Assembly (NCBI RefSeq): GCF_041361465.1
Contig: NZ_JBGKAC010000001.1
Coordinates: forward strand, 1,922,001 to 1,986,000
Source of the DNA: Halobaculum sp. MBLA0143
GTDB taxonomy: Archaea > Halobacteriota > Halobacteria > Halobacteriales > Haloferacaceae
Length of the DNA stretch: 64,000 bases
Reading direction: 5' to 3'
Shown here: positions 1 through 64,000 of the stretch, in pieces
Layout of the letters: each line of letters begins with the position of its first letter
Numbering within the stretch: the stretch's first letter is position 1
Translations under genes and position numbers: made by a program
The notes under the pieces: generated by a model
Databases searched by the model: none
What the model saw: only the letters and a program-made list of their open reading frames with translations
What the model was told of the DNA's origin: nothing

Positions 1-333
1 CACCCGACCGGCCGCCACCGACTCGACGACCGTCCGGAGCCGCTCGACGGGCGCGATCACGTTCCGTCGGGCGAGAATCGCCGTGTTGCCGAACGCGACG
101 GCCGCCCCCACGAGCAACGCCGCCTGCGCCGTCAGTCGCACCGGTCCCGCCGGCAGCAGCAACGGTGCCCCGGCCTGCGCGAGCGACACCCCGAACTGGA
201 TCGTCACCGCCGCCAACACCGTTCGTTCGACGCTCTCGTCGACCCCCAGAGCCGACACCGACCAGTACAGCGTCGCAACGTACCGCTCGCGGAGGCTCAC
301 CGTCGTCCACCTCCGTCGCCGTCTTCGTCGCAC
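1..333 (-). CDS. partial membrane protein with HAMP-like segment (transducer or sensor kinase N-terminus)
   Basis: The minus strand is open from a GTG near 333 to the left edge, giving about 111 N-terminal residues; an in-frame stop lies just upstream, so the start is inside this stretch. It has a basic N-terminus, a hydrophobic segment around LAAVTIQFGVSLAQ, a second around ALLVGAAVAFGN, then basic residues and APVERLRTVVESVAAGRV, which reads like the first HAMP helix. Two membrane helices plus HAMP suit a haloarchaeal methyl-accepting transducer or a sensor kinase; the output domain lies outside the window, so the choice cannot be made. Confidence 0.6.
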   Translation of the reverse strand, partial: MRRRRRRRWTTVSLRERYVATLYWSVSALGVDESVERTVLAAVTIQFGVSLAQAGAPLLLPAGPVRLTAQAALLVGAAVAFGNTAILARRNVIAPVERLRTVVESVAAGRV

Positions 334-488
334 AGTGCCGTCGTCGTCCGCCGAGTAGTTCGGATCATGCTACGGTGTCTGTGGTCGTCGCGGCCGTCTC
401 GGCCACGCGTCTGTCGTCTCACTCACGAGTCGATCACTCTCCGGCAGAAGTCACTCCCTCGTTGTTGAATTCCGAGAATCGTCGCAAG

Positions 489-1451
489 CTACTCCCCGTG
501 CCACTCGGGGTCGCGGTCCTCGAGGAAGGCGTCGATCCCCTCGTTGCCGTCGTGACTGCCGACTAGGCCGACGAACAGCTCCCGTTCGTGCGCCAGGCCG
601 TCGTCCAACGGGCGCTGGGCGGCCGCTCGCACCGCCTCCGTCGCCCGCCGGACCGCGAGCGGGCTCTTCGCGGCGACCGTCTCCGCGAACGCCGTCACCC
701 GGTCGTCCAGCTCCGCCGGCGGCACGGCCTCCTCCACGAGCCCGATCTCGGCGGCCCGGTCGGCGTCGATCACCTCCCCCGTGAGGATCAGCCGTAAGGC
801 CTCGCCGGCGCCGACGAGCCGCGGCAGTCGTTGGGTGCCGCCGCCGCCCGGCATCAGCCCCAGGTCGATCTCCGGCTGGCCCAGCTTCGCGTCCGCTCGA
901 GCGATCCGGAGGTCACACGCCTGTGCCAGCTCGCAGCCGCCCCCGAGCGCGTGGCCGTTCACTCGAGCGACGACCGGCACCGGACAGTCCGCGACCGTCT
1001 CGTACACGCGGGGGAACTCACTCGCCGCCCGTTGTTCGACCGCCGACCGCTCGCGCAGTTCCGTCACGTCCGCGCCGGCGACGAACGCCCGTGCCTCCGA
1101 GGAGCCCGTCAGGACGACCAATCGTACGTCCTCTGTGTCGCCAGTGGCGTCTGTGTCGCCAGTGGCGTCTGTGTCGCCGGTGGCGTCTGTGTCGCCGGTG
1201 GCGTCTGTGTCGCCAGTGGCGTCTGTGTCGCCAGTGGCGTCTGTCTCGGCGGCCCCCGCCTCTCCGACGGCGCTCGCCTCCCCGACGGCGTCGAAGGCGT
1301 CTCTCAGCGCCTCCCTGACGGCGGTGTTCAGCGCGTTCCGGGCGTCCGGGCGGTCGATCACCAGGTCCACGACACCCGGAGCACGCTCGCCGACGCTCGC
1401 CTCCAGCACGTCGCTGTCGGCGACCGCCGCGACGACCGGGTGGGCGTTCAC
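489..1451 (-). CDS. enoyl-CoA hydratase/isomerase family protein with internal acidic repeat
   Basis: Crotonase-fold enzyme, probably hydrating enoyl-CoA in fatty-acid beta-oxidation. 320 residues against about 260 for the family. Crotonase landmarks are present: DRPDARNAL near the N-terminus, AGADVTEL, the oxyanion segment ALGGGCELAQACD and GLMPGGGGTQRLPRLVG. The extra length is a run of six TDATGD repeats placed between the first beta-alpha unit and VRLVVLTGSS, normally a surface loop. Its start overlaps the stop of the upstream 3-hydroxyacyl-CoA dehydrogenase gene by four bases, so the two catalyse consecutive steps from one transcript. Exact acyl specificity cannot be read. Confidence 0.9.
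   Translation of the reverse strand: MNAHPVVAAVADSDVLEASVGERAPGVVDLVIDRPDARNALNTAVREALRDAFDAVGEASAVGEAGAAETDATGDTDATGDTDATGDTDATGDTDATGDTDATGDTEDVRLVVLTGSSEARAFVAGADVTELRERSAVEQRAASEFPRVYETVADCPVPVVARVNGHALGGGCELAQACDLRIARADAKLGQPEIDLGLMPGGGGTQRLPRLVGAGEALRLILTGEVIDADRAAEIGLVEEAVPPAELDDRVTAFAETVAAKSPLAVRRATEAVRAAAQRPLDDGLAHERELFVGLVGSHDGNEGIDAFLEDRDPEWHGE
1135..1242. repeat. six tandem 18-bp units inside the enoyl-CoA hydratase gene
   Basis: Six consecutive copies of an 18-bp unit (gtgtcgccagtggcgtct, with some gccggt variants) in frame with the hydratase, each encoding TDATGD on the minus strand. Copies are near identical, so the expansion is recent or kept homogeneous by recombination or slippage. 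Confidence 0.97.
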
Positions 1452-2350
1452 TGTCGCCCCCCGACGCCGTCCGCGACGCCGACGATCTCACCCTCGTCCC
1501 AGACGTAGAACCCCTCGCCCGTCTTCTTGCCGAGCTTGCCCGCCCGGACCTTCCGGCGCAGCAACGCCGGCGGCTTGAACCGCTCGCCCAGCTCCTCCCG
1601 GAGGTGTTCGAGGATGTCCAGGCGCACGTCCAGTCCGACCGTGTCCGTCAGTTCGATGGGTCCGACCGGGTGGCCGTACCCTCGCTCCATCGCCTCGTCT
1701 ACGTCGCGCGGGTCCGCGACGCCGGTCTCCAGCATCCGGACCGCCTCCACCCCCTGGAGTGCCCCCAGCCGCGAGGTGGCGAACCCCGGAGCGTCCGTCA
1801 CCGTCACCGGTCGTTTCCCCAGCGCCGTCACGAACGACTCCGCGAACTCCCGAACGGCCGGGGTCGTCTGCTCTGCCAGCACCACCTCCACGAGATCCAT
1901 CGCGTGGACCGGGTTGAAGAAGTGGAGGCCGACGACCCGTTCCGGGGCCGACAGCCCGGCGGCGACGCTCGTCAGCGGCAGCGACGACGTGTTCGACGCC
2001 ACGACTGCGTCGGCCGGGAGGTGTGACTCCGCCTCCGACAACACCGCCGTCTTCAGCTCCAGCTCCTCCGGCACCGCCTCCACCGCCAGGTCGGCGTCGG
2101 CAGCCGCCGACCCGAGCTCCGTCGTCGTCTGGACCCGGTCGCGGACGGCTTCCGCCTCCGTTTCCGACAACAACCCCCGCGAGACGGCGTCGTCCGTCGT
2201 CGCCGCGAGGTACTCCTCGGCGGCGTCCAACTGCCCCGCGTCTACGTCCCGGAGCCGAACGTCACAGCCGGCGGCCGCACAGGCGTACGCGATCCCCCGG
2301 CCCATCGTCCCGCCGCCGAGCACACACACCGTCGTGTCGTCAGGGTCCAT
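1448..2350 (-). CDS. 3-hydroxyacyl-CoA dehydrogenase
   Basis: NAD-dependent oxidation of 3-hydroxyacyl-CoA in beta-oxidation. About 300 residues, the size of the single-function enzyme. The N-terminus holds the Rossmann loop GGGTMGRG, then SNTSSLPLTSVA and HFFNPVH with the catalytic His; the C-terminal helical dimerisation domain contains GYGHPVGPIELTD and GKKTGEGFYVWD. ATG at 2350 is preferred over GTG at 2359 because an AACTTTTC-like TATA box lies about 28 bases upstream, the usual leaderless spacing. It is the first gene of a two-gene unit with the hydratase. Confidence 0.93.
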   Translation of the reverse strand: MDPDDTTVCVLGGGTMGRGIAYACAAAGCDVRLRDVDAGQLDAAEEYLAATTDDAVSRGLLSETEAEAVRDRVQTTTELGSAAADADLAVEAVPEELELKTAVLSEAESHLPADAVVASNTSSLPLTSVAAGLSAPERVVGLHFFNPVHAMDLVEVVLAEQTTPAVREFAESFVTALGKRPVTVTDAPGFATSRLGALQGVEAVRMLETGVADPRDVDEAMERGYGHPVGPIELTDTVGLDVRLDILEHLREELGERFKPPALLRRKVRAGKLGKKTGEGFYVWDEGEIVGVADGVGGRQ

Positions 2351-2434
2351 GCGCGTCACGGCGGCGCGACGGGAGAAAAGTTACCGGGATCTCCCCTGTC
2401 GAACGTTAACTCGGAGTCGACTCGTCACTGCCAC

Positions 2435-2441
2435 ATTTATC
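2435..2441 (+). promoter_or_regulatory. TATA-like box of the pyruvate kinase gene
   Basis: The sequence atttatc centres about 29 bases before the ATG at 2468, predicting a leaderless or nearly leaderless transcript. Confidence 0.6.
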
Positions 2442-2467
2442 AGTCCGGTGCGACTACCCGCCCGACA

Positions 2468-4222
2468 ATGCGACGAGCGAAGATAGTCTGTACGCTCGGG
2501 CCGGCCTCCGACGACCGGGAGACGGTGCGAGCGCTCGCCGAGGCGGGAATGTCCGTCGCCAGGCTCAACGCGAGCCACGGGACGACCGACGACCGCGCGA
2601 GTTTAGTCGAGACGATTCGGGCAGTAGACGACGCCGCGAGCCGGCCGTTGGCGGCGATGTTGGACCTCCAGGGTCCGGAGATCCGCACCGCCGAGATCGA
2701 GTCGCCGATCCACCTGGAGACGGGGTCGGAGATACGCTACCGAGAGGGTGACACCGCCACGCCGGAGACGGTCGGGCTGTCGTACCCGGTGGACGCCGCC
2801 GAGCCGGGCGACCGCATCCTGTTGGACGACGGTCGGATCGAGACGACCGTCACGGCCGTCGACGGGGACGAGGTCTGGGCGACCGTCGACTCCGGCGGTG
2901 AGCTCGACTCCCGGAAGGGGGTGAACCTCCCGGGGGTCGATCTCGACGTGAGCCCGGTGACGGAGAGTGACGAGGCGGAGCTCGACGTGGCCGCCGAGAC
3001 GGACGTGGACTTCGTCGCCGCGTCGTTCGTCCGGGACGCGAGCGACGTGTACGCCGTCCGAGACGCCCTGGAGGCGCGTGGGTCCGGGGACGTACCGGTC
3101 GTCGCCAAGATCGAGCGTCGGGGCGCCGTCGAGAACTTAGAGGGGATCGTCGAAGCGGCCTACGGCGTGATGGTCGCCCGGGGTGACCTCGGGGTGGAGT
3201 GCCCGTTGGAGGACGTGCCCGTGATCCAGAAACGGATCATCCGGACGTGTGTCGAGTCGGGGACGCCCGTCATCACCGCGACAGAGATGCTGGACTCGAT
3301 GGTGGCGGCCCGTCGGCCGACGCGTGCGGAGGCGTCCGACGTCGCCAACGCCGTGCTGGACGGCACGGACGCGGTCATGCTGTCGGGCGAGACGGCCGTC
3401 GGCGATCACCCCGTGCGAGTGGTAGAGACGATGGACCGGATCGTCCGACGCGTCGAGGACAGTGACGGCTACGCGGAGACCCGTGAGGAACGGGTACCCG
3501 TCGCCGACGACGACTCTCGGACGGAGGCGCTGGCCCGCTCTGCGCGGTTCCTCGCCCGGGACACGGACGCGGCCGCGGTGGTGGCCGCCTCCGAGTCGGG
3601 CTACACCGCCCGCAAGACCGCGAAGTTCCGGCCGGGCGTCCCGGTGGTCGCCACGACGCCCGACGACCACGTCCGTCGACAGCTCGCGCTCTCGTGGGGG
3701 GTCCGGCCGGTGTCGTCCGGCTACTCCCAGAGCGTCGAGGAGATAATGGACGACGCTGTCGACGCCGCTCTGGCGGCCGGCGTCGCCGACTCCGGCGACA
3801 CGCTGGTCGTGCTCTCGGGGATGATGACGGAGTTGGAGGGCAACACGACGAACACGCTGAAGGTCCACGTCGCCGCCGAGACGATCGCCACCGGCCGGCA
3901 CGTCACCGGAGGCCGGGTGTGTGGCCCGCTCGTCCGACTCGAGGACGGGGACCTCTCCGGGTTCCCCGACGGCGCCGTCGCCTACCTCCCGGCGACGTTC
4001 GACGACGAGTTCCACGGCGACACCGGGAAGTTCGCCGGCATCGTCGACGCCCGCGCCGGCACGACCGGCTACCCCGCGATCGTCGCCCGCGAACGGGAGG
4101 TGCCGATGGTGTCGGGGGCTCCCGTCCCCGGCCGGATCGACGACGAGGCGCTGGTCACGCTGGACGCCGAACGGGGCGTCGTCTACGAGGGTGACGTGCT
4201 GCGTCACGCCCGGAGCCGGTAG
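2468..4222 (+). CDS. pyk: pyruvate kinase with C-terminal PEP-utiliser mobile domain
   Basis: Transfers phosphate from phosphoenolpyruvate to ADP, the last glycolytic step. The barrel begins RRAKIVCTLGPASDD and contains LNASHG, the metal/catalytic segment AKIERRGAVENL, MVARGDLGVE and the signature-like ITATEMLDSM. Bacterial enzymes are about 470 residues; this one is 584, and roughly the last 100 residues (GGRVCGPLVRL through TTGYPAIVAR) resemble the swivelling phosphohistidine-type domain of PEP-utilising enzymes, though a TGG-type phosphohistidine loop is not obvious (ARAGTTGYPA instead). This extra domain is known in haloarchaeal and some bacillary pyruvate kinases. Monocistronic, convergent with the next gene and abutting it. 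Confidence 0.97.
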   Translation: MRRAKIVCTLGPASDDRETVRALAEAGMSVARLNASHGTTDDRASLVETIRAVDDAASRPLAAMLDLQGPEIRTAEIESPIHLETGSEIRYREGDTATPETVGLSYPVDAAEPGDRILLDDGRIETTVTAVDGDEVWATVDSGGELDSRKGVNLPGVDLDVSPVTESDEAELDVAAETDVDFVAASFVRDASDVYAVRDALEARGSGDVPVVAKIERRGAVENLEGIVEAAYGVMVARGDLGVECPLEDVPVIQKRIIRTCVESGTPVITATEMLDSMVAARRPTRAEASDVANAVLDGTDAVMLSGETAVGDHPVRVVETMDRIVRRVEDSDGYAETREERVPVADDDSRTEALARSARFLARDTDAAAVVAASESGYTARKTAKFRPGVPVVATTPDDHVRRQLALSWGVRPVSSGYSQSVEEIMDDAVDAALAAGVADSGDTLVVLSGMMTELEGNTTNTLKVHVAAETIATGRHVTGGRVCGPLVRLEDGDLSGFPDGAVAYLPATFDDEFHGDTGKFAGIVDARAGTTGYPAIVAREREVPMVSGAPVPGRIDDEALVTLDAERGVVYEGDVLRHARSR

Positions 4223-5806
4223 CTACTTCAAGACGAGCGTCCCACCGCTCAGCCCTTCCCACTCGACGCGGTAACCCAGCCGCGAGAGCGCGGCGCTGGC
4301 GTCGTCGATCCCGGCGTCTGTCAGCCGTTCGCTCGCGGTCTCGAACGACTGGCCGGCCGCGAGGTCGTCCGCGACCGCCTCCAGCACGGCCGGCCGGACG
4401 AGGGTGTCGCCGACCCGCTCGTGGTCCGGGAACCGAACGTCCGCGAGCGCGTCCGTCGGGACACCCCGGTCGGCCGCGAGGTCGGCGACGGCAACCGTGT
4501 CGGCGTCGGGCGACAGCGTCGCCGGCAGCGACGCCGTCGCCGTCTCGCGCAGCTCCGACTCGTAGCGGCGCAACACGTCGACCACGTCCTTCGGTCGGAC
4601 GGCCTCGGAGTAGGTTATCACGTCCTGTCCCGTCGCGGCGGTCGCCTCACCGACGCCCAGCGACTCGTCGACGGCGACGAGCATCGCCACGTCCTCCAGC
4701 CCCCGGAACTGTGCCAGCTTCTTGTCGACGTACTCCGGGGTCCAGAAGCCGACGATCTCGAAGAACAGCCCGAAGTCGGCGTGGTCGTACACGAACGCGA
4801 AGTCCGGCACGGCCACCCGTGGCGCGTCGACCGCCGCCGTCTCCGTCCCCGCGGTCGCCCGTTCCGGGTCCACCACGAGCGGCTCCGGCTCCCGCACGAG
4901 CGTCCAGTCGAGATCCAGGGCCCGGAACCGGGCCGCGAACGACGACTCCACCCCGGAGTCGAAGGCGGGCTCCCCCGTCGGGTCACCCTCCGGCACCGGT
5001 ACGTCCGCGTCCGACAGCCGGAGCGTCCGCTCCGTGGCCCGGTCGTCGACGGTCGCGGTCAGCTCCCACCGGGCGGCCGTCCGGGCGACCGTCCGGAGCA
5101 GGTTCGCGAACGCGACGCCGTACCGCCGGGTCCGGCGGAACAACGCGTCCGGCCCGGTGACGACGGCCTCGCGGCTGGACAGCGCGGGGGTCTCTCCCGT
5201 CGCCGGTGCTCCCGTCTCGAACACCTCGTACAGCAGTCCGGCCCGGGAGGCGGCCGACACGAGCGCCTTCGGGTCCGACGCCCGCAGTCGGACCTCCGTC
5301 GCGTCCAGTAGTGCCGCCGCCGCCAGCGCGAAGTCGTAACGGACACACAGCGACGCCGGCGTCGGCTCCGCCCCCAGTCGCGTGAGGATCTGTTCGGGTT
5401 CCCGGTCGGCGTACAGCGACGCCGCCACCGTCTCCGGGTCGGCACCTAACTCGTCGGCCGCCCGCGTCAACGCCCGCTCGCGGTCGGTCTCGTCGGCGAC
5501 CCCGACCGTCTCGGCGGCCTCGAAGGCGGTCCGGCGCACCCGTTCGGGGGGGAGCGGCGACCGTGTCTCGAAGGTGGCCTCGTCGTCCAACAGCTTCGCC
5601 AGCCCGCGGACGAGTTTGAAGTCGTCCGTCTCCCGCTCCAGCGCGGTCACGGCCTCCGTCAGCGCTCGCCGGGGTTCGCCGACGTGGCCCTGGTAGACGC
5701 CGATCACCCGCCCGGCCAACTCGCGGGCGTCCGGGTCGTCTCCGAGGAACTGTGGGTGGTAGCCGCCGCCGGCCCGAGAGATTCGCCGGAGATCCTTCGT
5801 CAGCAC
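4223..5806 (-). CDS. DUF790 family protein (archaeal Bax1-type nuclease)
   Basis: DUF790 proteins include Bax1, an archaeal nuclease that partners the XPB helicase in DNA repair. The family-typical start LTKDLRRISRAGGGYHPQF is reached from a GTG at 5806; the longer reading from 5860 adds 18 residues unlike the family, so it was not used. About 527 residues. The C-terminal third contains PDFAFVYD and FFEIVGFWTPEYVDKKL, consistent with a PD-(D/E)xK-like nuclease core (inferred). No XPB/Rad25 helicase gene is in the window, although the two are often adjacent in archaea. Its stop abuts the convergent pyruvate kinase gene. Confidence 0.82.
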   Translation of the reverse strand: MLTKDLRRISRAGGGYHPQFLGDDPDARELAGRVIGVYQGHVGEPRRALTEAVTALERETDDFKLVRGLAKLLDDEATFETRSPLPPERVRRTAFEAAETVGVADETDRERALTRAADELGADPETVAASLYADREPEQILTRLGAEPTPASLCVRYDFALAAAALLDATEVRLRASDPKALVSAASRAGLLYEVFETGAPATGETPALSSREAVVTGPDALFRRTRRYGVAFANLLRTVARTAARWELTATVDDRATERTLRLSDADVPVPEGDPTGEPAFDSGVESSFAARFRALDLDWTLVREPEPLVVDPERATAGTETAAVDAPRVAVPDFAFVYDHADFGLFFEIVGFWTPEYVDKKLAQFRGLEDVAMLVAVDESLGVGEATAATGQDVITYSEAVRPKDVVDVLRRYESELRETATASLPATLSPDADTVAVADLAADRGVPTDALADVRFPDHERVGDTLVRPAVLEAVADDLAAGQSFETASERLTDAGIDDASAALSRLGYRVEWEGLSGGTLVLK

Positions 5807-5884
5807 ACCGGCAGGTCGGGTGCCCAGTCGGATACCGGTCACGGACACCGGAAGACACACGGAGCCGGCGGCAAAGAGTAGTGT

Positions 5885-6208
5885 ATGGGACTCGGAAGCA
5901 CGGCCAAGAAGCTCCAGAAGGTCACCGACATCGCCGAGCAGCTGTTCAAACGCATCGATCAGATGCGCGGAGAGATCCAGAGCCTCCAGCAGGCTGTCGA
6001 GAGCACGGAGACGGACACGGCAGAGCTACGCCGTGAGGTCGCAGAGACCCGGGCGCTCGTGGAGGCGGTCGCCGAAGCGGAGGGAATCGACACTGAAGCG
6101 GCGCTGGCGGACGTCTCGTACCCGGAGACGGAAGGGCGAACGGTCGCGGACCGCGCGGAGGCAGAGGCGGAGGCGGGCGCAGACGAGGCCGGCGAGGCCG
6201 CCGACTGA
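5885..6208 (+). CDS. small acidic coiled-coil protein (DUF5798-like)
   Basis: 107 residues starting MGLGSTAKKLQKVTDIAEQL, followed by long heptad-rich helices (QSLQQAVESTETDTAELRREVAETRALVEAVAEAEG) and a strongly acidic tail. The N-terminus matches my recollection of the haloarchaeal family DUF5798, whose function is unknown. No signal peptide or membrane segment, so probably cytoplasmic and oligomeric. Divergent from the DUF790 gene with a 78-bp gap. Confidence 0.75.
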   Translation: MGLGSTAKKLQKVTDIAEQLFKRIDQMRGEIQSLQQAVESTETDTAELRREVAETRALVEAVAEAEGIDTEAALADVSYPETEGRTVADRAEAEAEAGADEAGEAAD

Positions 6209-6270
6209 GCCGGCGGCCCCCTGCCGACGGACAGACAGATACAGGTACCAGGGGCAACATTTGCCGAGCC

Positions 6271-7251
6271 GTGACGACACACACCGAGCCACTCGACTCC
6301 GTGCTGGAGACGGTGGGTGAGACGCCGCTCGTGCGGGTGAGCGCTTCGCCCGACGCCGTCCCGGTGTACGCGAAGCTGGAGTCGTTCAACCCGGGCGCGT
6401 CCGTGAAAGACCGGATCGGGAAGTACATGCTGGAGGGGATGTTGGCCGACGGTGACCTGGAGCCGGACGGCACCGTGATCGAGCCGACGGCCGGCAACAC
6501 CGGCATCGGGCTGGCGGTCGCGGCCGGCCAACTCGACGTGGACGCCGTCTTCGTCGTTCCCGAGCGGTTCAGCGTCGAGAAACAACAGCTGATGAGAGCG
6601 CTCGACGCGGAGGTGGTCAACACACCCACCGACGAGGGGATGGGCGGTGCCATCGAGCGCGCCCACGAACTCGCCGAGGAGTTGGACGGCGGGGTCGTTC
6701 CTCAGCAGTTCCAGAATCCGTTGAACGCGGAGGCGCACTACGCCACGACCGCACCGGAGGTGTACGAGGCGCTGGACGGCGCGGTCGGGGCGATCGTCGC
6801 TGGGACCGGCACCGGCGGCACCCTCATGGGGATGGCGGAGTACGCCCTGGAGCGACAGCCGGACACCCGGATCGTCGCCGTCCAGCCGGAGGGGTCGATG
6901 TACGGCGCCTTCTTCGACGAGGAACCGGAGGAGGGGGAGTACAAGACGGAGGGGATCGGCACCCACGACCCGGCGACGAACGAACTGTTCGATCCGGACC
7001 TCGTCGACGACCTGGTGACGGTGTCCGACGAGGCGGTCCACGCGGAGATGCAACGACTCGCGGCCGAGGAGGGACAGTTGGTCGCCTCCAGCGCGGCCGC
7101 CAACTCGTTGGCGGCCCGGCGGGTCGCCCGCGAGATCCGCGACGGCGAGACGACGGTCCCGCACGAGGCCGTCGTCACCGTGTTCTGTGACTCCAGCGAG
7201 CGGTACCTCTCGAAGGGCGTGTACCGCTCGTTCGAGGAGTGGGAGGGGTGA
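6271..7251 (+). CDS. PLP-dependent cysteine synthase family protein
   Basis: Fold-type II PLP enzyme, probably condensing O-acetylserine or O-phosphoserine with sulfide to cysteine; a cystathionine beta-synthase-like role is possible. 326 residues, no C-terminal CBS domains. Seen: ETPLVRV, the PLP lysine in NPGASVKDRIG, the substrate loop EPTAGNTGIGLA, the phosphate-binding GTGTGGTLMG and C-terminal VTVFCDSSERYLSKG. Starts at GTG 6271. It reads into the cupin gene 37 bases on and may be cotranscribed with it. Confidence 0.9.
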   Translation: MTTHTEPLDSVLETVGETPLVRVSASPDAVPVYAKLESFNPGASVKDRIGKYMLEGMLADGDLEPDGTVIEPTAGNTGIGLAVAAGQLDVDAVFVVPERFSVEKQQLMRALDAEVVNTPTDEGMGGAIERAHELAEELDGGVVPQQFQNPLNAEAHYATTAPEVYEALDGAVGAIVAGTGTGGTLMGMAEYALERQPDTRIVAVQPEGSMYGAFFDEEPEEGEYKTEGIGTHDPATNELFDPDLVDDLVTVSDEAVHAEMQRLAAEEGQLVASSAAANSLAARRVAREIRDGETTVPHEAVVTVFCDSSERYLSKGVYRSFEEWEG

Positions 7252-7288
7252 CCGGCCCCGGAACTCTTGACTCGGCGGGTGGTAGGCT

Positions 7289-7633
7289 GTGTCGATGGAG
7301 ACAGTCAGCCACGCGGACGCGGACGGCGTCGAGGCGGTGCCGGACGTGGTCCTCCAACAGGGGGCGGCCGGCGAGGAGACGAGCGTCCAACAGTTCGAGA
7401 TCGAACCGGGTGCGACGGTCCCGGAGCACAGTCACCCCCACGAACAGGCGGGCTACGTCGCACGCGGGGAGCTGACGTTCCTCGTCGACGGGGAGGAACG
7501 CGTCGTGTCGGCCGGCGACTCCTACGTCCTGGCGGGCGGTGAGCCACACGCCGCCGAGAACCGCGGCGACGAGCCGGTCGTCGGCGTCGACGTGTTCGCA
7601 CCCCCGCGGACGGACCCGGACTGGGCGGAGTAG
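7289..7633 (+). CDS. small cupin-domain protein
   Basis: 114 residues forming one double-stranded beta-helix. Cupin motif 1 is PEHSHPHEQAGYVARGELTF, with three candidate metal ligands (His, His, Glu/Gln), and motif 2 is GDSYVLAGGEPHAAEN. Such stand-alone cupins bind a divalent metal; substrate and reaction cannot be told. GTG at 7289 and ATG at 7295 are both possible starts. It lies downstream of the cysteine synthase gene on the same strand and converges on the CHAT protease gene. Confidence 0.85.
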   Translation: MSMETVSHADADGVEAVPDVVLQQGAAGEETSVQQFEIEPGATVPEHSHPHEQAGYVARGELTFLVDGEERVVSAGDSYVLAGGEPHAAENRGDEPVVGVDVFAPPRTDPDWAE

Positions 7634-7637
7634 TCGA

Positions 7638-9794
7638 CTACAGCAGTCGGTCGCGAGCCTCCTCCGTCCACAACACTCGGCCGCGGTAGAGGTACGGGCC
7701 ACTGTTGTCGTCGAGGAACGTCTCGAACGCGTCACGGTCCATCTCGTGGCGACGGCGCTGCCCGTTGAGCCGCGGCCCGTCGTCGGCGTCGATTCGGGCG
7801 TGGACGACCTGCGCGCCGGCGCAGCCGGGCGAGAAGTTCCGGGCCGTCACCGTGTACCGGTCGTCGTCGGGCCGCGTCACCTCGTAGCGCGACGGCAGGA
7901 TGTCGTCCGACTGGGAGACGACGTGTGTTCCGTCGCCGACCGCGAGGTAGTCGGGGTCGACCAACGCCTCGTGGCGTGCCGTCTGGGTCGCGCCGGCGAC
8001 GGAGAAGCCGGAGGCCAACAGCCTGGCGAACGTCGCCCCGACGCCGGCGGCCATCCCGTCCAACACGTCCCGGCAGGTGACCACGCCGGCGACGCTGCCA
8101 CGCTCCACGAGCGTGACGCCGTCCTCGTAGGAGTCGCAGGTGTTGAGGAAGAACGTCCGTGCGTTCGACTCTCGGAGCGTCGTCGGCGAGAAGACGCCGT
8201 CGGCACACGCGAGCCCGGTGGGCTCGCGGTGACCGACGAAGTGGAGGAGGTCCGTTCCGCGCTCGAGCGCCCGAGCGAGTTCTCCGACCGTCGGGTCGGT
8301 CAGCGTCGTCACGGCCAGCCCCAGGTCCTCGCTCCGACGGTCGTAGTGGCTCACTGCTCGTTCCAACTCCGCGTGTTCGTCGACACCACTGGAGACGGCC
8401 AACACGGACAGTGTCTCCGCTCCGTCGGCGTAGCGGTCGCGGTTGCGGAACCCCGCTGGCACGGCGTCGAACGCCGTGACGGGCTGGCCCGGGCCACTCC
8501 AGCCGTGGACGGTCCCACAGTCGTGTGCGGCCGCGATCCGACGCGAAGGGAGCGGGCGTGGCGGATCGCCGGCCCCGCCGGGCTCGTCGACACAGTGGCC
8601 GCCGTCCGTCCGTGGGCGCCGACACTCCCAGTCGCCGTCGACCACCTCCGCCGTCGAGAGGGTGCGGCCGCGGGGTGGCACCGGTGCCGGCAGCCTGTGG
8701 ACCGTCCGGGCGAGCACCTCCAGGCTCTCGTACCGTGGGGCGACGGACACGGAGAGGTGCCAGTCGGGCAGCTCCGTGACGAGCGGCGCGAGCGGCGCGT
8801 CCAGGTACCGCGCGACCCGTTGCGCGAGCGGGGCGTCGTACAGTCGCTCGGGGTCGATCCCGACGCGCGACAGCTTCGTCGCCGCCGACACCGGGGGGCC
8901 GTACGGACCGACCCCACGGACCAGGTGATCGCCGAAGAAGGCCGTTTCGAGCACCCGCGCCGCCCGGCTCGCGTAGCCGGTCGCGCCCCCGGGATGTGTC
9001 ACGTCGTCGTGAGTCGACACCGGTCCGGACGGGCCCAGCGACACCGACCGCCCGTCGAGGTCGAGCCGCGGCGTCGCGCCGTCGACCACCTCTACCGCCG
9101 CCCCGAGGTAGTACGCGAGCGTCGTGCTCGTCAAGACGGTCTGGAGGTCACGCGGGAGCGTGAGCGTAACGCCGGTGTCGTCGTCGAGCCGTTCCGTCAC
9201 CGACGGGGACACCGTCGTCTCCGAGCCGAAGGCGACGCGCGGCGCCGGATCCCTGACGCTGGGCCACGACCGATCCGGGGTCGTCAGCTCGGCGCCGGCT
9301 GCGAACGTCTCCACCGCCGCCGCCACCCCCTCGACCGTCCGCGGCACCGTCACCGTCCCGGTCGGCTCGTCGACGGACGGCTCGAACCCGACGGAGACGG
9401 GGGTCGGTTCTCCGAACTCGACGGTGACGTGCTCCAGCCCGGACCGAGAGACCCGGACGGGCCCGTCGACGCGGACGAACGTCCTGACGGGCGCCAGGAT
9501 CCGGACGAGGTACGACCCAGCCGGGAGCGACACCCGCTGTCCGGTCCAGTTGTGCACGTGGTACTCCCCACTCTCCAGGTCGGCTACCTCCACCTGCACG
9601 TCCGGCGCGACGAGCCCCCGGGTCTCGGCGGCGACGACCGCCGCCGGCTCGTCGGGGCCGTCCACCCGCTCGGCCAGCGTCTCCGCGACCGAGGGGGCCT
9701 CCGTCGTCGACTCCCAGCCGTCCGTCTCGAACTGGGTGACCGTGCCGTCGCTGTCGACGACCCGAAAGCCGGACATCGTCCGGGAGAACTCCAT
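7638..9794 (-). CDS. CHAT-domain caspase-like protease
   Basis: 718 residues. The C-terminal third is a caspase-fold CHAT domain: ELARALERGTDLLHFVGHREP supplies the catalytic His (residue 522) and ARTFFLNTCDSYEDG the catalytic Cys (residue 553), followed by GSVAGVVTCRDVLDG and a helix resembling GATFARLLASGFSVAGA. The first 430 residues are beta-rich and unrecognised. CHAT proteases act in separase-like, gasdermin-activating and type III-E CRISPR (TPR-CHAT) systems; similar large proteins occur in haloarchaea. An AT-rich TATA-like stretch (TTTATTATTC on the minus strand) lies about 36 bases before the ATG, giving a short leader. Target unknown; an immune role is inference. Confidence 0.85.
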   Translation of the reverse strand: MEFSRTMSGFRVVDSDGTVTQFETDGWESTTEAPSVAETLAERVDGPDEPAAVVAAETRGLVAPDVQVEVADLESGEYHVHNWTGQRVSLPAGSYLVRILAPVRTFVRVDGPVRVSRSGLEHVTVEFGEPTPVSVGFEPSVDEPTGTVTVPRTVEGVAAAVETFAAGAELTTPDRSWPSVRDPAPRVAFGSETTVSPSVTERLDDDTGVTLTLPRDLQTVLTSTTLAYYLGAAVEVVDGATPRLDLDGRSVSLGPSGPVSTHDDVTHPGGATGYASRAARVLETAFFGDHLVRGVGPYGPPVSAATKLSRVGIDPERLYDAPLAQRVARYLDAPLAPLVTELPDWHLSVSVAPRYESLEVLARTVHRLPAPVPPRGRTLSTAEVVDGDWECRRPRTDGGHCVDEPGGAGDPPRPLPSRRIAAAHDCGTVHGWSGPGQPVTAFDAVPAGFRNRDRYADGAETLSVLAVSSGVDEHAELERAVSHYDRRSEDLGLAVTTLTDPTVGELARALERGTDLLHFVGHREPTGLACADGVFSPTTLRESNARTFFLNTCDSYEDGVTLVERGSVAGVVTCRDVLDGMAAGVGATFARLLASGFSVAGATQTARHEALVDPDYLAVGDGTHVVSQSDDILPSRYEVTRPDDDRYTVTARNFSPGCAGAQVVHARIDADDGPRLNGQRRRHEMDRDAFETFLDDNSGPYLYRGRVLWTEEARDRLL

Positions 9795-9874
9795 CCTCGA
9801 TGTGTCAGTTGGAAACGAAAGAATAATAAACTAACCGATGGTTTCGCACCGGAACGAGGAACGAAACCGGGCGA

Positions 9875-11134
9875 TCAGGCCAGCTCTTCGATGCGTTCGG
9901 CGACTTCCGTGGCAAACTGCGAGGTGCCCAGCTTCGTGGCGTCCTCGCGCTGGCGCTCTAAGTCGTAGGTGACGCGCCCGGAGACGATCTGTTCTTCGAC
10001 GGCGTCACGCACGAGTTCGGCGGCGTCGTCCCAGCCCATGTACTCCAGCATGATCCGGCCCGAGAGGATGATCGCCGAGGGGTTCACCTTGTCCTCGCCG
10101 GCGTACTTCGGCGCCGAGCCGTGGACCGGCTCCGCCAGCACGCGACCGTGGCCGAAGTTGGCGCCCGGTGCGATCCCGAGCCCGCCGATCTGTGCGCCGG
10201 CGGCGTCAGAGAGGTAGTCCCCGTTCAGGTTCGGCATCGCCAGTACGTCGTACTGGTCCGTCCGGGTCAACAGCTGTTGGAGCATGTTGTCCGCGATCCG
10301 GTCGTTGACGACGACGGCGTCCTCGGGCGCCTCGCCGTCGCGCTCCTCCCACAGCGTGTCCTCCGTGATGACGTTCTCGCCGTACTCCTCGCGGGCGACC
10401 TCGTAGCCCCAGTCGCGGAACTGCCCTTCGGTGAACTTCATGATGTTCCCCTTGTGGACCAGGGTGACGGAGTCGCGGTCGTTCTCCAGGGCGTAGTCGA
10501 TGGCCTCGCGGACGAGCCGCTTCGTCCCGAACTCCGTGATCGGCTTGATCCCGATCCCGACCGGGCCCTCGTGGATGGAGTCGTACCCCATCTCGTCTTC
10601 GATGAACTCGCGGACCCGTTCGACTTCCTCGGTCCCCTCCTCGAACTCGATCCCGGAGTAGACGTCTTCCGTGTTCTCGCGGAACGTCACCATGTCCATC
10701 TCCTCGGGTGCCTTCACGGGCGAGGAGACGCCGTCGAGGTAGTAGGTCGGCCGGACGTTGGCGTACATGTCCAGCGTCTGGCGTAAGGCGACGTTCAGCG
10801 ACCGGAAGCCGGAGCCGACCGGCGTCGTCAGCGGCCCCTTCAGCGCGACGCGGTGCTCGCGGATCGCCTCTACCGTCTCCGTTGGCAGATTCTCGTCGTA
10901 CTTCTCCCGGGCCGTCTCGCCCGCGTACACCCGCATCCAGTTGATCTCGCGGCCGGTCGCCTCTGCCGCGGCGCTCAGAACCTCCTCTGCGGCCGGCCCC
11001 ACGTCCTCGCCCGTCCCGTCGCCGTAGAGAATCGGCACGATCGGGTCGTCGGGGACGTTCAGTTCACCCGTCTCCTCGTCGGCGAGCGTGATCTTCGAAC
11101 CCGTCTCCGGGGCCTCGATGTGCTCGTAGCTCAT
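9875..11134 (-). CDS. icd: NADP-dependent isocitrate dehydrogenase
   Basis: Oxidative decarboxylation of isocitrate to 2-oxoglutarate in the TCA cycle. About 419 residues. Family landmarks: VPILYGDGTGEDVGP, GPLTTPVGSGFRSLNVALR with substrate residues, DMVTFRENTEDVYSGIE, LVHKGNIMKFTEGQF, NLNGDYLSDAAGAQIGGLG and the cofactor loop AEPVHGSAPKYAG. ATG at 11134 is preferred over GTG at 11140; a CATTTACC TATA-like box lies about 34 bases upstream. A housekeeping gene between the CHAT and STAND-type genes, so those two are not one operon. Confidence 0.97.
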   Translation of the reverse strand: MSYEHIEAPETGSKITLADEETGELNVPDDPIVPILYGDGTGEDVGPAAEEVLSAAAEATGREINWMRVYAGETAREKYDENLPTETVEAIREHRVALKGPLTTPVGSGFRSLNVALRQTLDMYANVRPTYYLDGVSSPVKAPEEMDMVTFRENTEDVYSGIEFEEGTEEVERVREFIEDEMGYDSIHEGPVGIGIKPITEFGTKRLVREAIDYALENDRDSVTLVHKGNIMKFTEGQFRDWGYEVAREEYGENVITEDTLWEERDGEAPEDAVVVNDRIADNMLQQLLTRTDQYDVLAMPNLNGDYLSDAAGAQIGGLGIAPGANFGHGRVLAEPVHGSAPKYAGEDKVNPSAIILSGRIMLEYMGWDDAAELVRDAVEEQIVSGRVTYDLERQREDATKLGTSQFATEVAERIEELA

Positions 11135-11272
11135 AGACACGTCGGATTTTCCGTGGGGCTGGTAAATGCCTGCCGTTCTCCGCGTTCGGCGGTGTGAGCC
11201 CGGTTGTGCGACTGTGTGACGTGTGGTCAGGGTGTGGTTGGCGTGAGATTTGCGGGGAGCGGTGGTGGGGGG

Positions 11273-13690
11273 TCAGTCTGTGAGGTCGTCGATTACGTCT
11301 TCGCGGAACTGGCGGTGACCGTCCAATTCATCAAGATCGGACTTTTCGATTCGTTCAAGTGACTCGTGGGCGCGGCGGAGTGCTTCGGTGTTGTTGCCGA
11401 GTTCGCGGTGAGCACGGATCGCGTTGCGGTCTGTCTTCAGGAACTCTCTGAAGTCGTCAATCTTGTCGTTTATCGCCGCCGCGTCCTCGAACTTCTCTCT
11501 CGCGTCGTCCCAGTCGTCCGTTTCCTCGGCAAGTACTCCAAGATTGTTGAGACTCTTTGCTTGGCCAACTGTGTCTCCTAATCCCCTTGATAGTTCTAGG
11601 CTTTCTTTGTAATATTCTCTTGCTTCAGAGTATATTCGTTTGTTCTGCGCTATTAGTCCAAGATTGTTGAGAGTTGTTGCCCGGCCGGCTGCATCGTCTA
11701 GCTCTTTTTTTAGCTTTAGGCTTTTTTTGTGGTATTTCTTTGCAATCGCGTAGTTTTCTTGGTTACGTGCGATTAGTCCGAGGTTCTCGGAACACGCTGC
11801 CAGACCGGATCTGTGATTTATTTCCTCAAACATGTTTCTACTTTTCTCATAGTACTTTTTTGCATTCTGGTAATTTTTTTGTCGTAGAGCTACTGATCCA
11901 AGATTGTGAAAACTCGTTGCACGACCAGCGATGTCGTTCAGTTCATCTTTTAGTTCCAAACTTTTTTTATGATACTTTTCTGCTTTATTTAAATTCCCTC
12001 TTCTTTTTTCAATTAAACCAAGATTCCCGAGAGCCGCTGCTTCCATGCTGTCGTCCTCAGTCTTCTCCAGAACGAACTCGTTTTCATCTGTCGCGTCGTC
12101 TAACTCCCCGGAATTAAGTTTCATCAATCCACGCAGATTCGCAAGCCGCTGACGGCTCCACGAGTCCGGTGGGTTGATGCCGGACTCCTCAGTCTTCCCG
12201 AACAGTGGTGTCAGCTTAGGCCGTCGCGCACCAATCTCGAATATCTCGAGCAGGAATTGTCCTCGAGACTCGTCGTACGGGTCGACTGACAACTCGTTTA
12301 GACAGTTCTCAAAGGACTGTCGACCAACTGCATCCTTTGCCAGTCGAACCAGAAACAGCTCTGACCACAACTCGTGGTTCGTCCCGAACGAGTTACCATC
12401 GCGGCTAAAAACAACTTTTTCATCCATATCGCCTCCTAGTAATCTAGTCACTTCGTTTTGTTCTTCCACATTACTGGCCAACCCGAGCAGTGATTGCTCT
12501 CGCACCGTGAACCCGGCTGCGTTCAGAACGTTCACTCCGATTGCGGTCTGACGGCGAAGCCGATCGGCCGCCGATAGACCTGTCTCTGGGCCATCGGGAG
12601 TTACGTCGTTATACACCTCCGCAACATGCCTCTCCAACGAAAACTCCGAGTTACTCCAATCTACCACAGGATGGCCAACGGGAAAGAAGTACGACAGCAA
12701 CAGCATCGCGCTCGCCTGATTGTCGTCGGTGATCCGGTCGTGAATCCTCTCGGGGTCCATCCGCACCGACTGCCCAGTCGCCCGCTCGAAGCTGTCGATC
12801 ACCCACTCCGTCTCGGTCGCTGTCAGCCCGCCCAGCGAAACCGTGTCGAGATTGTTCTTTGCAGCGATAATATCCCCCCAGCGATTACTGTCGGGCGCGA
12901 CCATGTCCGCGTCAGTGTCGTCGTCGGCAAGCCTCCGCGCCGTCTCGGTGATCCCGTCGTCCCACTCCGTCTCGCGGGAGTCGAACAGGAAACTCACCTC
13001 CTCGTCGTCCGCGAACTCGTCCAGCAGCGTGAACACGGGGAGGTGTGGCCGTCGTGTCGCGTCCGAGACGATCACCAACACCGGCTCTGGAGTCCGACGA
13101 ATCGCCGCGGCGAGTTCGTCGGTGTCGGTGATCTGCGCGCCGCTGCCGCGGTCGCGGTAGAGCACGCGACCGACGCCCTCCTCACCGTCCTCACCCATCC
13201 GCCACTGCTCTGCCACCTGACGGACGAGCGTGGACTTACCCGCCCCCGGAGCGCCGAGAACGACCCGTGCGCCCCCATCACGTAGCTTCTCGACCAACTC
13301 CGTCGTGAGCGAGCCCGACTCTTGATCGGGCGACACGCGATCCGCGGCGAATCCGCGGTGGATCTCGGCGAAGCGGAACTCCCGTCGCCAGCACGCCTCC
13401 GGGTCGACATCCGAGTCGTCGGTGAACCGCTCGGGCGGCAGCCAGGTGAAGCCGTGATCCGTCACGTCCACGGGGTCGCCATCCATCAGCGCCGCCGCGA
13501 GTGTATCCGGCACACGGCGACGCCGGTAGAGCCGTCTGGCGAACCTGTCGAGCCCGCTCCCGAAGAGCCGTTTCCGCACCGTCTTCGACGCGGTCGCGGC
13601 GAGAAGTCCACCCACACCGAGCGAGGTGACGACCCCGGCGGTCGTCGTGAGGAACCGCAAGACCCCGGAGACGACACTGGCGAGGTCCAT
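11273..13690 (-). CDS. membrane-anchored STAND-type P-loop NTPase with C-terminal TPRs
   Basis: 805 residues in three parts. Residues 8-35 form a hydrophobic helix followed by a basic patch (KTVRKRLF, RRLYRRRR), suggesting a membrane anchor. Residues about 120-540 hold an NTPase: Walker A GAPGAGKST at 146-154, Walker B-like VLVIVSDA at 204-211 and a sensor-like SFLFDSRE near 233-240, then a helical region as in STAND ATPases. From about residue 545 there are five or six tetratricopeptide repeats with a 40-residue period, recurring as NLGLIA...YxxAKKYHKKSLxLxxELxD. The TPR part (roughly 11570-12060) is clearly more AT-rich than the rest. The layout resembles NLR-like immune sensors and SARP/MalT-type regulators. 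A TATA-like CTTTTT lies 30 bases before the ATG. Confidence 0.82.
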   Translation of the reverse strand: MDLASVVSGVLRFLTTTAGVVTSLGVGGLLAATASKTVRKRLFGSGLDRFARRLYRRRRVPDTLAAALMDGDPVDVTDHGFTWLPPERFTDDSDVDPEACWRREFRFAEIHRGFAADRVSPDQESGSLTTELVEKLRDGGARVVLGAPGAGKSTLVRQVAEQWRMGEDGEEGVGRVLYRDRGSGAQITDTDELAAAIRRTPEPVLVIVSDATRRPHLPVFTLLDEFADDEEVSFLFDSRETEWDDGITETARRLADDDTDADMVAPDSNRWGDIIAAKNNLDTVSLGGLTATETEWVIDSFERATGQSVRMDPERIHDRITDDNQASAMLLLSYFFPVGHPVVDWSNSEFSLERHVAEVYNDVTPDGPETGLSAADRLRRQTAIGVNVLNAAGFTVREQSLLGLASNVEEQNEVTRLLGGDMDEKVVFSRDGNSFGTNHELWSELFLVRLAKDAVGRQSFENCLNELSVDPYDESRGQFLLEIFEIGARRPKLTPLFGKTEESGINPPDSWSRQRLANLRGLMKLNSGELDDATDENEFVLEKTEDDSMEAAALGNLGLIEKRRGNLNKAEKYHKKSLELKDELNDIAGRATSFHNLGSVALRQKNYQNAKKYYEKSRNMFEEINHRSGLAACSENLGLIARNQENYAIAKKYHKKSLKLKKELDDAAGRATTLNNLGLIAQNKRIYSEAREYYKESLELSRGLGDTVGQAKSLNNLGVLAEETDDWDDAREKFEDAAAINDKIDDFREFLKTDRNAIRAHRELGNNTEALRRAHESLERIEKSDLDELDGHRQFREDVIDDLTD

Positions 13691-13794
13691 GCACTCGTTA
13701 CCGTACTAGCCGGCAAAAAGATACCGCCGGTGCCCCGGAGCGACGTGGTGGCGTCGTCGCAGCGCAACGACCGGCAGACCCTCCCGTACCGCGT

Positions 13795-14511
13795 TCACGC
13801 ACCGGACTCCTCGTCGTCGCCGCTGGGTCGCCGCACCGACAGCCGGGCGACGTTCTCGCGGGAGACGCGTGTGAGTCCGGAGCCTCGCGGCCGACGGAGG
13901 TCGGGGGCTCGATCAGACCGCCGGACGTTCCCGAGTAGGATGTCGTCGTCGCCAGGCCGTGAGTCGAACGCCGCAACCTCGCCGACGACGCGACTCCCGT
14001 CCGTCGTCAGCAGTTCGACCGTGTCTCCGGGCCCGAGGCTGTCGACGAGTCGCTCCCAGGGTCGTGTGCGACGGGAGCCACCGCGTCGGCCCTCGAACAG
14101 ACGACGCTTCGCCAGCCCGCAGGCGTACCCCCCGAGCACCGCGACGACGACCTGCGACGCAATCAGGTTCACCGACTCCAGAACCGACAGCCGCGAAATC
14201 GTCTGAACGGCCAGTTCGCGGTCTACGACGAACCACTCCGGCGACAGGAACGCGAGCGGGGCGAACCGAACCGTCGGCACGAGTTCTCGCCACAGCGCCA
14301 CGGCCGCCAGCGACAGGAACCCCCCGACGGCCATCGACACGAGTCGGTTCACCCGGCCGTCGTTCTCCAGTGCGACGTTCGCCCAGTAGTACGCCCGCAC
14401 CGCGAAGTAGCCCGGCACGAGCAAGAATAGGAAGAAGAACAGCTGTCGGCCCAGCGAGACGCCGGTCTGTGCGACGGCTGCCGCCATGCGACCGACGATG
14501 TTGACTATCAT
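13795..14511 (-). CDS. membrane protein with C-terminal small beta-barrel-like domain (DUF6338-like)
   Basis: About 238 residues from the ATG at 14511; an in-frame GTG at 14547 would add 12. Membrane helices: FFFFLFLLVPGYFAVRAYYW, LVSMAVGGFLSLAAVAL and VVVAVLGGYACGLAKR. The C-terminal part reads DTVELLTTDGSRVVGEVAAF...DDDILLGNV, a pattern recalling the cytoplasmic SH3-like tail of DUF6338 membrane proteins (recollection, not searched). Function unknown. It lies 104 bases upstream of the STAND-type gene on the same strand, but that gene has its own TATA-like box, so cotranscription is uncertain. Confidence 0.7.
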   Translation of the reverse strand: MIVNIVGRMAAAVAQTGVSLGRQLFFFLFLLVPGYFAVRAYYWANVALENDGRVNRLVSMAVGGFLSLAAVALWRELVPTVRFAPLAFLSPEWFVVDRELAVQTISRLSVLESVNLIASQVVVAVLGGYACGLAKRRLFEGRRGGSRRTRPWERLVDSLGPGDTVELLTTDGSRVVGEVAAFDSRPGDDDILLGNVRRSDRAPDLRRPRGSGLTRVSRENVARLSVRRPSGDDEESGA

Positions 14512-14598
14512 TTTAACACTCACGGTTCGATACCGCCGTCCACTCACTCCGTTCCGGTTCCCGACTCGTTAACCCCCCGGCCTGCCCCAAGTTCGGGT

Positions 14599-15453
14599 GT
14601 GCGAGTCATCTGTCACGGCGGCGCGGGCGGCGTTCCCGACGAACCGGAGCCCAGACAGGCAGCCTTAGACGACGCGGCGGCGACGGGCGCGGCGGCGGAG
14701 ACGGCAGTCGACGCGGTCGTCGACGCCGTCGAACTGTTGGAGGCGGACGACCGGTTCAACGCGGGCTACGGCGGCGCGGTGCAGTCGGACGGCGTCGTCC
14801 GGACGGACGCCGGAATCGCCACGGACGACCGCGCGGTCGGGGCCGTCGCCTCCCTCGCGGGCGTGCGCGACGCCGTCGCCGCCGCGCGGGTGGTGATGGA
14901 GGAGACGCCACACGTTCTCGTGGCCGGGGAGCCGGGCCGCGAGCTCGCGGCCGACTACGGAGTCGAGACGGACGTGGACCTCCTGACGGAGGAGGCGCGG
15001 GCCGACTACGAGGACGCAGACCCGCCGACCGGCGGCCCGCGCGACCACCTCGACTGGCTGGACGAGCGGTTCGGCGGCCACGACACGGTCGGCGCCGTGG
15101 CACACGACCCCGAGACCGACGGGTTCGCCGCCGCCACCTCCACCGGCGGCCGGACGTTCGCCCTCGCCGGGCGCGTCGGCGACGTGCCACAGCTGGGTTC
15201 GGGGTTCTTCGCCGCGCCGGCCGGTGGAGCCTCGGCCACCGGCGCCGGCGAGGACATCGCCAAGGCGACGCTGACGCGGCGTGCCGTGCGGCACCTGGAG
15301 TCCGGGTTGGACGCCCAGGCGGCCGCAGACCGCGCCATCCAGGAGTTCGGCGAGATTACGGGGTCGTCGGCAGGGGTCATCGTGTTGGATGAGGCCGGCG
15401 CCGGCTCGGCGTTCAACTCCGAAGGGATGCAGACGAGCGTCGCCACGGAGTGA
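14599..15453 (+). CDS. isoaspartyl peptidase / L-asparaginase (Ntn hydrolase)
   Basis: Ntn-fold hydrolase that self-cleaves before a threonine and removes isoaspartyl residues or hydrolyses asparagine. 284 residues. Seen: N-terminal ICHGGAGG, DDRFNAGYGGAVQSDG, and the autocleavage site GGHDTVGAVAHD, where Thr163 would become the nucleophile; downstream ATSTGGR and GSGFFA build the substrate pocket. Start is GTG at 14599. Divergent from the membrane protein gene, with an 87-bp intergenic region. Confidence 0.92.
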   Translation: MRVICHGGAGGVPDEPEPRQAALDDAAATGAAAETAVDAVVDAVELLEADDRFNAGYGGAVQSDGVVRTDAGIATDDRAVGAVASLAGVRDAVAAARVVMEETPHVLVAGEPGRELAADYGVETDVDLLTEEARADYEDADPPTGGPRDHLDWLDERFGGHDTVGAVAHDPETDGFAAATSTGGRTFALAGRVGDVPQLGSGFFAAPAGGASATGAGEDIAKATLTRRAVRHLESGLDAQAAADRAIQEFGEITGSSAGVIVLDEAGAGSAFNSEGMQTSVATE

Positions 15454-15559
15454 CGGGCGAACGGGGCGACGACCGTGTGGGCGAGGGACTGTGAGACCGC
15501 ACCACGGCGACGGCGAAACGACACCGTTTTGAGTGTGACACCGTTACCGATTGATGCGC

Positions 15560-15634
15560 GCTCCGGTAGTGTAGTCCGGCCAATCATATTGCCCTCTCGA
15601 GGCAATGACCTGGGTTCGAATCCCGGCCGGAGCA
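15560..15634 (+). tRNA. tRNA-Glu (CTC)
   Basis: Acceptor arm GCTCCGG pairs with CCGGAGC, discriminator A. Anticodon stem TTGCC/GGCAA encloses loop CTCTCGA, anticodon CTC. T-arm CTGGGTTCGAATCCCGG is canonical. No intron; no CCA encoded. Confidence 0.96.
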
Positions 15635-15709
15635 GTTCTCTCGAATCGACTCGCGAGTCCCGTCACCGTGTGGAGTTCCCGACAGTCCGAGCGGTCGTGA
15701 CTGCCGGGT

Positions 15710-16951
15710 TCAGGCGAGGTCGAACTCCACCGCCGACTCGCGGTCGGGGTGGTGGATCGCCTCGCCGGAGTCGGTGTCGAACAGGTGGAGCCGATCCGGC
15801 GGGAGTCGGAGCCCGATTCGGTCGCGTTCCCTCACGTCGGCGCCTCCGTCGACGGCAGCCGTGACGCTCGGTCCGCCGTCCAGCGTCGCGTGGACGAACG
15901 AGCGTTCTCCGACCGGTTCGGTGACGTCCACCGTCGCAGGCAGTGTCGTTCTCGTGTCACCCGTCTCGGTGACGACGACATCCTCCGGCCGGGCACCGAC
16001 CGTCACTCGGTCGAAGCCGTCGGCAGCGTCCACGAGTGGCTCGACGGCGGGGTAGTCGACCGGTCCGGCGAACCCGTCGCGCTCGGCGCGCATCGAGAGC
16101 GTGTTCATCGAGGGCTCACCGACGAACTGCGCGACGAACAGGTTCGTGGGTTCGTGGTAACAGTCCATCGGCGGCGCGACCTGTTGGATCTCGCCGTCCA
16201 ACAACACGGCCACCCGGTCACCCATCGTCATCGCCTCCGTCTGGTCGTGCGTGACGTAGACGGTCGTCACGCCCAGGTCGCGTTGGAGCTGTTGGATCTC
16301 CGTCCGCATCCGGGCCCGGAGGGTCGCGTCCAGGTTCGACAACGGCTCGTCCAACAGGAACACCGACGGGTCGCGGACGATCGCCCGTCCGAGTGCGACG
16401 CGTTGTTGTTGACCGCCGGACATCGAGTCTGGAGTGTCGTCGAGTAGCTCGGTCACGTCGAGCGTGTCGGCGACCGACTCCACCTCGGCGGCGATCTCCT
16501 CGTCGGAGAGGTTCGTCGTCATCCGCAGGCCGAACCCGATGTTCTGGCGAGCCGTCATGTGTGGGTACAGCGCGTAGTTCTGGAACACCATCGCGGTGTT
16601 GCGCGCCTCTGGTTCGAGTCCGAGCACGGACTGGCCGTCGATCCGGACGTCTCCGCTCGTCGGCTCCTCTAACCCGGCGATCATCCGGAGTGTGGTCGAC
16701 TTCCCACAGCCGGACGGACCGACGAGAACCAACAGTTCGCCGTCACGGAGCGACAGGGAGAGGTCCTCGACCGCCGTCGCGGAGTCACCGTACGTCTTCG
16801 TCACGTCCGTCAGTTCGAGCGGCACCCCGGTCTCCGACCGACGACGGGCTTGACCGCCGTCTGTCGTCGCCCGGTCGTCTGTCTGTTCGGCGTTGCGCGG
16901 AGATTCGCGGTGGCGTGTCCGTTCGGCGCCACGTCTGTAGTCGTCTGTCAT
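15710..16951 (-). CDS. ABC importer ATPase, UgpC/MalK type
   Basis: Nucleotide-binding subunit of a CUT1 sugar importer. 413 residues: a 42-residue charged N-terminal extension, Walker A GPSGCGKST at 78-86, Q-loop MVFQNYALYPHMT, signature MSGGQQQR, Walker B VFLLDEPLSNLD, H-loop VYVTHDQTEAM, and a C-terminal regulatory OB-type domain (GARPEDVVV). The start ATG at 16951 overlaps the upstream permease stop by four bases; the longer open frame upstream is antisense-type readthrough over the permease gene. Last gene of a four-gene minus-strand operon. Confidence 0.93.
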   Translation of the reverse strand: MTDDYRRGAERTRHRESPRNAEQTDDRATTDGGQARRRSETGVPLELTDVTKTYGDSATAVEDLSLSLRDGELLVLVGPSGCGKSTTLRMIAGLEEPTSGDVRIDGQSVLGLEPEARNTAMVFQNYALYPHMTARQNIGFGLRMTTNLSDEEIAAEVESVADTLDVTELLDDTPDSMSGGQQQRVALGRAIVRDPSVFLLDEPLSNLDATLRARMRTEIQQLQRDLGVTTVYVTHDQTEAMTMGDRVAVLLDGEIQQVAPPMDCYHEPTNLFVAQFVGEPSMNTLSMRAERDGFAGPVDYPAVEPLVDAADGFDRVTVGARPEDVVVTETGDTRTTLPATVDVTEPVGERSFVHATLDGGPSVTAAVDGGADVRERDRIGLRLPPDRLHLFDTDSGEAIHHPDRESAVEFDLA

Positions 16952-17871
16952 CCTTTGAGTGATCCTTCGACGAGTCCTTTCACGAAGTACCGCTGCAGTC
17001 CGAGGAAGACGAGGATCAACGGGAGCATCCCGATCACGCTCGCGGCCGCGATGGCACGCCAGTCGTTGCCGTACTGGCCCTGGAACTTGTAGACGCCGAT
17101 CGAGATGGTGTGGAGCCGGCTCTCGCTCCGCAACACCGTGAACGCGAGGACGAACTCCGACCACGTCAACACGGTGTTGAAGATGCCGACGACCGCGATC
17201 CCCGGAGCGACCGGGCGCAACAACACGTACCGGAGCGTCTGGAGTCGATTGCAGCCGTCGATCCGGGCGGCGTAGTCCAACTCCACCGGAACCGTGTCGA
17301 AGTACCCCTTCAACAGCCAGATGGAGAAGGGCGTCTGGATCCCGACGTACAACAACACGAGTCCGGCACGGGTCCGGAGCAGCCCCAGCGTCGACATCAC
17401 CGTGTACAACGGGACGATGATGATCACCGGGGAGATCATCTGGAACAACAACACGATCCCGAGCAGCCCACGCCGGCCCCGGAACTCGAACCGGGAGAAG
17501 GCGTACGCTGCCGGCACGGAGACGACCAAGATCCCGCCGACACCGAAGACCGTGACTATCGTCGAGTTCAGCAGCCACGTCGCCACCCCGGCGTCGATCA
17601 CCTGTTGGTAGGCCGTCAGCGAGACCTCCGCGGGGAACAACCGGAACGGGGAGCTGAACAGCCCACCCTCCTGTCGGAGACTCGCGGACACCACCCAGAA
17701 CGCCGGGAACACGAAGAAGACGATCGCGACGGCGTACAGGGTGTACACCGCGGCGTCGACGACCGTCGGAGTCGTGACCGTCTCGGTGAGTCGTCTGAGT
17801 CGGCCCGTGGGCTGTCCGTGTCGGGTCGTGACGGATGTCCCGCCGTCGGATTTGGGTTCGTCGGTCGTCAT
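16948..17871 (-). CDS. carbohydrate ABC transporter permease (MalG/UgpE type)
   Basis: Second membrane subunit of the CUT1 importer, 307 residues, six predicted helices beginning VDAAVYTLYAVAIVFFVFPA. The ATPase-contact EAA-like loop reads YAARIDGCNRLQTLRYVLLRPVAPG. ATG at 17871 overlaps the preceding permease stop by four bases; the frame stays open farther upstream over that gene, but this part has no permease character. Substrate not deducible from the subunit. Confidence 0.92.
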   Translation of the reverse strand: MTTDEPKSDGGTSVTTRHGQPTGRLRRLTETVTTPTVVDAAVYTLYAVAIVFFVFPAFWVVSASLRQEGGLFSSPFRLFPAEVSLTAYQQVIDAGVATWLLNSTIVTVFGVGGILVVSVPAAYAFSRFEFRGRRGLLGIVLLFQMISPVIIIVPLYTVMSTLGLLRTRAGLVLLYVGIQTPFSIWLLKGYFDTVPVELDYAARIDGCNRLQTLRYVLLRPVAPGIAVVGIFNTVLTWSEFVLAFTVLRSESRLHTISIGVYKFQGQYGNDWRAIAAASVIGMLPLILVFLGLQRYFVKGLVEGSLKG

Positions 17872-18803
17872 ATCTCCTCCGAGATGTCGAAGGCGTAGAG
17901 GTACACCGCGGTGAGCGCGAGGTTCGCGACCAACATCACGACCGCGATCGACGCTCCGCGGCCGAGCGCGTTGTCCTGAAACGCCTCCTGGTACATGAAC
18001 AGAGCCAACACCTGTGTCGACCGGCCGGGACCGCCACCGGTCAGGGCGAAGATCAGGTCGAACGTGTTGAGCGCGTAGATCGTCACCAACACGACCGTCA
18101 CGAACAACACGGACTTCAGCTGCGGGAGCGTGACGTGGCGGAACCGGTCCCACCGTCCGGCGCCGTCGACACGGGCGGCCTCGTACAGTCGTTGTGGGAC
18201 CCGTTGGAGCCCGCCGTAGATCATGATCATCGAGAAGGCCGTGCCTCGCCACGTTCCCGCGACGATTGTCGACACCAACGCCAGCGTCGGGTCGGACCGG
18301 AACGGCACCGGCCCGATCCCGACCAGCCCCAAGAAGTAGTTCATCGCGCCGAGCTCGCTCTCGACGAGCATCACCTTCCAGACGAGTCCGATGATGATCC
18401 CGGGGACGATCCACGCGAGCAACACCGACACGCGGGTCGTGAGGTGCCCACGGAGCCCGCGCCGGACCCCGTAGTCGATGGCCAGCGCGAGCACCAGTCC
18501 GAACAGGACGTGGAGCACGACACTCGAGAACGCGTAGATCGCCGTCACCCGCAGCATCGCCCAGAACTCGGGGTCGGTCACGAGTCGGGCGTACTGTTCG
18601 ATCCCGACGAACTCCGTGTCCGTGGTGACGAGGCTCTCGTTGGTGAAGCTCATCGACACGGCCTCCACCATCGGGTACAGTTGGAACACCCCGAGCAACA
18701 CCAGCGCCGGGGCGAGCCACGGCACTGGGTGGTCCAGCAGTCGGCGTCCCACGGCCCGGAGGCGGGAAGACGAGCCGTCTGTCGTCGGATCGATCCCCGT
18801 CAT
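17868..18803 (-). CDS. carbohydrate ABC transporter permease (MalF/UgpA type)
   Basis: First membrane subunit of the CUT1 importer, 311 residues: VPWLAPALVLLGVFQLYPM is helix 1, followed by the periplasm-facing loop with SFTNESL, and the EAA loop YEAARVDGAGRWDRFRHVTLPQL contacts the ATPase. Overlaps the second permease by four bases and lies 30 bases after the substrate-binding protein gene, so all four genes are probably cotranscribed. Confidence 0.93.
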   Translation of the reverse strand: MTGIDPTTDGSSSRLRAVGRRLLDHPVPWLAPALVLLGVFQLYPMVEAVSMSFTNESLVTTDTEFVGIEQYARLVTDPEFWAMLRVTAIYAFSSVVLHVLFGLVLALAIDYGVRRGLRGHLTTRVSVLLAWIVPGIIIGLVWKVMLVESELGAMNYFLGLVGIGPVPFRSDPTLALVSTIVAGTWRGTAFSMIMIYGGLQRVPQRLYEAARVDGAGRWDRFRHVTLPQLKSVLFVTVVLVTIYALNTFDLIFALTGGGPGRSTQVLALFMYQEAFQDNALGRGASIAVVMLVANLALTAVYLYAFDISEEI

Positions 18804-18833
18804 CTGTGGTGTCGAGCAGTCGGTCCCGTCGTG

Positions 18834-20216
18834 TTAGCTGGCATCGTACTCGTCGGCGACGTTGGTGATCATCGTCTCGGCCGCCGACTCGGGGTCGGCC
18901 TGGTCGGTTACGACGTTCTCGATGGCGATCACGTACTCGGAGGCGATGGTGCTGTAGATCGGTCGTGGCGGACGAGCGACCCCGTCTTGGAGGAACTCTC
19001 GGAACCGATCCTGGTACGGGGTGTCGGGGTCGTACAGCTCCTCGTCGTCGAACACCGACTCGCGGGTCGGCAGCAGCGCCGCCGACTCACAGTACCGCCC
19101 CATCGACTCCGGTTCGACGAACTTCGCGATGAACGACTTCATCGCGTCCGCGGCCCCGTCGTCGCTGCTGCGGAACGTCCCCTCGGTCCACCCACCGACG
19201 CCGGTCGTGTGTTCCCCGTCGGCCGGGCGTGGGATCTTGGCGACCTTCCACCGTTCCCACCGGTCGTCGGGGACCCCGTCGTCGGCCTCGATAGGGTTCT
19301 TGATGTTCCGTTCGATCTGGTCGTTGTTGCCGACGAACATCGCGAGGTTGCCGGCACGACCCTCTCGTGGGAGGAACTCCACTTCCTCGATACTCGCGAC
19401 GCGCTGGGGGGTGACACCCGTGTCGACGAGATCACGGACGAACGACAGCGCGTCGACGAGTGCCTGCCGGTTCGCGTCCTCACCCAACACCGGCGCACCC
19501 GAGTCGTCGAGCAGTTCACCGCCCGCACTCCAGAAGTACGGGAGGTTCGTGAGCGCCGACGACGTCGGGAACATGAACGCGTCCATCTCCTCGCCTGCGT
19601 CGATCTCCTGGCCGACGGTCAACAGTTCCTCCCACGTCGTCGGCGGGTCACCGTCGTTGTACGTGTCGAGGACGTCCTGTCGGTAGTAGAGACACCGACA
19701 CCCCGTGTACTTCCAGGCCGCCAACAGGTCGCCGTCCCGCACCGCGGTCTCCCTGACGAACGGGAAGAAGTCGTCGATGTCGTCGACGTAGTCGTTCAGC
19801 GGTTGGAGGTACTCGTAGAAGTCCGCCACCCACTTCGAGTCGAGTGTCGACCCGTCCGGGGCGTTCCCTTCGGCGGCACTCGTCAGGAGGTTGTTCTTCC
19901 ACTGCCCGAACGCCGGGTACTTGACGTCGATCCGGTAGTCGGGGTGGTTCTCCGCCCACGCCTCGTGTTGTTCTTTCAGCGCCGGCGCCGCCGCCGGTTG
20001 GTCGCTCTGTTCTTCGATCGGTGTGTAGAACGTGCTCGTCTGGTACGTGAGCGGTGTCTCACCCTTGCCGAACCGTTCGTGAGTGATCGTCGGTGCCGAC
20101 TCGTCGACACTGCCGCCGGAGTCGCCACCGAGACAGCCTGCCAGACCGCCGACTGCTCCCGCGCCGACTGCCGATACGACTGTGCGCCGTGGAAACTCCC
20201 GCGTTTCGTCTGCCAT
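18834..20216 (-). CDS. Tat-exported lipoprotein, sugar ABC substrate-binding protein
   Basis: Extracellular solute-binding protein family 1, 460 residues. Twin-arginine motif FPRRTVVSAVGAGAVG leads to lipobox LAGCLG, then a Gly/Ser linker, as usual for haloarchaeal surface lipoproteins. Seen in the body: QEIDAGEEMDAFMFP, FVGNNDQIERN and WERWKVAKIPRPADG. Likely ligand is a carbohydrate or polyol from its CUT1 partners; the sugar is not readable. Promoter: a TTTTTTAAATC box about 33 bases before the ATG. First gene of the importer operon. Confidence 0.93.
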   Translation of the reverse strand: MADETREFPRRTVVSAVGAGAVGGLAGCLGGDSGGSVDESAPTITHERFGKGETPLTYQTSTFYTPIEEQSDQPAAAPALKEQHEAWAENHPDYRIDVKYPAFGQWKNNLLTSAAEGNAPDGSTLDSKWVADFYEYLQPLNDYVDDIDDFFPFVRETAVRDGDLLAAWKYTGCRCLYYRQDVLDTYNDGDPPTTWEELLTVGQEIDAGEEMDAFMFPTSSALTNLPYFWSAGGELLDDSGAPVLGEDANRQALVDALSFVRDLVDTGVTPQRVASIEEVEFLPREGRAGNLAMFVGNNDQIERNIKNPIEADDGVPDDRWERWKVAKIPRPADGEHTTGVGGWTEGTFRSSDDGAADAMKSFIAKFVEPESMGRYCESAALLPTRESVFDDEELYDPDTPYQDRFREFLQDGVARPPRPIYSTIASEYVIAIENVVTDQADPESAAETMITNVADEYDAS

Positions 20217-20331
20217 CGGGATACCGTCGTAATAGCACGTAGATTTAAAAAACTGGCCGTAGCTCGTACGAACAGGACGGGCGGAGACCGGGGTCGGGCC
20301 GCGGTGAGTGGAGCGCGTGACGGCAGCGTGG

Positions 20332-22569
20332 TCAGTCGTTCACGTCGTCCAGCCGCTCGGACACTACCGTCTCCCCCATCGCGGTCAGTCCGGGGTCGTC
20401 TTCCACGTCGACCAGCCCTCTCGCCGAGAGCGACTCCAGAATCTGTCCGACACCCTCCGGGTCCACGTCCAACAGCATCCCGACGTCCATCTCGTCGCCG
20501 GCCGAGTACAGCGCGACGAGCGTCTCCGTCTCCGCCTCGGAGAGGTCCAGGTCCCGGAGACGTTCCTCTCGCCGGCGGTAGTCGTGGGTGATCCGGCGTT
20601 CGAGCACCCGGAACAGTCGGTCGTCGGCGGCGCCGAACTCCGTCGTCACGGTGTCGCCGCCGTCGTGGTGGCGGACCTTCACCGCCTTCCGGGTGTCGCC
20701 GCCGTCGGCGACCCGTTGGCGGCCCCGCTCGGCGTGGACCAGTTCCGTCGGGTGGATGGTCGTCACCGGTTCGCCGTCGGCGTGGAACGCGAGCCGTCGC
20801 CCCTCGGGGACGACCGTACAGGGGCGCGGGCGTTCGTCCGTCACACGGCCACCGATCCGGGCGGGGTGAGTGACGAGTACGGTCTCGTCGGCCAGCAGCG
20901 CCTCGAACAACGCGTCGGCGGCGTCGACCTGGCGGCGACCGGGGAACTCGCCGACGGCGAGCCGACGACGGCCGTCCCGGCGGTACGCGACCGCGACGGT
21001 GTCGTCGAACACGTCGTCCATCCCGTCGGGGACGTAGTCGACGGCCACGTCCACGACGGCGGACAGCGGGATCGTCACCGTCTCGTCTGCGGCGACGACC
21101 ACCTCGTCGGCGCCGAGGACGACCCGGGCGTCCGTCGGCTGGCCGCCGTTCAGCCCCGCGACCGCGACTCGGACGGACTCCGTCAGTCGGATCGGCTCCG
21201 TCGCGCGGTTCCGGGGCGCCGCCGACGCCTCGCCGGCGTCCGGACCGAGCCGAGGCCCTGTGGTCTCCGCGGGTGAGTCTGTTCCGGCGCCCCCCGGGCC
21301 GTCGGCACCCGTCGTCGACTCCGCCCCATCACCCGGCGACTCGTCGCTCGTCGCCGTCGGCTCGTCCGGGTCGTCCGTCTCGTCCAGCCTCGTCGGTGGC
21401 GACGTGGGCGTCGTCGTCCCCCGAGTCGTGCTGTCGGCCGCGGGGTCGTCGGCGTCGTCCCCAGCGCCGTTCGTCGTGTCGCCTGGGGTGTTGTCCGTGG
21501 TGTCCTCCACGGTGATGTCCGTGGTGTCCTCTACGGTGCTGTCCGTGGTGTCGTCCCTGGCGCTATCCATCGCGTCGCCTGCGGTGCTGTCCGTGGTGTC
21601 GTCCCTGGCGCTATCCATCGCGTCGCCTGCGGTGCTGTCCGTGGTGTCGTCCTCGGCACGGAGTCGCGTCGGCAGCGTCGACACCGGACCGGCGTCCGTC
21701 CGACGGACGTGGTCGTCGTAGTCACGGTACACCGGGCCGTGACGCGCCGAGTCGTAGTCCGTCTCCGGCGGTACGTCCGACGGCCGGGGGTTCGACAGCC
21801 GGCGGCCGTCGCCGCCGGCGGCGCGCTCCGCGCGCCACGCGGCGTCGAAGGCTCGCGGGTCGAACGGTTCGTCGGGCAGCGGCGTCGGGTCGGCGACCGA
21901 CGGGAACCGGTCGGGGTCGAGCCCGTCCGTCCGTGAGTCGCCACACCGGGCCGCCAGCGCGTCCGCGGCCGCCGTCCCGTGGCGGCGGACGAACGCGCGG
22001 GCAGTGTCGTCGTCCGTGCCGACGAGCGCCGCGAGCGTCGCTCGCTCGGCGCCGACTCGGGCGAAGAAGGCCGCGGCCGTCGCGCGGAGCCGGCGGGGGT
22101 CTACGCCCGCGGGGTCGACGCCGGCGGCGGCGTCGGCGGCGGCCGCGAGCCCGCGCTCGAACGGCCGGCCCTCGTGAGTGTACTCGCGGTCTCGCCGTCT
22201 GTCCAGCGTGTGGGCGAGGACCGCCGTCAGTCGCCGGGACCAGCCGAACGACACCGTCCGGCCGCCGTGTGGCGGCTCCCAACACCGGTCGGACAGGACC
22301 GACAGCGCGGACTCGTCCGTCTCGGCGGCGGCCTCACGAGCCGTCTCACAGCAGTCCCGACAGGCACACGGCTCGCCGGCGGGGACGCGAAGACGACCGG
22401 CCGCCCAGTCCACCCACCCCTCGTGGAGGTGCCGCAGCGCCGCCGGCCCGAGACCGAGACGGGCGCCACACAACACCGCCGCCGGCGCCGCGCCGCCGAC
22501 GGCGACGGCGCCACGGTACAGCGACACGACGACCGGCGCCGGCAACGGCTCCGTCTCCCGTATCGACAT
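20332..22569 (-). CDS. fusion of degenerate tyrosine-recombinase-like domain and CheF-like domain
   Basis: 745 residues. Residues about 10-205 follow the pattern of haloarchaeal phage-type integrase catalytic domains: GARLGLGPAALRHLHEG in place of box I, a cysteine cluster CACRDCC at 68-74, WEPPHGGRTVSFGW, and LRATAAAFFA at 161-170 resembling HALRATAATHH of box II with the His lost. The final helix LVGTDDDTARAFV has Phe where the catalytic Tyr is expected, so it is probably inactive. Residues about 215-459 are a low-complexity Asp/Thr/Ser linker with repeats. Residues 460-735 look like archaeal CheF (DARVVLGADEVVVA, HPARIGGRVTDE, ETLVALYSAGDEMDVGMLLDVD), the adaptor linking CheY signalling to the archaellum. 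Function of the fusion is inferred only. A TTAATATTAGG box precedes the gene. Confidence 0.7.
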   Translation of the reverse strand: MSIRETEPLPAPVVVSLYRGAVAVGGAAPAAVLCGARLGLGPAALRHLHEGWVDWAAGRLRVPAGEPCACRDCCETAREAAAETDESALSVLSDRCWEPPHGGRTVSFGWSRRLTAVLAHTLDRRRDREYTHEGRPFERGLAAAADAAAGVDPAGVDPRRLRATAAAFFARVGAERATLAALVGTDDDTARAFVRRHGTAAADALAARCGDSRTDGLDPDRFPSVADPTPLPDEPFDPRAFDAAWRAERAAGGDGRRLSNPRPSDVPPETDYDSARHGPVYRDYDDHVRRTDAGPVSTLPTRLRAEDDTTDSTAGDAMDSARDDTTDSTAGDAMDSARDDTTDSTVEDTTDITVEDTTDNTPGDTTNGAGDDADDPAADSTTRGTTTPTSPPTRLDETDDPDEPTATSDESPGDGAESTTGADGPGGAGTDSPAETTGPRLGPDAGEASAAPRNRATEPIRLTESVRVAVAGLNGGQPTDARVVLGADEVVVAADETVTIPLSAVVDVAVDYVPDGMDDVFDDTVAVAYRRDGRRRLAVGEFPGRRQVDAADALFEALLADETVLVTHPARIGGRVTDERPRPCTVVPEGRRLAFHADGEPVTTIHPTELVHAERGRQRVADGGDTRKAVKVRHHDGGDTVTTEFGAADDRLFRVLERRITHDYRRREERLRDLDLSEAETETLVALYSAGDEMDVGMLLDVDPEGVGQILESLSARGLVDVEDDPGLTAMGETVVSERLDDVND
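21493..21653. repeat. 24-bp and 48-bp tandem repeats in the fusion protein linker
   Basis: Two 24-bp units beginning gtccgtggtgtcctc (21493-21540) are followed by two identical 48-bp units (21541-21588 and 21589-21636) and a partial third. In protein they encode Asp/Thr/Ser-rich blocks (DDTTDSTAGDAMDSAR and variants). The exact identity of the 48-mers indicates recent duplication. Confidence 0.95.
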
Positions 22570-22769
22570 TCTACCAGACTGTTTCGCTGCCTAATATTAA
22601 CGTCTACGAAACGAGTCCCGCCGGCGGGAGGTCGGTCGCTACGCCGACGCGACCGAACCGGCTTCGTACAGTTCGACCGGCGGAACGGCTCTGCGTCAAG
22701 TATCTGTATTTATAGTCTTTGTCTAAAATCTCGTGGTCTTTTTGTTTCAGGCCTTGAGCAGGCGATACG

Positions 22770-22777
22770 TTTTATTA
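22770..22777 (+). promoter_or_regulatory. TATA-like box for the peptide ABC operon
   Basis: ttttatta centred about 27 bases before the ATG at 22801, predicting leaderless transcription of the binding-protein gene. It sits in a 231-bp divergent intergenic region shared with the recombinase/CheF fusion gene, which is otherwise without recognisable genes. Confidence 0.6.
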
Positions 22778-22800
22778 GGCTCGACGCGCAGTACGTTACC

Positions 22801-24537
22801 ATGTCACGATCTGACGAACACGAACGGAGCACACGACGACGGGTGCTGGCCGCGATGGGCAGCGGGACGGTAGTCGGGTTGGCCGGCTGTGCCGGGCAGG
22901 GCGGCGAAGAGACCGAGACGGAGTCGGAGTCGGGTGGGGGAGAGACGGACACACAGACGGACGAGGAGGTCGACCCGTCGGACGTCCAGACTGGGGAGTT
23001 CGTCGCCTCCGCGGCGGCGAACCCCGGAACGTTCGACCCGACGGTCATCACGGACGCCACCTCCAACTCCACCATCGGCGCGTTCTCATACGAGACGCTG
23101 GTCGCGCCGTTGTTCGACCTCTCGGAGTTCCGGGGGGAGCTGGCGACGGACTGGAGCGTCGACGGCTCGACGTACACGTTCCAGATCCGGGAGGGCGTCA
23201 CCTTCCACACCGGCAAGGAGATGACGGCCGAAGACGTGGCGTTCTCGTTGGAACGGACCCGTGGAACGACCAACGGCTCCGACGTGTCTTGGTTCGACTC
23301 CACGAACGTGCTCGGCGACTACGAGATCGAACTGGAGGCGCCGGACCCACACGCGCCGTACCTCACGAACCTCTCGGCGGTGCCGATCCTGCCGAACGAC
23401 GTGGACGGGGTGTCGACGAGTCCCGGAGAAGACGACTTCGCGTTCACGGAGGAGTCGATCGGCACCGGGCCGTTCCTGCTCGACACGTTCTCGCCGGAGG
23501 ACCGCGTCGTGTTCACCCCGTACGAGGACTACTGGTACGACGGGGACGACTACCCGACGACTGCGCCGTGGGACCAGGTGACGGTCCGTGTCATCACGGA
23601 GCAGGTCACCCAGGAGGAGGCGATGGCCAACGGGGAGCTCGGGATGATCGACAACGCCGCCCCGTTCGAGCTCCAGCAGTGGGAGAGTCAGACCGGGACG
23701 GTCGTCGCCGACAGCGCCGTCGGCTACGACTTCGTCACCTACCCCGTCGAGGTGTCGCCGTACGGCAACAACAAGTTCCGGCGGGGACTGACGAAGCTGA
23801 TCCCACGGGCGGAGATCATCGAGGCGATCTTCGGCGGGCGAGCCACGGGACTCGCCGGCCCGGTCAGCCCCGGACTGGGTGCGTTCTTCGACGCCGAGCG
23901 CGAACAGGAGCTGATCCAAGAGTACGTCGCCGAAGACAAGGGAGAGGCGGTCTCGCTCATCCAGGAGGCGTTGGACGAGGAGGGGGTCGAGACCCCGTTC
24001 CAGATGTCGCTCATCACGAACGTCAACCGCACCCGGGAGCGGTGGATGGAGGTGATCCAACAGGCGTTCGACGACACGGAGGTGCTGTCGGCAGAACTGG
24101 AGGTGCGGGCGTTCGACGACCTCGTGCCGTTCCTGTTGGACCCGGAGGGGGCCGCCCAGTCGTCGGACGTGGTCGGCATCGGCTGGACGGGCGGCTCCGA
24201 CCCCAACGGCCACGTCGAGGGGCTGCTCGCCTCGTACAACCACGTCCCGGACGGGTTCAACTGGAACCTCTACGAGAGCGAGGAGATGGACTCGCTGATC
24301 GAGGAGGGCCAGACCACCGTCGGCACGGAGGCGCGCCGGCCGATCTACGACGACATCCAGGAGCTCGTCGCCGACGATCTCCCGATGGCGAACATGTGGA
24401 CCGCCGAGAAGCTCGACGTGGTGAACCCGGACGCCGTCGACGACGTGAACAACTGGCAGCCACACCCCAACTCCAGCAACCGCTACGACACGCTGTACAG
24501 CCCACACCTGGACCAGGTGACCTACCCACCGCAGTGA
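22801..24537 (+). CDS. Tat-exported lipoprotein, peptide/nickel-type ABC substrate-binding protein
   Basis: Family 5 extracellular binding protein, 578 residues from the ATG at 22801; the frame is open upstream but that part is shadow. Twin-arginine motif TRRRVLAAMGSGTVVG with lipobox LAGCAG, then an acidic linker. Typical family 5 segments: WSVDGSTYTFQIREGVTFHTG, TAEDVAFSLERT and IGTGPFLLDTFSPEDRVVF. Captures di- or oligopeptides or a related ligand for the permease/ATPase genes downstream. 147 bp separate it from the first permease, compatible with higher expression of the binding protein. Confidence 0.94.
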   Translation: MSRSDEHERSTRRRVLAAMGSGTVVGLAGCAGQGGEETETESESGGGETDTQTDEEVDPSDVQTGEFVASAAANPGTFDPTVITDATSNSTIGAFSYETLVAPLFDLSEFRGELATDWSVDGSTYTFQIREGVTFHTGKEMTAEDVAFSLERTRGTTNGSDVSWFDSTNVLGDYEIELEAPDPHAPYLTNLSAVPILPNDVDGVSTSPGEDDFAFTEESIGTGPFLLDTFSPEDRVVFTPYEDYWYDGDDYPTTAPWDQVTVRVITEQVTQEEAMANGELGMIDNAAPFELQQWESQTGTVVADSAVGYDFVTYPVEVSPYGNNKFRRGLTKLIPRAEIIEAIFGGRATGLAGPVSPGLGAFFDAEREQELIQEYVAEDKGEAVSLIQEALDEEGVETPFQMSLITNVNRTRERWMEVIQQAFDDTEVLSAELEVRAFDDLVPFLLDPEGAAQSSDVVGIGWTGGSDPNGHVEGLLASYNHVPDGFNWNLYESEEMDSLIEEGQTTVGTEARRPIYDDIQELVADDLPMANMWTAEKLDVVNPDAVDDVNNWQPHPNSSNRYDTLYSPHLDQVTYPPQ

Positions 24538-24684
24538 GCGGACGCGGCGCGCACTGATCGGTCGGCGGCGGGACGTGTTCGCCGCCGACACACGCAAACG
24601 GCGGAGCGACGACGAACACAGCGACCACGACCGACCCATCCGAACGATACACACCGTGTCACACACTACCGATACACAAACACG

Positions 24685-25635
24685 ATGAGTCTGCAACGGT
24701 ACGTCCTGAAGCGAACGCTACTCACGATCCCGTTGTTGTTGGGGATCACCGCGATCACGTTCGGGATGGTCCACCTCATCCCCGGCGACCCCATCGACTT
24801 CGTCACGTTGTTCACCGACCTGGACCCGGAGACGAAAGCGGAGATCCGCGCACAGTACGGCCTGGACGATCCGGTGTGGCTCCAGTACGTCAACTGGGTG
24901 ACGGACGCCGCACAGTTCGACTTCGGCCGGTCGATCATCACGCGACGGCCGGTGGCCGCCGAGATCGTCGACCGGCTGCCGTTCACCCTCGTGATGGGGA
25001 CGATGGCGTTCGGCGTCGCGGTACTCACCGCCATCCCCGCGGGTGTCGCGGCCGCCTACTACCGGAACACGCTCGTCGACCAGTTCTCCCGAGTGTTCGC
25101 GCTCGTCGGGATCGCCATGCCGAACTTCTGGCTCGGGCTGCTCCTGATCCTGGTGTTCGGCAACTGGCTGGATATCTTCTCCATCCTGCCGCCGACGGAG
25201 AAGGGGTTGTTCAGCCCGGCGATGCTGTCGTACACGATTCTGCCGGCGTTGGCCATCGGCACCGGCTCCACCGCACTCCTGATGCGGCTGATGCGGTCGT
25301 CGATGGTGGAAGAGATGGACAAAGACTACGTCCGGACGGCCCGCGCGAAGGGACTCCCGGAGCGGACGGTCGTGACGAAACACGTCCTGCGGAACTCGCT
25401 GATCTCCGTCGTCACCGTCGCGGCGATCCAGATCGCGTTCATCGTCAGCGGCTCCGTCGTCGTGGAGATCGTCTTCGCGTACCCCGGACTCGGCCGGCTG
25501 TTGGTCAACCGGGTCGGTAACCGTGACTTCCCGGTGATCCAGGCAGTCGTGTTGTTGATCGGTGTCTCCGTGATCCTCGCCAACCTGCTCGCGGACGTAC
25601 TGTACGCGTATCTCGACCCACGGATCAGGTACTGA
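24685..25635 (+). CDS. peptide-type ABC permease, DppB family
   Basis: 316 residues, six membrane helices. N-terminal QRYVLKRTLLTIPLLLGITAITF and HLIPGDP are typical of DppB/OppB; the EAA loop is VRTARAKGLPERTVVTKHVLRNSL. Works with the DppC-type subunit two bases downstream. Confidence 0.95.
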   Translation: MSLQRYVLKRTLLTIPLLLGITAITFGMVHLIPGDPIDFVTLFTDLDPETKAEIRAQYGLDDPVWLQYVNWVTDAAQFDFGRSIITRRPVAAEIVDRLPFTLVMGTMAFGVAVLTAIPAGVAAAYYRNTLVDQFSRVFALVGIAMPNFWLGLLLILVFGNWLDIFSILPPTEKGLFSPAMLSYTILPALAIGTGSTALLMRLMRSSMVEEMDKDYVRTARAKGLPERTVVTKHVLRNSLISVVTVAAIQIAFIVSGSVVVEIVFAYPGLGRLLVNRVGNRDFPVIQAVVLLIGVSVILANLLADVLYAYLDPRIRY

Positions 25636-25637
25636 CA

Positions 25638-26711
25638 ATGGCTACCAGAGAGCAATCGACCGAACGCGGACGCATCACCGTCGAGGGGTTCGACGTGAAC
25701 AGAGTGCTGGAGCGGGACGACATCTCCTCGTGGACGCCGTCGTTCCGGGAGGAGGCCGGTCACGGCCGGTGGTACTACGCCTGGCGTCGGTTCAAGCGCA
25801 ACCGACTCGCCCTGTTCGGCGCCGCCGTCATCGGGCTGATGGTGTTCCTGGCGGTGTTCGCCCGACCGATCGGCCTCCCGTCGGAGCTGCCGGTGTTGGC
25901 CGGCCAGACGGTCCAGCCGTTCTCGCTGGCGCCGGCCAACCCCGCCGAGCAGGACATCCTGACCGGCCACACGCCGCCGTCGCTCGACAGCTTCGGCAAC
26001 GACGAGCCGCTGGGGCTCCACCTGATGGGGACGGACTGGGCCGGCCGCGACATCCTCTCGCGGGTGATCTTCGGCGGGCGGTGGAGCATCTCGCTGGGGT
26101 TCATCGCAGTCGCCGTCGCCCTACTCATCGGTGTTCCGTTGGGCGCCATCGCCGGCTACTACGGCGGCTACGTCGACAGCGCGATCATGCGGCTCGTCGA
26201 CATGCTGTACGCGTTCCCGTTCATCGTGCTGGCGATCGCGGTGATCGCCATCCTCGGGCGAGGGTACTGGGAGTTGGTGTTCGCGCTCGTCGCGGTCGGC
26301 TGGCTGTCGTACGCCCGGATCGTCCGCGGGGAGGTGTTGAGCGTGAAACAGAACGAGTACGTCACCGCCGCGCGGGCGCTGGGGGCCCGGGACCGATCCG
26401 TGATCCTCAGGCACATTCTGCCGAACGCGATGGCCCCGGTGATCGTCCAGGCGACGCTGTCCGTCGGGACGACCGTCCTCACCGCGGCCGCCCTGGGGTT
26501 CATCGGACTGGGACTGTCGCCCGCCACCGCCGAGTGGGGGGTCATGCTGAACGTCGAGCAGGACTCCATCGCCCGCGGCCAGTGGTGGGCCGGGGTGTTC
26601 CCGGGGCTCGCCATCTTCCTGTTCGTGATGGCGATCAACCTCGTGGGCGACGGCGTCCGGGACGCCTTCGACCCACAGGGTGACAAGACCGGCTCCGGGG
26701 GGTTCCGCTGA
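25638..26711 (+). CDS. peptide-type ABC permease, DppC family
   Basis: 357 residues. N-terminal cytoplasmic stretch, a first helix LALFGAAVIGLMVFLAVFA, a long external loop ending LHLMGTDWAGRDILSRVIFGGRWSISLG (the DppC hallmark GTDxxGRD), then helices and the EAA loop YVTAARALGARDRSVILRHILPNA. Its stop overlaps the ATG of the ATPase gene by one base. Confidence 0.95.
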   Translation: MATREQSTERGRITVEGFDVNRVLERDDISSWTPSFREEAGHGRWYYAWRRFKRNRLALFGAAVIGLMVFLAVFARPIGLPSELPVLAGQTVQPFSLAPANPAEQDILTGHTPPSLDSFGNDEPLGLHLMGTDWAGRDILSRVIFGGRWSISLGFIAVAVALLIGVPLGAIAGYYGGYVDSAIMRLVDMLYAFPFIVLAIAVIAILGRGYWELVFALVAVGWLSYARIVRGEVLSVKQNEYVTAARALGARDRSVILRHILPNAMAPVIVQATLSVGTTVLTAAALGFIGLGLSPATAEWGVMLNVEQDSIARGQWWAGVFPGLAIFLFVMAINLVGDGVRDAFDPQGDKTGSGGFR

Positions 26712-27805
26712 TGGCGATGCTGGAAGTCGAAGACCTGAACGTCAGGTTCTACACGGAAGACGGCGTCGTGAAGGCGACACAGAACCTCTCGTACCAGATC
26801 GAGGCTGGCGAACGGTTCGGTGTCGTCGGGGAGAGCGGCGCGGGCAAGTCAGTCACGAGCCTGGCCGTGATGCGGCTGATCGACGAGCCGGGCGTGATCG
26901 AGTCCGGCTCGATCCGGTTCAAGGGGCGCGAACTGCTGGATCTCTCCCGCGAGGAGATGCGGGAGGTCCGGGGCGACGAGATATCGATGATCTTCCAGGA
27001 CGCCGAGACGGCGCTGAACCCCGCTTACACCGTCGGCGAACAGATCGCCGAGGCGATCCGGCTCCACATGGGGTACGACGACGACGCCGCCCGGGATCGG
27101 ACGGTAGAGCTGTTGGAACAGGTCGGCATCCCCGACCCCGTCGAGCGCTACTCCGACTACCCACACCAGTTCTCCGGCGGGATGCAACAACGCGCGGTCG
27201 TGGCGATGGCGCTGTCGTGTGACCCGGACCTCATCATCGCCGACGAGCCGACGACCGCACTCGACGTGACGATCGAGGCGCAGATCCTCGACCTCCTGGA
27301 GACGGTGACCGAGGAGTTCGACACCGCGATCCAGCTCATCACCCACGATCTGGGCGTCGTCGCGGAGTTCTGCGACCGACTGATGGTGATGTACGCCGGC
27401 CACCCCGTGGAGATGGCCCCGGTCGAGGAGGTGTACTACGACCCACAACACCCGTACACCGTGGGGCTGATGAGTTCGATCCCGCGGATCGGCGACGAGC
27501 GCGACCGGCTCCAGACGATCCCCGGCCGGATGCCGGACCTGATCGAGCTCCCCTCCGGCTGTAACTTCCACCCCCGGTGTCCGTACGCGGAGGAGGCCTG
27601 CACCCGACGGGAGCCGCGGCTCGTCGACGTCGACACCGGGGAGCCGGCGGACGCGAGCGACCACGGCCAGCGGTCGGCCGCCTGTCTGGCCCACACCGGG
27701 GAGCTCCGGGGTGAACTGGACTACACGGTGACGGTCGACCACGAAGACGACGCTACCGCGGCCGACGGCGGTCGCCCAGCCGACGACGAGGGGGTGGGAC
27801 GGTGA
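26711..27805 (+). CDS. peptide-type ABC ATPase, DppD family
   Basis: 364 residues. Walker A GESGAGKS, Q-loop MIFQDAETALNP, signature FSGGMQQR, Walker B LIIADEPTTALD, H-loop LITHDLGVVAE; C-terminal Cys motif FHPRCPYAEEACTRREPRL followed by AACLAH, as in oligopeptide transporter ATPases that may bind an Fe-S cluster. Start ATG at 26711 or 26717. Overlaps the next ATPase gene by four bases. Confidence 0.95.
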   Translation: MAMLEVEDLNVRFYTEDGVVKATQNLSYQIEAGERFGVVGESGAGKSVTSLAVMRLIDEPGVIESGSIRFKGRELLDLSREEMREVRGDEISMIFQDAETALNPAYTVGEQIAEAIRLHMGYDDDAARDRTVELLEQVGIPDPVERYSDYPHQFSGGMQQRAVVAMALSCDPDLIIADEPTTALDVTIEAQILDLLETVTEEFDTAIQLITHDLGVVAEFCDRLMVMYAGHPVEMAPVEEVYYDPQHPYTVGLMSSIPRIGDERDRLQTIPGRMPDLIELPSGCNFHPRCPYAEEACTRREPRLVDVDTGEPADASDHGQRSAACLAHTGELRGELDYTVTVDHEDDATAADGGRPADDEGVGR

Positions 27806-29184
27806 GCCAGAACGGGTCGACGGCAGGCGCCGCCGACGGCGGTCGTCGACCGGGCGAGGAGCCGTTGTTGCGGGTGGAGAACCTGAAGAAGTACTACGAC
27901 TCCGACAGCGGCTTCCTCGACCGACTGCTGGGGCGGACGGCGAAGGTGAAGGCGGTCGACGGCGTCTCCTTCGAGATCTACGAGGGGGAGACGATGGGGC
28001 TGGTCGGGGAGTCCGGCTGCGGGAAGAGCACCGTCGGACGGACGATTCTCCAGCTCCACGAGCCGACGGCGGGGCGCGTCTACTACCGCGGCCGCGACAT
28101 CACCGGACTGGACGGCCAGGAGCTGCGCGAGCTCCGCAAGGAGATGCAGGTCGTGTTCCAGAACCCACAGTCCAGTCTCAACCCCCGGCTCACGATCAAC
28201 GACATCATCGGCGAGGCGTTGGACATCCACGGCCTGGAGTCCGGCACCTCCCGCGACGAACGGATCAAGGAGCTGTTGGAACGAGTGGGGCTGTCGGCGA
28301 GTCACGCCAACCGTTACCCCAACGAGTTCTCGGGGGGCCAGCTCCAGCGCATCGGGATCGCCCGCGCGCTGGCGGTGGATCCGGAGTTCATCGTCTGTGA
28401 CGAGCCGGTGTCGGCGCTGGACGTGTCCGTCCAGGCGCAGATCCTCAACCTCCTGGACGACCTCCAGGCGGAGTTCGGGCTGTCGTACCTGTTCATCGCC
28501 CACGACCTGAGCGTGGTGGAACACGTCTCCGATCGGATCGCCGTCATGTACCTCGGCGAGGTCGCGGAGCTGGCGAGCCCGGACGAACTGTTCACCCCGC
28601 CACAGCACCCGTACACGGAGGCGTTGCTGTCTGCCATACCGGAGCCGGACCCGGGCTGGGTGGGCGACCGAATCATCCTGGAGGGGAGTGTCCCCTCGCC
28701 CATCGACCCACCGTCCGGCTGCAAGTTCCACACGCGGTGTCCACGGGTGATCCAGCCGGAGGCGTTCGAACTGGAGCAGCCGGAGTGGCGGGCCGTGTTG
28801 GACCTGGTCGAACGGATCGACGGCGGCGGGGTGGACTTCGACACCGCCGAGTCGCTGGTGTCGTCGGGAGACGCGCCGGATCTGGCGGCTGCCGTCAGAG
28901 CGGAGTACGACGTGCCGGAGACGCTGTCGGACCCGGAGGCGGAGCGGGCGTTGTCTACGGCGGTGTCGGCGGCCGTCGAGGCGGCGCCGGGGGCGGCGGA
29001 GACGGACGTCGCCGAGACGTTCGCGTCCCCGTGTACGACCGCCGAGCCGGAACTACGCGAGATCGACGGGGGTCGAGCGTCCTGTCACCTGTTCGATCCG
29101 GAACACGCCGACCCCTCGCCGGAGATCGCCCCGCGACAGACGAGCGACGAACGGGTGAACGACCGACAGGCGGGTGACGACTGA
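27802..29184 (+). CDS. peptide-type ABC ATPase, DppF family, with C-terminal insertion
   Basis: 460 residues against about 330 for bacterial DppF. Walker A GESGCGKST, Q-loop VVFQNPQSSLNP, signature FSGGQLQR, Walker B FIVCDEPVSALD, H-loop FIAHDLSVVEH. The C-terminal motif is split: FHTRCPRVIQPEAFEL is separated by about 110 residues of acidic, helical sequence from FASPCTTAEPELREI and ASCHLF, where they normally adjoin. This insertion pattern is familiar from haloarchaea. GTG start overlapping the DppD-type gene. Last gene of the importer operon. Confidence 0.94.
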   Translation: MSQNGSTAGAADGGRRPGEEPLLRVENLKKYYDSDSGFLDRLLGRTAKVKAVDGVSFEIYEGETMGLVGESGCGKSTVGRTILQLHEPTAGRVYYRGRDITGLDGQELRELRKEMQVVFQNPQSSLNPRLTINDIIGEALDIHGLESGTSRDERIKELLERVGLSASHANRYPNEFSGGQLQRIGIARALAVDPEFIVCDEPVSALDVSVQAQILNLLDDLQAEFGLSYLFIAHDLSVVEHVSDRIAVMYLGEVAELASPDELFTPPQHPYTEALLSAIPEPDPGWVGDRIILEGSVPSPIDPPSGCKFHTRCPRVIQPEAFELEQPEWRAVLDLVERIDGGGVDFDTAESLVSSGDAPDLAAAVRAEYDVPETLSDPEAERALSTAVSAAVEAAPGAAETDVAETFASPCTTAEPELREIDGGRASCHLFDPEHADPSPEIAPRQTSDERVNDRQAGDD

Positions 29185-29193
29185 CCCAGACCG

Positions 29194-29721
29194 ATGCGAC
29201 GAATCTACGACTCCGACGCCGTGGACCGCGACGACGACGACCCGTTCGCGCCCGGGGAACGCGAGGAGGCCCGCCCGCGTGCGGCCCGGACCGTCCCGGT
29301 CGAGCGAGTCACCCGAGCGCTCTTCCCGGCGACCGTCCGTGCCCGGATGCTCCGGGTGCGGATCGACGCCCCGACCGCCGTGCCCGCCGGCGAGCCGGTG
29401 CCGTTCGCCGTCGAACTCCACAACCCGTCGCCGGTGCCCGTCTCCGTCGAGACCGTCTCTCGGCTCGCCTGGCACTGGGCCGTCGACGGCCACCGGGAGG
29501 CGACACACGACCCCGAGACGCCCGCCGCCGAACCCGGACGGCTCCTGTTCGACCGGGGGGAGCGCAAACAGTTCACCCGGACGTGGGACGGGCAGTTTCG
29601 GGTCTCCCACACGGAGTGGGAGCCGGCCGGCGTGGGTACGTACACGCTGTCGACCGCGATCAACGTCGCCGACCCGGAGGCCGTGGGGCTGACCGCCGAG
29701 ACGACCGTCCGGCTGGAGTGA
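29194..29721 (+). CDS. Ig-like beta-sandwich protein (BsuPI-like), unknown function
   Basis: 175 residues, no signal peptide. A charged N-terminus (DRDDDDPFAPGEREEARPR) precedes a likely beta-sandwich: IDAPTAVPAGEPVPFAVELHN, GERKQFTRTWDGQFR and VGTYTLSTAINV. This rhythm (extended strand, PVSV, aromatic turn, F-x-x-W-D-G) recalls the BsuPI intracellular proteinase-inhibitor fold; similarity is inferred by eye. It begins 9 bases after the ABC operon and may be read through from it, and it ends one base before the convergent regulator gene. Confidence 0.75.
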   Translation: MRRIYDSDAVDRDDDDPFAPGEREEARPRAARTVPVERVTRALFPATVRARMLRVRIDAPTAVPAGEPVPFAVELHNPSPVPVSVETVSRLAWHWAVDGHREATHDPETPAAEPGRLLFDRGERKQFTRTWDGQFRVSHTEWEPAGVGTYTLSTAINVADPEAVGLTAETTVRLE

Positions 29722-29722
29722 C

Positions 29723-30253
29723 TCACTCCGCGGGGTAGCGTCGCTCCGTGGCGAGCCGTGCCACCCGCTCGACGGCCGCGACGAGTTCGTCGTCGGCCGC
29801 GAGCGCGTACCGTGTGGTCGTCGTGTCGGCGAACGACCCGTCCCCGGCCGTCGAGTCTCCGGACGCCTCGTCCCCGGCTGTCGCGTCTCCGGACGCCTCG
29901 TCCCCGGCTGTCGCGTCTCCGGACGCCTCTCCCTCGGTCGTCTCTCCACCTGCCTCCGTCGTCTCGAAGATGTCGAACGCCGACAACGGCTCCAACGCCT
30001 CGTAGACGGTGCTGTCGGCGACGCCGACAGCCGACGCGATCTCGGCGGGGGTCAGCGGCTCGTCGGCGTACGACAACGCGACGAGCACCTGTGCGCGCAC
30101 TCGGTTGGCGAACAACCGCGTGAGTCCGTTGTCCGCGACGAGCGTCGGGAGTTCCGCGGGGTCGATCTCCGTGTCGGCCGCCGCTTCGGTGTCGGCCGCC
30201 GCCTCGGCGTCACCGCCGTCGGCCTCGGTGTCGGTGTCGTCCACACGGACCAC
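29723..30253 (-). CDS. winged-helix transcriptional regulator with repeat-expanded linker
   Basis: About 176 residues from the GTG at 30253 (a second GTG at 30244 is possible); the longer open frame upstream is shadow of the oxidoreductase gene. After an acidic Ala/Asp N-terminus comes a winged helix: FANRVRAQVLVALSYADEPLTPAEIASAVGVADSTVYEALEPL, a helix-turn-helix of ArsR/TrmB type. Then three ten-residue ASGDATAGDE blocks, a wing-like TTTTRYALAADDELV, and a C-terminal helix. No ligand domain. It is next to the peptide importer and the sugar catabolic pair, either of which it could control. Confidence 0.75.
   Translation of the reverse strand: MVRVDDTDTEADGGDAEAAADTEAAADTEIDPAELPTLVADNGLTRLFANRVRAQVLVALSYADEPLTPAEIASAVGVADSTVYEALEPLSAFDIFETTEAGGETTEGEASGDATAGDEASGDATAGDEASGDSTAGDGSFADTTTTRYALAADDELVAAVERVARLATERRYPAE
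29841..29930. repeat. three tandem 30-bp units in the regulator gene
   Basis: Unit tccccggctgtcgcgtctcc plus ggacgcctcg repeated three times in frame, the first copy with a few substitutions. Encodes the Ala/Ser/Gly/Asp linker between the winged helix and the last strand-helix element. Confidence 0.95.
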
Positions 30254-30285
30254 CGGACGGCGGGCGACATGACGGTTTCGGCCAG

Positions 30286-31404
30286 TCAGCCGAGATCGAC
30301 CCACGCGCCCGTCTCGTCGCTCCGGGCGACGGCGTCCAACAGCCGTTGCACGGCGTAGCCGTCGTCGAACGAGGGGGTGAACGACTCCCCGGCCGCGACT
30401 GCAGAGAGGAACTCGTAGTTCTCGTGGACGAACGTGTGCTCCCAGCCGAGGACGTGGCCCGGCGGCCACCAGTGGTCGACGTACGGGTCCGACTCGTCGG
30501 TGACGAGCACCGTCTCGTACCCCCGGCCGTCCGTCTTCACCTGGAGTTCGTTCAGCCGCTCCAGGGAGAACTCCAGGCTCCCCTCGCTCCCGTGGACGGC
30601 GACCGTGTGGTCGTTCTTGTGACCCTCGGCGACGCGAGACGCCTCGAACGTCCCCGTGGCGCCGTTCTCGAAGGCGACCTGTGCGGTGTAGGCGTCGTCG
30701 ACCGTGACGGCCCGGGTCTCGTCGGTCCCCTCGACGGGACGCTCGTCGGTGAACGTCTGGAGGTGCCCGGAGACGCGTGTCACGTCGCCGGCGGCGTCGC
30801 CGACGAGGAACCGCGCGAGATCGAGCGTGTGTGCCCCCAAGTCGCCCAGTGCGCCGGAGCCGGCAGACTCCGCGTCCGTCCGCCAGGACCACGGCGCCTC
30901 CGGGTCCGACAGCCAGTCCTGGAGGTACCGCCCCCTGACGTGTCGGATCTCCCCGATCTCGCCGTCGTCGATCAACCCACGGGCGTACTGGATCGCCGGG
31001 ACGAACCGGTAGTTGAACGCGACGCCGGCGACGGCGTCCCCCTCGGCCGCCGCCGCACGCATCCGCTCGGCGCCGTCGAGGCCGGGCGCCAACGGCTTCT
31101 CACACAGGACGTGTGTGCCCGCCTCCAAGGCCGCGACCGACGGCTCGACGTGGAGGTGGTTCGGCCCGAGGTTGTAGAAGACGTCCACGTCCGCGACGAC
31201 CTCGCGCCAGTCCGTCGCCGTCTCGGCGAAGCCGAGTCTGTCGGCGGCCGACGCGAGCGCCGTCTCGTCGCGTCCGATCAAGACGGCCTTCTCCGTCGCC
31301 GGCGCGTCCGGGAAGAACGTCTCCAGCCTGTCCAAGGCGTTCGTGTGCGCCTCGCCCATGAACCGGTAGCCCAGCAGCCCCACCCGTAGCGGTTGCTCCG
31401 ACAT
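30286..31404 (-). CDS. Gfo/Idh/MocA family NAD(P)-dependent oxidoreductase
   Basis: About 372 residues from ATG at 31404 (alternative 31410). Rossmann N-terminus RVGLLGYRFMGEAHTNAL, then FYNLGPNHLHVEP, the conserved EKPLAPGLDGAERM with the catalytic-type Lys, and GVAFNYRFVPAIQYA; the C-terminal substrate domain has GALGDLGAHTLDLARFL. Family members oxidise sugars or polyols such as myo-inositol. Start overlaps the stop of the adjacent TIM-barrel gene, so the two form a catabolic unit. Confidence 0.9.
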   Translation of the reverse strand: MSEQPLRVGLLGYRFMGEAHTNALDRLETFFPDAPATEKAVLIGRDETALASAADRLGFAETATDWREVVADVDVFYNLGPNHLHVEPSVAALEAGTHVLCEKPLAPGLDGAERMRAAAAEGDAVAGVAFNYRFVPAIQYARGLIDDGEIGEIRHVRGRYLQDWLSDPEAPWSWRTDAESAGSGALGDLGAHTLDLARFLVGDAAGDVTRVSGHLQTFTDERPVEGTDETRAVTVDDAYTAQVAFENGATGTFEASRVAEGHKNDHTVAVHGSEGSLEFSLERLNELQVKTDGRGYETVLVTDESDPYVDHWWPPGHVLGWEHTFVHENYEFLSAVAAGESFTPSFDDGYAVQRLLDAVARSDETGAWVDLG

Positions 31405-31406
31405 GG

Positions 31407-32375
31407 TCACTCCGCCCAGTAGGCGTCACCCGGCGTCGTCTCGAAGACGGCCCGGTCCAACAGGTCGACGGCCTTCTCCAACCCCTCCCGCGAGGAGGTG
31501 AGGCCATCCTCGTGTTCGATGGAGAGTGCGCCGTCGTAGCCGACCATCCGGAGCGTCGACACCACCTCCTTCCAGTGTGACTCGTCGTGGCCGTAGCCGA
31601 CGGTGCGGAACAGCCACGACCGCTCGGCCTCGTCGGTGTAGTCCGTCGTGTCGAGCAGCCCCTTCTCGCGGGCGTTGGCGTCGTAGACGGCGGTGTCTTT
31701 CGCGTGGACGTGGTGGATCGCGTCCCGCTCGCCCAGCAGTCGGATCGCCGTCGGCACGTCCACCCCCTGCCAGTAGAGGTGGCTGGGGTCGAAGTTCGCC
31801 CCGACGCGGTCGTTCGTCACCTCGCGCAGCTCCAACAGTCCGTGCGGCTCGTACACGAGCATGTTGGGGTGCATCTCGATCGCCAGGTCGACACCGTGGG
31901 CGTCGGCGTGAGCCGCGAGGTCGGTCCAGTACGCCTCCGCGACGGACCACTGGTACTCCAACGCCTCGGCGTGTTCCGGCGGCCACGGCGCCGTGATCCA
32001 GTTGGGCACCTCGTCGTCCGGACCGCCCGCCGGCAGCCCGGAGAAACACGTCACCGTCCCCACGTCCAGTGCCGCCGCGAGCTCCACCGCCTCTCGGAGC
32101 TCCCGGTCGGCACGCGCCGCCCGGTCGTCGTCCGGCGCGAGCGGGTTGTTGTGGGTCGCCAACGCCGACACTCGGAGGTCCGCCGCGTCGAGGTCCGCTC
32201 GGAGCCGCTCGCGGGCGTCCGGCTCCGCCAGCAGCCGTTCGCGGTCCGCGTGGTCCTCGCCGGGGTAGCCCCCGACGCCCAACTCCACCGCGTCGACACC
32301 CAACTCCGCGAGGTAGTCGAACGCCTCCGCCCGGGGCTGTCCGCCCAACGGCACTGTCAGCACACCTACGTCCAT
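31407..32375 (-). CDS. sugar phosphate isomerase/epimerase family TIM-barrel protein
   Basis: 322 residues from ATG at 32375. Xylose-isomerase-like barrel: LGVDAVELGVGGYPG, TCFSGLPAG, LAIEMHPNMLVYEP, GANFDPSHLYWQGVD, IHHVHAKDTAV and ALSIEHED, providing the Glu/Asp/His metal ligands of the family. Probably isomerises or epimerises a keto-sugar or inosose together with the oxidoreductase that overlaps its stop. A GGCTTATTC TATA-like box lies about 30 bases upstream (forward 32400-32408), so this is the first gene and leaderless. Confidence 0.88.
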   Translation of the reverse strand: MDVGVLTVPLGGQPRAEAFDYLAELGVDAVELGVGGYPGEDHADRERLLAEPDARERLRADLDAADLRVSALATHNNPLAPDDDRAARADRELREAVELAAALDVGTVTCFSGLPAGGPDDEVPNWITAPWPPEHAEALEYQWSVAEAYWTDLAAHADAHGVDLAIEMHPNMLVYEPHGLLELREVTNDRVGANFDPSHLYWQGVDVPTAIRLLGERDAIHHVHAKDTAVYDANAREKGLLDTTDYTDEAERSWLFRTVGYGHDESHWKEVVSTLRMVGYDGALSIEHEDGLTSSREGLEKAVDLLDRAVFETTPGDAYWAE

Positions 32376-32639
32376 GCTGTGCGGTTTGTACAACAGACCG
32401 AATAAGCCTTGGCGTGCGGAGCACCTCCGGCAGTGCTCGTCGGTTCGCGCCGGTCGTCGTGGGTCGTCTCGACTAGCTACCAGCTCCGCCTCCAGTAGCC
32501 CGTTTCGCCACACGGTTCTCGGACGGTGAGGCCGGCTCTCCCCGGCTCTGGTGAGTGGACGCGAGCGAACGAGTCCCGACTCGCGAGGCGTGACGACGCC
32601 GTCGCTGTCCGGTAGCGCGAGAGAAAGATCGGACGCAGT

Positions 32640-33473
32640 TCAGATGTCCGCTTCGAAGTCCTCCAGCGCGTACGTCGGCTCCGCGCCGCGGCGGTCCAGC
32701 GTCTCGTTGGCCAGCAGCCAGTAGACGACCGACAGCGCACGTCGCCCCTTGTTGTTCGTCGGGACGACCAAGTCCACGTTCGACACCTGGTTGTTGGAGT
32801 CGCACATGGCGATCACCGGAATCCCGACCGTGATCGCCTCCTTGACGGCCTGGGCGTCGCCGATGGGGTCGGTGACGACCAACACGTCCGGCTCGATGTA
32901 CCCCTCGTACTGCGGGTTCGTCAGCGTCCCCGGGATGAACCGCCCGGTCCGGGCGCGGGCACCGATGGCGTCTGCGAACTTCTCGGCCGGGAACCGACCG
33001 TACTGGCGCGAGGAGGTGACCAACACCTGCTCGGGGTCGTACCCCGCCAGGAAGTTCGCCGCCGTCCGGATGCGGCCGTCCGTCTGGCTCACGTCCAGGA
33101 CGTACAGCCCGTCGTCGCGGACGCGGTGGATGAACCGCTCCATGTCCTTGGTCTTCTGCTGGGTCCCGATGTGGACACCCGCAGAGAGGTAGTCCTCCAC
33201 CGGGATGAGGAGGTCGGCCTCGTCGTCCGGCATCACGTTCTCGTCGAAACGCGGGCCGGTCTCTTCTTCTTCCTCCTCGGGGTCGTCGGCGTCGCCGGCG
33301 CCGGCGGCGTCCACCGGCTCGGCGGCGCCCGCGTCCGCGGCGTCTACGGTGTCGACGTCCGTCTCGGCCGGCTCGGCCGGCTCGGTCTGTGCCTCCGTCT
33401 CCGTCTCCGGCGCCGCCGCGTCCGTCTCGGCGTCGGCGTCGGGGTCGTCTGTCGTGTTCTCGCTGTTGCTCAT
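32640..33473 (-). CDS. rps2: 30S ribosomal protein uS2 with acidic N-terminal extension
   Basis: 277 residues. The first 75 residues are a low-complexity Glu/Asp/Ala/Thr extension, then the archaeal S2 core: [70 protein letters not shown] and [21 protein letters not shown] at 33473 overlaps the enolase stop by four bases. Last gene of the long ribosomal/RNA polymerase operon. Acidic extensions are normal in haloarchaeal S2. Confidence 0.97.
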
Positions 33474-34678
33474 ACGGCGTCCTCCGCGATGCGGATCAGC
33501 TCGTTCAGCTTGGCGGTTCGCTCGCCCCCGACCGTCCCCGTCTTCACGAACGGAGCGTCGGTCGCCACGGCGAGGTGTGCGATCGTGGTGTCTTCCGTCT
33601 CGCCCGAGCGGTGAGAGACGACGGCGGCCATCCCGGCGCGACCGGCGCGCTCTACGGCGTCGAACGCGTCCGTCAGCGTTCCGATCTGGTTGGGCTTCAC
33701 CAGGATGCTGTCGCCCGCCCCCGTCTCGATTCCGCGCTCGAGTCGGTCGACGTTCGTCACGAACAGGTCGTCGCCACACACCAGCGTGTCGCCGACCTGC
33801 TCGGTCAGCGCCGCGAACCCCTCGAAGTCGTTCTCGTCTAGGGGGTCTTCCACGTACACCAGGTCGTACTCGTCTGCGAGCCCCGCGATCCAGTCGCGTT
33901 GCTCTTCGGGCGTCCGCTCCGTGTCGCCGGCGCGGTAGACGCCGTCGTCGGCGTCGTACAGCTCCGCGGCCGCCACGTCGAGTCCGAAGCCGATCTCGAA
34001 CCCGCGCGCGTCCGCCACCCGGTCGGTCGCCTCGTCGACGATCTCGAAAGCCGTCTCGTCGTCCACCGGCGGCGCCCAGGCCCCCTCGTCGCCTTTCGCC
34101 GCCGACAGCCCACGCTCGTCTAACACGTCCGCGACGGTCGCGTGGACCTCGGCGTTGGCGAACACTGCCTCCGTGACCGACGGCGCCCCGACGGGTGCCG
34201 CCAGGAACTCCTGGATCGCCGTCGACTCGGCGGCGTGTTCGCCGCCGCCGACGACGTTGCCCAGCGGCACCGGGAAGGAGGCGCGTGCCCCCCGGAACGC
34301 GCCGCCGAGGTGTTGGAACAACGGGAGCCCGATCGTGTCGGCGCCCGCCTTCGCGGCCGCCATCGAGATCGCCACCGCGCTGTTGGCACCGATCTCCGAG
34401 AAGTCGTCCGTCCCGTCTGCGGCGTGTAAGGCGGCGTCGACCTCGCGCTGGTCGCCGGCGTGAACCTCGCCGACGAGCCGCGGCACCGCGTGCTGGCGGG
34501 CCGCCGCGATCGCCTCCGACGGCGGCCGCTCGACCGCCTCGTACTCCCCGGTGGAGGCGCCCGACGGCGCCGCCGCGCGGCCGAAGCCGCCCGCCTCCGT
34601 CAGCACGTCCGCCTCGACTGTCGGGTTCCCCCGAGAGTCGAGCACGCGCCGCAGGGAGACCGCCTCGACGAGCGTCAT
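33470..34678 (-). CDS. eno: enolase
   Basis: Dehydrates 2-phosphoglycerate to phosphoenolpyruvate. 402 residues. Seen: [27 protein letters not shown], the metal residues in [14 protein letters not shown] and [10 protein letters not shown], the catalytic Lys in [15 protein letters not shown] and [19 protein letters not shown]. Its position between rpoK and rps2 is the usual archaeal arrangement; both junctions overlap by four bases. Confidence 0.98.
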
Positions 34679-34857
34679 TGTCCCTCCCGTCGGACGGTGA
34701 ACGGGAGTACGCCCGCGTCGTACTCCTCGGCGGCGATCAGGATGGGCTCACTCTGATCCGTCTCGACCAGCACCGGCGCACCGTACGCCACCTGGAGTGC
34801 CCGCGCGCCCAGGATCCGCGCCTTCTCGTACCGGTTGTAGCGCTGGCTCCCGCTCAT
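34675..34857 (-). CDS. rpoK: RNA polymerase subunit K (Rpb6 homologue)
   Basis: 60 residues; core [25 protein letters not shown] and a C-terminal strand PFTVRREG are diagnostic of Rpb6/RpoK, the small subunit that stabilises the polymerase clamp. Overlaps rpoN and eno by four bases each. Confidence 0.97.
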
Positions 34858-35048
34858 TGGTACGGACTCACCACGTCGACGAGGTCCGTGTGGCTGACCA
34901 TCATCCGCCGACAGCAGTGTCGGTCGACGCCCAGCTCGTCCAACACCTCGCCGGGGTCCTCCTCGCCTTCGCGCGCTCGTTCCTTGAACGCCTCCCAGTC
35001 GTCACCGATGACGTTGCCGCACGTGAAACACCGGACCGGGATCATCAT
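34854..35048 (-). CDS. rpoN: RNA polymerase subunit N (Rpb10 homologue)
   Basis: 64 residues starting [15 protein letters not shown] with the zinc-binding CFTCG and the second cysteine pair in DRHCCRRMM, as in Rpb10. It bridges subunits D and L in the polymerase assembly platform. Two consecutive ATG codons (35048, 35045) are possible starts. Confidence 0.97.
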
Positions 35049-35060
35049 GGGTGGATCACC

Positions 35061-35459
35061 TCAGCGGTACGACTTCTGGTAACGGGCCCGTGCGCCGGGG
35101 CCGCCCCACTTCTTCGGTTCGGACTGGCGGTCGTCGTTGACCAACAGTGACCGGTCGAAGCTCATGAACGCGTCACGAAGCTCCGCGTCGCTCAGGTGCT
35201 GGACCAGTCCGCGGGCGATGGCCGTCCGGGCGGCGTCCGCCTGCCCGGAGAAGCCGCCGCCGTTCACCGTCACGTCGATGTCGACATCCTCCCGCAGGTC
35301 GTCGTCGACGACACGGAACGGCTCCAGCATCTTCAGCCGTGACTGCTCCGGCTCGACCAGCTCCACTGGCGTGGAGTCGATACGTACACGCCCCTCGCCG
35401 TCCCGAACGGTGGCACGAGCGACGGCCGTCTTCTTCTTGCCCGACGTGTTCGTTACCAT
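35061..35459 (-). CDS. rps9: 30S ribosomal protein uS9
   Basis: 132 residues ending in the universal basic tail [17 protein letters not shown], which reaches the P-site tRNA. N-terminal [21 protein letters not shown] and central [20 protein letters not shown] are conserved. Overlaps the uL13 gene by seven bases. Confidence 0.98.
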
Positions 35460-35902
35460 GTGACGTTGGCTCCCAGGTCCTCGGACACCGCACCGAGGGT
35501 GGTGAAGTTGATGTTCGACAGTCGATCCAACGAGGTGCCCTCCAGCACCTCCGTCTCGAAGTCGTCGTCGTCCGCGTACGGGTTGCCGACGTACACCCGA
35601 ACCTGGGAGAACGCCTCCCGACCACGGGTCTTCTTGTGCGGCAACATCCCGCGGATCGATCGCTTGAAGATCCCGTCCGGACGCCGCGGGTACGCTGGCC
35701 CCCGGTCGGAGCCGATCTCCCGACGCTTCCGGAACGTCTCCAGCGTCGACTCCTCGTTGCCGGTGACGACCGCGCGCTCGGCGTTGACCACCGCGATGGT
35801 CTCGCCGTCCAGCGCGCGCTGAGCCACCTTCGACGCGACACGGCCGAGGATACAGTCGCGGGCGTCGACGACGACGTCCGCGTCGAGTTCTGCGACGCTC
35901 AT
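35453..35902 (-). CDS. rpl13: 50S ribosomal protein uL13
   Basis: 149 residues: [44 protein letters not shown] and [19 protein letters not shown]. Follows eL18 with a four-base overlap; same operon. Confidence 0.98.
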
Positions 35903-36261
35903 CGGATCACCCGCACGTTCGATCCCTCTGGGTTGTTCGACAACGCTTCCTCAAGTCGGACCGCGTCGCCGACCTGGTCGATCTTCGTCTCCGCGGTGCC
36001 GGAGAAGTCGACGGCCGCGACGGTGACATCCTTCGTCAGGACACCCGACCCGAGCACCTTGCCCGGGACGATCACCGTCTCGTCGCCTTCCGCGTCCGCG
36101 TACCGATCGATGCGACCGAGGTTGACCTCCGCGTGCGTGGCCCGCGGCTTCTCCAGCCGGTCTGCCACGTCACGCCAGATGCCTGCGTCGGTCTCGCGTG
36201 CGACCGACTTCAGCTCGGCGATGAGATCCTGTAGTCGTGGATTGGTCTTGCTGCTACTCAT
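35899..36261 (-). CDS. rpl18e: 50S ribosomal protein eL18
   Basis: 120 residues from ATG 36261; the frame is open farther upstream but only this start gives the family N-terminus [17 protein letters not shown]. Core contains [28 protein letters not shown]. First protein gene after tRNA-Leu. Confidence 0.96.
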
Positions 36262-36350
36262 TGGTAGACCTCCGTAGCTGCCGCCTGCGGCGGCGGTGCG
36301 CGCTACGAGCGCGACTGACTGCGAGAACGGAGTGTGAGGAGGGAGCACCC

Positions 36351-36491
36351 GTGGCTCTCCCGTTCGGTCGTGCCACAGAATGCAGGGAGCAGGATTCGAA
36401 CTTCGGTCGCTCGCTCCCTAGTTCGAATCCATCTGCATCGGCGGCTCTCCCGTTCGGTTGAGCCACAGAATGCAGGGAGCAGGATTCGAAC
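36351..36491. repeat. duplicated 3' end of tRNA-Leu with flank (two copies, 90 bp apart)
   Basis: 36353-36401 and 36443-36491 match at all but two or three positions: ggctctcccgttcggt, ccacagaatgcagggagc and aggattcgaac. The right copy contains the true T-arm and acceptor 3' strand of tRNA-Leu; the left copy ends inside the T-loop. A second TTCGAATCC lies between them in the opposite sense. tRNA 3'-end duplications are a known mark of integration at tRNA genes, but no integrase gene lies nearby. Confidence 0.85.
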
Positions 36492-36555
36492 CTGCGGATC
36501 CCTATGGAACAGCGCCCTGAACGCTGCGCCGTTGACCAGACTTGGCTATCCCTGC
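36471..36555 (-). tRNA. tRNA-Leu (CAG)
   Basis: Read on the minus strand: acceptor GCAGGGA pairs with TCCCTGC, discriminator A; anticodon stem CAGCG/CGCTG encloses loop TTCAGGG, anticodon CAG; a long variable arm follows, then T-arm GCAGGTTCGAATCCTGC. It sits inside the ribosomal/RNA polymerase operon between rpoD and rpl18e. Confidence 0.95.
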
Positions 36556-36666
36556 TCGCACTCCGTCGTAACGCAGTCCCCGTTAAACCGTTTACGATCC
36601 CACACCACCCGACGGCGCCGCGGCTCGCTGCCGTCTCGTCGCCGGCCGTGGTGGTGTGGGCTCGTC

Positions 36667-37416
36667 TCATACTGCGACTGCGTCTGCCAGCTCGTCCGCG
36701 CGGTCACGGATACTGTCGACCGCACGGAGCATCAGTTCCTCGACGGGGACGGAGCCGTCCGACTCCACGTGGAACACGAACGCCCCCGGCACGTCCTCCA
36801 CCCGGACCTCCTTGCCCGGGTACCGCTCCGTGAGGTCGTTGCCGAACTCGTCCGTGTGGACGATCTCCCCGTCTTCCGTCTCGATCACGCCCCGCAGAAT
36901 CTGCGGGTCCGGATCGTCGAACTCCTCGCGGTCGCCGACGACCTCGACCCGTTGGAGGTGTCGGTAGCCGACCGCGACACCACCTTGGTGTTTGGCGTGT
37001 TCCTTCCCGGTGTCGAGCACCGCGTCGGCCTCGAACTCCAGCCGTTGTCCCTCCTTCAGTTCGACGACCGGGATGTCGTCGTCCGCAGGCTGGACCAGGT
37101 CGTCTGCCGTCTCCAGGTCGCCGGAGTAGGCGGTTCCCGGCCCCTCCTCGCTCAGGGCCAGCGTCACCGTGTCGCCGGCCTCGTAGTCGTCCAACGGGGT
37201 GGTGAGCGGCACCAACCCGAGCCGGAGCCCGACCATCTCGTCGAACATCACCGAGGAGTTCTCCACGAACCGCACCGTGTCGATGGAGAACGTCGGCACG
37301 TCCGCGATCATGGCCCGTCTGACGCCGTTTGCCGTCGCTGGCGTCAGCCCCCGGATCAACACCCGGGCGGAGCGATCTTCGCGCGTGACGAACGACACGT
37401 CGAACTCGTCTGTCAT
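36667..37416 (-). CDS. rpoD: RNA polymerase subunit D (Rpb3/alpha homologue)
   Basis: 249 residues. Alpha-type dimerisation motifs: [31 protein letters not shown] and [16 protein letters not shown]-terminal [19 protein letters not shown]. The Fe-S type ferredoxin-like domain cysteines found in some archaeal RpoD proteins are absent, as in other haloarchaea. Forms the polymerase assembly platform with L, N and P subunits. Confidence 0.97.
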
Positions 37417-37417
37417 G

Positions 37418-37807
37418 TCAGAGTCGGTTCTTCTTCGGGGCGCGCGTCCCGTCGTGCGGGATCGGTGTCACGTCCTCGATACGGCCGATCTCCAGCCCCG
37501 CACGGGCCAGCGCACGGATCGTCGCCTGTGCGCCCGGCCCCGGAGACTTCTGTGCGTTGCCGCCCGGACCACGAACGCGGACGTGGACGCCCTCGATCCC
37601 CTCCGCCTGGGCCTCCTCGGCCACCTTCTCCGCCATCTGCATGGCGGCGTACGGGGACGCCTCGTCGCGGTTCTGCTTGACCACAGAGCCGCCCGAGGAC
37701 TTCACGATGGTCTCTGCGCCCGTCACGTCCGTGATCGTGATCAGGGTGTTGTTGAACGACGCGAACACGTGGGCGACCGCCCACTTGTCTTGCTGTGTCT
37801 CGCTCAT
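37418..37807 (-). CDS. rps11: 30S ribosomal protein uS11
   Basis: 129 residues: [59 protein letters not shown] and the basic C-terminus [16 protein letters not shown]. One base from rpoD. Confidence 0.98.
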
Positions 37808-38332
37808 CTATTGTCCCTCCGCGCGCTCCGGGTGGAGCTCGTCTTCCAGCGGGCTCGTCTCGTCGAACGCCACGCTGTCCTCCTCGTGGACCCGGACCTG
37901 GTACCCCGGTCGCGTGACACGGGCACCGTCGACCGTGACGTGCCCGTGGACGACGAACTGTCGCGCCTGCTGGGGCGTGTTCGCCAGCCCCTGTCGGTAG
38001 ACGACCGTCTGGAGACGGCGCTCCAGCACGTCCGTCTCGTCCAACGACAGCACGTCGGAGATGGCGTCCGTCTCGTCGAGGATCCCCGTCCGCTGGAGAC
38101 TCTCGACGAACTCGCCGCCCGCCTCGGCGGCGACGTCCAGGTCACCCTGGGCCTCGCCGATCAGCCGTCGCGCCTCCCGTCGGTAGTTCCGCAGCTCCGA
38201 CTGAGCACGCCACAGCTCCTCTTTGTTCTGTAGGCCGTACCGGCCCAGGAGTTCCGACTCCTGTGCGATCCGGTCTTCCTGGTACGGGTGATTCGGCGTC
38301 TCGTACCGCTTGGTGGACTCACCAGTCGTCAT
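37808..38332 (-). CDS. rps4: 30S ribosomal protein uS4
   Basis: 174 residues of the archaeal type, with the S4 RNA-binding domain [34 protein letters not shown]. Abuts rps11 and overlaps rps13 by four bases. Confidence 0.98.
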
Positions 38333-38847
38333 TCGTCACCCTCCTCTTCCTGCTCCTCGCGGATCTCCTCGACGTTGACGCCGATCGTGCCCTCCGTCCG
38401 TCCGGTGGACTTGGTGCGCTGACCGCGCACCTTCTGCCCGCGCTTGTGGCGGACACCGCGGTAGGAGTCGATCATCTTCATCCGGTTGATGTCGTGGCGA
38501 CGGGCCTCTTCGAGGTCGGAGCCGACCTCGTGGGTGGTCTCGCCGGTGTAGAACTCCTTCTGCCGGTTGACCATCCACTCGGGGGCGTGGTCGTCTAAGT
38601 TCTCGACGACGTCGACGACACCCTCGATCTCCTCGTCGTCGAGCCGACCGAACGTCGCCGTCCGGTCGACCTCGGCAGTCTCGGCGACGAGTCGGGCCGC
38701 GCGCTGGCCGATACCCTTCATCTCTGTGAGACTCCGCTCGACGGTCTTCGTCCCGTCCAGGTCGGTCTGGCCGATCCGGACGAAGTACTGGAGGTCCTCG
38801 TCGTCCTCCTGCTCGTCTGGCGTGTCTCGGTGGTCTTCTGCACTCAT
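38329..38847 (-). CDS. rps13: 30S ribosomal protein uS13
   Basis: 172 residues: [33 protein letters not shown] and the C-terminal [28 protein letters not shown] tail region contacting tRNA. First protein gene of the operon, 18 bases after tRNA-Ser. Confidence 0.97.
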
Positions 38848-38865
38848 GTCTTGTTGTCTAGACAG

Positions 38866-38949
38866 CGTTGCGGCGGGGATTCGAACCCCGGAGGCTTACG
38901 CCACTGAGTTAGCAACCCAGCGCCTTGGACCAGGCTAGGCTACCGCAAC
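38866..38949 (-). tRNA. tRNA-Ser (GCT)
   Basis: Minus-strand acceptor GTTGCGG pairs with CCGCAAC, discriminator G; anticodon stem CTGGG/CTCAG with loop TTGCTAA, anticodon GCT; long variable arm TGGCGTAAGCCTCC; T-arm GGGGTTCGAATCCCC. It heads the ribosomal operon, so it is probably cut from the same primary transcript. Confidence 0.95.
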
Positions 38950-39030
38950 ACGACTGTCGTCATCGTCGCCCTCTCGGACTCGGGGCGGCGCACCCCTACA
39001 GGTCTCCGTCCGGGAGAACGACACTCCGCG

Positions 39031-39038
39031 ACTTAAGG
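39031..39038 (-). promoter_or_regulatory. candidate TATA-like box upstream of tRNA-Ser and the ribosomal operon
   Basis: acttaagg on the plus strand, CCTTAAGT on the minus strand, about 85 bases before the mature tRNA. The best AT-rich element in this 119-bp gap between the operon and the histidine kinase gene. Confidence 0.4.
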
Positions 39039-39068
39039 CTCACGGAACGGCGCCCGCACGCCACTCGT

Positions 39069-40694
39069 TCACGTCCCCTCGTCGCCGTCGGCTGCCGGCA
39101 ACTCCGCCACGACCGTCGTCCCCGTCTCCGTCTCGGCGAACCGCAGCCGACCGTCCGACCGGTCGACGACCAACCGGGCCAGCCACAGCCCCGCGCCGCT
39201 GCCGTGCTCGAGGTCGGTCTCCCTGCTGGCCTCGATCGCCGTTCGCTCGTGGTCCGGAATTCCCGGACCGTCGTCCGTCACCCGAAGTTCCACGACCGAC
39301 CCACTCCGCCTCGCGGTCACCTCCACGGTCGCGTCCCCCTCGTTGTGGTGGATCCCGTTCTCCGCGAGACACCGCACCGCCAGCGGGAGGTCTCTGTGGG
39401 CCCGCACGCACAGTCCCTGGGACAGATCCGTCCGGATCGTCGCCGCCGGCACCGCCTCCCGCAGGCGCCGCACCACGGGCCAAACTGCCCGCCGCAGGTC
39501 GATCTCCCGGATCGGGTCCGTCCGGTCGATCACCCGTTTGATCTGGCGGGCCCGGTCGCTCGTCGCCGCCAGCCGGTCGGCCGTCCGTTGGATCGTGTCC
39601 AACAGCGTCCCCGTCCGCTCCGGGCCCGCGTCGCCGGCCTCCGCCGCCGCCCCGCGGATCACGTTCAGGTCGTTCCGGAGGTTGTGCCGCAACACCCGCG
39701 AGTACACGTCTTTCAACAGATCCAGGTCCGCCTGCCGGCGCTGGAGCGCCGCCCGGGCCTCGATCCGCGCCCGCGCAGCCCCGACGCTCGCCGCCAACAG
39801 CTCCGCCAGCTCCAGATCCTGTTCGTCGAACGCGCCACACCGGTCGGCGACAGCCGCGAACACCCCCTCGTCGCCGACGGGGACGACCAGGCCGGACCGG
39901 AACGACTCGTGGGCGGGCGTGGCGATCGGGTGAGTTCGAGTGTCGTCGACGAGTGCCGACTCCCCGGCGTCGACCACCCACCCCGAGATTCCCGCGTCCG
40001 CCGAGAACATCTCCTCGCCCGCCGCCATCGGCGTCTGTTCCGAGGCCGCCTCGACGACGAACGCCCCCTGCTCCTGGCGAGCCAACAGACACCAGTCGAA
40101 CTCCAACACCTCGTCTGCGGCCCTCACCGCCTCCGACAGCAACGACTCCACCTCCGTACACGACTCCAGCGACGTGGCGACGACGTGGAGCCGTTGGATC
40201 TTCCGTTTCGACTCCCGGAGGTCCCGCTCCGACCGAATACGCGTCACCGCCTCACGGACGTGGATCGCCAACAGCTCCGCCAGCTCCAGGTCGGTCTCGT
40301 CGTAGTAGTTCTCCTCCGTCGAGATGGCTTGGAGCACCCCCGTGTCGCCGATCGGGACGGACACCCCCGACCGGAAGGTCTCGTCTGCCGGGGCGGACGT
40401 CTCGTGTCCCTGTACGTCCTCGGCGAGCACAGACTCTCCCGTCTGGTAGGTGTGGCCCAGCACACCCACCGTGTCGTCGAACGTCTCTAACGACGCCGAC
40501 GGATCCGTCTGTGCGACGGGGACGAGCTGTCCGTCCTCGTGGACGAACACCCCACACACGTCGAAGTCTAGCACCTCCTCGGCGGCCGACACGGCCGTCT
40601 CGTACACCGCGTCCGTCGTCGTCGCGGCCGTAATCTCCGAGGCGGCGACGTGGAGCGACTCCAGCTTCGCCGCTTCGTCGACGCCGAGGCTCAT
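39069..40694 (-). CDS. cytoplasmic GAF-GAF sensor histidine kinase
   Basis: 541 residues without membrane segments. Two GAF domains in tandem (about 10-155 and 175-310), each ending FRSGVSVPIGDTGVLQA or FRSGLVVPVGDEGVFAA, are followed by the phosphoacceptor helix VLRHNLRNDLNVIRGAA (His of RHNLRND) and an ATPase domain with N-box AENGIHHNEGDATVEV, G1 VTDDGPGIPDHE and G2 GSGAGLWLARLV. Likely senses a small cytoplasmic ligand or redox state; no response regulator is beside it, which is common in haloarchaea. A CAATTAAC TATA-like box lies about 30 bases upstream. Confidence 0.93.
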   Translation of the reverse strand: MSLGVDEAAKLESLHVAASEITAATTTDAVYETAVSAAEEVLDFDVCGVFVHEDGQLVPVAQTDPSASLETFDDTVGVLGHTYQTGESVLAEDVQGHETSAPADETFRSGVSVPIGDTGVLQAISTEENYYDETDLELAELLAIHVREAVTRIRSERDLRESKRKIQRLHVVATSLESCTEVESLLSEAVRAADEVLEFDWCLLARQEQGAFVVEAASEQTPMAAGEEMFSADAGISGWVVDAGESALVDDTRTHPIATPAHESFRSGLVVPVGDEGVFAAVADRCGAFDEQDLELAELLAASVGAARARIEARAALQRRQADLDLLKDVYSRVLRHNLRNDLNVIRGAAAEAGDAGPERTGTLLDTIQRTADRLAATSDRARQIKRVIDRTDPIREIDLRRAVWPVVRRLREAVPAATIRTDLSQGLCVRAHRDLPLAVRCLAENGIHHNEGDATVEVTARRSGSVVELRVTDDGPGIPDHERTAIEASRETDLEHGSGAGLWLARLVVDRSDGRLRFAETETGTTVVAELPAADGDEGT

Positions 40695-41009
40695 ACTGGA
40701 TAGTGCCGGCTTCGCGTGTTAATTGTTTCTTCCCATCGTTCTGCCGACAATTTGGATGTACCTACGCTACTAACAGTCGAGCTAATTTCGAAGTCGTCCG
40801 AATCTGCCATCGCGGCGCCACTCGTCTCAGATCTCCACGCCGACAGCCTCGTAGTCCGTCCCCAGGACCACCATCGTCTGTGAGCGGTCGAACCCCTCCG
40901 TGTCGGCGATTTCTCTTTCCCCAACGAGAGTACCTTCACGAGAGTTACACTGTGAGCTTCCAGTGGGCTCCTTAACAGTGAAAAGGTGAGTGACGGCTGC
41001 CTGGACAGC
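40695..41009. other. 315-bp intergenic stretch holding the left boundary repeat of the cassette
   Basis: Contains the histidine kinase promoter at its left end, then the partial lrp copy (40827-40910), then about 100 bases of cassette sequence downstream of the cysteine-rich precursor gene. No further gene is apparent. Confidence 0.7.
40827..40910 (-). pseudogene. duplicated last 28 codons of the Lrp/AsnC gene (left direct repeat)
   Basis: 84 bases identical to 43561-43644 except one third-position difference (G at 40866, C at 43600) that is synonymous. It equals the C-terminal 27 codons and stop of the Lrp/AsnC gene without any 5' part, so it cannot encode a protein. Together with the intact gene it brackets the peptide/ABC cassette. 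Confidence 0.95.
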
Positions 41010-41642
41010 TTAGAGCTTACAGGTGCAGTCGGATGTCGAGACGCAGTCGCCGTTTTCAATCGACGAGCAGATCGTGACGTACTTGTCCCACCAACAGCTG
41101 TTGTTGCTGTAACAGTCGCAACCGTCACAGTCTGCGATCTGATCGGTCGAGACATCGTCGTCTTTCGACGAACCGAACGGACGTGTCTCATAACTACCGT
41201 CGCTGTCGGGTAGGTAGATTTGGGACTCAGCGGACTCGGGACGGTGGATCGCGTACGGCTCCATCGCGGCGCCGCCGAGGTTGACCTCCAGCTTCCCATC
41301 GTCCACCCGAGTGACGAAGGCGCGCTGTGGGCCACTCTCGGACTCCACGATTGTCGTGCCGGCCGTCGACGACACCGTTAGTTCCGCGTCCGGCAGAGCA
41401 CTGGCATCTGCCGTTTCCAGCAGGTCGTCGCCCGAAAGCCGGTCGAGAAGCGGCTGTGCAGTCCGTTCGAGCCGGCGTTTGTCTTCTGCCACTGTCGGCT
41501 CGCTCGTTGCGCTCACGCTACCGATACCAGCAAGACCGAGCGTAGCGAGTGCCCCGCCGACGAATCCGCGCCGTGCGGTTGACGGAGAGCTGTCGGCTGT
41601 CTCTGCGACTTGTTCGAGGATGTCTTCCTTCTTCAGGGACAT
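41010..41642 (-). CDS. Tat-exported cysteine-rich peptide precursor (halocin-C8-like layout)
   Basis: 210 residues from ATG 41642 (an upstream ATG at 41711 is less likely because a CTTATC TATA-like box lies 30 bases before 41642). Twin-arginine signal STARRGFVGGALATLGLAG with a likely cleavage after GSVSA (residue 45). Residues 46-165 are a soluble acidic region. The last 40 residues hold eight cysteines (172, 175, 177, 183, 192, 200, 206, 208) and a WW pair: CDGCDCYSNNSCWW and CTCKL at the end. Halocin C8 precursors share this plan: Tat signal, immunity/pro region, C-terminal Cys-rich peptide. Sequence homology to any halocin is not established. Divergent from an ABC transporter inside the repeat-flanked cassette. 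Confidence 0.75.
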   Translation of the reverse strand: MSLKKEDILEQVAETADSSPSTARRGFVGGALATLGLAGIGSVSATSEPTVAEDKRRLERTAQPLLDRLSGDDLLETADASALPDAELTVSSTAGTTIVESESGPQRAFVTRVDDGKLEVNLGGAAMEPYAIHRPESAESQIYLPDSDGSYETRPFGSSKDDDVSTDQIADCDGCDCYSNNSCWWDKYVTICSSIENGDCVSTSDCTCKL

Positions 41643-41761
41643 CGATTCACGAGTTGCCGCGGCCTTTGATAAGAGTTTTGATTTAGAATTAGTTATTTTT
41701 CTGGAATTCATATCCAGCTGTCACTGAGAACCCCACAATGATGCATGCACCAAAGGGAAGG

Positions 41762-41768
41762 TTTATAT
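41762..41768 (+). promoter_or_regulatory. TATA-like box of the cassette ABC transporter
   Basis: tttatat centred 26 bases before the GTG at 41791, consistent with a leaderless transcript. It lies in the divergent region shared with the cysteine-rich precursor gene, so both could respond to the same regulator. Confidence 0.65.
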
Positions 41769-41790
41769 CACCGAGGGTTGGGTTGAGAGT

Positions 41791-42750
41791 GTGAAAGAGA
41801 CAGCGATCCGTATGACCGAAGTGTCGAAGCGGTACGGTGAGGTCACCGCTGTCGACGGTGTCTCCTTCTCTGTCTCGGTCGGTGAGGCCTTCGGGTTGCT
41901 CGGGCCGAACGGCGCCGGAAAGTCCACGACGCTAGACGTTCTGATCGGGTTCGCCGAGCCGACGGACGGTGACGTGGTCGTCGCCGGGCACGATGTGACG
42001 GAGTCACCAGCCGAGGCGAGAGGTGAAATGGGTATCGTTCCAGAGGACTGTGGCGTCTACGATCGACTGACTGCCGAGGAACACGTTCGGCTGGCTGCAC
42101 GGGCGAAAGACGTAGCAGTCGATCCGGGTCGGTTGCTCCGACTGGTCGGCCTGGACCAGATCGCTTGGTCGCGGCCTGCCGGAGAGTACTCGAAAGGCAT
42201 GGCACAGCGACTCAGGCTAGCGGTCGCACTCGTCGGAGATCCGGCAGTGCTCGTGCTCGACGAACCGCTTTCTGGGCTTGATCCGAGCGGCGTTTCGGAG
42301 ATCACGTCGCTAGTGAGCGATCTCAGAGACGACGGGACCGCCGTCGTCTTCTCCAGTCACAATCTTCCGTACGTGGAGGAGGTGTGCGACCGCGTCGGTA
42401 TCCTGAACAGTAGTGAGTTCGTCGGGGTCGAAGATCTCTCTGCCCGCAGACAGCAGCCGGAGGAACTGGCCGTGTCGACGAGCGGAGCGGTCGACGAGGC
42501 GGTGGCCGCAGTCGAGTCGGTCAGCGAGGTCACCTCGACAGTCGTGAGAGACGACGAAGTTCGAATCACCGTCACCGATCCCGCGGCGAAGGCCGAAGCG
42601 ATTGCCAGAGCCCAGTCACAGGCTCAGGTGAACGACGTTCGAACGGGAACCTCCTCCGTTGAAGACGTGTTCTCACTGTACACTGAACAACAGAGAGAGG
42701 AGTCGAACACCGGTGACAGGACTGATAGAGAGGAGGTGACCGCAGTTTGA
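41791..42750 (+). CDS. ABC transporter ATPase of the cysteine-rich-peptide cassette
   Basis: 319 residues, ABC-2/CcmA-like. Walker A GPNGAGKST, Q-loop VPEDCGVYDRLTAEE, variant signature YSKGMAQRL, Walker B VLVLDEPLSGLDPSG, H-loop VVFSSHNLPYVEEV, then a C-terminal domain of about 100 residues typical of drug or bacteriocin exporters. Leaderless GTG start at 41791. Stop overlaps the permease start by four bases. Given the divergent precursor gene, likely roles are export of, or self-protection against, the peptide (inference). Confidence 0.9.
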   Translation: MKETAIRMTEVSKRYGEVTAVDGVSFSVSVGEAFGLLGPNGAGKSTTLDVLIGFAEPTDGDVVVAGHDVTESPAEARGEMGIVPEDCGVYDRLTAEEHVRLAARAKDVAVDPGRLLRLVGLDQIAWSRPAGEYSKGMAQRLRLAVALVGDPAVLVLDEPLSGLDPSGVSEITSLVSDLRDDGTAVVFSSHNLPYVEEVCDRVGILNSSEFVGVEDLSARRQQPEELAVSTSGAVDEAVAAVESVSEVTSTVVRDDEVRITVTDPAAKAEAIARAQSQAQVNDVRTGTSSVEDVFSLYTEQQREESNTGDRTDREEVTAV

Positions 42751-43541
42751 GCACCGAGGTTGTCGCAGGCCACGACATCCGGCGCACTCTCCGTTCTCGG
42801 GTCTTCGTCGGTCTCGTCGGTGCGTCGATCGTCGTGTGCGTCGCTGGGCTACTCGTGGGACAGTTAGTCGGTACCGGACGGGACCCGGTCTCTGCACTAC
42901 GGGTGCAGTTGCTCGGGATGTGGATGGTCGCCGGGACAGTCGTCGGGTTCATCGGAGTGTCAGTCGGCGCGTCCGGGATCGCGGGAGAGCGACAGAACAG
43001 AACGCTCAGGCTCCTTGCGAGTCTCCCAATTCGTCGGTCGGAGCTGCTGTACGGGAAGGTGCTGTCACGGGTCACCGTAGTAGTCGTCAGCGTCTGTGCC
43101 GGGCTCGTTGTCTCACTGTCTGCACTCGTGGTCGGGACGCCAGTGCCTGCGATGGGTCAAGTCACTGGGTTCGCCGTCTTCACTGTCGCAGTTGCGGTGT
43201 GTTACGTCACCGTCGGTGTCGCCGTGTCCACACTCGTTACTGCCAGTCGCGTTCGGGCGGTCGCCGTCGTGGTGTTCACCGTGACCGTCGTCTGGCCGCG
43301 CGCCTTCAGTTTCGGCGTGGAGATATTCGGCAGTGGCCCCATCAGTTCGGCGCTGAAGTTTCTCGCAACGCTGACTCCGTTCGGAGCGTACAGCCAAGTC
43401 GTGAGCGACGAGGCAGCGATCCTCGCGTTCGAGGTTGACTCTGCCCTGTTGGGTTCGGGCACGATGGCGGCCGTACTGTTCGCTTGGACGGTACTGTCTC
43501 TCGTCGTCGCACGTCGTGGGATCGAGCGCCGCGACATCTGA
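42747..43541 (+). CDS. ABC-2 type permease of the cysteine-rich-peptide cassette
   Basis: 264 residues, six hydrophobic segments (VFVGLVGASIVVCVAGLLVG, MVAGTVVGFIGVSVGASGIA, VVVVSVCAGLVVSLSALVVG, FAVFTVAVAVCYVTVGVAVS, AVAVVVFTVTVVWP, MAAVLFAWTVLSLVVA) with ERQNRTLRLLASLPIRRSELLYGK, the ABC-2 cytoplasmic motif. Ends 19 bases before the right direct repeat, so it is the last gene of the cassette. Codon use is less GC-extreme than in surrounding housekeeping genes. Confidence 0.88.
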   Translation: MSTEVVAGHDIRRTLRSRVFVGLVGASIVVCVAGLLVGQLVGTGRDPVSALRVQLLGMWMVAGTVVGFIGVSVGASGIAGERQNRTLRLLASLPIRRSELLYGKVLSRVTVVVVSVCAGLVVSLSALVVGTPVPAMGQVTGFAVFTVAVAVCYVTVGVAVSTLVTASRVRAVAVVVFTVTVVWPRAFSFGVEIFGSGPISSALKFLATLTPFGAYSQVVSDEAAILAFEVDSALLGSGTMAAVLFAWTVLSLVVARRGIERRDI

Positions 43542-43560
43542 CTCTCTGGCGTCGCTCGCG

Positions 43561-43644
43561 TCAGATCTCCACGCCGACAGCCTCGTAGTCCGTCCCCAGC
43601 ACCACCATCGTCTGTGAGCGGTCGAACCCCTCCGTGTCGGCGAT
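43561..43644. repeat. right 84-bp direct repeat (3' end of the lrp gene)
   Basis: Matches 40827-40910 at 83 of 84 positions in the same orientation, at a distance of 2734 bp. Similarity stops abruptly at both ends. It marks the right edge of the peptide/ABC cassette. Confidence 0.95.
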
Positions 43645-44028
43645 CTCCTCGAACATCAGGTCTCGGAGGCCGTCGGTGTTCTCCGCGAACACTCGCATCA
43701 CCACGTCCCACTCCCCGGTGGTGAGGTGGATCTCCCGGACGCCGTCGACGTCCCGCAGCCGGGACAGCGACTCGTCCTCGTGGCCCTGCTCCACCCGGAG
43801 CCCGACGAGTGCCGACACGCCGTAGCCGACGGCGCTCGGGTCCACGTCCGCGTGGTAGCCCTGGATCACGCCCGCCTCCTCCAGCCGCGAGACGCGCTCG
43901 TGGACGGTCGCGCTCGACATGTCGATCTCGCGGGCGATCTCCGAGAACGGGGTCCGGGCGTCCGCCTGGAGCAGTCGCAGGATCTCCCGGTCCGTCTCGT
44001 CGATCTCGACTCCCGTCTCCGTGTCCAT
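43561..44028 (-). CDS. Lrp/AsnC family transcriptional regulator
   Basis: 155 residues. N-terminal helix-turn-helix IDETDREILRLLQADARTPFSEIAREIDMSSATVHERVSRLEEAGVI and a C-terminal RAM ligand-binding domain (GVSALVGLRVEQG, REIHLTTGEWDVVMRVFAENTDGLRDLM). Such proteins sense amino acids and form octamers. Its last 84 bases form the right direct repeat of the cassette; the gene itself is intact. No neighbouring operon reveals its target. Confidence 0.95.
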   Translation of the reverse strand: MDTETGVEIDETDREILRLLQADARTPFSEIAREIDMSSATVHERVSRLEEAGVIQGYHADVDPSAVGYGVSALVGLRVEQGHEDESLSRLRDVDGVREIHLTTGEWDVVMRVFAENTDGLRDLMFEEIADTEGFDRSQTMVVLGTDYEAVGVEI

Positions 44029-44130
44029 ACCCCCCGTGCGGCGTCGTCACACTTCGAGATTCCGCTCGACGGCCGCCCGACGACTACTCGACAGCCACTC
44101 GACGGCCGCTCGAACCCCCTCCGGCCGAGT

Positions 44131-44952
44131 TCACGTCAGTTTGTCCAACGCTCGGAAGAAGTCCGTCGGGGGGCCGGCGATCCGCACCGGCGGGTCCGCC
44201 ACCGCCACCGTCACCGCCGTCGGCGGGTTCAGTCGGTGTTCGTCGCCGCCGTCGGAGACGACCACCGGTGTCTCGTCCGTCGCCGACACCTCCACCGTGA
44301 CGGTCGCGTCTGCGCCGACCGCCAACGGCGGCATCCCGTCCGTCGGCGCCATCTCGTTGACGACCAACGCGTCCACGCCCGGGTGGACCAACGGCCCCCG
44401 CTCGGAGAGGTTGTACGCCGTGCTCCCGGTCGGCGTCGCCACGAGCACGCCGTCCGCGTGGCCGGCCGTGTAGACGGAGTCGTCCACCCTGACGGTCACG
44501 TCCACGCCGCCGCCGTGGCCCCGACGGCCGCCGACGACGATCTCGTTGACCGCCGGCCGGCTCTCCCAGCTGTCCGTCGAGGCGACGATCCGTGGCGCCT
44601 CTCGCACGGTGATCCCGTCGTCGCGGAACGCCGACACCTCCGCGAGCACGGCCGCCTCCGCGTCGGCGGGCGCGACGGCGTTGAGGAAGCCCACCTCGCC
44701 GAGGTTCACCCCCAACACCGGCGTCCCGCCGGCGCCGTGGGCGGCGTACAGGAACGTGCCGTCGCCGCCGACGGAGACGACCAGATCCGCCGCCTCGAAC
44801 GCCGAGACGGGCTCGCCGGACAGTCCCAGGGTCTCGGCCGTCGCTGGATCGACCGACACTCGAACCGTCTCCGCGCGCAGACGCTCCCGGAGCGACGACG
44901 CCAGCGACGCCGCCCGGTCGTTGCCCCGCTGTGCGACGATCCCGACGTACAT
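44131..44952 (-). CDS. nadK: NAD kinase
   Basis: Phosphorylates NAD to NADP. 273 residues from ATG 44952 (a CTTTTCC box 30 bases upstream supports it; the open frame beyond is the repeat region). Signature [14 protein letters not shown], then [49 protein letters not shown] and a C-terminal beta domain. Haloarchaeal enzymes of this length are typical. Confidence 0.96.
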
Positions 44953-45010
44953 GCCCGCCGATTCGACTGGCCCCGGGAAAAGCCCGCGGGTGTCGTTGTC
45001 CGCGACCGGA

Positions 45011-45080
45011 GCCTCGAATCCGACCGCGACCGAAGCCTCGAATCCGACCGCGACCGAAGCCTCAAATCCGACCGCGACGG
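45011..45080. repeat. three tandem 24-bp units in the NAD kinase / zinc-ribbon intergenic region
   Basis: gcctcgaatccgaccgcgac plus cgaa occurs twice exactly and a third time with one substitution and a truncated end. The 138-bp region lies between divergent genes; repeats end about 10 bases before the ATG at 45091, so they would overlap the plus-strand gene's promoter or 5' leader. Confidence 0.9.
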
Positions 45081-45090
45081 ACGGGCCAGT

Positions 45091-45609
45091 ATGTACGCGG
45101 TCGTCGGCTGTACGGACTGTGGCGGCTACTGGCTGTTGTCCGACCCGGACGATCAGGACTCCGCACAGTGTCCCACCTGTGGGCGCACCCACCAGATCCA
45201 GAAGCTCAAACGGTTCCACACGAGTCCCGACCGCGACTCGGCCGTCGAGGCCCGGTCGCGGCTGCTCGCCCGAAAGCGTGGCGACGAGGCGGCGTTCGAC
45301 CGGGTCGACGACGCCGGCGAACTGGAGCGGGCCGTCGAGGAGGGCACCGGCGTCGACGAACGAGAGTACCTCGACCGGTCCGGGCTCGACGCCGACACCG
45401 TGAGCGAGGCCGGCGACGTGTCCGGCGGCAGTTCTCGCTCGCGCGAGGAGATCCTCCGGGACGCGGTCGCCGAACACGACGATCGGGAGGCCGCCGTCGC
45501 GGAGGCCGTCGCCGACGGCGTCCCGGAGTCCGCCGCCACGGACCTGTTAGACCGACTCGTCCGTCGCGGCGAGGCGACCGACGCCGGCGGCGACCTCCGG
45601 CTGTTGTAG
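45091..45609 (+). CDS. zinc-ribbon protein (DUF5817-like)
   Basis: 172 residues from ATG 45091. N-terminal zinc ribbon [15 protein letters not shown]...[10 protein letters not shown] with two CxxC pairs, a basic QIQKLKRFH, then acidic helices and a C-terminal winged-helix-like element ([27 protein letters not shown]). I recall this N-terminus as haloarchaeal DUF5817. The combination suggests nucleic-acid binding; the role is unknown. Confidence 0.82.
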
Positions 45610-45644
45610 CCCGTCACGCCGAGGCGACCGACGCCGCCAACGGC

Positions 45645-46643
45645 TCACCGCCCGGTCAGCGCCTCGCTGGCCGGCGCCACCTCGAGGGTCGTCCCGCGAC
45701 CCTCGGCGACCGCCCGTTCGTACAGCATCGTCGCCGCCGCGACCGTCTCGACTCCCGTCCCGCCGGAGTCGAACACTGTCAGTTCCGTCGCCTCCGTCCG
45801 GCCGGCCGCCTCGCCGGCGACGACCGCTCCCAGGTCCGCGTGAACGTGGTCCTCGCCGACGACGCCGGCCTCCAGCGCCGACAGGAACGAGCCGGCGTCG
45901 CTGGTCGCCCGTGCCCGGAGGTCGGGGACGTACGTCGCCCGTCGGATCGTCTCGTGGTCGAGTTCGCGCTCGTCGGGGTCGTACTGCCCCATCGCGGTGA
46001 CGTGCGTACCCGGGCCCAGGTCGTCGGCGTCGACCACCGGTTCCGAGGCCGTCGTCGCCGTGATCACCACGTCCGCGTCCGCGACCGCGGCCGCAGCCGA
46101 GTCGACCGCCTCCAGGTCGATCCCGGTCCGCTCCGTCATCTCCGCGGCGTACGTCTCTCGGTGTTCCGGGGTGGGTGAGAACACCCGTCCCGTGTCGAAC
46201 TCGCGGACGGTCGCGGTCGTCGCCAGCTGCCCGCGGGCCTGCGGGCCGGAGCCGATCACCGCGACCGTGTCGGCGTCCGGGCGAGCGAGCTCGTCGACCG
46301 CGACCGCGCCGGCCGCCCCGGTCTTGTACGGGTTCATCGCCGCGCCGTCCAGGATCGCCAACGGCTCGCCCGTCTCGGCGTCGAACAACGGCGTCAGGAA
46401 CCAGGCGTCGCGCTCGCCGAAGCCGGCGGCGTAGGTGTACCCACCCATCCCGCCCGTCTCCGGCAGCACGGCGACGTAGCTCGTCAACATCCCCGGCGGA
46501 TCCGCCGAGGTGAGCTTCGTCCGCGGCTCCGCCGGCGCACCCTCGCCGACCTGTCTGTACCCCTCCCGGACGGCAGCGACGTAGTCGGCCGGCGTCGCCA
46601 GGTCCGACAGCTCCTCGCTCGAACAGTACAGTGTCTCTGTCAC
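45645..46643 (-). CDS. ornithine cyclodeaminase / mu-crystallin family protein
   Basis: 332 residues from GTG 46643. Seen: PRTKLTSADPPGMLTSYVAVLP, AMNPYKTGAAGAVAVDELARPDADTVAVIGSGPQARGQ (Lys substrate contact plus Rossmann GSGPQA), VVITATTASEPVVDADDL and VFDSGGTGVET. Family members include ornithine cyclodeaminase, alanine dehydrogenase of archaeal type and ketimine reductases; which one is not decidable. A 25-bp gap separates it from the upstream CBS gene. Confidence 0.88.
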   Translation of the reverse strand: MTETLYCSSEELSDLATPADYVAAVREGYRQVGEGAPAEPRTKLTSADPPGMLTSYVAVLPETGGMGGYTYAAGFGERDAWFLTPLFDAETGEPLAILDGAAMNPYKTGAAGAVAVDELARPDADTVAVIGSGPQARGQLATTATVREFDTGRVFSPTPEHRETYAAEMTERTGIDLEAVDSAAAAVADADVVITATTASEPVVDADDLGPGTHVTAMGQYDPDERELDHETIRRATYVPDLRARATSDAGSFLSALEAGVVGEDHVHADLGAVVAGEAAGRTEATELTVFDSGGTGVETVAAATMLYERAVAEGRGTTLEVAPASEALTGR

Positions 46644-46668
46644 GCCGTCTGATTGGCCGTCGCGGCCG

Positions 46669-47133
46669 TTATCCGTGTCGCTCCGACCCGTCGAGCCGCC
46701 AGCGGTCGCTGTCCGTCTCCCACCGTCGCTCGAGCGTCGCCGCGTCCTGTGCCTCCCGGACGATGTCACTGTAGCCGTACACCACGTCCGTCAGCGTGAG
46801 CACGCCGACCAGCTCCAACTGTCGGACGACTGGTAGCTTCTTCACGTCCAGCGACTGCATCCGATCGACGGCCGACCGGACGGTCGTGCGCGGGCCGACG
46901 GTGTGGAGCGGCGACGACGCCACCTCGCGGAGCTCGATCCCGGCGAACGGCCGGTCCGTGACCGCGCCGGCGTGCATCGCGTCCGTCTCGGTGAGGATTC
47001 CCGTCGGGTCGCCGTCGTCCGTGACGATCACGCTCCCGACGCGACGCTCGATCATCTCCTCGGCTGCCGTCTCCAGCGACGCATCCGCCGGACAGGTGAC
47101 CACCGCCTCGGTCATCAGGTCACGGACCTGCAT
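46669..47133 (-). CDS. CBS-domain pair protein
   Basis: About 154 residues from ATG 47133 (alternative 47160). Two CBS motifs: VRDLMTEAVVTCPADASLETAAEEM with VGSVIVTDDGDPTGILTETD, and SPLHTVGPRTTVRSAVDRM with KKLPVVRQLELVGVLTLTDVV. Stand-alone CBS pairs bind adenine nucleotides and regulate partner proteins. Followed by the cyclodeaminase-family gene; a regulatory link is possible but unproven. Confidence 0.9.
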   Translation of the reverse strand: MQVRDLMTEAVVTCPADASLETAAEEMIERRVGSVIVTDDGDPTGILTETDAMHAGAVTDRPFAGIELREVASSPLHTVGPRTTVRSAVDRMQSLDVKKLPVVRQLELVGVLTLTDVVYGYSDIVREAQDAATLERRWETDSDRWRLDGSERHG

Positions 47134-47176
47134 GGGCGGCGGTACCGCCGCCCGAGTCATGTGGCTTCCGGCCGTG

Positions 47177-48694
47177 TCAGCCGTCCAGCTCCTCGCGCAG
47201 CAGTTCGTTGACGGTTCCGGGGTCGGCGGAGCCGCCGGTCTCGGCCATCACCTGCCCGACCAGGAAGTTGAGCGCGCCGTCCTCGCCGGCGTGGTAGTCG
47301 TCGACCGCGTCCGGGTTGTCCTCGACGGCCGCCCGGACGGCCGCGGCCACCTCGTCGTCGCCCGCGACGCCCAGCCCCTCGCGGTCGACGATCGTGTCCG
47401 GGTCCCGGCCCTCGTCCAGCATCGCCCGCAGGACCGTCTCCTCGGCGTTCTTCGCCGTCACCTCGTCGGTCGCCACGAGTTCGATCAGCCGCTCGAACTC
47501 GTCTAACCGGTCGGCCACGGACTCGATCCCGCGGTCGCGGTAGTTGAGCTCCCCCAGGAGCTTGTCCGCGACCCACGTCGCCGCGAGGTCCGGGTCGAAC
47601 GCGGCCGCGACCTGCTCGTAGAAGTCCGCGACGGCCTTCCGGGAGGTGAGCTTCGCGGCCGTCTCCGCGCCGAGGCCGTACTCCTCGCGGAACCGCTCGC
47701 GACGGGCGTCCGGCAGCTCCGGGATGTCGATGCGGTCGCGCCAGTCGGCCACCCGCAGCGGCGGGAGGTCCGCCTCCGGGAAGTACCGGTAGTCCTTCTC
47801 CTCTTCTTTCGCCCGCATCGACACCGTGTTGCCGTGGGTCTCGTTGTAGTGGCGGGTCTCTTGAGCCACCTCGCGGCCGGCGTCGATCTGGTCCCGCTGG
47901 CGGCTCGCCTCGTACGCCAGCGCCGTCTCCGCGCCGCGGTGACTGGAGATGTTCTTCACCTCGGTCCGGTTCGCGTCCGCCAGTACGTCCGGTGGGACGG
48001 TGCCGTCGTCGCGCACGTCCGCCGCCGACACCATCGAGAGGTTGGCGTCCACCCGCAGACTACCGTCACTGCCGGCGTCGAAGATGCCCAGGTACTCCAA
48101 CACCTCCTCCAGCTTCTCCAGGAACCCGCGTACCGCCGCCGGCTCCCGGAAGTCCGGCTCCGTCACGATCTCCATCAGCGGCGTCCCCGCACGGTTGTAG
48201 TCGATCAGCGTGTAGTCCGCGCGGTCGACGGAGGTGGTCCGGGCCTCCAGGTCCGCCGGCCCCTCCCGGACGTGTTGGATGCTCCCGGGGTCCTCCTCCA
48301 GGTGCGCGCGGCGAATCCGGACGCTCCGGCGGTCACCCTCGTGTGAGAACTCCAGCTCCCCGTCGGAACACAACGGGGCGTCGTACTGTGTGATCTGGAA
48401 GTTCTTCGGCAGATCGGGGTAGTAGTAGTTCTTCCGGTGGAACTGCGTCTCTGCGGGGATGTCGGCGTCCAACGCCTTCCCCACCTTCACCGCGGCCTCC
48501 ACGGCCGCCTCGTTCAACACCGGCAGTGCTCCGGGCAGCCCCAGACAGACTGGACACACCCGCGAGTTCGGCGCCTCCTCGGCGTCGCCGTCGGTGGAAC
48601 ACCCACAGAAGACCTTCGTGTCCGTGTCGAGCTGGACGTGAACCTCCAACCCGATCACGGGGCGGAGCTCCCCCCGTTCGGCTGCTCGTGCCAT
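47177..48694 (-). CDS. gatB: aspartyl/glutamyl-tRNA amidotransferase subunit B
   Basis: Activates misacylated Asp-tRNA(Asn)/Glu-tRNA(Gln) for transamidation. About 505 residues from ATG 48694. GatB landmarks: PVIGLEVHVQLDTDTKVFCGCS, NSRVCPVCLGLPGALPVLN (zinc cysteines), KNYYYPDLPKNFQITQYD, LIDYNRAGTPLMEIVTEPD, RTEVKNISS, EEEKDYRYFPEADLPPL, and the C-terminal YqeY-like tail. GatA and GatC are not in the window. Confidence 0.97.
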   Translation of the reverse strand: MARAAERGELRPVIGLEVHVQLDTDTKVFCGCSTDGDAEEAPNSRVCPVCLGLPGALPVLNEAAVEAAVKVGKALDADIPAETQFHRKNYYYPDLPKNFQITQYDAPLCSDGELEFSHEGDRRSVRIRRAHLEEDPGSIQHVREGPADLEARTTSVDRADYTLIDYNRAGTPLMEIVTEPDFREPAAVRGFLEKLEEVLEYLGIFDAGSDGSLRVDANLSMVSAADVRDDGTVPPDVLADANRTEVKNISSHRGAETALAYEASRQRDQIDAGREVAQETRHYNETHGNTVSMRAKEEEKDYRYFPEADLPPLRVADWRDRIDIPELPDARRERFREEYGLGAETAAKLTSRKAVADFYEQVAAAFDPDLAATWVADKLLGELNYRDRGIESVADRLDEFERLIELVATDEVTAKNAEETVLRAMLDEGRDPDTIVDREGLGVAGDDEVAAAVRAAVEDNPDAVDDYHAGEDGALNFLVGQVMAETGGSADPGTVNELLREELDG

Positions 48695-48785
48695 CGCTCC
48701 CGGGTTCGTGTGGGGACGGTTAAAGCGTGGCGGGAGGCCGCCGGCGGAGCCGACCACTCTTTACCGTCCGCCCCCTGGCAGTCCC

Positions 48786-49016
48786 GTGGCGACGACAATC
48801 CCAGTCCGACCGGCAGACGGCGACGACACGACCGAACGACGCACCCCCCGCACGGACGGCGGCGACCCCGACTCCGACCGCGACGGCGGCCCGCTGCGCG
48901 ACACCGCACGGCTCGTCTACTACCTCGTGCAGGCGTACGACGCGGCGCGGGACCTCTCGAAGTACGCGCGGCGGTTGTGGGGGGCGATTCGGCGGTTGTG
49001 GCGCGCGCTTCGGTAG
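48786..49016 (+). CDS. small hypothetical protein with basic amphipathic C-terminus
   Basis: 76 residues from a GTG at 48786; a cactcttta element about 28 bases upstream supports a leaderless start. Acidic and disordered first half (DDTTERRTPRTDGGDPDSDRDGG), then ARLVYYLVQAYDAARDLSKYARRLWGAIRRLWRALR (shown in parts: YYLVQAYDAARDL and RRLWGAIRRLW), an amphipathic helix likely to bind membrane or a partner. No family recognised. Confidence 0.5.
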   Translation: MATTIPVRPADGDDTTERRTPRTDGGDPDSDRDGGPLRDTARLVYYLVQAYDAARDLSKYARRLWGAIRRLWRALR

Positions 49017-49031
49017 ACCCGGGCTCGCCCG

Positions 49032-50237
49032 CTACGGGCTGTCCTCAGAGCCGGTCGTCTCGGACGGCGTTCCTTCGTTCTCTGCGCCCAACACCTGTTC
49101 GGCGACGTCCTCCATCCCCTCGGCCCCCAGCGCGGACTGGACGAGGAGGTGGCCACCGATACTGGCCGGCGAGATCACCGTGTCGGCGCCGGCCCGGCGG
49201 AGTTTGTCGACGTTCTCGCGGTCGGTGGCGGCCGCGACGATCCGGGCCGCAGGGTTGAGCGCCCGTGCGGTCAACACCGCCAGCGCGTCCTGGGCGTCGT
49301 CGTTCGTCGCCGCCACGACCGCCCGGGCGCTGTCGACGTTCACCCGCTCCAGCGTCTCCTCGTCGCTGGGGTCGGCGACGACGTGTTGCACGTCGCGTTC
49401 CGTCAGTTGGGCACCCTTCTCGCGGTCGGGCGTGACGACGACGAACTCCACGGTCAGGTCTCGCAGTTCGTTCAGGATCGGTTCCGTCAGGTCGCCGTAG
49501 CCGAGGACCACCACGTGGCCCTCCAGCAGTTCCAGTTCTGCGCGTGTCATGCGTCCGAGCACCTCCGAGAACCGCGCCTCGATCGCCGGGGTGACCAGCA
49601 CACCCAGGGCGATCCCGAAGCTGGCCGTCCCGAGGACGACCAACGACATCGTGAACAGCCGTGCCGTCTGGCCGGTCGCCGTCACGTCCCCGTACCCCAC
49701 CGTGCTGGCGGTGACGAGCGTGAAGTAGAAGGCGTCCAACAGCGTGTCGACGCTGGAGAACTGCTCGCGGAGCGCGAACGCGCCGGCGGTGCCGTACACC
49801 TGGACGGCGACGACGGTCGTCGCGCCTGCGAGTTGGCGGGTAGACGGCGACAGCGTCCGGTCGAACCGCTCGCGAGCCGCCACGACCGCCGGCAGCGCCA
49901 CGAGCGAGCCGACGACCAACGGGACGGACAGCTCCGTGGTCTGGAGCAGCCCCTGCGCCAGCGTCGCCGGCAGCAGCGCGACGGCGGCGAACCACGCCGC
50001 CCGGAGCCCACGACGCATCCCGGAGGCCGTGACCAACAGCGCGAACCCGGTGAGGGTGCCGGTGAACCCCGCCGCCGACCGTACCGCCGTCGGAACGAAC
50101 CCGGCCAGTGGGCCGACTCCCCGTGGCGGCGTGACGATGTTGGCGACGCCCGTGGCGAGTGATAGGAAGGCGACGACGGTCGTCGCCAGCACGGCCAGCC
50201 GAGTGCCGGTCGGCCGCAACGAACGGAGCGACGCCAT
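49032..50237 (-). CDS. voltage-independent potassium channel with RCK/TrkA-N domain
   Basis: 401 residues from ATG 50237. About six hydrophobic helices in the first 215 residues; the pore helix and selectivity filter read FYFTLVTASTVGYGDVT. The cytoplasmic RCK domain begins GHVVVLGYGDLTEPILNEL and continues VVADPSDEETLERVNVDSARAVVAATNDD, as in MthK/Kch-type channels gated by ligand or nucleotide. Potassium handling matters in salt-in haloarchaea. Converges on the small gene at 48786. Confidence 0.93.
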   Translation of the reverse strand: MASLRSLRPTGTRLAVLATTVVAFLSLATGVANIVTPPRGVGPLAGFVPTAVRSAAGFTGTLTGFALLVTASGMRRGLRAAWFAAVALLPATLAQGLLQTTELSVPLVVGSLVALPAVVAARERFDRTLSPSTRQLAGATTVVAVQVYGTAGAFALREQFSSVDTLLDAFYFTLVTASTVGYGDVTATGQTARLFTMSLVVLGTASFGIALGVLVTPAIEARFSEVLGRMTRAELELLEGHVVVLGYGDLTEPILNELRDLTVEFVVVTPDREKGAQLTERDVQHVVADPSDEETLERVNVDSARAVVAATNDDAQDALAVLTARALNPAARIVAAATDRENVDKLRRAGADTVISPASIGGHLLVQSALGAEGMEDVAEQVLGAENEGTPSETTGSEDSP

Positions 50238-50374
50238 GCTCGGGGGTCGTCGCCCGCCGGTGAATAGCTGTCGTCTGGTCGGCGGCGTGACCCGTCGGTC
50301 CGCCGCCGCGACTCGTCGATCCGCCACGACTCGCCGACCCGCCGCCACGGCCCCCCGATCCGCCGCGACCCGCC

Positions 50375-50381
50375 GATTTAT
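50375..50381 (+). promoter_or_regulatory. TATA-like box for the DUF1611/enolase-superfamily pair
   Basis: gatttat centred about 28 bases before the ATG at 50407, predicting a leaderless transcript. The rest of the gap from 50238 is a GC-rich degenerate run of ccgccgcgacc-like units without a recognisable gene. Confidence 0.55.
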
Positions 50382-50406
50382 CCGCGCGGCAGTCGACGGA
50401 CCGGGC

Positions 50407-51444
50407 ATGACCGACCCCGAGCGGGTGGCGGTGCTGGCCCACGAGAAGTTCCCCGACCGGTCGAAGACGGCGAACGGGATTCTCCGGTACGCCGACCGCG
50501 AGGTGGTCGCCGTCTTGGATCGAGTTCGGGCCGGCGACCGGGTCCACGACCACCTGCCGGACGTGCAGGACGCGCCGATCGTCGCGGACTTCGAGGCCGC
50601 GCTGGCGACGGCCGGCGAGATCGACGAACTCCTGATCGGGATCGCGCCCATCGGCGGCGGCTTCGATGACACCTGGCGGCCGGACGTACGCGCGGCGATC
50701 CAGGCCGGGGCGGACGTGACTGCGGGGCTCCACTACAGTCTGAACGACGACCCGGAGTTCGCCGACCTGGCGGCCGACCACGGGGTCGAACTCCACGACG
50801 TGCGCGAGCCGCCGGCGGACGTGGGTGTCGCCGAGGGGCGCGCAGACGAGGTGGCCGCGGACGTAGTGCTGACGGTCGGGACGGACTGCTCGGTCGGCAA
50901 GATGACGACGACGATGGAGCTCGCGGCGGCCGCCGAGACCGCCGGCGTCGACGCCGCAGTCGTCCCGACGGGCCAGACCGGGATCGTGATCGAAGGGTGG
51001 GGGACGGCCGTCGACCGCGTGGTGGCGGACTTCACTGCCGGGGCGGTCGAAGAGATGATTCTGGAGGTGGGTGACGACCACGACCTCCTGCTGGTCGAGG
51101 GGCAGGGGAGTATCGCCCACCCGGCGTACTCCGCGGTGACGTGTGGGATCGTCCACGGCGCTCGGCCGGACGCGCTCGTGCTCTGTCACGCCGCCGGCCG
51201 CGAGGCGGTCCACGGCTACGAGTCGACGCCGTTGCCGCCGGTCGGCGAGTTCGTCGACCGCTACGAGTCGTTCGCGGCGCCCGTCCACGAGACCGAGGTC
51301 GTCGCCGGCTCGCTCGCCACCCACGACATCGACGACGACACGACAGCCCGCGAGGCGGTGGGTCGGTTCGGCGAGCAGATCGACGCCCCGGCGACGGACC
51401 CCGTCCGGTTCGACGCCACCGAACTGTTGGAGGTGGTGGCGTGA
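50407..51444 (+). CDS. DUF1611 family P-loop protein (DgcN-type, D-glutamate N-acetyltransferase family)
   Basis: 345 residues. N-terminal Rossmann-like domain (VAVLAHEKFPDRSKTANGILRY), then a P-loop domain with VLTVGTDCSVGKMTTTMELAAAA (Walker A), PTGQTGIVIEGWG and LLLVEGQGSIAHPAYSAVTCGIVHG. DUF1611 includes DgcN, which N-acetylates D-glutamate before racemisation by an enolase-superfamily partner, exactly the gene overlapping here. The pairing supports the assignment, but the D-amino-acid substrate is inferred. Confidence 0.85.
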   Translation: MTDPERVAVLAHEKFPDRSKTANGILRYADREVVAVLDRVRAGDRVHDHLPDVQDAPIVADFEAALATAGEIDELLIGIAPIGGGFDDTWRPDVRAAIQAGADVTAGLHYSLNDDPEFADLAADHGVELHDVREPPADVGVAEGRADEVAADVVLTVGTDCSVGKMTTTMELAAAAETAGVDAAVVPTGQTGIVIEGWGTAVDRVVADFTAGAVEEMILEVGDDHDLLLVEGQGSIAHPAYSAVTCGIVHGARPDALVLCHAAGREAVHGYESTPLPPVGEFVDRYESFAAPVHETEVVAGSLATHDIDDDTTAREAVGRFGEQIDAPATDPVRFDATELLEVVA

Positions 51445-52481
51445 GCCTCCGGACGGAGTTCGAACGGCTGGAGCTGTCGCTGGAACGTCCGTTCGAGATC
51501 GCCCGCGGGGAGACCACCGCCGTCGAGAACGTCGTCGTCCGGGTGTCGGACGGTGACCACGAGGGGGTCGGCGCCGCCGCCCCGTCGGCACACTACGGCG
51601 AGACTGCCGACACCGTGGCCGCGGTGTTGCCGTCGTTGCTGTCGGTCGTGGAGTCCGTCGACGATCCACACGCGCTCGGCGAGATCGAGCGTCGGCTCCG
51701 TGAGACGGTCGAACGCAACCCCGCGGCCCGGACGGCGGTGTCGATCGCCGTCCACGACCTCGTCGCCGAGCGGCTGGACCGGCCGCTGTACCGGCTCTGG
51801 GGGTTGTCGCCCGAACGGGCACCGGTCACCTCCTACACCGTCGGGCTGGCGGACACGGAGACGATGCGGGAGAAGGCGGCCGCGGCCGTCGAGACGGGCT
51901 ACGGCGTGCTCAAGGTGAAGCTCGGGACGGACCGCGACCGAGAGATCGTCGAGGCCGTCCGGACGGCGGCCCCCGACGCCCGGATTCGGGTGGACGCCAA
52001 CGAGGCGTGGACGCCGCGCGAGGCCGTGACGGCGAGCGACTGGCTCGCCGGGTTCGACGTGGAGTTTCTGGAACAGCCCGTGCCCGCTGCCGACCGGGAG
52101 GGACTGCAGTTCGTGTACGAGCGGTCGGCCGTCCCGGTGGCCGCAGACGAGTCCGTGATCGACGCGACGGACGTGCCGAGCGTCGCCGACCGGTGTGACG
52201 TGGTGAACCTGAAGCTGATGAAGTGTGGTGGGCTGCGGGCCGCGAAGCGGGCAATCCACGTCGCCCGCGCCCACGGGCTGGAGGTGATGCTCGGCTGTAT
52301 GATCGAGACGAACGCCGCCATCGCCGCCGGCTGTCAGCTCGCTCCCCTCCTGGACTACGCGGACCTGGACGGCTCGCTGCTGTTGGCGGACGACCCGTTC
52401 GACGGGGTGCCGCTGCCCGAGGGCCGGATCGACCTCGCGGCGGTCGACCGCGCCGGCACCGGTGCCGTCCGCCGGGAGTGA
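51441..52481 (+). CDS. enolase-superfamily racemase/epimerase (dipeptide epimerase-like, DgcA-type)
   Basis: 346 residues, GTG start overlapping the DUF1611 gene by four bases. Barrel residues: LKVKLG (second-strand Lys acid/base), RVDANEAW (Asp), EFLEQPV (Glu), AADESV (Asp/Glu ligands) and VNLKLMKCGG (sixth-strand Lys). Lysines on both faces mark the muconate-lactonising subgroup of L-Ala-D/L-Glu epimerases and N-acylamino acid racemases. With its partner it could funnel D-glutamate or cell-wall-derived dipeptides into metabolism. Confidence 0.9.
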   Translation: MSLRTEFERLELSLERPFEIARGETTAVENVVVRVSDGDHEGVGAAAPSAHYGETADTVAAVLPSLLSVVESVDDPHALGEIERRLRETVERNPAARTAVSIAVHDLVAERLDRPLYRLWGLSPERAPVTSYTVGLADTETMREKAAAAVETGYGVLKVKLGTDRDREIVEAVRTAAPDARIRVDANEAWTPREAVTASDWLAGFDVEFLEQPVPAADREGLQFVYERSAVPVAADESVIDATDVPSVADRCDVVNLKLMKCGGLRAAKRAIHVARAHGLEVMLGCMIETNAAIAAGCQLAPLLDYADLDGSLLLADDPFDGVPLPEGRIDLAAVDRAGTGAVRRE

Positions 52482-52513
52482 TCGTAGCGAGCGGCGGTGT
52501 CAGCCGGAGCCGG

Positions 52514-53194
52514 TCACAGCCCCGACAGCATCGCCGCGACGGCGTCGATCTCGTCGCGGTTCACCCCGTGGCCCATCCCGGAGTAGATCCGTTCGTCCAC
52601 GGCCGCGCCCATCTCGTCGAGTGCGTCGCGGGTCTCGTGGACCCGTTCGACGGGGATGTGTGGGTCGTCGTCGGAACACCCGAGGAACACGGGAGTGGCG
52701 TCGTCGTCGTCCGCGAGCGACCCCTCGTGGTCGAACGTCGTCCCGGGCGGGCCGATCAGCCCGCCCGACAGGACCGCCAGCCCGCCGTAGCGGGCGGGGT
52801 TTCGGGCGGTCCACTCCGTGGCCAGACAGGCTCCCTGCGAGAAACCCACGAGCGCGGTCCGGTCGGTGTCGACGGCGTCCGTCGCAGCCGCGACGGTCGC
52901 CCCGACGAACGCGAGTGCAGAGTCGAGGTGGGGTTGGTTGTCCGCCGTCGGCGCCGTGAACGCCGCCGGGTACCACTCCCGGCGGGCCGCGGCGGGCGCC
53001 AGACAGGCCGTCCCGTCGTCCACGTCCAGGTCGTCCGCGAGCCCGAGGATTCCCCCGGCGGTCGCGCCGCGGCCGTGGACGAACACGACCGCCGCGTCGG
53101 CGTCCGCGAGCGGCGGCCCGCGTCGCCGCACCGGCTGTCCGGCGTGTGGCCCCGACACCGCGCCGGTGTCGACGGCCGCGTTCTGGTCCGTCAC
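52514..53194 (-). CDS. phospholipase/carboxylesterase family alpha/beta hydrolase
   Basis: 226 residues from GTG 53194. VVFVHGRGATAGGILGL forms the oxyanion region, VGFSQGACLA carries the nucleophilic Ser, VFLGCSDDDPHIPVERV the acid, and YSGMGHGVNRDEI the catalytic His: the order of PF02230-type esterases. No signal peptide. Substrate unknown. Divergent from the CoA pyrophosphatase gene. Confidence 0.88.
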   Translation of the reverse strand: MTDQNAAVDTGAVSGPHAGQPVRRRGPPLADADAAVVFVHGRGATAGGILGLADDLDVDDGTACLAPAAARREWYPAAFTAPTADNQPHLDSALAFVGATVAAATDAVDTDRTALVGFSQGACLATEWTARNPARYGGLAVLSGGLIGPPGTTFDHEGSLADDDDATPVFLGCSDDDPHIPVERVHETRDALDEMGAAVDERIYSGMGHGVNRDEIDAVAAMLSGL

Positions 53195-53349
53195 GCTCGC
53201 TCCCCCGCGGTCGCCCTCGTCCGTCCGTCGGTCGTCGTCGTTCGTGTCACGGTCGCGGTACGTTCCGGACGGGCGAGTGGGTTTCGGCGTGTCGTCATGG
53301 TCTTGCGGGAGACCGTGAGGATAAACCCCGCGAGACCGTGTCCGACGGT

Positions 53350-53949
53350 ATGGACTACGACGCGGTGGCGGCACACACGCCCGAGCGGGTCGACACCGCA
53401 CCGCGGCGGGCCGCCGTGTTGGCGCCGGTGTTCTGCCGCGACGGCGTCGCACACGTCGTGTTCACCCGTCGGGCGGACCACCTGGGTGAACACCCCGGGC
53501 AGATGAGCTTCCCCGGCGGCGGCGAGGAGCCCTCGGACCGCGACCTGACGGTGACGGCGCTCCGGGAGGCGGACGAGGAGATCGGCCTCCGGCCCGAGGA
53601 GGTGACCGTCGTCGGCCGGCTGGACGACATCGAGACCGTCTCCGAGTACGCCGTCAGCCCGTTCGTCGGCCGGGTGCCCGACCGAGCGTTCGTCCCCGAC
53701 GACGGCGAGGTCGCGGAGGTGGTCCCCCTGTCCGTGCCGGCGCTGACCGACCCCGACAACTACGAGTCCGAGCGTCGTCACCACCCGCGACACGGCGCCG
53801 TCAGGCTCCACTTCTTCCACGTCGACGGCTACACCGTCTGGGGGGCGACCGGCCGGATGCTCGTCCAACTGCTGGAGATCGCCACGGACTGGCGGGCGCC
53901 GGCGGAGGTGGACCGGGTCGTGGACGCGGACGCCGATCTGCCGAGCTAG
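53350..53949 (+). CDS. NUDIX CoA pyrophosphatase-like hydrolase
   Basis: 199 residues. RRADHLGEHPGQMSFPGGGEEPSD followed by the Nudix box LTVTALREADEEIGL matches the CoA/acyl-CoA diphosphatase subfamily (long insertion GQxSFPGG). C-terminal LHFFHVDGYTVWGATGRMLVQLLE also fits. Likely trims CoA or derivatives. Its end overlaps the convergent ABC permease gene by four bases. Confidence 0.92.
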   Translation: MDYDAVAAHTPERVDTAPRRAAVLAPVFCRDGVAHVVFTRRADHLGEHPGQMSFPGGGEEPSDRDLTVTALREADEEIGLRPEEVTVVGRLDDIETVSEYAVSPFVGRVPDRAFVPDDGEVAEVVPLSVPALTDPDNYESERRHHPRHGAVRLHFFHVDGYTVWGATGRMLVQLLEIATDWRAPAEVDRVVDADADLPS

Positions 53950-55502
53950 CGCCGGCGACCGACGGCGGCGACGGCCAACAGGACCGGCGCGGCCGCGAGG
54001 TAGGCGTACGGGACGCCCGCGGCGACCGTCGCCGGCCGGGCGCCCAGGAAGTCCAACGGCGCGACACCGTTCACCGGGCCGAGGTACCACGCGAGCAGCA
54101 GGACCGTCTCGAAGGCGCGCGGCCGGGCGGTCCAGACGCCGACGGCGACCGCGGCCGCCGGGAGGGCGACGGCGGCGCCGGCGAGCCCGATCACCGCGCC
54201 GGTCTCCCCGAGCGTCAGGAACCGTATCGCGGCGGGACCGACGACGACGGCGACGACGGCGACACCCGAGAGGAACGTCGGGACGAGCAGTCCGACGGGA
54301 GAGGCGGTCGTGAAGAGGAGCCGAGCGGTGTCGGCGCGGCGCTCCCGGCTCCCCAGCCCGGACAGCGCCGGCAGCGCCAGGAGCGTGCCGACGGGGACGA
54401 GCAACGATCGGACGGGACCGGCCGGGCCGACGAGCGAGCCGACCACGACGGCCGCGACCGCGCCGTACCACGCCCGGCGCCGTCGCAGCGCCATCCGGAC
54501 CTCCGCGAGCGTCGCCGCCAGGAGCCCGAATCGGCCGGTCTCGACGGTCGGCAGCGCGGCGACGGCGTCGTCGACGGCCGGGCGAGCGGCGTCGTCGGCG
54601 GCGGGCGGTTCGGCGGTCGTCCCCTCGCTCGCGTCACCGCCGAGCGTCGGCAGCGACAGCCCGCCGTCCGGGTCGAACCGGTCGAACGCAGCCCACGCGG
54701 CCGCCAGCAGCCCGCCGGCGACCGCGAACGTCGCCGCGCGGTCGAGCAACTGCGCCGGGGTCCAGGCGAGCCCGCTCCACTCGAAGGCCGTCGTCTCGCC
54801 GCCGGGCGGTCGGTAGGCGAACCCTTCGACCGGGCGCGTCACCGTCGGGTGTTGGGCGACGACGTCCGCGATCACGCTGCGCTGGATCAGCCCGAGCCCG
54901 GAGAGATCGAACGGGAGCGACCCCTGTGCGCCGGCGACGACGACCGCCAGGGTGCCGACGACGTACGCGGCCGTGCCGGCGGTGCCACGGAGCGGCCCGA
55001 CCGTCTCCGTGAGCACCGCCGCCGCGGCGACGACGGCCATCGCCGGCAGCGTGAGCAGAGCGAACGGCTCCCACAGCACGAGGAGGTCGAGGGGGCCGGT
55101 TCCGCCGAGGAGGAAGGCGGCGGTGGTCGCCCCGCCGAGCACGGCCGTGACGACGGCGAGCGCAGCGAACGCCGAGAGGAACTTCCCGAGGAGGTACGCG
55201 GCGTCGCCCAACGGCGAGGTCGCCAACAGGGTCGCAACCCCGGTGTCCCGGTCGTGGGTGACTCCGCCGCGGACGAGCGGGAACCCGACGACGACCAACA
55301 CCGCGGTGCCGAGCCCGCAGACGGCGCCGCCGTACCACGCCGCAGTGCCGGTGCCGGTGTAGGAGCCGGCGACGACGAGTTCCCCGTCGACGACGATCAG
55401 CTTCCCGAGGTACGCCGTGAGGAGGCCGGCGACGAGCAGCGTCGGCGAACGGGTGCGCCGCCGGAGGTCGGCGACCGCGACGGCCAGAGTCGCACGGAAC
55501 AC
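53946..55502 (-). CDS. ABC-2 type permease, fused two-half form
   Basis: 518 residues with ten to twelve hydrophobic helices. N-terminal half: ATLAVAVADLRRRTRSPTLLVAGLLTAYLGKLIV, GVTHDRDTGVATLLATSPLGDAAYLLGKFLSAF (ABC-2 loop). The second half (from VETGRFGLLAATLAEVRMALRRRRAWYGA) resembles a repeat of the first. GTG start overlaps the ATPase stop by one base. Substrate unknown; possibly a multidrug or lipid exporter. Confidence 0.87.
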   Translation of the reverse strand: MFRATLAVAVADLRRRTRSPTLLVAGLLTAYLGKLIVVDGELVVAGSYTGTGTAAWYGGAVCGLGTAVLVVVGFPLVRGGVTHDRDTGVATLLATSPLGDAAYLLGKFLSAFAALAVVTAVLGGATTAAFLLGGTGPLDLLVLWEPFALLTLPAMAVVAAAAVLTETVGPLRGTAGTAAYVVGTLAVVVAGAQGSLPFDLSGLGLIQRSVIADVVAQHPTVTRPVEGFAYRPPGGETTAFEWSGLAWTPAQLLDRAATFAVAGGLLAAAWAAFDRFDPDGGLSLPTLGGDASEGTTAEPPAADDAARPAVDDAVAALPTVETGRFGLLAATLAEVRMALRRRRAWYGAVAAVVVGSLVGPAGPVRSLLVPVGTLLALPALSGLGSRERRADTARLLFTTASPVGLLVPTFLSGVAVVAVVVGPAAIRFLTLGETGAVIGLAGAAVALPAAAVAVGVWTARPRAFETVLLLAWYLGPVNGVAPLDFLGARPATVAAGVPYAYLAAAPVLLAVAAVGRRR

Positions 55503-56380
55503 TACGGCGTCACCTCCACCGTCGTTCGGTCCGTCTCGACCTCGTGGAGGTACGCCTCCTCCAGCGTCGGCTCGACGGCCGTCGCCTCTCGGTCGGGTCG
55601 GTCGCCGACTACGCGGAGGTGGACGCCGTCACTCCGACGGGTCGTGCTCGCCACGGTGTGACTCGCCTTCACGTCGGCCACGTCCGCCTCGGGGACGACC
55701 ACCTCCCAGACCCGCCCTTCGACGGCCGCGAGCAGCTCCGTCGGCGTCGTGTGTGCGAGCAGTTCACCGTCGTCCAACAGGGCAATCTCGCCCGCAGTCG
55801 CCTCCACGTCCGGGACGATGTGCGTGGAGAGGACGACGATCCGGTCGCTGGCGAGCGCGGACAGGAGACTCCGGAACCGCGCCCGCTCGGTCGGGTCTAA
55901 GCCGACGGTGGGCTCGTCGACGATCAGGAGTTCGGGGTCGGACAACAGCGTCTGTGCGATCCCGACCCGCCGGCGCATCCCGCCGGAGAAGCCGCCGAGC
56001 CGGTCGTCGGCCGCGTCCGAGAGCCCGACGATCTCCAACAGCTCCTCGATCCGGTCGCCCGGGCTCGACACCCCCCGGACGGCCGCGAGGTACCGGAGGA
56101 ACTCCCGAGCGGTGAGGCTGGGGTACACCCCGAACTGCTGGGGGAGGTAGCCGACCGCCTCCCGGATCGCCCCCGGGGAGTCGATCACGTCCGTCCCGTT
56201 CCACCGCACGGTCCCCTCCGTGGGCTCCGTGAACGTCGTGACGATCTGCATCAGCGTGGACTTGCCCGCGCCGTTCGGGCCGAGGAGGCCGACGACACCC
56301 GGCCCCAACGTCAGGTCGACACCGCGGAGCGCCCAGGTGTCGCCGTAGCGCTTGCCGAGCCCGTCCAGTTCGAGTTTCAC
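55502..56380 (-). CDS. ABC-2 exporter ATPase
   Basis: About 292 residues from GTG 56380, which gives KLELDGLGKRYGDTWALRGVDL; the longer reading to 56422 is less likely. Walker A GPNGAGKST, Q-loop YLPQQFGVYPSLTA, signature FSGGMRRRVGIAQ, Walker B LLIVDEPTVGLDPTE, H-loop VVLSTHIVPDVEA. Partner of the fused permease. The 249-bp gap to 56629 carries its promoter and the promoter of the 45-residue ORF. Confidence 0.92.
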   Translation of the reverse strand: MKLELDGLGKRYGDTWALRGVDLTLGPGVVGLLGPNGAGKSTLMQIVTTFTEPTEGTVRWNGTDVIDSPGAIREAVGYLPQQFGVYPSLTAREFLRYLAAVRGVSSPGDRIEELLEIVGLSDAADDRLGGFSGGMRRRVGIAQTLLSDPELLIVDEPTVGLDPTERARFRSLLSALASDRIVVLSTHIVPDVEATAGEIALLDDGELLAHTTPTELLAAVEGRVWEVVVPEADVADVKASHTVASTTRRSDGVHLRVVGDRPDREATAVEPTLEEAYLHEVETDRTTVEVTP

Positions 56381-56594
56381 CGAGACCACCGCCGCGAACA
56401 GTCTGTCGGGGACACACCTCACGTCTCGGACAACGGAGTGAAGAAACTGTCTACTCGTGAAATTTGATAAGCACTACGTCACTGAATTGAGACACAGAAG
56501 GCTAGAAACGGCCGCATAGGAGCCGTTCGAACCGAGTTCTACAACTGCGTGAGAATTTCTAACAAGCGGGTCGTGTCGGACGGTATACAATAGA

Positions 56595-56603
56595 TTTAAT
56601 TTA
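56595..56603 (+). promoter_or_regulatory. TATA-like box of the 45-residue peptide gene
   Basis: tttaattta centred 31 bases before the ATG at 56630, predicting transcription about five bases upstream of the start. Confidence 0.6.
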
Positions 56604-56629
56604 CATCCACCGCACTTCACAGGTGTAGC

Positions 56630-56767
56630 ATGCAAGAAGCTACGCTCCACGACATCGAGACCCCGAGCGAAGTCGAGATGGCAGACCTGACCGAGATGGT
56701 GGGTCTGGAGATCAACGCCGAGTGGACGGCGGTCACCGAGCACTACGTCTACACCGGCAGCGACTGA
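56630..56767 (+). CDS. 45-residue peptide, candidate precursor of an exported product
   Basis: Encodes MQEATLHDIETPSEVEMADL, then TEMVGLEINAEWTAV and TEHYVYTGSD, ending in TGA. Acidic first half without a signal peptide, aromatic/Thr-rich C-terminal half with Trp, His and two Tyr, no Cys. It has its own TATA-like box and is followed by a hairpin with a T-run, so it makes a short separate transcript. Downstream are an all-helical protein of unknown function and an ABC-2 exporter. The plan (leader-like acidic N-terminus, small core, dedicated enzyme candidate, exporter) resembles ribosomally made modified peptides, but no known modification enzyme family is evident, so the role is inference. 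Confidence 0.65.
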   Translation: MQEATLHDIETPSEVEMADLTEMVGLEINAEWTAVTEHYVYTGSD

Positions 56768-56793
56768 TCGGTGTCGGTTCCACTCGTCGACCA

Positions 56794-56828
56794 CCGCCGT
56801 CACGGGACGGCGGCACCCAATTTTGTTT
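56794..56828 (+). terminator. hairpin plus T-run after the peptide gene
   Basis: CCGCCGTC (56794-56801) and GACGGCGG (56806-56813) form an eight-base-pair stem with a four-base loop, followed by cacccaattttgttt. Archaeal termination depends mainly on the T-rich tract; both elements are present 27-60 bases after the stop codon. Confidence 0.6.
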
Positions 56829-56864
56829 GCGTCGCCTAACTGTATCAGTTGTGCCATCCAAAGA

Positions 56865-56871
56865 TTTATAT
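56865..56871 (+). promoter_or_regulatory. TATA-like box of the DUF6895-like/ABC operon
   Basis: tttatat lies about 70 bases before the ATG at 56938; with initiation near 56895 this gives a roughly 45-base leader that ends with gaggggtaag, a plausible ribosome-binding site. It separates this operon from the peptide transcript. Confidence 0.55.
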
Positions 56872-56937
56872 CGAGACTTGATAATTGTGTAGTGTGACAC
56901 GTCAGACAGCCCGGAGGCGGTCGACCGAGGGGTAAGA

Positions 56938-58248
56938 ATGGCCGACAGGAGACACCAACTCACGGAGCAGGCGGCGCGGCTGACGACGGCAAACGACGAG
57001 TGGCTCGCGGACCACACCCCGGCGTTCGACCCGTTGGGCTGGACGGACACGGACGCCATCGAGTACCGTCGGAAGGCGTTCTCCGAGCTGGCGCTGTACG
57101 TGTACGTCGCCGACTGTCTCTCGCCGGCGGCGCCCGAGCCGTTGACCGCGGTCGTCGACGAGACGCTGCAACGGGAGGCGTACGTCGACCTGTTGCGGCG
57201 CGACCCGACGAAGCTGCTCCGGTACGCCCCGGCGCTGACGGTCGGGCTGGCGCGCGACACGGTCGGCGAGTCCGTCCGCGAGGCGGTGACGACGGCGGTG
57301 ACACACCCGGCGGTGACCGGGACGGAGTGGCTGGCGAACCGGAGACTCGACGTCGCGCGGCTGGCGGCGTTGGCCGGCCGGGAGCCACAGGTCGACCCGG
57401 CGGCCGTGCTCGCCCGGTCGGCGGTCGCCGGCGACCCGGTGCCGATCCGTGGGTCCCGGATGGATGCGTACGCGCTCACACACGCGATTCTGTTCGCCAC
57501 CGACTTCGGGACGGAGCGCCAGCCCCTCGGCAATCTGGCAGCCCACGACTTCCAGACTGCACTGGACGGCTACCTCCTGCGGTTCGTCGCGGACGGCCAC
57601 ACGGATGTGGCCGCGGAACTCGTCTTGTGTGGCGTCGTCACCGGCCAGGTGTCGCCGGCGCTCGTCGAGTGGACGCTGAACTGGCTCCACGAGGAGACGA
57701 CGGAGTTGGGCCACACCCCCGGCCCCGAGGTCGTGACGGCGCCGCCGACGCTCACCGGCCCGACCCCGGACGACGACGACCCGGAGTCGTTCGACCCGGA
57801 GTCCGTCGGGCTCCCGTCGACGTGGCTTGAGGACTACCACACGGCGCTCGTCGGGGGAATGTTGGGGCGTGTCGTCAGCCACCACGGCGACCGACTGGAC
57901 TGGGAGGGTGCAGCCACGGCCGACCCGGAGGCGTTGTCGGCACTCGGGGCGGCGCTGGAGGCGTTCGCGGACTACGAACTCCAGGACGGCGCCGAGCGGC
58001 TCGTCGAACTGTCCGACCACACGCTCCCGACATCGCTGACCCCGGTCGTCGAGCGGGTGGAGGCGTTCCTCCGGGAGCAACGGGACGACGACGGGCAGTT
58101 CGGCTACTGGACGGACGAGCGGCACATGTTCGAGCTGGCCGGCCACGACGCGGCGGCGTTCGAGGCCGGGCCGCTCGCGCGGACGACCGCCGCCTGCGAG
58201 GACGGTCTCGTGGCGGTCACGGAGATCACGGAGACACACGACACATGA
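56938..58248 (+). CDS. all-helical protein, DUF6895-like, in a peptide/ABC locus
   Basis: 436 residues, soluble, almost entirely alpha-helical with short loops. Notable segments: RKAFSELALYVYVADCL near 45-61, RMDAYALTHAILFATDFG at 174-191 (the HT...DFG pattern I associate with DUF6895), LNWLHEETTELGH, TWLEDYHTALVGGMLGRV, and EQRDDDGQFGYW near 380-390, which recalls the QxxDGxWG repeats of alpha/alpha-toroid enzymes. Fold and function are inferred; it could modify, chaperone or sense the adjacent peptide. ATG follows a gaggggt site. Stop overlaps the ABC ATPase start by four bases, so it is translationally coupled to the exporter. Confidence 0.75.
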   Translation: MADRRHQLTEQAARLTTANDEWLADHTPAFDPLGWTDTDAIEYRRKAFSELALYVYVADCLSPAAPEPLTAVVDETLQREAYVDLLRRDPTKLLRYAPALTVGLARDTVGESVREAVTTAVTHPAVTGTEWLANRRLDVARLAALAGREPQVDPAAVLARSAVAGDPVPIRGSRMDAYALTHAILFATDFGTERQPLGNLAAHDFQTALDGYLLRFVADGHTDVAAELVLCGVVTGQVSPALVEWTLNWLHEETTELGHTPGPEVVTAPPTLTGPTPDDDDPESFDPESVGLPSTWLEDYHTALVGGMLGRVVSHHGDRLDWEGAATADPEALSALGAALEAFADYELQDGAERLVELSDHTLPTSLTPVVERVEAFLREQRDDDGQFGYWTDERHMFELAGHDAAAFEAGPLARTTAACEDGLVAVTEITETHDT

Positions 58249-59249
58249 ACGAGACGACACCACGACCGGCCGTCGACGCCGACGAGCCGGCGGTCCGGGT
58301 GCGAGACGTATCGAAGACGTACGGCGGCGAGGACGGCGTCACGGCGGTCGACGGCGTCTCGCTGACCGTCGAACGAGGGAGCGTCGTCGGGCTCCTCGGC
58401 CCGAACGGCGCCGGCAAGACGACGCTGATGAAGTCGATCCTCGGCGTCGTCGTCCCGGACGAGGGGACGGTGGAGCTGTTCGGCCAGGACGGCGCGTCGC
58501 TCGGACGGGACCGCTACCGCTACGTCAGCGCGATGCTGGAGGGCGCGCGCAATATCTACTGGCGGATGAGTCTGCGGGAGAACGTCCGCTACTTCACCGG
58601 ACTCCAGGGGATCGCTCCCGGCTCCGTCCGCGAGGCGAACACGGAGCTGATCTCCCGGCTGGGGATGTCCGAGAAGTTAGACGAGCCGGTCAAGGAGTTC
58701 TCTCGCGGCCAGAAACAACGCGCCTCGCTGGCGTGTGTGCTCGCACAGCGCACGCCGATCACGTTCCTAGACGAGCCGACACTCGGGCTGGACGTACAGG
58801 CCGGGCGAGCGCTCCAACGGGAACTGCGAGACCTCGCGTCCGACGAGGACCGGACGGTGTTGCTGTCCAGCCACGACATGGACGTGGTCGAAGAGCTGTG
58901 TGACCGGGTGATCGTGTTGGACGACGGCTCCGTGATCGCGGCCGACACCGTCGCGGCGCTGACGGACGTGTTCGACAGCCAGACGTACGAACTCGCGTTG
59001 TCGGGACTGCCCGAGCGGGACGACCGGCGCGCGCTGGCAGATCGGTTCGAGTCCGTCTCCTGGGACGGCGAGGACGCCAGAGCCACCGTCACCGTCGCCT
59101 CCGGCGAGCGGCTGTACGATCTGATGGACGCGCTGCGCGAGGCGGACGTGGTCGTCGAGTCGATGAACACCGCGGAACGCGACTTGGAGGCGGCGTTCGT
59201 CCAAGTGACGAGCGACACCGACCAGAAGGAGGTGACGGAGGCAGTATGA
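58245..59249 (+). CDS. ABC-2 exporter ATPase of the peptide locus
   Basis: 334 residues. Walker A GPNGAGKTT, Q-loop SAMLEGARNIYWRMSLREN, signature FSRGQKQRASLA (SRGQK variant), Walker B ITFLDEPTLGLDVQAG, H-loop VLLSSHDMDVVEE, and a long C-terminal domain (ERDLEAAFVQVTSD). Coupled by four-base overlaps to the helical protein upstream and the permease downstream, which implies a joint complex or pathway. Confidence 0.93.
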   Translation: MNETTPRPAVDADEPAVRVRDVSKTYGGEDGVTAVDGVSLTVERGSVVGLLGPNGAGKTTLMKSILGVVVPDEGTVELFGQDGASLGRDRYRYVSAMLEGARNIYWRMSLRENVRYFTGLQGIAPGSVREANTELISRLGMSEKLDEPVKEFSRGQKQRASLACVLAQRTPITFLDEPTLGLDVQAGRALQRELRDLASDEDRTVLLSSHDMDVVEELCDRVIVLDDGSVIAADTVAALTDVFDSQTYELALSGLPERDDRRALADRFESVSWDGEDARATVTVASGERLYDLMDALREADVVVESMNTAERDLEAAFVQVTSDTDQKEVTEAV

Positions 59250-60019
59250 ACGGCTCAGAGTACGTCGCGTTCCTGCGGGTGACAGCCGAAAAACGGGTCG
59301 CACTGCTGCGTCGGTACTTCCTCAACTCCGTGATGCAGGTGGTGACGTTCCTCCTGATGTTCGCGTTGTTGTTCTTCGGCGGACAGCAGTTCGCGCCGAC
59401 CGTCGTGGAAGACTCGCTCGGCGGGCTGATCGTCGGGTTCTTCGTCTGGACGATGGCGGCACAGGCGTACAACCGGGTGTCGAAGCAGGTGGAGACGGAG
59501 GCGAAGTGGGGCACGCTCGAACAGCTGTACATGTCGCCGTTCGGGATCGAACGAGTCGTGTTCGCCAACAGTCTGTTCTTCATCACCGGCAGTCTCGGCT
59601 TCGGGATGATCGTCTTGGGGCTGATGGTGGCAATCAGCGACACGGCGCTGTCGATCCCGTTGGGGGTGGTGCCGCTGGGGCTGGCGACCATCTTCCCGGT
59701 GATCGGGCTGGGGCTCGCGCTCGGCGGGCTGTCGCTGATCTACAAGAAGATCGGCGCGATCACGGGGCTAATGCAGTTGTTCCTCGTCGGGTTCATCTCG
59801 TTGCCGTTGGACGCCAACCCCGTGGTCGCGGCGCTGCCGCTGACCGTCGGCACCCGGATGCTGGAGACGACGATGCGGGCCGGCACGGTGACGGCGGTGT
59901 CGCCGACGATGGCGGGGTTGTTGGCCGCCAAGCTCGTCGTCTACGTCGCGCTCGGGTTCGGCGGTCTCCACTATCTCCAGAAGGTCGCGCGCCAGCGGGG
60001 CGTGCTCGGGCAGTACTGA
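59246..60019 (+). CDS. ABC-2 permease of the peptide locus
   Basis: 257 residues, six hydrophobic helices (MQVVTFLLMFALLFFGG, LIVGFFVWTMAAQAY, FFITGSLGFGMIVLGLMVAI, GLATIFPVIGLGLALGGLSL, LAAKLVVYVALGFGGLHYL) and the ABC-2 cytoplasmic motif ETEAKWGTLEQLYMSPFGIERVVFANSLF. Forms the channel for the ATPase; export of the small peptide or its product is inferred from gene order. Confidence 0.9.
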   Translation: MNGSEYVAFLRVTAEKRVALLRRYFLNSVMQVVTFLLMFALLFFGGQQFAPTVVEDSLGGLIVGFFVWTMAAQAYNRVSKQVETEAKWGTLEQLYMSPFGIERVVFANSLFFITGSLGFGMIVLGLMVAISDTALSIPLGVVPLGLATIFPVIGLGLALGGLSLIYKKIGAITGLMQLFLVGFISLPLDANPVVAALPLTVGTRMLETTMRAGTVTAVSPTMAGLLAAKLVVYVALGFGGLHYLQKVARQRGVLGQY

Positions 60020-60056
60020 CCCGAGCCGTCCGGCGAGCCTCGCCACGGGAGACAGG

Positions 60057-60062
60057 CTTATG
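60057..60062 (+). promoter_or_regulatory. TATA-like box for the 13-codon leaderless ORF
   Basis: cttatg centred 27 bases before the ATG at 60087. The spacing is typical for leaderless haloarchaeal starts, so the transcript should begin at or next to this ATG. Confidence 0.55.
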
Positions 60063-60086
60063 TTCGCCACACCCACATGGGGTGGC

Positions 60087-60128
60087 ATGGCCGCACAGGC
60101 GATGGATCGCGTTCCGCGACCACGGTAG
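60087..60128 (+). CDS. 13-residue upstream ORF
   Basis: MAAQAMDRVPRPR then TAG. Starts at the predicted transcription start and ends about 100 bases before the next candidate start, in a 300-bp gap that has no other gene. An imperfect palindrome (gccacaccc/ggggtggc, 60066-60085) lies directly before the ATG. A short leader peptide controlling the gene downstream is possible; low confidence. Confidence 0.35.
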   Translation: MAAQAMDRVPRPR

Positions 60129-60230
60129 TTCTCTCGCGGACGCGACACGGCGTGGCGTCGACACCCGCCAGCGACGGCGTTCGGCGGTGAGTGAGACGAG
60201 AGGAGTGTTCTGGCCGACGAGACGGGCACA

Positions 60231-61115
60231 GTGCCAGCGACGGCGACGAACACGGACGTGCAGACAGTTGCGGACACGGACGCGAACACGGACACAGACG
60301 CGACGGGGTCAGACGCAGATATGAGTACGACACGTACGCGCGAGGGTGACGGCATCGAGACGACGGGACTGGACGGCGTCGTGTTCAAGCCGACGGAGAC
60401 GACAGCGGCTGCGATCCGGCGGCTCCCGTTCGAGTTGGTGTGTGTCGACTACGAGGGGCGGTCGGCGCTGCCGTCGGCGGAGACGCTCTCGTCGCTGGCG
60501 GCCGACCGGACGCTGCGGGTGACGACCCCGGTGCGGGCCGACGGGTTCGACCCGTTGGGTGACGACGAACTGTCGACGCGGCTGCCGGAGGGGGCCGGTC
60601 GGGTGCTCGTCGCCGGTCACGGGGCGTACCTGACGGAAACGGAGCAGTCGCGGGCCGTCGCGCCGCGACTCGGCGCGGCCGTCGAACGGACGAACGACCC
60701 GTGGGTCGGCACGGAGAGTGTCGAGCGGGTGGCGCTGGCGGCCGGGGGCGTCCAGTACGAACTGCTGTCCCGCGGGACGGTCGACGCGATCGAGGGGCTG
60801 CGGGCCGCCGGCTACGACGGCGACGTGGCGGTGTACGCGCCGACGGTGCCGACGGCAGACGAGGACGCGATCCTGGACGCCGTCGGCGCGTACGCGGCAC
60901 GGCGGGCACCGGTGCGGCGGGCGCTGCCGGACGACGCCGCCACGGACGCGACCGCGACCGGGCGAGCCAGGGAGGTGTTGGAGGCGGCCGTCAGAGACTA
61001 CGCGCTCGTCGGCTCGCACGCGACGATCCGCGAACGGGTGGACGAGTTGAAGACGGCCGGCGCGGATCTCGTGGTCGGCTACCCGGCGGCGGGCGTGGAG
61101 ACGTTCACCCGCTGA
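60231..61115 (+). CDS. conserved haloarchaeal TIM-barrel-like protein, unknown function (DUF7388-like)
   Basis: 294 residues from GTG 60231; ATG 60321 would remove a Thr/Asp low-complexity tail of 30 residues and may be the true start. Body: TGLDGVVFKPTET, LPFELVCVDYEGRSALPS, LRVTTPVRADGFDPLGD, NDPWVGTESVERVALAAGGVQYELLS, and a C-terminus ALVGSHATIRERVDELKTAGADLVVGYPA that resembles the last barrel element of F420-dependent luciferase-like enzymes. I recall a haloarchaeal family of this type (DUF7388); its reaction is unknown. Confidence 0.7.
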   Translation: MPATATNTDVQTVADTDANTDTDATGSDADMSTTRTREGDGIETTGLDGVVFKPTETTAAAIRRLPFELVCVDYEGRSALPSAETLSSLAADRTLRVTTPVRADGFDPLGDDELSTRLPEGAGRVLVAGHGAYLTETEQSRAVAPRLGAAVERTNDPWVGTESVERVALAAGGVQYELLSRGTVDAIEGLRAAGYDGDVAVYAPTVPTADEDAILDAVGAYAARRAPVRRALPDDAATDATATGRAREVLEAAVRDYALVGSHATIRERVDELKTAGADLVVGYPAAGVETFTR

Positions 61116-61277
61116 ACGACGCTCGTGGGGCGGCAGCCTCCGGGAGTCACGCGAGCGACCGCAGGGAGCGAGTGTGACTACGTCACGTCCGTGAGGACGG
61201 ACGAGCAAAGCGAGTGCGGACGAACGGGTGTGACGGGAGTCGGAAGGTACTTCCCCGTGCCCCGGCCACTCGGAGAC

Positions 61278-61451
61278 ATGACCGAGTTCACTGTGAGCGG
61301 TCGGTTCGAGACCCGCGAGGGGGCACAGTCGTTCACCCGGAGCGTGGACGCGCCCAACGAGAACGTCGCCCGCGAGCGGACGTTCTCGAAGTTCGGCGCC
61401 GAACACCGACTCGACCGCAATCAGGTCGAGATCGAGGAGGTGTCGGCATGA
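61278..61451 (+). CDS. rplX: 50S ribosomal protein eL20 (LX)
   Basis: 57 residues starting TEFTVSGRFETREGAQSF, with ARERTFSKFGAEHRLDRNQVEIEEV, the archaeal L18a/LX form. ATG at 61278 chosen on family start; overlaps prefoldin alpha by four bases. The 162-bp gap before it holds an inverted repeat (61186-61203) and nothing recognisable as a gene. Confidence 0.95.
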   Translation: MTEFTVSGRFETREGAQSFTRSVDAPNENVARERTFSKFGAEHRLDRNQVEIEEVSA

Positions 61452-61924
61452 GCCTCGGTGGTGGCGGTGGTGGCGGCGGCCAGCAGCAACTCCAGCAGAT
61501 CAGCCAGGAGCTGGAGGCCATCGAGGCAGAGATCGACGAGTTGGACGAAGAGATCGGTGACCTCCGTCAGGAACAGTCGGAGATCGACGAGGCGGTGTCG
61601 GCCATCGAGACGCTGGAGTCCGGCGCGACGGTCCAGGTCCCGCTGGGCGGCGGCGCCTACCTCCGCGCGGAGGTCCAGGACATCGACGAAGTGATCGTCT
61701 CGCTCGGCGGCGGCTACGCGGCCGAGCAGGAGCAGGACGACGCCGTCGACGCGTTAGAGCGAAAGCGCGACACCATCGACGACCAGATCGACGAGCTCCG
61801 GTCGGAGAAGGCGGAGTTGGAGTCGGAGTCCGACCAGCTGGAGCAGCGCGCCCAGCAGATGCAACAACAGATGCAGCAACAGCAGATGCAGCAGATGCAG
61901 CAGATGGAAGACGACGGCGAGTAA
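61448..61924 (+). CDS. pfdA: prefoldin subunit alpha
   Basis: 158 residues: Gly-rich start, long coiled coil (LQQISQELEAIEAEIDELDEEI), the conserved beta hairpin VQVPLGGGAYLRAEV and IVSLGGGYAAEQ, then a second coiled coil ending in a Gln/Met-rich tail. Chaperone that hands unfolded proteins to the thermosome. Translationally coupled to rplX; ftsY follows after three bases. Confidence 0.96.
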   Translation: MSLGGGGGGGGQQQLQQISQELEAIEAEIDELDEEIGDLRQEQSEIDEAVSAIETLESGATVQVPLGGGAYLRAEVQDIDEVIVSLGGGYAAEQEQDDAVDALERKRDTIDDQIDELRSEKAELESESDQLEQRAQQMQQQMQQQQMQQMQQMEDDGE

Positions 61925-61927
61925 CCC

Positions 61928-63010
61928 ATGTTCGACGGGCTCAAGGACAAGCTCTCCTCGTTCCGTGAGGACGCGACCGAGGAGGTCGAGGAGAAGGCCG
62001 CCGAGGTGGAGGCGGAGGCGGAAGCCGAAGCCGAGGCGGAAGCCGAGACCACGGAGGAGCCGACGACAGAGGAGTCCGCCGAGCCCGACGACGGCGACGA
62101 CAGCGACGACGACGGACCGGGGCGACTGAAGCGTGCCGCCGCGTTCGCCACCGGGCGGGTTATTATCGAGGAGGGTGACTTAGAGGACCAGCTGTGGGAC
62201 CTGGAGATGGCCCTGTTGGACTCCGACGTGGAGATGAGTGTCGCCGAGGAAATGTTGGAGTCGATCAGAGAGAGTCTGATCGGCGAGACCCGCGCACAGG
62301 TGGAGACGACCGAGGAGCTCGTGACGGAGGCGCTCCACGACGCCCTGTTGGACGTGATTGCGGTCGGACAGTTCGACTTCGAGCGCCGGGTTCGAGAGGC
62401 GGACAAGCCGGTCACCATCGTGTTCACCGGCATCAACGGGGTCGGGAAGACGACGACCATCGCCAAGCTGTCGCGGTACTTCGAGGAACGCGGGCTGTCG
62501 ACGGTGATGGCCAACGGTGACACCTACCGTGCCGGCGCCAACGAGCAGATCACGGAACACGCGGAGACGCTGGGGACGGAGATCATCACCCACGAGCAGG
62601 GCGGTGACCCGGCGGCCGTGATCTACGACGCCGTGGAGTACGCCGAGGCGAACGACGTGGACGTAGTCTTGGGCGACACCGCCGGGCGGCTCCACACCTC
62701 CGAGGACCTGATGGAGCAGTTGTCGAAGATCGACCGGGTCGTCGGCCCGGACATGACGTTGTTCGTCGACGAGGCGGTCGCCGGCCAGGACGCCGTCGAG
62801 CGTGCTCGAGAGTTCGACGACGCGGCGGCGATCGACGGCGCGGTTCTGACGAAGGCGGACGCCGACTCCTCGGGCGGCGCCGCCATCTCCGTCGCGTACG
62901 TCACCGGGAAGCCGATCCTGTTCCTCGGTGTCGGTCAGGGGTACGACGATCTAGAGCGGTTCGAACCGGAGGAGCTCGTCGACGCGCTGCTGGGAGACGG
63001 AGAGGACTGA
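61928..63010 (+). CDS. ftsY: signal recognition particle receptor FtsY
   Basis: 360 residues. An acidic Glu/Ala-rich A domain (about 15-60), N domain, and the GTPase G domain: G1 GINGVGKTTTIAKL, DTYRAGANEQ, G3 LGDTAGRLHTSEDLMEQL, G4 TKADADSSGGA, and closing GVGQGYDDLERFEP. Docks SRP-ribosome complexes at the membrane. The rplX-pfdA-ftsY order is conserved in archaea. Confidence 0.98.
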   Translation: MFDGLKDKLSSFREDATEEVEEKAAEVEAEAEAEAEAEAETTEEPTTEESAEPDDGDDSDDDGPGRLKRAAAFATGRVIIEEGDLEDQLWDLEMALLDSDVEMSVAEEMLESIRESLIGETRAQVETTEELVTEALHDALLDVIAVGQFDFERRVREADKPVTIVFTGINGVGKTTTIAKLSRYFEERGLSTVMANGDTYRAGANEQITEHAETLGTEIITHEQGGDPAAVIYDAVEYAEANDVDVVLGDTAGRLHTSEDLMEQLSKIDRVVGPDMTLFVDEAVAGQDAVERAREFDDAAAIDGAVLTKADADSSGGAAISVAYVTGKPILFLGVGQGYDDLERFEPEELVDALLGDGED

Positions 63011-63071
63011 CACACACGAGCGCCGAGGCGGAACCGACACCGACACCTTCTCGCGGGCCCGACGGCCGGGC

Positions 63072-64000
63072 GTGACAGTCGTCGCACAGACGCCGGTCGA
63101 CGCGCTCGTGGCCGCGGCAATCGCCGCCGTCCGGACCCTCGCGGCCGTCGACTACGCGACCGTGCTGCCGCGGGCTGGCGAACGGGTCGTCCGGATCTCC
63201 GTCCTGATCTCCGTCGGGGTGTTCCTGGCCAACCTCGCCGTCTCCTTCGGCGCGGTCGAACGGATCGCCGGCGTGTCGCGGTTCCTCACCGGTCCCGCGA
63301 ACCTCCCGGACGAGGTAGGGACGGCGATCCTGACCACGGCGGCGTCGACGACGGCCGGCTACGGTATGCTGGCGGACTTCCGGGAGTCCGGCCGGCTGTC
63401 CGACCGCGCGACGCTCGTGGCCGTGACGATCAACACGTTCTTCGGGTTCACACAGCACATTTTCACCTTCTACGCACCGGTGATTGTCCCGATCCTCGGT
63501 CGGGAGACCGGACTCCTGTACGTCGGCACCCGCGGCGCGATCGCGCTGGGGATCACCCTCACGGGCGTCGTCGCCGGCGCGGTGCTCCTGACCGACCGGG
63601 ACGTAGACGAGACGGTGACGGTAGAGACGGACGCGACCGAGACCGCGGCAGACGGGGGCAGCGAGGGGGGACCGCGGGCGGCCGTCGCGGAGGCGTGGTC
63701 GTCGACGGCCGGGAAGCTCCGCAGCATCGTCCCACGGCTAGCGGCCGTCTACCTCCTCGTGTCCGTGCTCGCGGCCGCGGAGGCGTTCCGGTCGCTGTCG
63801 GCCGCCGCCGGGCCGTTGGCGGAGGTCGCCGGACTCCCGGCCGCGGCCGTCCCCGTGATCGTCGTGTTCGCGTTCGACACCACCGCCGGCGCCGCGACGG
63901 TCGCCCCGCTGATCGGCGGGACGCTGACGGTCGACCAGGCCGTCGTGACGATGTTGCTCGGCGGGATCGTCACGTTCGCCGTGTCGACGTTCAAGCGGTC
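63072..64000 (+). CDS. nucleoside-recognition (Gate) domain membrane protein, partial
   Basis: Open from GTG 63072 to the right edge, about 309 residues. Several membrane helices: ISVLISVGVFLANLAVSFGAVERIAG, LVAVTINTFFGFTQHIFTFYAPVIVPILG, GAIALGITLTGVVAGAVLL, AAVYLLVSVLAAAEAF and AAVPVIVVFAFDTTAGAATVAPLIGG. The STTAGYGML and FDTTAGAATVAPL segments fit Gate-domain proteins of unknown transport role. C-terminus missing because of the window edge. Confidence 0.78.
   Translation, partial: MTVVAQTPVDALVAAAIAAVRTLAAVDYATVLPRAGERVVRISVLISVGVFLANLAVSFGAVERIAGVSRFLTGPANLPDEVGTAILTTAASTTAGYGMLADFRESGRLSDRATLVAVTINTFFGFTQHIFTFYAPVIVPILGRETGLLYVGTRGAIALGITLTGVVAGAVLLTDRDVDETVTVETDATETAADGGSEGGPRAAVAEAWSSTAGKLRSIVPRLAAVYLLVSVLAAAEAFRSLSAAAGPLAEVAGLPAAAVPVIVVFAFDTTAGAATVAPLIGGTLTVDQAVVTMLLGGIVTFAVSTFKR

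Follow-up and report, generated by a model that had tools for sequence, protein, structure and literature searches.

The reverse strand of the analysed window, a stretch of 64,000 nucleotides from Halobaculum sp. MBLA0143, carries a gene (20332..22569, ATG start) for a protein of 745 residues in which an inactivated tyrosine-recombinase domain is joined by a linker to a CheF domain. The same architecture recurs in further haloarchaea, where both halves are kept under purifying selection, and the trees indicate that the fusion arose once. We see about even chances that the protein is an accessory CheF output adaptor which still receives CheY-P and to which a domesticated integrase domain, no longer catalytic, has given a new target. 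The CheF and recombinase families are themselves known; new here is a CheF paralogue with a domesticated partner domain. Nothing relevant on CheF together with a recombinase, or on inactive tyrosine recombinases in haloarchaea, was found in the open-access literature (subscription journals and preprints were outside the scope of that search). The remark of the first-pass annotation that such a combination was not known to it agrees with this result.

Layout and fold of the two halves

The recombinase-like part comprises residues 1-212 (21934..22569, reverse strand, as all features of the gene) and was delimited by alignment, model and fold searches. It is followed by a conserved extension, EPFDP...NPRP...DYD (residues 213-275, 21745..21933), which sequence comparison revealed to be common to the fusion protein and to longer unfused recombinase-like proteins. 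An acidic, variable linker rich in Thr, Asp and Ser (residues 276-460, 21190..21744) is marked by low conservation, and its dN/dS is higher in some of the fused pairs. A 16-residue repeat, DDTTDSTAGDAMDSAR, is present twice in the linker (21530-21660) of the window protein only and is absent from its relatives. The CheF domain occupies residues 461-745 (20332..21189), and its C-terminal domain, recognised by comparison with solved CheF, residues 674-745 (20335..20550) with the ending ..DDVND. A TATA-like box, TTAATATTA (22592..22600, reverse strand), is located 23-31 nt upstream of the start codon and suggests that the fusion gene has its own promoter, with a leaderless transcript or a short leader. 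The opposite strand, which a simple gene caller favoured, is ruled out by homology, by the two confident folds and by dN/dS.

The region of residues 1-212 has no Pfam or NCBIfam match of its own. A PDB sequence search with the single window protein gave no match, and the profile of the fused N-terminal domains gave only a weak match to the integrase 3nkh (E 0.78), which ranked under unrelated chance matches. Therefore the fold was assigned through homologues and a model. Nine of ten scanned unfused relatives match Pfam Phage_integrase (best E 1.4e-15), and fused homologues match PHROG integrases directly (E 1.6e-7). The AlphaFold model of residues 1-260, built with 44 relatives, has a pLDDT of 90.5 and a pTM of 0.87; rows 1-27 of the Foldseek search against solved structures and rows 1-40 of the VIA-align search (Z up to 13.6; XerA and others) are all tyrosine recombinases. 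As modelled, residues 1-212 form a tyrosine-recombinase catalytic fold. The two motifs that had been reported for this half are indeed present, CxCxxCC at residues 68-74 (22348..22368, placed by the 44-row alignment) and LRATAA at residues 161-166. R37, H47, W52, P63, C68, C70, C73 and R104 are invariant in all 44 alignment rows, and the three invariant cysteines of CxCxxCC might form a metal site together with H47.

The resemblance of the C-terminal half to CheF, also proposed earlier, is borne out by the Pfam CheF-arch match at residues 475-664 (E=2.7e-29), whose 102.9 bits lie above the cutoff of 25. Residues 461-745 were modelled with a pLDDT of 93.6; the first solved match of this model is CheF 7ovp (E=3.4e-14), and according to it these residues are a CheF with two PH-like domains and a helical C-terminal domain. 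Structure prediction of each half and profile searches, for the N-terminal half those of its homologues, had been suggested as checks and agree on one protein with both folds.

The collected haloarchaeal CheFs fall into two groups in the tree, one with EAMNEQ-like ends and one with xxVNx ends. The former is nearer to the CheF of P. horikoshii and M. maripaludis, with median BLAST bits of 64 vs 40 and 56 vs 28, respectively. The fused CheF domains are nested inside the xxVNx group. The main CheF, OE2402F, is essential for switching, while the second haloarchaeal CheF, OE2404R, binds CheY, CheD, CheC2 and archaellum accessory proteins, and its deletion in H. salinarum causes a weak phenotype only (Schlesner et al., PMC2666748). 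We infer that the xxVNx group corresponds to this second haloarchaeal paralogue of the OE2404R type.

The C-terminal domain of CheF binds CheY-P and dimerises, and a position facing ArlCDE has been proposed for the PH-like domains (Altegoer et al., PMC9126983). Comparison of the sequences showed that conservation of the fused CheF is highest in the C-terminal domain and that the PH-like domains have drifted. Identity between fused proteins and the paralogue is 0.33 for the C-terminal domain vs 0.28 and 0.26 for the two PH-like domains; among the fused proteins the C-terminal domain is as similar as within the paralogue (0.41 vs 0.39), whereas for the PH-like domains the similarity is lower (0.37 and 0.29 vs 0.45 and 0.40). 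Thirteen of 14 fused proteins lack the Phe at the start of PH1, which never varies in the paralogue, and 13 of 14 lack Arg158 (model numbering). The terminal Val-Asn is retained in ten of the 14 and lost in Halovenus and in one further genome (G026).

Loss of the active site

The catalytic set Arg-Lys-His-Arg-His/Trp-Tyr was scored in 44 rows, made up of 14 fused proteins, 22 short integrases and eight longer unfused recombinases. In the window protein the box-I Arg is replaced by Gly41, the hairpin Lys by Pro100, the box-II His by Arg159 and the Tyr by Phe193, and the box-III Trp is deleted, so that the second Arg (R162) is the sole catalytic residue left. The first-pass annotation had named the loss of the box-II His and of the nucleophilic Tyr and hence somewhat understated the damage. 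Among the fused proteins Lys and Trp are gone in all 14, His in 13 and Tyr in 12 (nine times replaced by Phe), whereas the first Arg is gone in five and the second in two; none has a complete set. The question raised earlier, whether homologues keep the loss of His and Tyr, can be answered positively for most of them, the exceptions being Halosimplex salinum, the only one to retain the box-II His, and two proteins in which a Tyr aligns. The short integrases nearly always retain Arg-Lys-His-Arg-Trp-Tyr (the exceptions are one His and one Tyr); the longer unfused recombinases retain Arg, Lys, Arg and Tyr in eight of eight, His in six and Trp in seven. Judged by these residues, the fused integrase domain is catalytically dead.

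Both halves are under purifying selection: pairwise dN/dS among the fused proteins is 0.12-0.44 for the N-terminal domain and 0.11-0.36 for the CheF half. The values of the N-terminal domain imply that selection maintains it although it is dead.

Distribution, origin and genomic context

The fusion was searched in 316 genomes of two haloarchaeal families and found intact in 15 of them, which are spread patchily over eight genera in both families (f1: G000, G001, G003, G165, G296, G473; f4: G026, G138, G155, G280, G294, G410, G427, G431, G442). Named carriers include Halohasta litorea, Halohasta salina, Halovenus carboxidivorans, Halosimplex aquaticum and Halosimplex salinum. A sample of 391 genomes of the class contained no frame of fusion size outside the two families. 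One more genome (G002) contains a fusion fragment at a contig end. Two further copies are altered. In G023 (L022:5543-7638) the gene is split in the linker by a frameshift into two overlapping frames, with a GTG start over a TGA stop, which may be a mutation, a sequencing error or a real split. The metagenome-assembled genome G456 (L147:1489-1926) has a remnant of 146 residues, in which the start of the integrase domain is joined straight to the CheF C-terminal domain; an internal deletion or a misassembly may account for it.

In the tree the fused integrase domains group together as one clade (100/99), and the longer unfused recombinases are their closest relatives. The fused CheF domains likewise form one clade (100/99), which includes a single unfused CheF from Halovenus carboxidivorans. 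The two clades indicate that the fusion arose once. The gene of that unfused CheF (L066:8221-9147) adjoins the fusion gene; its product is fast-evolving and without the Val-Asn tail.

The unfused kin of the N-terminal domain are of two kinds, short haloarchaeal integrases (about 225-290 residues) and longer proteins (about 380-556 residues). The longer ones share the extension behind the domain with the fusion and have hydrophobic ends, which by eye resemble membrane helices. Four tyrosine recombinases with an intact active site and a hydrophobic C-terminus (L070:5700-7139, L071:6024-7463, L072:6375-7814, L074:6838-8277) are encoded directly downstream of a recurrent three-gene set in Haloferax, Halorubrum and Halobiforma. 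The largest protein of this set, of about 1160-1215 residues, contains UvrD-helicase and PD-(D/E)XK nuclease domains, and the other two are without Pfam match. The set with its recombinase resembles a mobile or defence-type module.

In the window the fusion gene is located between a sugar-type ABC operon (15710-20216, reverse strand) and an oligopeptide ABC operon (22801-29184, forward strand). The flanks resemble each other among the Halohasta genomes, among the Halovenus genomes and between two genomes of a third genus (g53), but differ between genera, and no neighbour gene common to all carrier genera was found in the neighbourhoods compared. The gene has stable positions in unrelated core-chromosome contexts. 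Plasmid and phage collections gave no match to the fused protein, and viral contigs matched one unfused relative only, hence there is no sign of current mobility. Elsewhere in the window, an 805-residue protein with a STAND NTPase (nSTAND_NTPase5) and TPR repeats is encoded at 11273-13690 on the reverse strand.

We also looked at the position relative to archaellum genes, a check named in the first-pass annotation. No che or archaellum genes were recognised near the fusion gene, neither in the window nor in the other neighbourhoods examined. This position does not exclude membership in the CheF family, since CheF paralogues outside the che cluster are already known in H. marismortui (PMC2666748). 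ArlD/E and at least one ordinary CheF are encoded in all 12 fusion genomes tested, but the association with motility is statistically weak because CheF is present in 234 of 391 genomes of the class and the 12 genomes fall in few genera.

Possible function and relation to known systems

How such a protein could have become an accessory adaptor may be outlined as follows. A CheF of the second haloarchaeal type would have captured an integrase-family domain once, and the captured recombinase would have lost catalysis and been kept as a docking module. The CheF tail would still bind CheY-P and dimerise, the drifted PH-like domains would have given up the usual docking on ArlCDE, and the dead recombinase domain would offer a different contact, to another protein, to further copies of itself or to DNA. 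The place or manner of action of the tethered protein would then be under the control of CheY-P, in parallel to ordinary CheF at the motor. That the N-terminal domain is a non-catalytic docking module is likely in our judgement, and the conserved tail domain makes CheY-P binding by the fused CheF probable. In favour of this adaptor are also the CheF fold, the nesting of the fused CheFs in the xxVNx group, the selection on the dead domain, the presence of ArlD/E and ordinary CheF in the 12 genomes tested and the tolerance of ordinary CheF for an N-terminal GFP (PMC9126983). For contact with ArlCDE, the drift seen in the PH-like part may be of little consequence. The loss of the Val-Asn tail in some carriers, the missing shared gene partner and the patchy distribution count against an adaptor.

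In a rival reading the dead domain still recognises DNA, with CheY-P at the CheF tail modulating transcription or chromosome attachment. Recombinase catalytic domains bind DNA by nature, and the fused proteins retain nine of 13 basic positions, a position being counted when at least 60% of the nearest unfused relatives have a basic residue there. However, the basic residues 96 and 100 of the catalytic hairpin are gone in 14 of 14 fused proteins, those at 139 and 211 are mostly gone, and the net charge of the core is -3.5 per 100 residues vs +1.0 in the short unfused integrases. DNA binding by the N-terminal domain is plausible from these residues, but to name DNA as its ligand is tentative and somewhat doubtful. 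Dead recombinases that eukaryotes have domesticated, among them yeast Cbf2/Ndc10 and Gcr1 (PMC3212892), offer a precedent for a DNA-binding regulator or tether, which nevertheless appears rather unlikely. The first-pass annotation is thus borne out in part: both domains and the conserved inactivation are confirmed, whereas its suggestion that the protein couples motility signalling to DNA is one reading among several that deserve consideration.

Another possibility is a redundant second CheF that works at the archaellum as an ordinary motor adaptor, the recombinase part being an inert passenger which adds bulk, stability or oligomerisation. It would fit with the function of CheF carrying GFP at the N-terminus, though not at the C-terminus (Altegoer et al., PMC9126983), and with the mild effect of deleting the second CheF (PMC2666748). 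We hold it to be quite improbable, given that purifying selection on the N-terminal domain is as strong as on CheF, that its CxCxxC/His set is invariant and that the PH-like domains have diverged further than those of ordinary CheF. Intact active sites in the nearest unfused relatives, some of which are found in recurrent, mobile-looking modules, could suggest a decoy against mobile elements, carried by CheF, that poisons the integrase assemblies formed by related elements; since that leaves the conserved CheF half without a role and the fused protein has no PADLOC match, such a decoy is highly improbable. Least credible of all is an artefact or a decaying pseudogene. The frameshifted copy and the deleted remnant described above could be taken as its traces, yet 15 intact copies in two families, the single origin and dN/dS values well below 1 oppose it. 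An artefact or chimera of the assembly, once considered for the junction, is ruled out by the recurrence of the architecture in independent assemblies together with its one origin.

An accessory adaptor that reads CheY-P would have consequences for archaeal chemotaxis, which would then have an output other than the ordinary motor adaptor. A second output of CheY-P in some archaea, by which the dead integrase-CheF acts on the chromosome or on another non-motor target, is unlikely in our estimate, and the output question is directly testable in named species of Halohasta, Halosimplex and Halovenus. The fusion is a recurrent, selected architecture of one origin and traceable source, which unites the fold of a mobile-element enzyme with CheF, a switch adaptor specific to archaea.

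Compared with CheF (PF04283, DUF439; OE2404R type, PMC2666748), the last 285 residues of the fusion are alike in fold, with the two PH-like domains and the C-terminal domain, but the fusion differs in the extra N-terminal recombinase domain and the long linker, the drifted PH-like domains and the off-cluster gene. With the haloarchaeal tyrosine recombinases (PF00589; PHROG 216) it shares the fold and the CxCxxC, GRLGL and LRAT motifs, whereas the active site is retained in the unfused relatives and broken in every fused protein. A parallel in kind is given by the Crypton-derived DUF3504 proteins and yeast Cbf2/Gcr1 (PMC3212892), in which a tyrosine recombinase that lost catalysis is likewise kept in a multi-domain host protein. 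These are eukaryotic, of independent origin and without a chemotaxis partner, and the haloarchaeal fusion is a prokaryotic counterpart to their domestication through loss of catalysis.

Follow-up and report, generated by a model that had tools for sequence, protein, structure and literature searches.

The window, which is the whole 64,000-nt stretch of Halobaculum sp. MBLA0143 DNA analysed, contains a cassette bounded by two direct repeats. A gene for a 210-aa precursor with a cysteine-rich tail diverges there from an ABC ATPase/permease pair, and the cassette was confirmed as real (Table 1). The sequence-only reading had described a precursor with an eight-cysteine C-terminal segment, a divergent ABC pair with a leaderless promoter, and nothing else between the flanking repeats, and all of these points were borne out. 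The precursor ORF ends with a 39-aa tail containing eight cysteines, the ATPase and permease match PF00005 and PF12679 above the cut-offs, and only three genes are present between the repeats, with no further gene, no modification enzyme, and no integrase there. A TATA-like box some 26 nt upstream of the ATPase GTG is consistent with a leaderless transcript of the ABC operon. The G+C content of the cassette is 60.7%, compared with 68.7% for the whole window; of 559 comparable stretches from the rest of the window, 24 are as low.

Table 1. Features of the cassette and its boundaries (positions in the window)
Feature	Position	Strand	Basis
Orphan duplicate of the lrp 3' end, left boundary	40814..40913	-	94% identity over 100 bp to 43548-43647
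Pre-pro-peptide gene, 210 aa	41010..41642	-	ORF and relatives across the class
Tat-type signal, residues 1-45	41508..41642	-	RRGF and hydrophobic stretch; RR kept in relatives
Folded pro-domain, residues 49-157	41172..41498	-	AlphaFold2 and hhalign homology to the wider set
Putative mature disulfide-rich peptide, residues 167-210, 8 Cys	41013..41144	-	Cys framework kept in the subfamily
TATA-like box TTTATATC of the ABC operon	41762..41769	+	About 26 nt upstream of the ATPase GTG
ABC ATPase, DrrA-like, 319 aa	41791..42750	+	PF00005; TIGR01188 210 bits, cut-off 312
ABC-2 type permease, 264 aa	42747..43541	+	PF12679 100.6 bits; overlaps the ATPase stop
lrp 3' end of the intact gene, right boundary	43548..43647	-	Repeat comparison
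Lrp/AsnC-family regulator gene (lrp) adjoining the cassette	43561..44028	-	PF13404, PF01037

The N-terminus of the precursor includes STARRGFVGGALATLGLAGIGSVSA, with RR and a hydrophobic stretch, and its C-terminus is CDGCDCYSNNSCWWDKYVTICSSIENGDCVSTSDCTCKL, with eight cysteines in a stretch of 39 residues. The Tat model TIGR01409 scored 12.6 on the precursor, under its cut-off of 16.7, so the Tat assignment is based on the layout of RR and hydrophobic stretch and on its conservation in relatives; the precursor is probably exported via Tat. In the AlphaFold2 model, residues 49–157 were predicted confidently (pLDDT mostly 80–97, and 83–97 with the family alignment A2 described below) as two helices followed by six strands; the signal was disordered and the tail had low confidence. 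This part is predicted to fold on its own; the earlier suggestion had been that the middle region (46–165) may act as immunity or pro-domain. The best matches to the pro-domain in structure searches had E values of 0.1 and 0.36 and were not significant, and no sequence relative was found in PDB, so the fold gives no function for it. A junction motif, [VIL][ST]T[QNDEA], is present at most 25 residues before the first tail cysteine in 4 of 13 close relatives and in 12 of 30 halocin C8-like precursors, compared with 3–5% elsewhere in the same proteins; it was picked post hoc, after the sequences had been viewed, and is taken as a lead only. The motif suggests a putative cut after V164-S165-T166.

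No Pfam model matches the precursor (P0001), no NCBIfam model does so above its cut-off, and single-sequence scans of genome contigs, viral contigs, and plasmids were empty. Relatives came to light in whole-genome searches in the class. True distant relatives were found in nine other genomes in the class-wide search, with E from 2e-14 to 3e-8, all with the pro-region and the cysteine-rich tail, and with the signal wherever the N-terminus is intact. The first profile (A1), in which the signal was included, drew many false Tat matches, and a signal-free profile (A2) was built for this reason. A2 detects relatives in 28 of the 294 haloarchaeal genomes searched, spread over 16 of 78 genera, with up to five per genome. 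The window's own genome has exactly three family members; in that search the window precursor, whose sequence is itself included in A2, had E 6.9e-39. The pro-domains of the close set and the wider set are homologous according to hhalign (98%, E 2e-14), and all 20 extra loci retrieved after A2 was made have a cysteine-rich tail at the end. When 21 members of A2 were scanned, there was one weak match to a Pfam DUF (E 9e-4) and none to NCBIfam, and no homologue with a known unrelated function was found among the relatives scanned. The precursor is not an orphan, but a member of a large superfamily undescribed in Pfam and NCBIfam. No description of it was found in the literature searched, which lay mostly outside subscription journals.

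The tails contain 4–22 cysteines, in an even number for 51 of the 52 non-redundant members (binomial p 1e-14) and still for 37 of 38 after clustering at 45% similarity; among control ORFs with 4–22 cysteines taken from these loci, 186 of 306 (61%) have an even number. The sole odd tail, that of L175 with seven cysteines, has an extra cysteine ahead of the part that resembles the six-cysteine relative L300. There are 50 distinct cysteine spacings among the 52 non-redundant tails, and the framework of the window tail is kept within its subfamily. Most tails are net negative, and the pro-domain is free of cysteines in 50 of the 52 members. Strict even pairing with free spacing argues for fully disulfide-bonded tails and disfavours metal ligation. 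The earlier claim of a secreted, processed, cysteine-rich peptide is supported by both the independently folding pro-domain and the even tail cysteines, and the window product is very probably a secreted disulfide-rich pro-peptide. Among other members, L176 and L178 (G282, G290) have 20–22 cysteines in about 50–57 residues, an extremely high density for a peptide secreted by an archaeon.

To our knowledge, very few halocins are known at the sequence level. Halocin C8 (TIGR04449; halC8/ProC8) is exported via Tat as a 283-aa precursor, whose cleavage yields HalI and a 76-aa peptide (PMC11509114). The window precursor resembles it in being a single-gene, putatively Tat-exported precursor with a long pro-region and a C-terminal cysteine-rich peptide, and the junction motif V-S/T-T-Q/N/D is present in a minority of both sets. 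The window peptide differs in having eight cysteines in about 40 aa. Furthermore, the window precursor has no match to the TIGR04449 halocin C8-like domain, which does match at L040:12253-13008 and G000:C1:330049. No homology was detected by hhalign between its pro-region and the halocin C8-like pro-regions (probability 0.5%), which were rejected as homologues, and the tail is likewise not homologous in profile-profile comparison. The halocin C8-like layout noted from the sequence alone held; the window precursor may work like the halocin C8 precursor, but it does not belong to the halocin C8 family according to these comparisons. A halocin C8-like gene, L087 (G000:C1:330049-330258; E 1.5e-11), is likewise present in the window genome.

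HmHapP (HFX_0892) and HalH4 of Haloferax mediterranei are also secreted antagonistic precursors of haloarchaea activated by extracellular proteolysis, but the active part of HmHapP is a helical fragment from its N-terminus (PMC12893001); it is set apart here by this description, not by sequence. Haloarchaeal lanthipeptides (class II, LanM) are ribosomal anti-haloarchaeal peptides (PMC12144867). Unlike these, the window cassette has no modification enzyme, and the even cysteines point to disulfides rather than thioethers.

The ABC pair has the composition of an ABC-2 transporter, with the PF00005 ATPase (97 bits, cut-off 25) and the PF12679 permease (cut-off 27.2) both over the gathering scores. 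DrrA and lantibiotic-protection ABC systems (TIGR01188 and TIGR03740) similarly pair an ATPase with an ABC-2 permease next to the gene for a peptide or antibiotic and serve for self-protection, but the window ATPase is far under both subfamily cut-offs, with 210.1 bits against 312.45 and 156.9 bits against 309.75, respectively. Only ABC ATPase domains were recognized on it, with no peptidase or processing domain. A close homologue of the ATPase lies within 14 kb in 10 of 15 loci of the P0001 family; all ten have strong similarity to P0001 and are the window and L034–L042, i.e., the close subfamily. Such a homologue is present in one of 18 wider-family loci and in none of the 34 halocin C8-like loci, which is a further difference from halocin C8, and 2 of 20 random 14-kb stretches carry one as background. 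Among held-out loci, 1 of 20 has this ABC pair (L290), and most family members outside the close subfamily stand alone without it. In close relatives L035, L037, and L041, the ABC genes are 1.2–2.5 kb distant. In locus L040, a single 7-kb stretch (L040:6590-13008) contains a family member, an ABC pair, and a halocin C8-like precursor matching TIGR04449, and the ABC pair is nearer to the halocin C8-like gene than to the family member.

Each of the three family members in the window genome directly adjoins an ABC ATPase. The members at C1:1677638 and C1:415820 are in precursor-ATPase-permease operons, the permease at C1:415820 being identified solely from its membrane-helix pattern, whereas the window locus is divergent. 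Of 47 homologues, the three peptide-linked ATPases all belong to the five closest. A tree built from 34 ATPases placed every peptide-linked one in a single group of 19 rows (support 93/95), together with ATPases without a nearby peptide (L240, L241, L243, L111, and L118); according to the starred branches, the peptide linkage must have been gained or lost at least three times within the group.

The repeats flanking the cassette are not an independent repeat family but the duplicated 3' end of the lrp gene, which is intact only at the right-hand copy. The left repeat also shows 96% identity, along 82 bp, with the 3' end of lrp in the same-genus genome G160. Two other genomes of the genus, G161 and G162, have an empty site with a single lrp 3' end and no cassette, and in G161 the sensor-kinase gene lies close to lrp. 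The empty sites show that the cassette was added here, with the left repeat remaining as an extra copy of the end of lrp. In G160, the ABC pair is present at the same site, with 58% and 60% protein identity, but with neither the precursor nor a second lrp end in an assembly that is only 74% complete; just about 210 bp separate the ATPase ORF from the kinase ORF. The G160 locus resembles a non-producer that has retained immunity, but independent acquisition or loss of the peptide is an equally possible origin. The peptide gene is patchy and a sister genome has the transporter alone, as opposed to a gene conserved in all related genomes without the transporter. At another locus, perfect 108-bp direct repeats (L173:6468-6575 and 9347-9454) flank a peptide gene and represent the 3' end of the neighbouring gene, as in the lrp duplication. 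A closely comparable repeat was found in L173 only, which does not support repeat-flanked cassettes as a general rule.

The cassette probably represents a halocin-like secreted antimicrobial peptide with its ABC immunity. The precursor with its Tat-type signal would be exported folded, and the pro-domain (residues 49–157) probably keeps the tail inactive or aids formation of its disulfides. An extracellular protease would cut near the V-S-T/D junction (164–167) and free an acidic peptide of roughly 39–44 residues with four disulfides, which would attack competing haloarchaea. The ABC ATPase/permease pair may expel the mature peptide from the producer membrane, thus giving immunity and not export of the precursor. 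The unit would have been added next to lrp, duplicating the last ~90–100 bp of this gene.

It is unlikely that the product is a disulfide-rich secreted peptide without killing activity, such as a protease inhibitor, a signal, or an adhesion factor, with the ABC pair acting in sensing, uptake, or unrelated efflux. The acidic and extremely varied tails would also suit inhibitors or signals, and many members stand alone without an immunity-like gene. The repeated pairing with one DrrA-like ABC group, the transporter-only locus of G160 as expected of orphan immunity, the patchy distribution, and the insertion beside lrp nevertheless argue for the antimicrobial reading. If the peptide is antimicrobial, it is quite improbable that the ABC pair is its exporter instead of an immunity pump. 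Adjacency and the co-directional operons in L160 and L242 would be in line with export, but halocin C8 goes out via Tat (PMC11509114) and G160 keeps the ABC pair without a peptide. More probably the pair serves in immunity, since the precursor bears its own Tat-type signal and the ATPase has no processing domain. The toxin-plus-exporter/immunity unit of the sequence-only reading is thereby narrowed: the ABC partner is real, and immunity is the likelier of its two roles.

A metal-binding surface protein, in which the CxxC/CxC tail would ligate zinc, iron, or copper, is highly improbable. The CxxCxC spacing is similar to metal sites and Tat often carries metalloproteins, but an even cysteine number across so many spacings is a disulfide signature not needed for metal sites, there is no match to a metal-binding family in Pfam and NCBIfam, and metal binding by the tail was rejected on cysteine parity. 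Chance neighbourhood, i.e., an unrelated ABC efflux pair and a cysteine-rich protein joined merely by a shared insertion, is just as hard to credit: the ABC pair is alone at the same site in G160 and related ATPases exist without peptides, but every family member of the window genome abuts an ATPase of one small group, and the pair is present at all ten close-subfamily loci against 2 of 20 random stretches.

Conotoxin-type precursors have a conserved signal and pro-region and a highly variable disulfide-rich mature peptide; they are eukaryotic and unrelated, and the analogy is of design only. By this analogy, and with belief and doubt about equally weighted, the superfamily might be a conotoxin-like arsenal of haloarchaea, separate from lanthipeptides and from halocins C8 and H4, in which a conserved Tat signal and pro-domain (possibly a new fold) carry interchangeable disulfide peptides of 4–22 paired cysteines in small accessory cassettes, some with ABC immunity. 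If the peptides are active, sequenced genomes would offer dozens of new disulfide-stabilised, salt-tolerant candidates, archaea would use the design of fixed leader and variable peptide known from venoms, and the cassette would be a testable case in which an archaeal peptide antibiotic has an ABC pump dedicated to immunity. The rule of even cysteines is a simple means to spot further members.

A membrane protein with PEYTGxNRCxPCTxxN and C-terminal CPxC/ESCC/CxxC was observed near several peptides and some halocin C8-like genes (L038:7414-8226, L040:5606-6487, L045:7454-8242, L161, L166, L179, L297, L085, L097, and L098), and it could be a thiol oxidoreductase. As a partner shared with halocin C8 it was rejected, as its counts (4/15, 2/18, and 3/34 loci against 1/20 random) are not clearly above background. 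Elsewhere in the window, a 57-bp direct repeat (91%) at 36345-36401 and 36435-36491 overlaps one end of a tRNA-Leu gene (36471-36555) and may be the trace of an old integration. At 45000-45081 there are three tandem units of 24 bp, nearly identical to one another, near the start of a NAD-kinase-like gene (44131-45477).

Follow-up and report, generated by a model that had tools for sequence, protein, structure and literature searches.

Background

What does a haloarchaeal locus make when a 45-codon open reading frame (ORF) stands directly ahead of a DUF6895 gene and an ABC exporter, and if the product is a modified peptide, what would the DUF6895 protein do to it? According to a 2009 paper, peptides containing D-amino acids had until then not been seen in any archaeon (PMC2651629), and no mention of an epimerase was found in the archaeal RiPP papers that we searched, with neither "epimer" nor "DUF" present in the main text of PMC10105419 or PMC12144867. 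The locus was analysed within the window, by which we mean the whole stretch of 64,000 nucleotides of Halobaculum sp. MBLA0143 DNA under study, and compared with DUF6895 loci elsewhere.

Our findings indicate that the 45-aa peptide is probably modified by the neighbouring DUF6895 enzyme and then pumped out, and that the pairing of small gene and DUF6895 may mark a class of modified peptides in archaea that has gone unrecognised. The reading that we favour, and hold to be likely, is that of an epipeptide-like RiPP cluster in which DUF6895 epimerises core residues and an ABC transporter exports the product or protects against it. If true, the precursor motif together with one enzyme would give a handle for finding and testing epimerised haloarchaeal peptides, a newly recognised epimerase family would act outside the lasso peptides, and a small two-gene system would become available for studies of peptide epimerisation.

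Organization of the locus

Four plus-strand ORFs follow one another in the order that an earlier note on this DNA had described: the precursor peptide gene (56630..56767; 45 aa, MQEATLHDIETPSEVEMADLTEMVGLEINAEWTAVTEHYVYTGSD), the DUF6895 gene (56938..58248; 436 aa), the ATPase gene of an ABC-2 exporter (58245..59249) and the gene for an ABC-2 type permease of 257 aa (59246..60019), with overlaps of 4 nt each between DUF6895 and ATPase and between ATPase and permease. The surrounding genes encode ABC, DUF7388, prefoldin, SRP54-type GTPase and GatB proteins. The same note had claimed that known RiPP enzymes are missing, and indeed neither LanM, LanC, radical SAM or lasso genes, nor any other recognised RiPP enzyme, nor a protease was found at the locus.

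The 45-codon ORF is a gene

Short ORFs are common, and the 45-aa frame could in principle have arisen by chance, leaving an ordinary ABC transporter operon with a DUF6895 accessory. Comparison with the homologous locus of a Haloferacaceae MAG (L021) argues strongly against this. The peptide ORF is 86% identical to its L021 homologue at the nucleotide level, against 42-43% for the flanks; there are no indels between the two, identity drops sharply outside the ORF, and GC3 is 0.85. Using a precursor profile built from other genera only, without own-genome sequences, we found the peptide ORF ranked first of 391 small ORFs in the window, with an E value of only 0.0047 among that many candidates; its score of 11.8 bits lay narrowly above all 1967 scored composition shuffles, the best of which reached 11.7. 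This score is modest, and the peptide was missed at an E value of 0.01 in a search of 392 genomes. Also on the side of chance, the dN/dS of the window/L021 pair is not low (0.14/0.22), a figure that rests on too few changes to be useful. Set against these points, homologous small ORFs occupy the same place in other genera, some as tandem copies. The ORF at 56630..56767 is a real gene, as the earlier note had supposed; the chance reading is already largely refuted, and we regard it as barely credible.

The peptide contains no Cys. Its leader would comprise approximately residues 1-31 and includes EMADLTE, the sole occurrence of the leader motif in the 64-kb window; the core would span approximately residues 32-45. 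The C-terminal part is hydrophobic/aromatic and ends in HYVYTGSD.

A precursor family co-located with DUF6895

Small ORFs with the leader motif [M/L]x[D/N/E]LT[E/A] immediately precede DUF6895 in six further haloarchaeal loci that are free of LanC, so that the precursor family adjoins DUF6895 in seven loci, four of them with tandem copies. A conserved small ORF beside DUF6895 homologues had been proposed as the check on which the idea of a peptide system would stand or fall, and among the LanC-free haloarchaeal loci checked, only that of genome G062 (L020) lacked one nearby; there the sole candidate small ORF is 3.7 kb off. The precursor profile made without own-genome sequences matched six of the 392 genomes. 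Five of these matches are at DUF6895 loci, including a second locus in the window's own genome; the sixth is a weak, spurious match inside a 429-aa frame. In the window's own genome, precursor profile A3 matched no third place. The precursor family is strictly co-located with DUF6895, and the locus presents one mark of a RiPP cluster, a conserved small precursor gene beside a candidate modifying enzyme.

DUF6895 also occurs in other RiPP settings. It adjoins a split LanM in five haloarchaeal lanthipeptide clusters, which provide an independent RiPP context. In L020, the gene next to DUF6895 is of the Pab87 type, and Pab87 degrades D-amino-acid peptides (PMC2651629). This neighbour was rejected as proof of D-residues, being a single post hoc case of a domain found in approximately 20% of the order's genomes.

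The DUF6895 protein is predicted to be a helical toroid

Residues 21-309 of the 436-aa protein match Pfam DUF6895 (PF21836; 2.7e-34, 119.3 bits against a cut-off of 23.8). Identity to Pseudomonadota members is only 20-26%. Across 14 members from archaea and Pseudomonadota, K46, E50, H182, D223, E227, W296, Y300, H301 and D393 do not vary. The two elements to which attention had been drawn, HT...DFG (residues 181-191) and Q381..DGQFGYW, are both present and largely conserved. No relatives of DUF6895 were found among PDB sequences, or on viral contigs and plasmids.

The AlphaFold model (pLDDT 88.1, pTM 0.89) is helical, in agreement with the earlier description of the protein as all-helical, with an element reminiscent of toroid enzymes. 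A Foldseek search of the PDB with the model gave no E value below 0.001, its non-significant matches including armadillo/importin folds. The toroid assignment comes not from Foldseek but from a second look with VIA-align, in which squalene-hopene cyclase 8pak was matched with Z 17.7 at 3.5 A over 264 residues. On this basis the confident model predicts an (alpha/alpha)6 toroid. Class II terpene cyclases and GH88/GH105 hydrolases rank highest in the structural comparison, and no known epimerase is among these best matches.

What the DUF6895 protein may do

The earlier note had seen in this protein a new modification or maturation factor. A role in modification is supported. Novelty is less complete, since the family is not wholly uncharacterised: a DUF6895 protein is reported as a lasso-peptide epimerase in the title of a 2026 paper (Shi et al., ACS Catal. 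2026, 16, 1757, via PMC13352647). While the gene cluster itself is well supported, epimerisation at the window locus is an inference.

The protein might instead be no enzyme at all, serving as a leader-binding chaperone or a maturation or immunity factor, in which case the ABC pump would export the peptide unmodified, as a haloarchaeal bacteriocin or signal. Many helical toroid and repeat proteins bind peptides, as the armadillo/importin entries in the Foldseek list recall, and the locus offers no further modifying enzyme. In the model, nearly all the invariant charged and His residues lie on alternate (even-numbered, probably inner) helices, and for this reason an active site is suggested. 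In addition, DUF6895 accompanies LanM/LanC in other loci and, going by the 2026 title, is tied to a lasso pathway (PMC13352647). We therefore judge a non-enzymatic role improbable.

Somewhat less improbable, although still unlikely, is that the same RiPP cluster employs DUF6895 for another modification, e.g. dehydration, cyclisation or prenyl-type chemistry. The prenyl-type idea comes from the likeness to terpene cyclases, and the structural matches noted above favour such enzymes and hydrolases over epimerases. Furthermore, LanM-associated and stand-alone copies are intermixed in the DUF6895 tree, so the chemistry could differ among them, and in Natrinema the DUF6895 gene sits with a LanM dehydratase and no LanC. 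Against this stand the epimerase named in the title of Shi et al. (PMC13352647), the catalytic-type residues common to all 14 full members, and the absence from the locus of any prenyl donor enzyme. The (alpha/alpha)6 toroid of class II terpene cyclases is matched by the model, but their conserved DxDD is absent from the DUF6895 alignments; the only DDDD of the window protein falls in a variable loop that aligns poorly with relatives and either adjoins or belongs to a stretch with pLDDT under 50.

In the epimerisation pathway that we favour, the short precursor, with its EMADLTE leader motif and hydrophobic/aromatic core, would be made from its own promoter and recognised through its leader by the DUF6895 toroid. 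The enzyme would then invert the C-alpha of one or more core residues, probably by acid/base chemistry involving residues such as H182, H301, E50 and E227. A protease from elsewhere in the genome would probably trim the product, which the adjacent ABC-2 transporter would handle, presumably for export; the second, divergent ABC transporter might afford self-protection. The peptide would be expected to be bioactive. More tentatively, and with somewhat more doubt than confidence, we propose that these are archaeal epipeptides carrying one or more D-residues as their only modification, introduced by a stand-alone DUF6895 toroid epimerase without radical SAM chemistry or other RiPP machinery, and that this modular enzyme has also been borrowed by archaeal lanthipeptide clusters.

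Comparison with known peptide systems

The closest parallel is with the yydFGHIJ epipeptides of Bacillus subtilis, in which Val36 and Ile44 of YydF are epimerised (PMC5808125, PMC7026026). Both systems have a short precursor with hydrophobic beta-branched residues in its core, one epimerase (here putative) as sole modifying enzyme, and an ABC ATPase and permease. They differ in that YydG is a radical SAM enzyme, whereas DUF6895 is an unrelated helical toroid lacking such a domain; in that the window locus has no YydH-like protease; and in that Yyd is bacterial and the window system archaeal.

MslH, the lasso-peptide epimerase of MS-271, has a calcineurin-like fold, unlike the helical toroid modelled for DUF6895. 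The analogy that we propose is one of chemistry, namely that a ribosomal peptide would be epimerised at C-alpha, close to its C-terminus, by acid/base catalysis; MslH is described as a metal-dependent acid/base epimerase (PMC10406935). The enzyme named by Shi et al. belongs to the same Pfam family, DUF6895 (PMC13352647). Its substrate, to go by the title, is a lasso peptide, whereas the window locus has no lasso protease or cyclase gene and its precursor carries a DLTE leader motif. A lasso cluster was in fact rejected: no cyclase-type match lies within 70 kb, the nearest Asn_synthase match, the type of a lasso C cyclase, is approximately 77 kb off, and the sole Transglut_core3 match in the genome, the type of a transglutaminase-like B2 protease, is weak and 1.3 Mb away.

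The archaeal class II lanthipeptides (PMC10105419, PMC12144867) are likewise haloarchaeal RiPPs, and some haloarchaeal LanM clusters carry DUF6895 beside split LanM/LanC. A lanthipeptide at the window locus was rejected, given the absence of LanM, LanC and Cys.

Two ABC transporters

The exporter ATPase (58245..59249) matches PF00005 (1.1e-28), is TIGR01188-like below cut-off, and has related ATPases in other DUF6895 loci. Its permease (59246..60019) has no Pfam match of its own; from end to end it shares 38% identity with the L044 permease, whose own match to PF12698 falls slightly short of the cut-off, and relatives were found in L016, L019, L022, L025, L044 and L045. The ABC families of the locus have several paralogues in the genome, one set of which (L070, C1:1331000-1349000) has no DUF6895 relative in it.

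The minus strand carries a second, divergent ABC transporter beyond the coordinates of the earlier note; it probably belongs to the locus and would serve as immunity or as a second export pump. Its ATPase (55502..56422; PF00005, 5.9e-32) is 79% identical to one in the same position in L021, and has relatives near DUF6895 in L016, L022, L023, L025, L046 and L048. The 518-aa permease partner (53946..55502, minus strand) has weak ABC-2 membrane similarity and is 55% identical to the L021 partner; relatives were identified by direct comparison in L023 and L046 and by clustering in L016, L022, L025 and L048. Because the genome holds four family copies of this permease, it can be called a probable, but not a sure, member of the cluster.

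Putative promoter and RNA elements

That the 45-codon gene has its own promoter, as had been claimed, is borne out to the extent of a consensus match: a TATA-like element, TTTAATTT, lies on the plus strand at 56594..56603, approximately 31 nt before the ATG, with TTTAA kept at the same offset in L021. A further TATA-like element by consensus, GATTTATATC, precedes DUF6895 (56864..56871, plus strand), where GATTTAT is common to the window and L021. On the 3' side of the peptide gene, no intrinsic terminator was called by the scan. There is a faint candidate element at 56794..56813 (plus strand), an 8-bp perfect stem-loop followed by a T-rich stretch, whose folding energy in the window is ordinary and no better than that of shuffles (z 0.23). 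The stem-loop also forms in L021, where one base pair is replaced in a compensatory manner, and could conceivably act as an attenuator or mRNA stabiliser.

Results and discussion

Gene layout and precursor

Four forward-strand genes make up the locus: a 45-aa open reading frame (56630-56767), the gene for a 436-aa protein (56938-58248), an ABC ATPase gene (58245-59249, Pfam ABC_tran) and a permease gene (59246-60019). The earlier note's gene order and coordinates were borne out, as were 4-nt overlaps at the DUF6895/ATPase and ATPase/permease junctions, and Pfam places its "DUF6895-like" 436-residue protein in PF21836 (2.7e-34). The same search returned nothing for the 45-aa ORF or the permease. 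A lanthipeptide cluster was rejected, there being, as the note had held, no lanthipeptide synthetase at this locus. Just 3' of the cluster, a DUF7388 gene (60231-61115; PF24114, 1.1e-115) is probably unrelated.

By sequence comparison, the 45-aa ORF is a real gene. The nearest relative found was in a Haloferacaceae MAG (L021), whose enzyme is 61% identical over the 231 residues present; this MAG carries MQEATLNDVENPSGIEMGDLTEMVGLEINAEWTVYTDHHVYTGSD at the matching position. DNA identity is 86% within the small ORF versus 42-43% in the flanks, with no indels, and third-position GC is 0.85. Of the window's 391 small ORFs, this one scored best (E 0.0047) with a precursor profile built without any sequence from the source genome; 1967 scored shuffles of it all fell short, the best of them by no more than 0.1 bit.

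Searching upstream of DUF6895 genes elsewhere, as the note had proposed, revealed small ORFs sharing the leader motif [M/L]x[D/N/E]LT[E/A] at other stand-alone loci, those with no LanC nearby. Halorussus amylolyticus (L022) and HArc-gm2 (L023) have three each, Natrinema salsiterrestre (L024/L046) has four, a second genome of the genus Halorussus (L044) has two, and the source genome's second locus (L015) has one. These ORFs are shorter than the window's ORF, more divergent and often tandem. A motif scan of 281 kb gave 15 ORFs: 14 lay upstream of DUF6895 at distances up to about 1 kb, and the other, at L020, was 3.7 kb away. Over 392 genomes of the order, the profile matched six, five at DUF6895 loci, with L015 matched independently (E 0.008); the sixth match was weak and inside a 429-aa frame.

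Transporters

A divergent second ABC pair (53946-56422, reverse strand) has its counterpart at the same place in L021, with 79% and 55% identity; relatives of the pair also adjoin DUF6895 at several other loci. The pair's membership of the cluster is only probable, because the source genome also encodes paralogues of both ABC families away from this locus.

The enzyme and its likely chemistry

An AlphaFold2 model of the DUF6895 protein (11-sequence alignment) reached pLDDT 88.1 and pTM 0.89. The toroid likeness noted earlier agrees with the predicted fold: in VIA-align, class II terpene cyclases such as squalene-hopene cyclase ranked top (Z 17.7, 264 residues), followed by GH88/GH105, all families of (alpha/alpha) toroids. 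Foldseek alone gave no significant match and high VIA-align Z can arise by chance with helical models, so the predicted toroid fold is a good assignment, not a certain one. Across 14 members from archaea and bacteria, fifteen positions are invariant: K46, F48, E50, H182, D223, E227, W296, Y300, H301, G337, Y346, L348, F377, G389 and D393. Within the toroid, the polar ones lie on every second model helix (38-60, 174-187, 222-235, 294-319), a placing that would fit a toroid active site, and the pair of invariant histidines would be compatible with epimerisation by a two-base mechanism.

We hold with high confidence that the locus is a peptide-modification cluster. Epimerisation of the 45-aa peptide by DUF6895 is the most likely chemistry and, judged from the family, a probable one. 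A DUF6895 epimerase in lasso-peptide modification has, by the title of a paper, already been reported (ACS Catal. 2026, 16, 1757, cited in PMC13352647); the novelty of the window locus, where no lasso genes were found, would lie in an archaeal RiPP system with DUF6895 standing alone. The locus resembles the B. subtilis epipeptide operon, in which YydG inverts Val36 and Ile44 of YydF (PMC5808125; PMC7026026), in combining a precursor, a single epimerase-family enzyme and an ABC pump, and in the short cores of DUF6895 loci, which have many V, I, Y and W residues (HYVYTGSD, SWALISFD, SVALISL, IAWITW); however, DUF6895 is unrelated to YydG. Since self-protection rather than export has been proposed for the epipeptide transporter, the window's transporter may serve either export or protection.

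Distribution and genomic contexts

DUF6895 is rare in the order (10 of 392 genomes, two by short pieces only). At L016 (source genome), L019/L028 (Halopiger), L025, L043 and L045 it adjoins a split class II lanthipeptide synthetase, whose DUF4135 dehydratase and LanC-like cyclase are each encoded by a gene of their own, and precursors there contain Cys and have a different leader type. A Spo0M-like gene occurs at all five of L016, L019, L025, L043 and L045, and the first ABC pair (58245-60019 in the window) has counterparts near four. Lanthipeptide and stand-alone contexts are interspersed in the DUF6895 tree, well supported branches forcing at least two changes; the enzyme therefore behaves as a modular tailoring enzyme. 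In Natrinema salsiterrestre (L046:4298-6304), a LanM-type dehydratase (DUF4135) lies beside DUF6895 with no LanC nearby; the four tandem precursors lack Cys, and their products may be dehydrated, uncyclised and possibly epimerised.

S9 peptidases, which may remove the leader, recur near LanC-free loci (L015, L022, L046, L020); none lies beside the window locus. At L020, a gene for a Pab87-like CubicO peptidase (9641-11050) adjoins DUF6895, and Pab87 breaks down D-amino-acid-containing peptides (PMC2651629); this adjacency is a single post hoc case, and 49 of 243 genomes carry the Pab87 domain. L020 also has, besides its S9 peptidase, a 28-aa ORF, MENISDLTDIAAAESDEDDCGCLIIVDE, preceded by a ribosome-binding-like GGAGGTGA.

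In Pseudomonadota (Shewanella, Paraglaciecola), DUF6895 genes occur in divergent pairs. Beside one such pair, in Shewanella salipaludis (L027:5333-6300), are three near-identical tandem 72-aa ORFs (KAIGDLTAAV) and a fourth, related ORF of 83 aa, possible bacterial precursors. DUF6895 remnants comprise a lone C-terminal piece beside an ftsY-like gene (L047:7640-8149), a 42-residue piece (L048) and, at L045:7486-8834, a gene broken into two frames that overlap.
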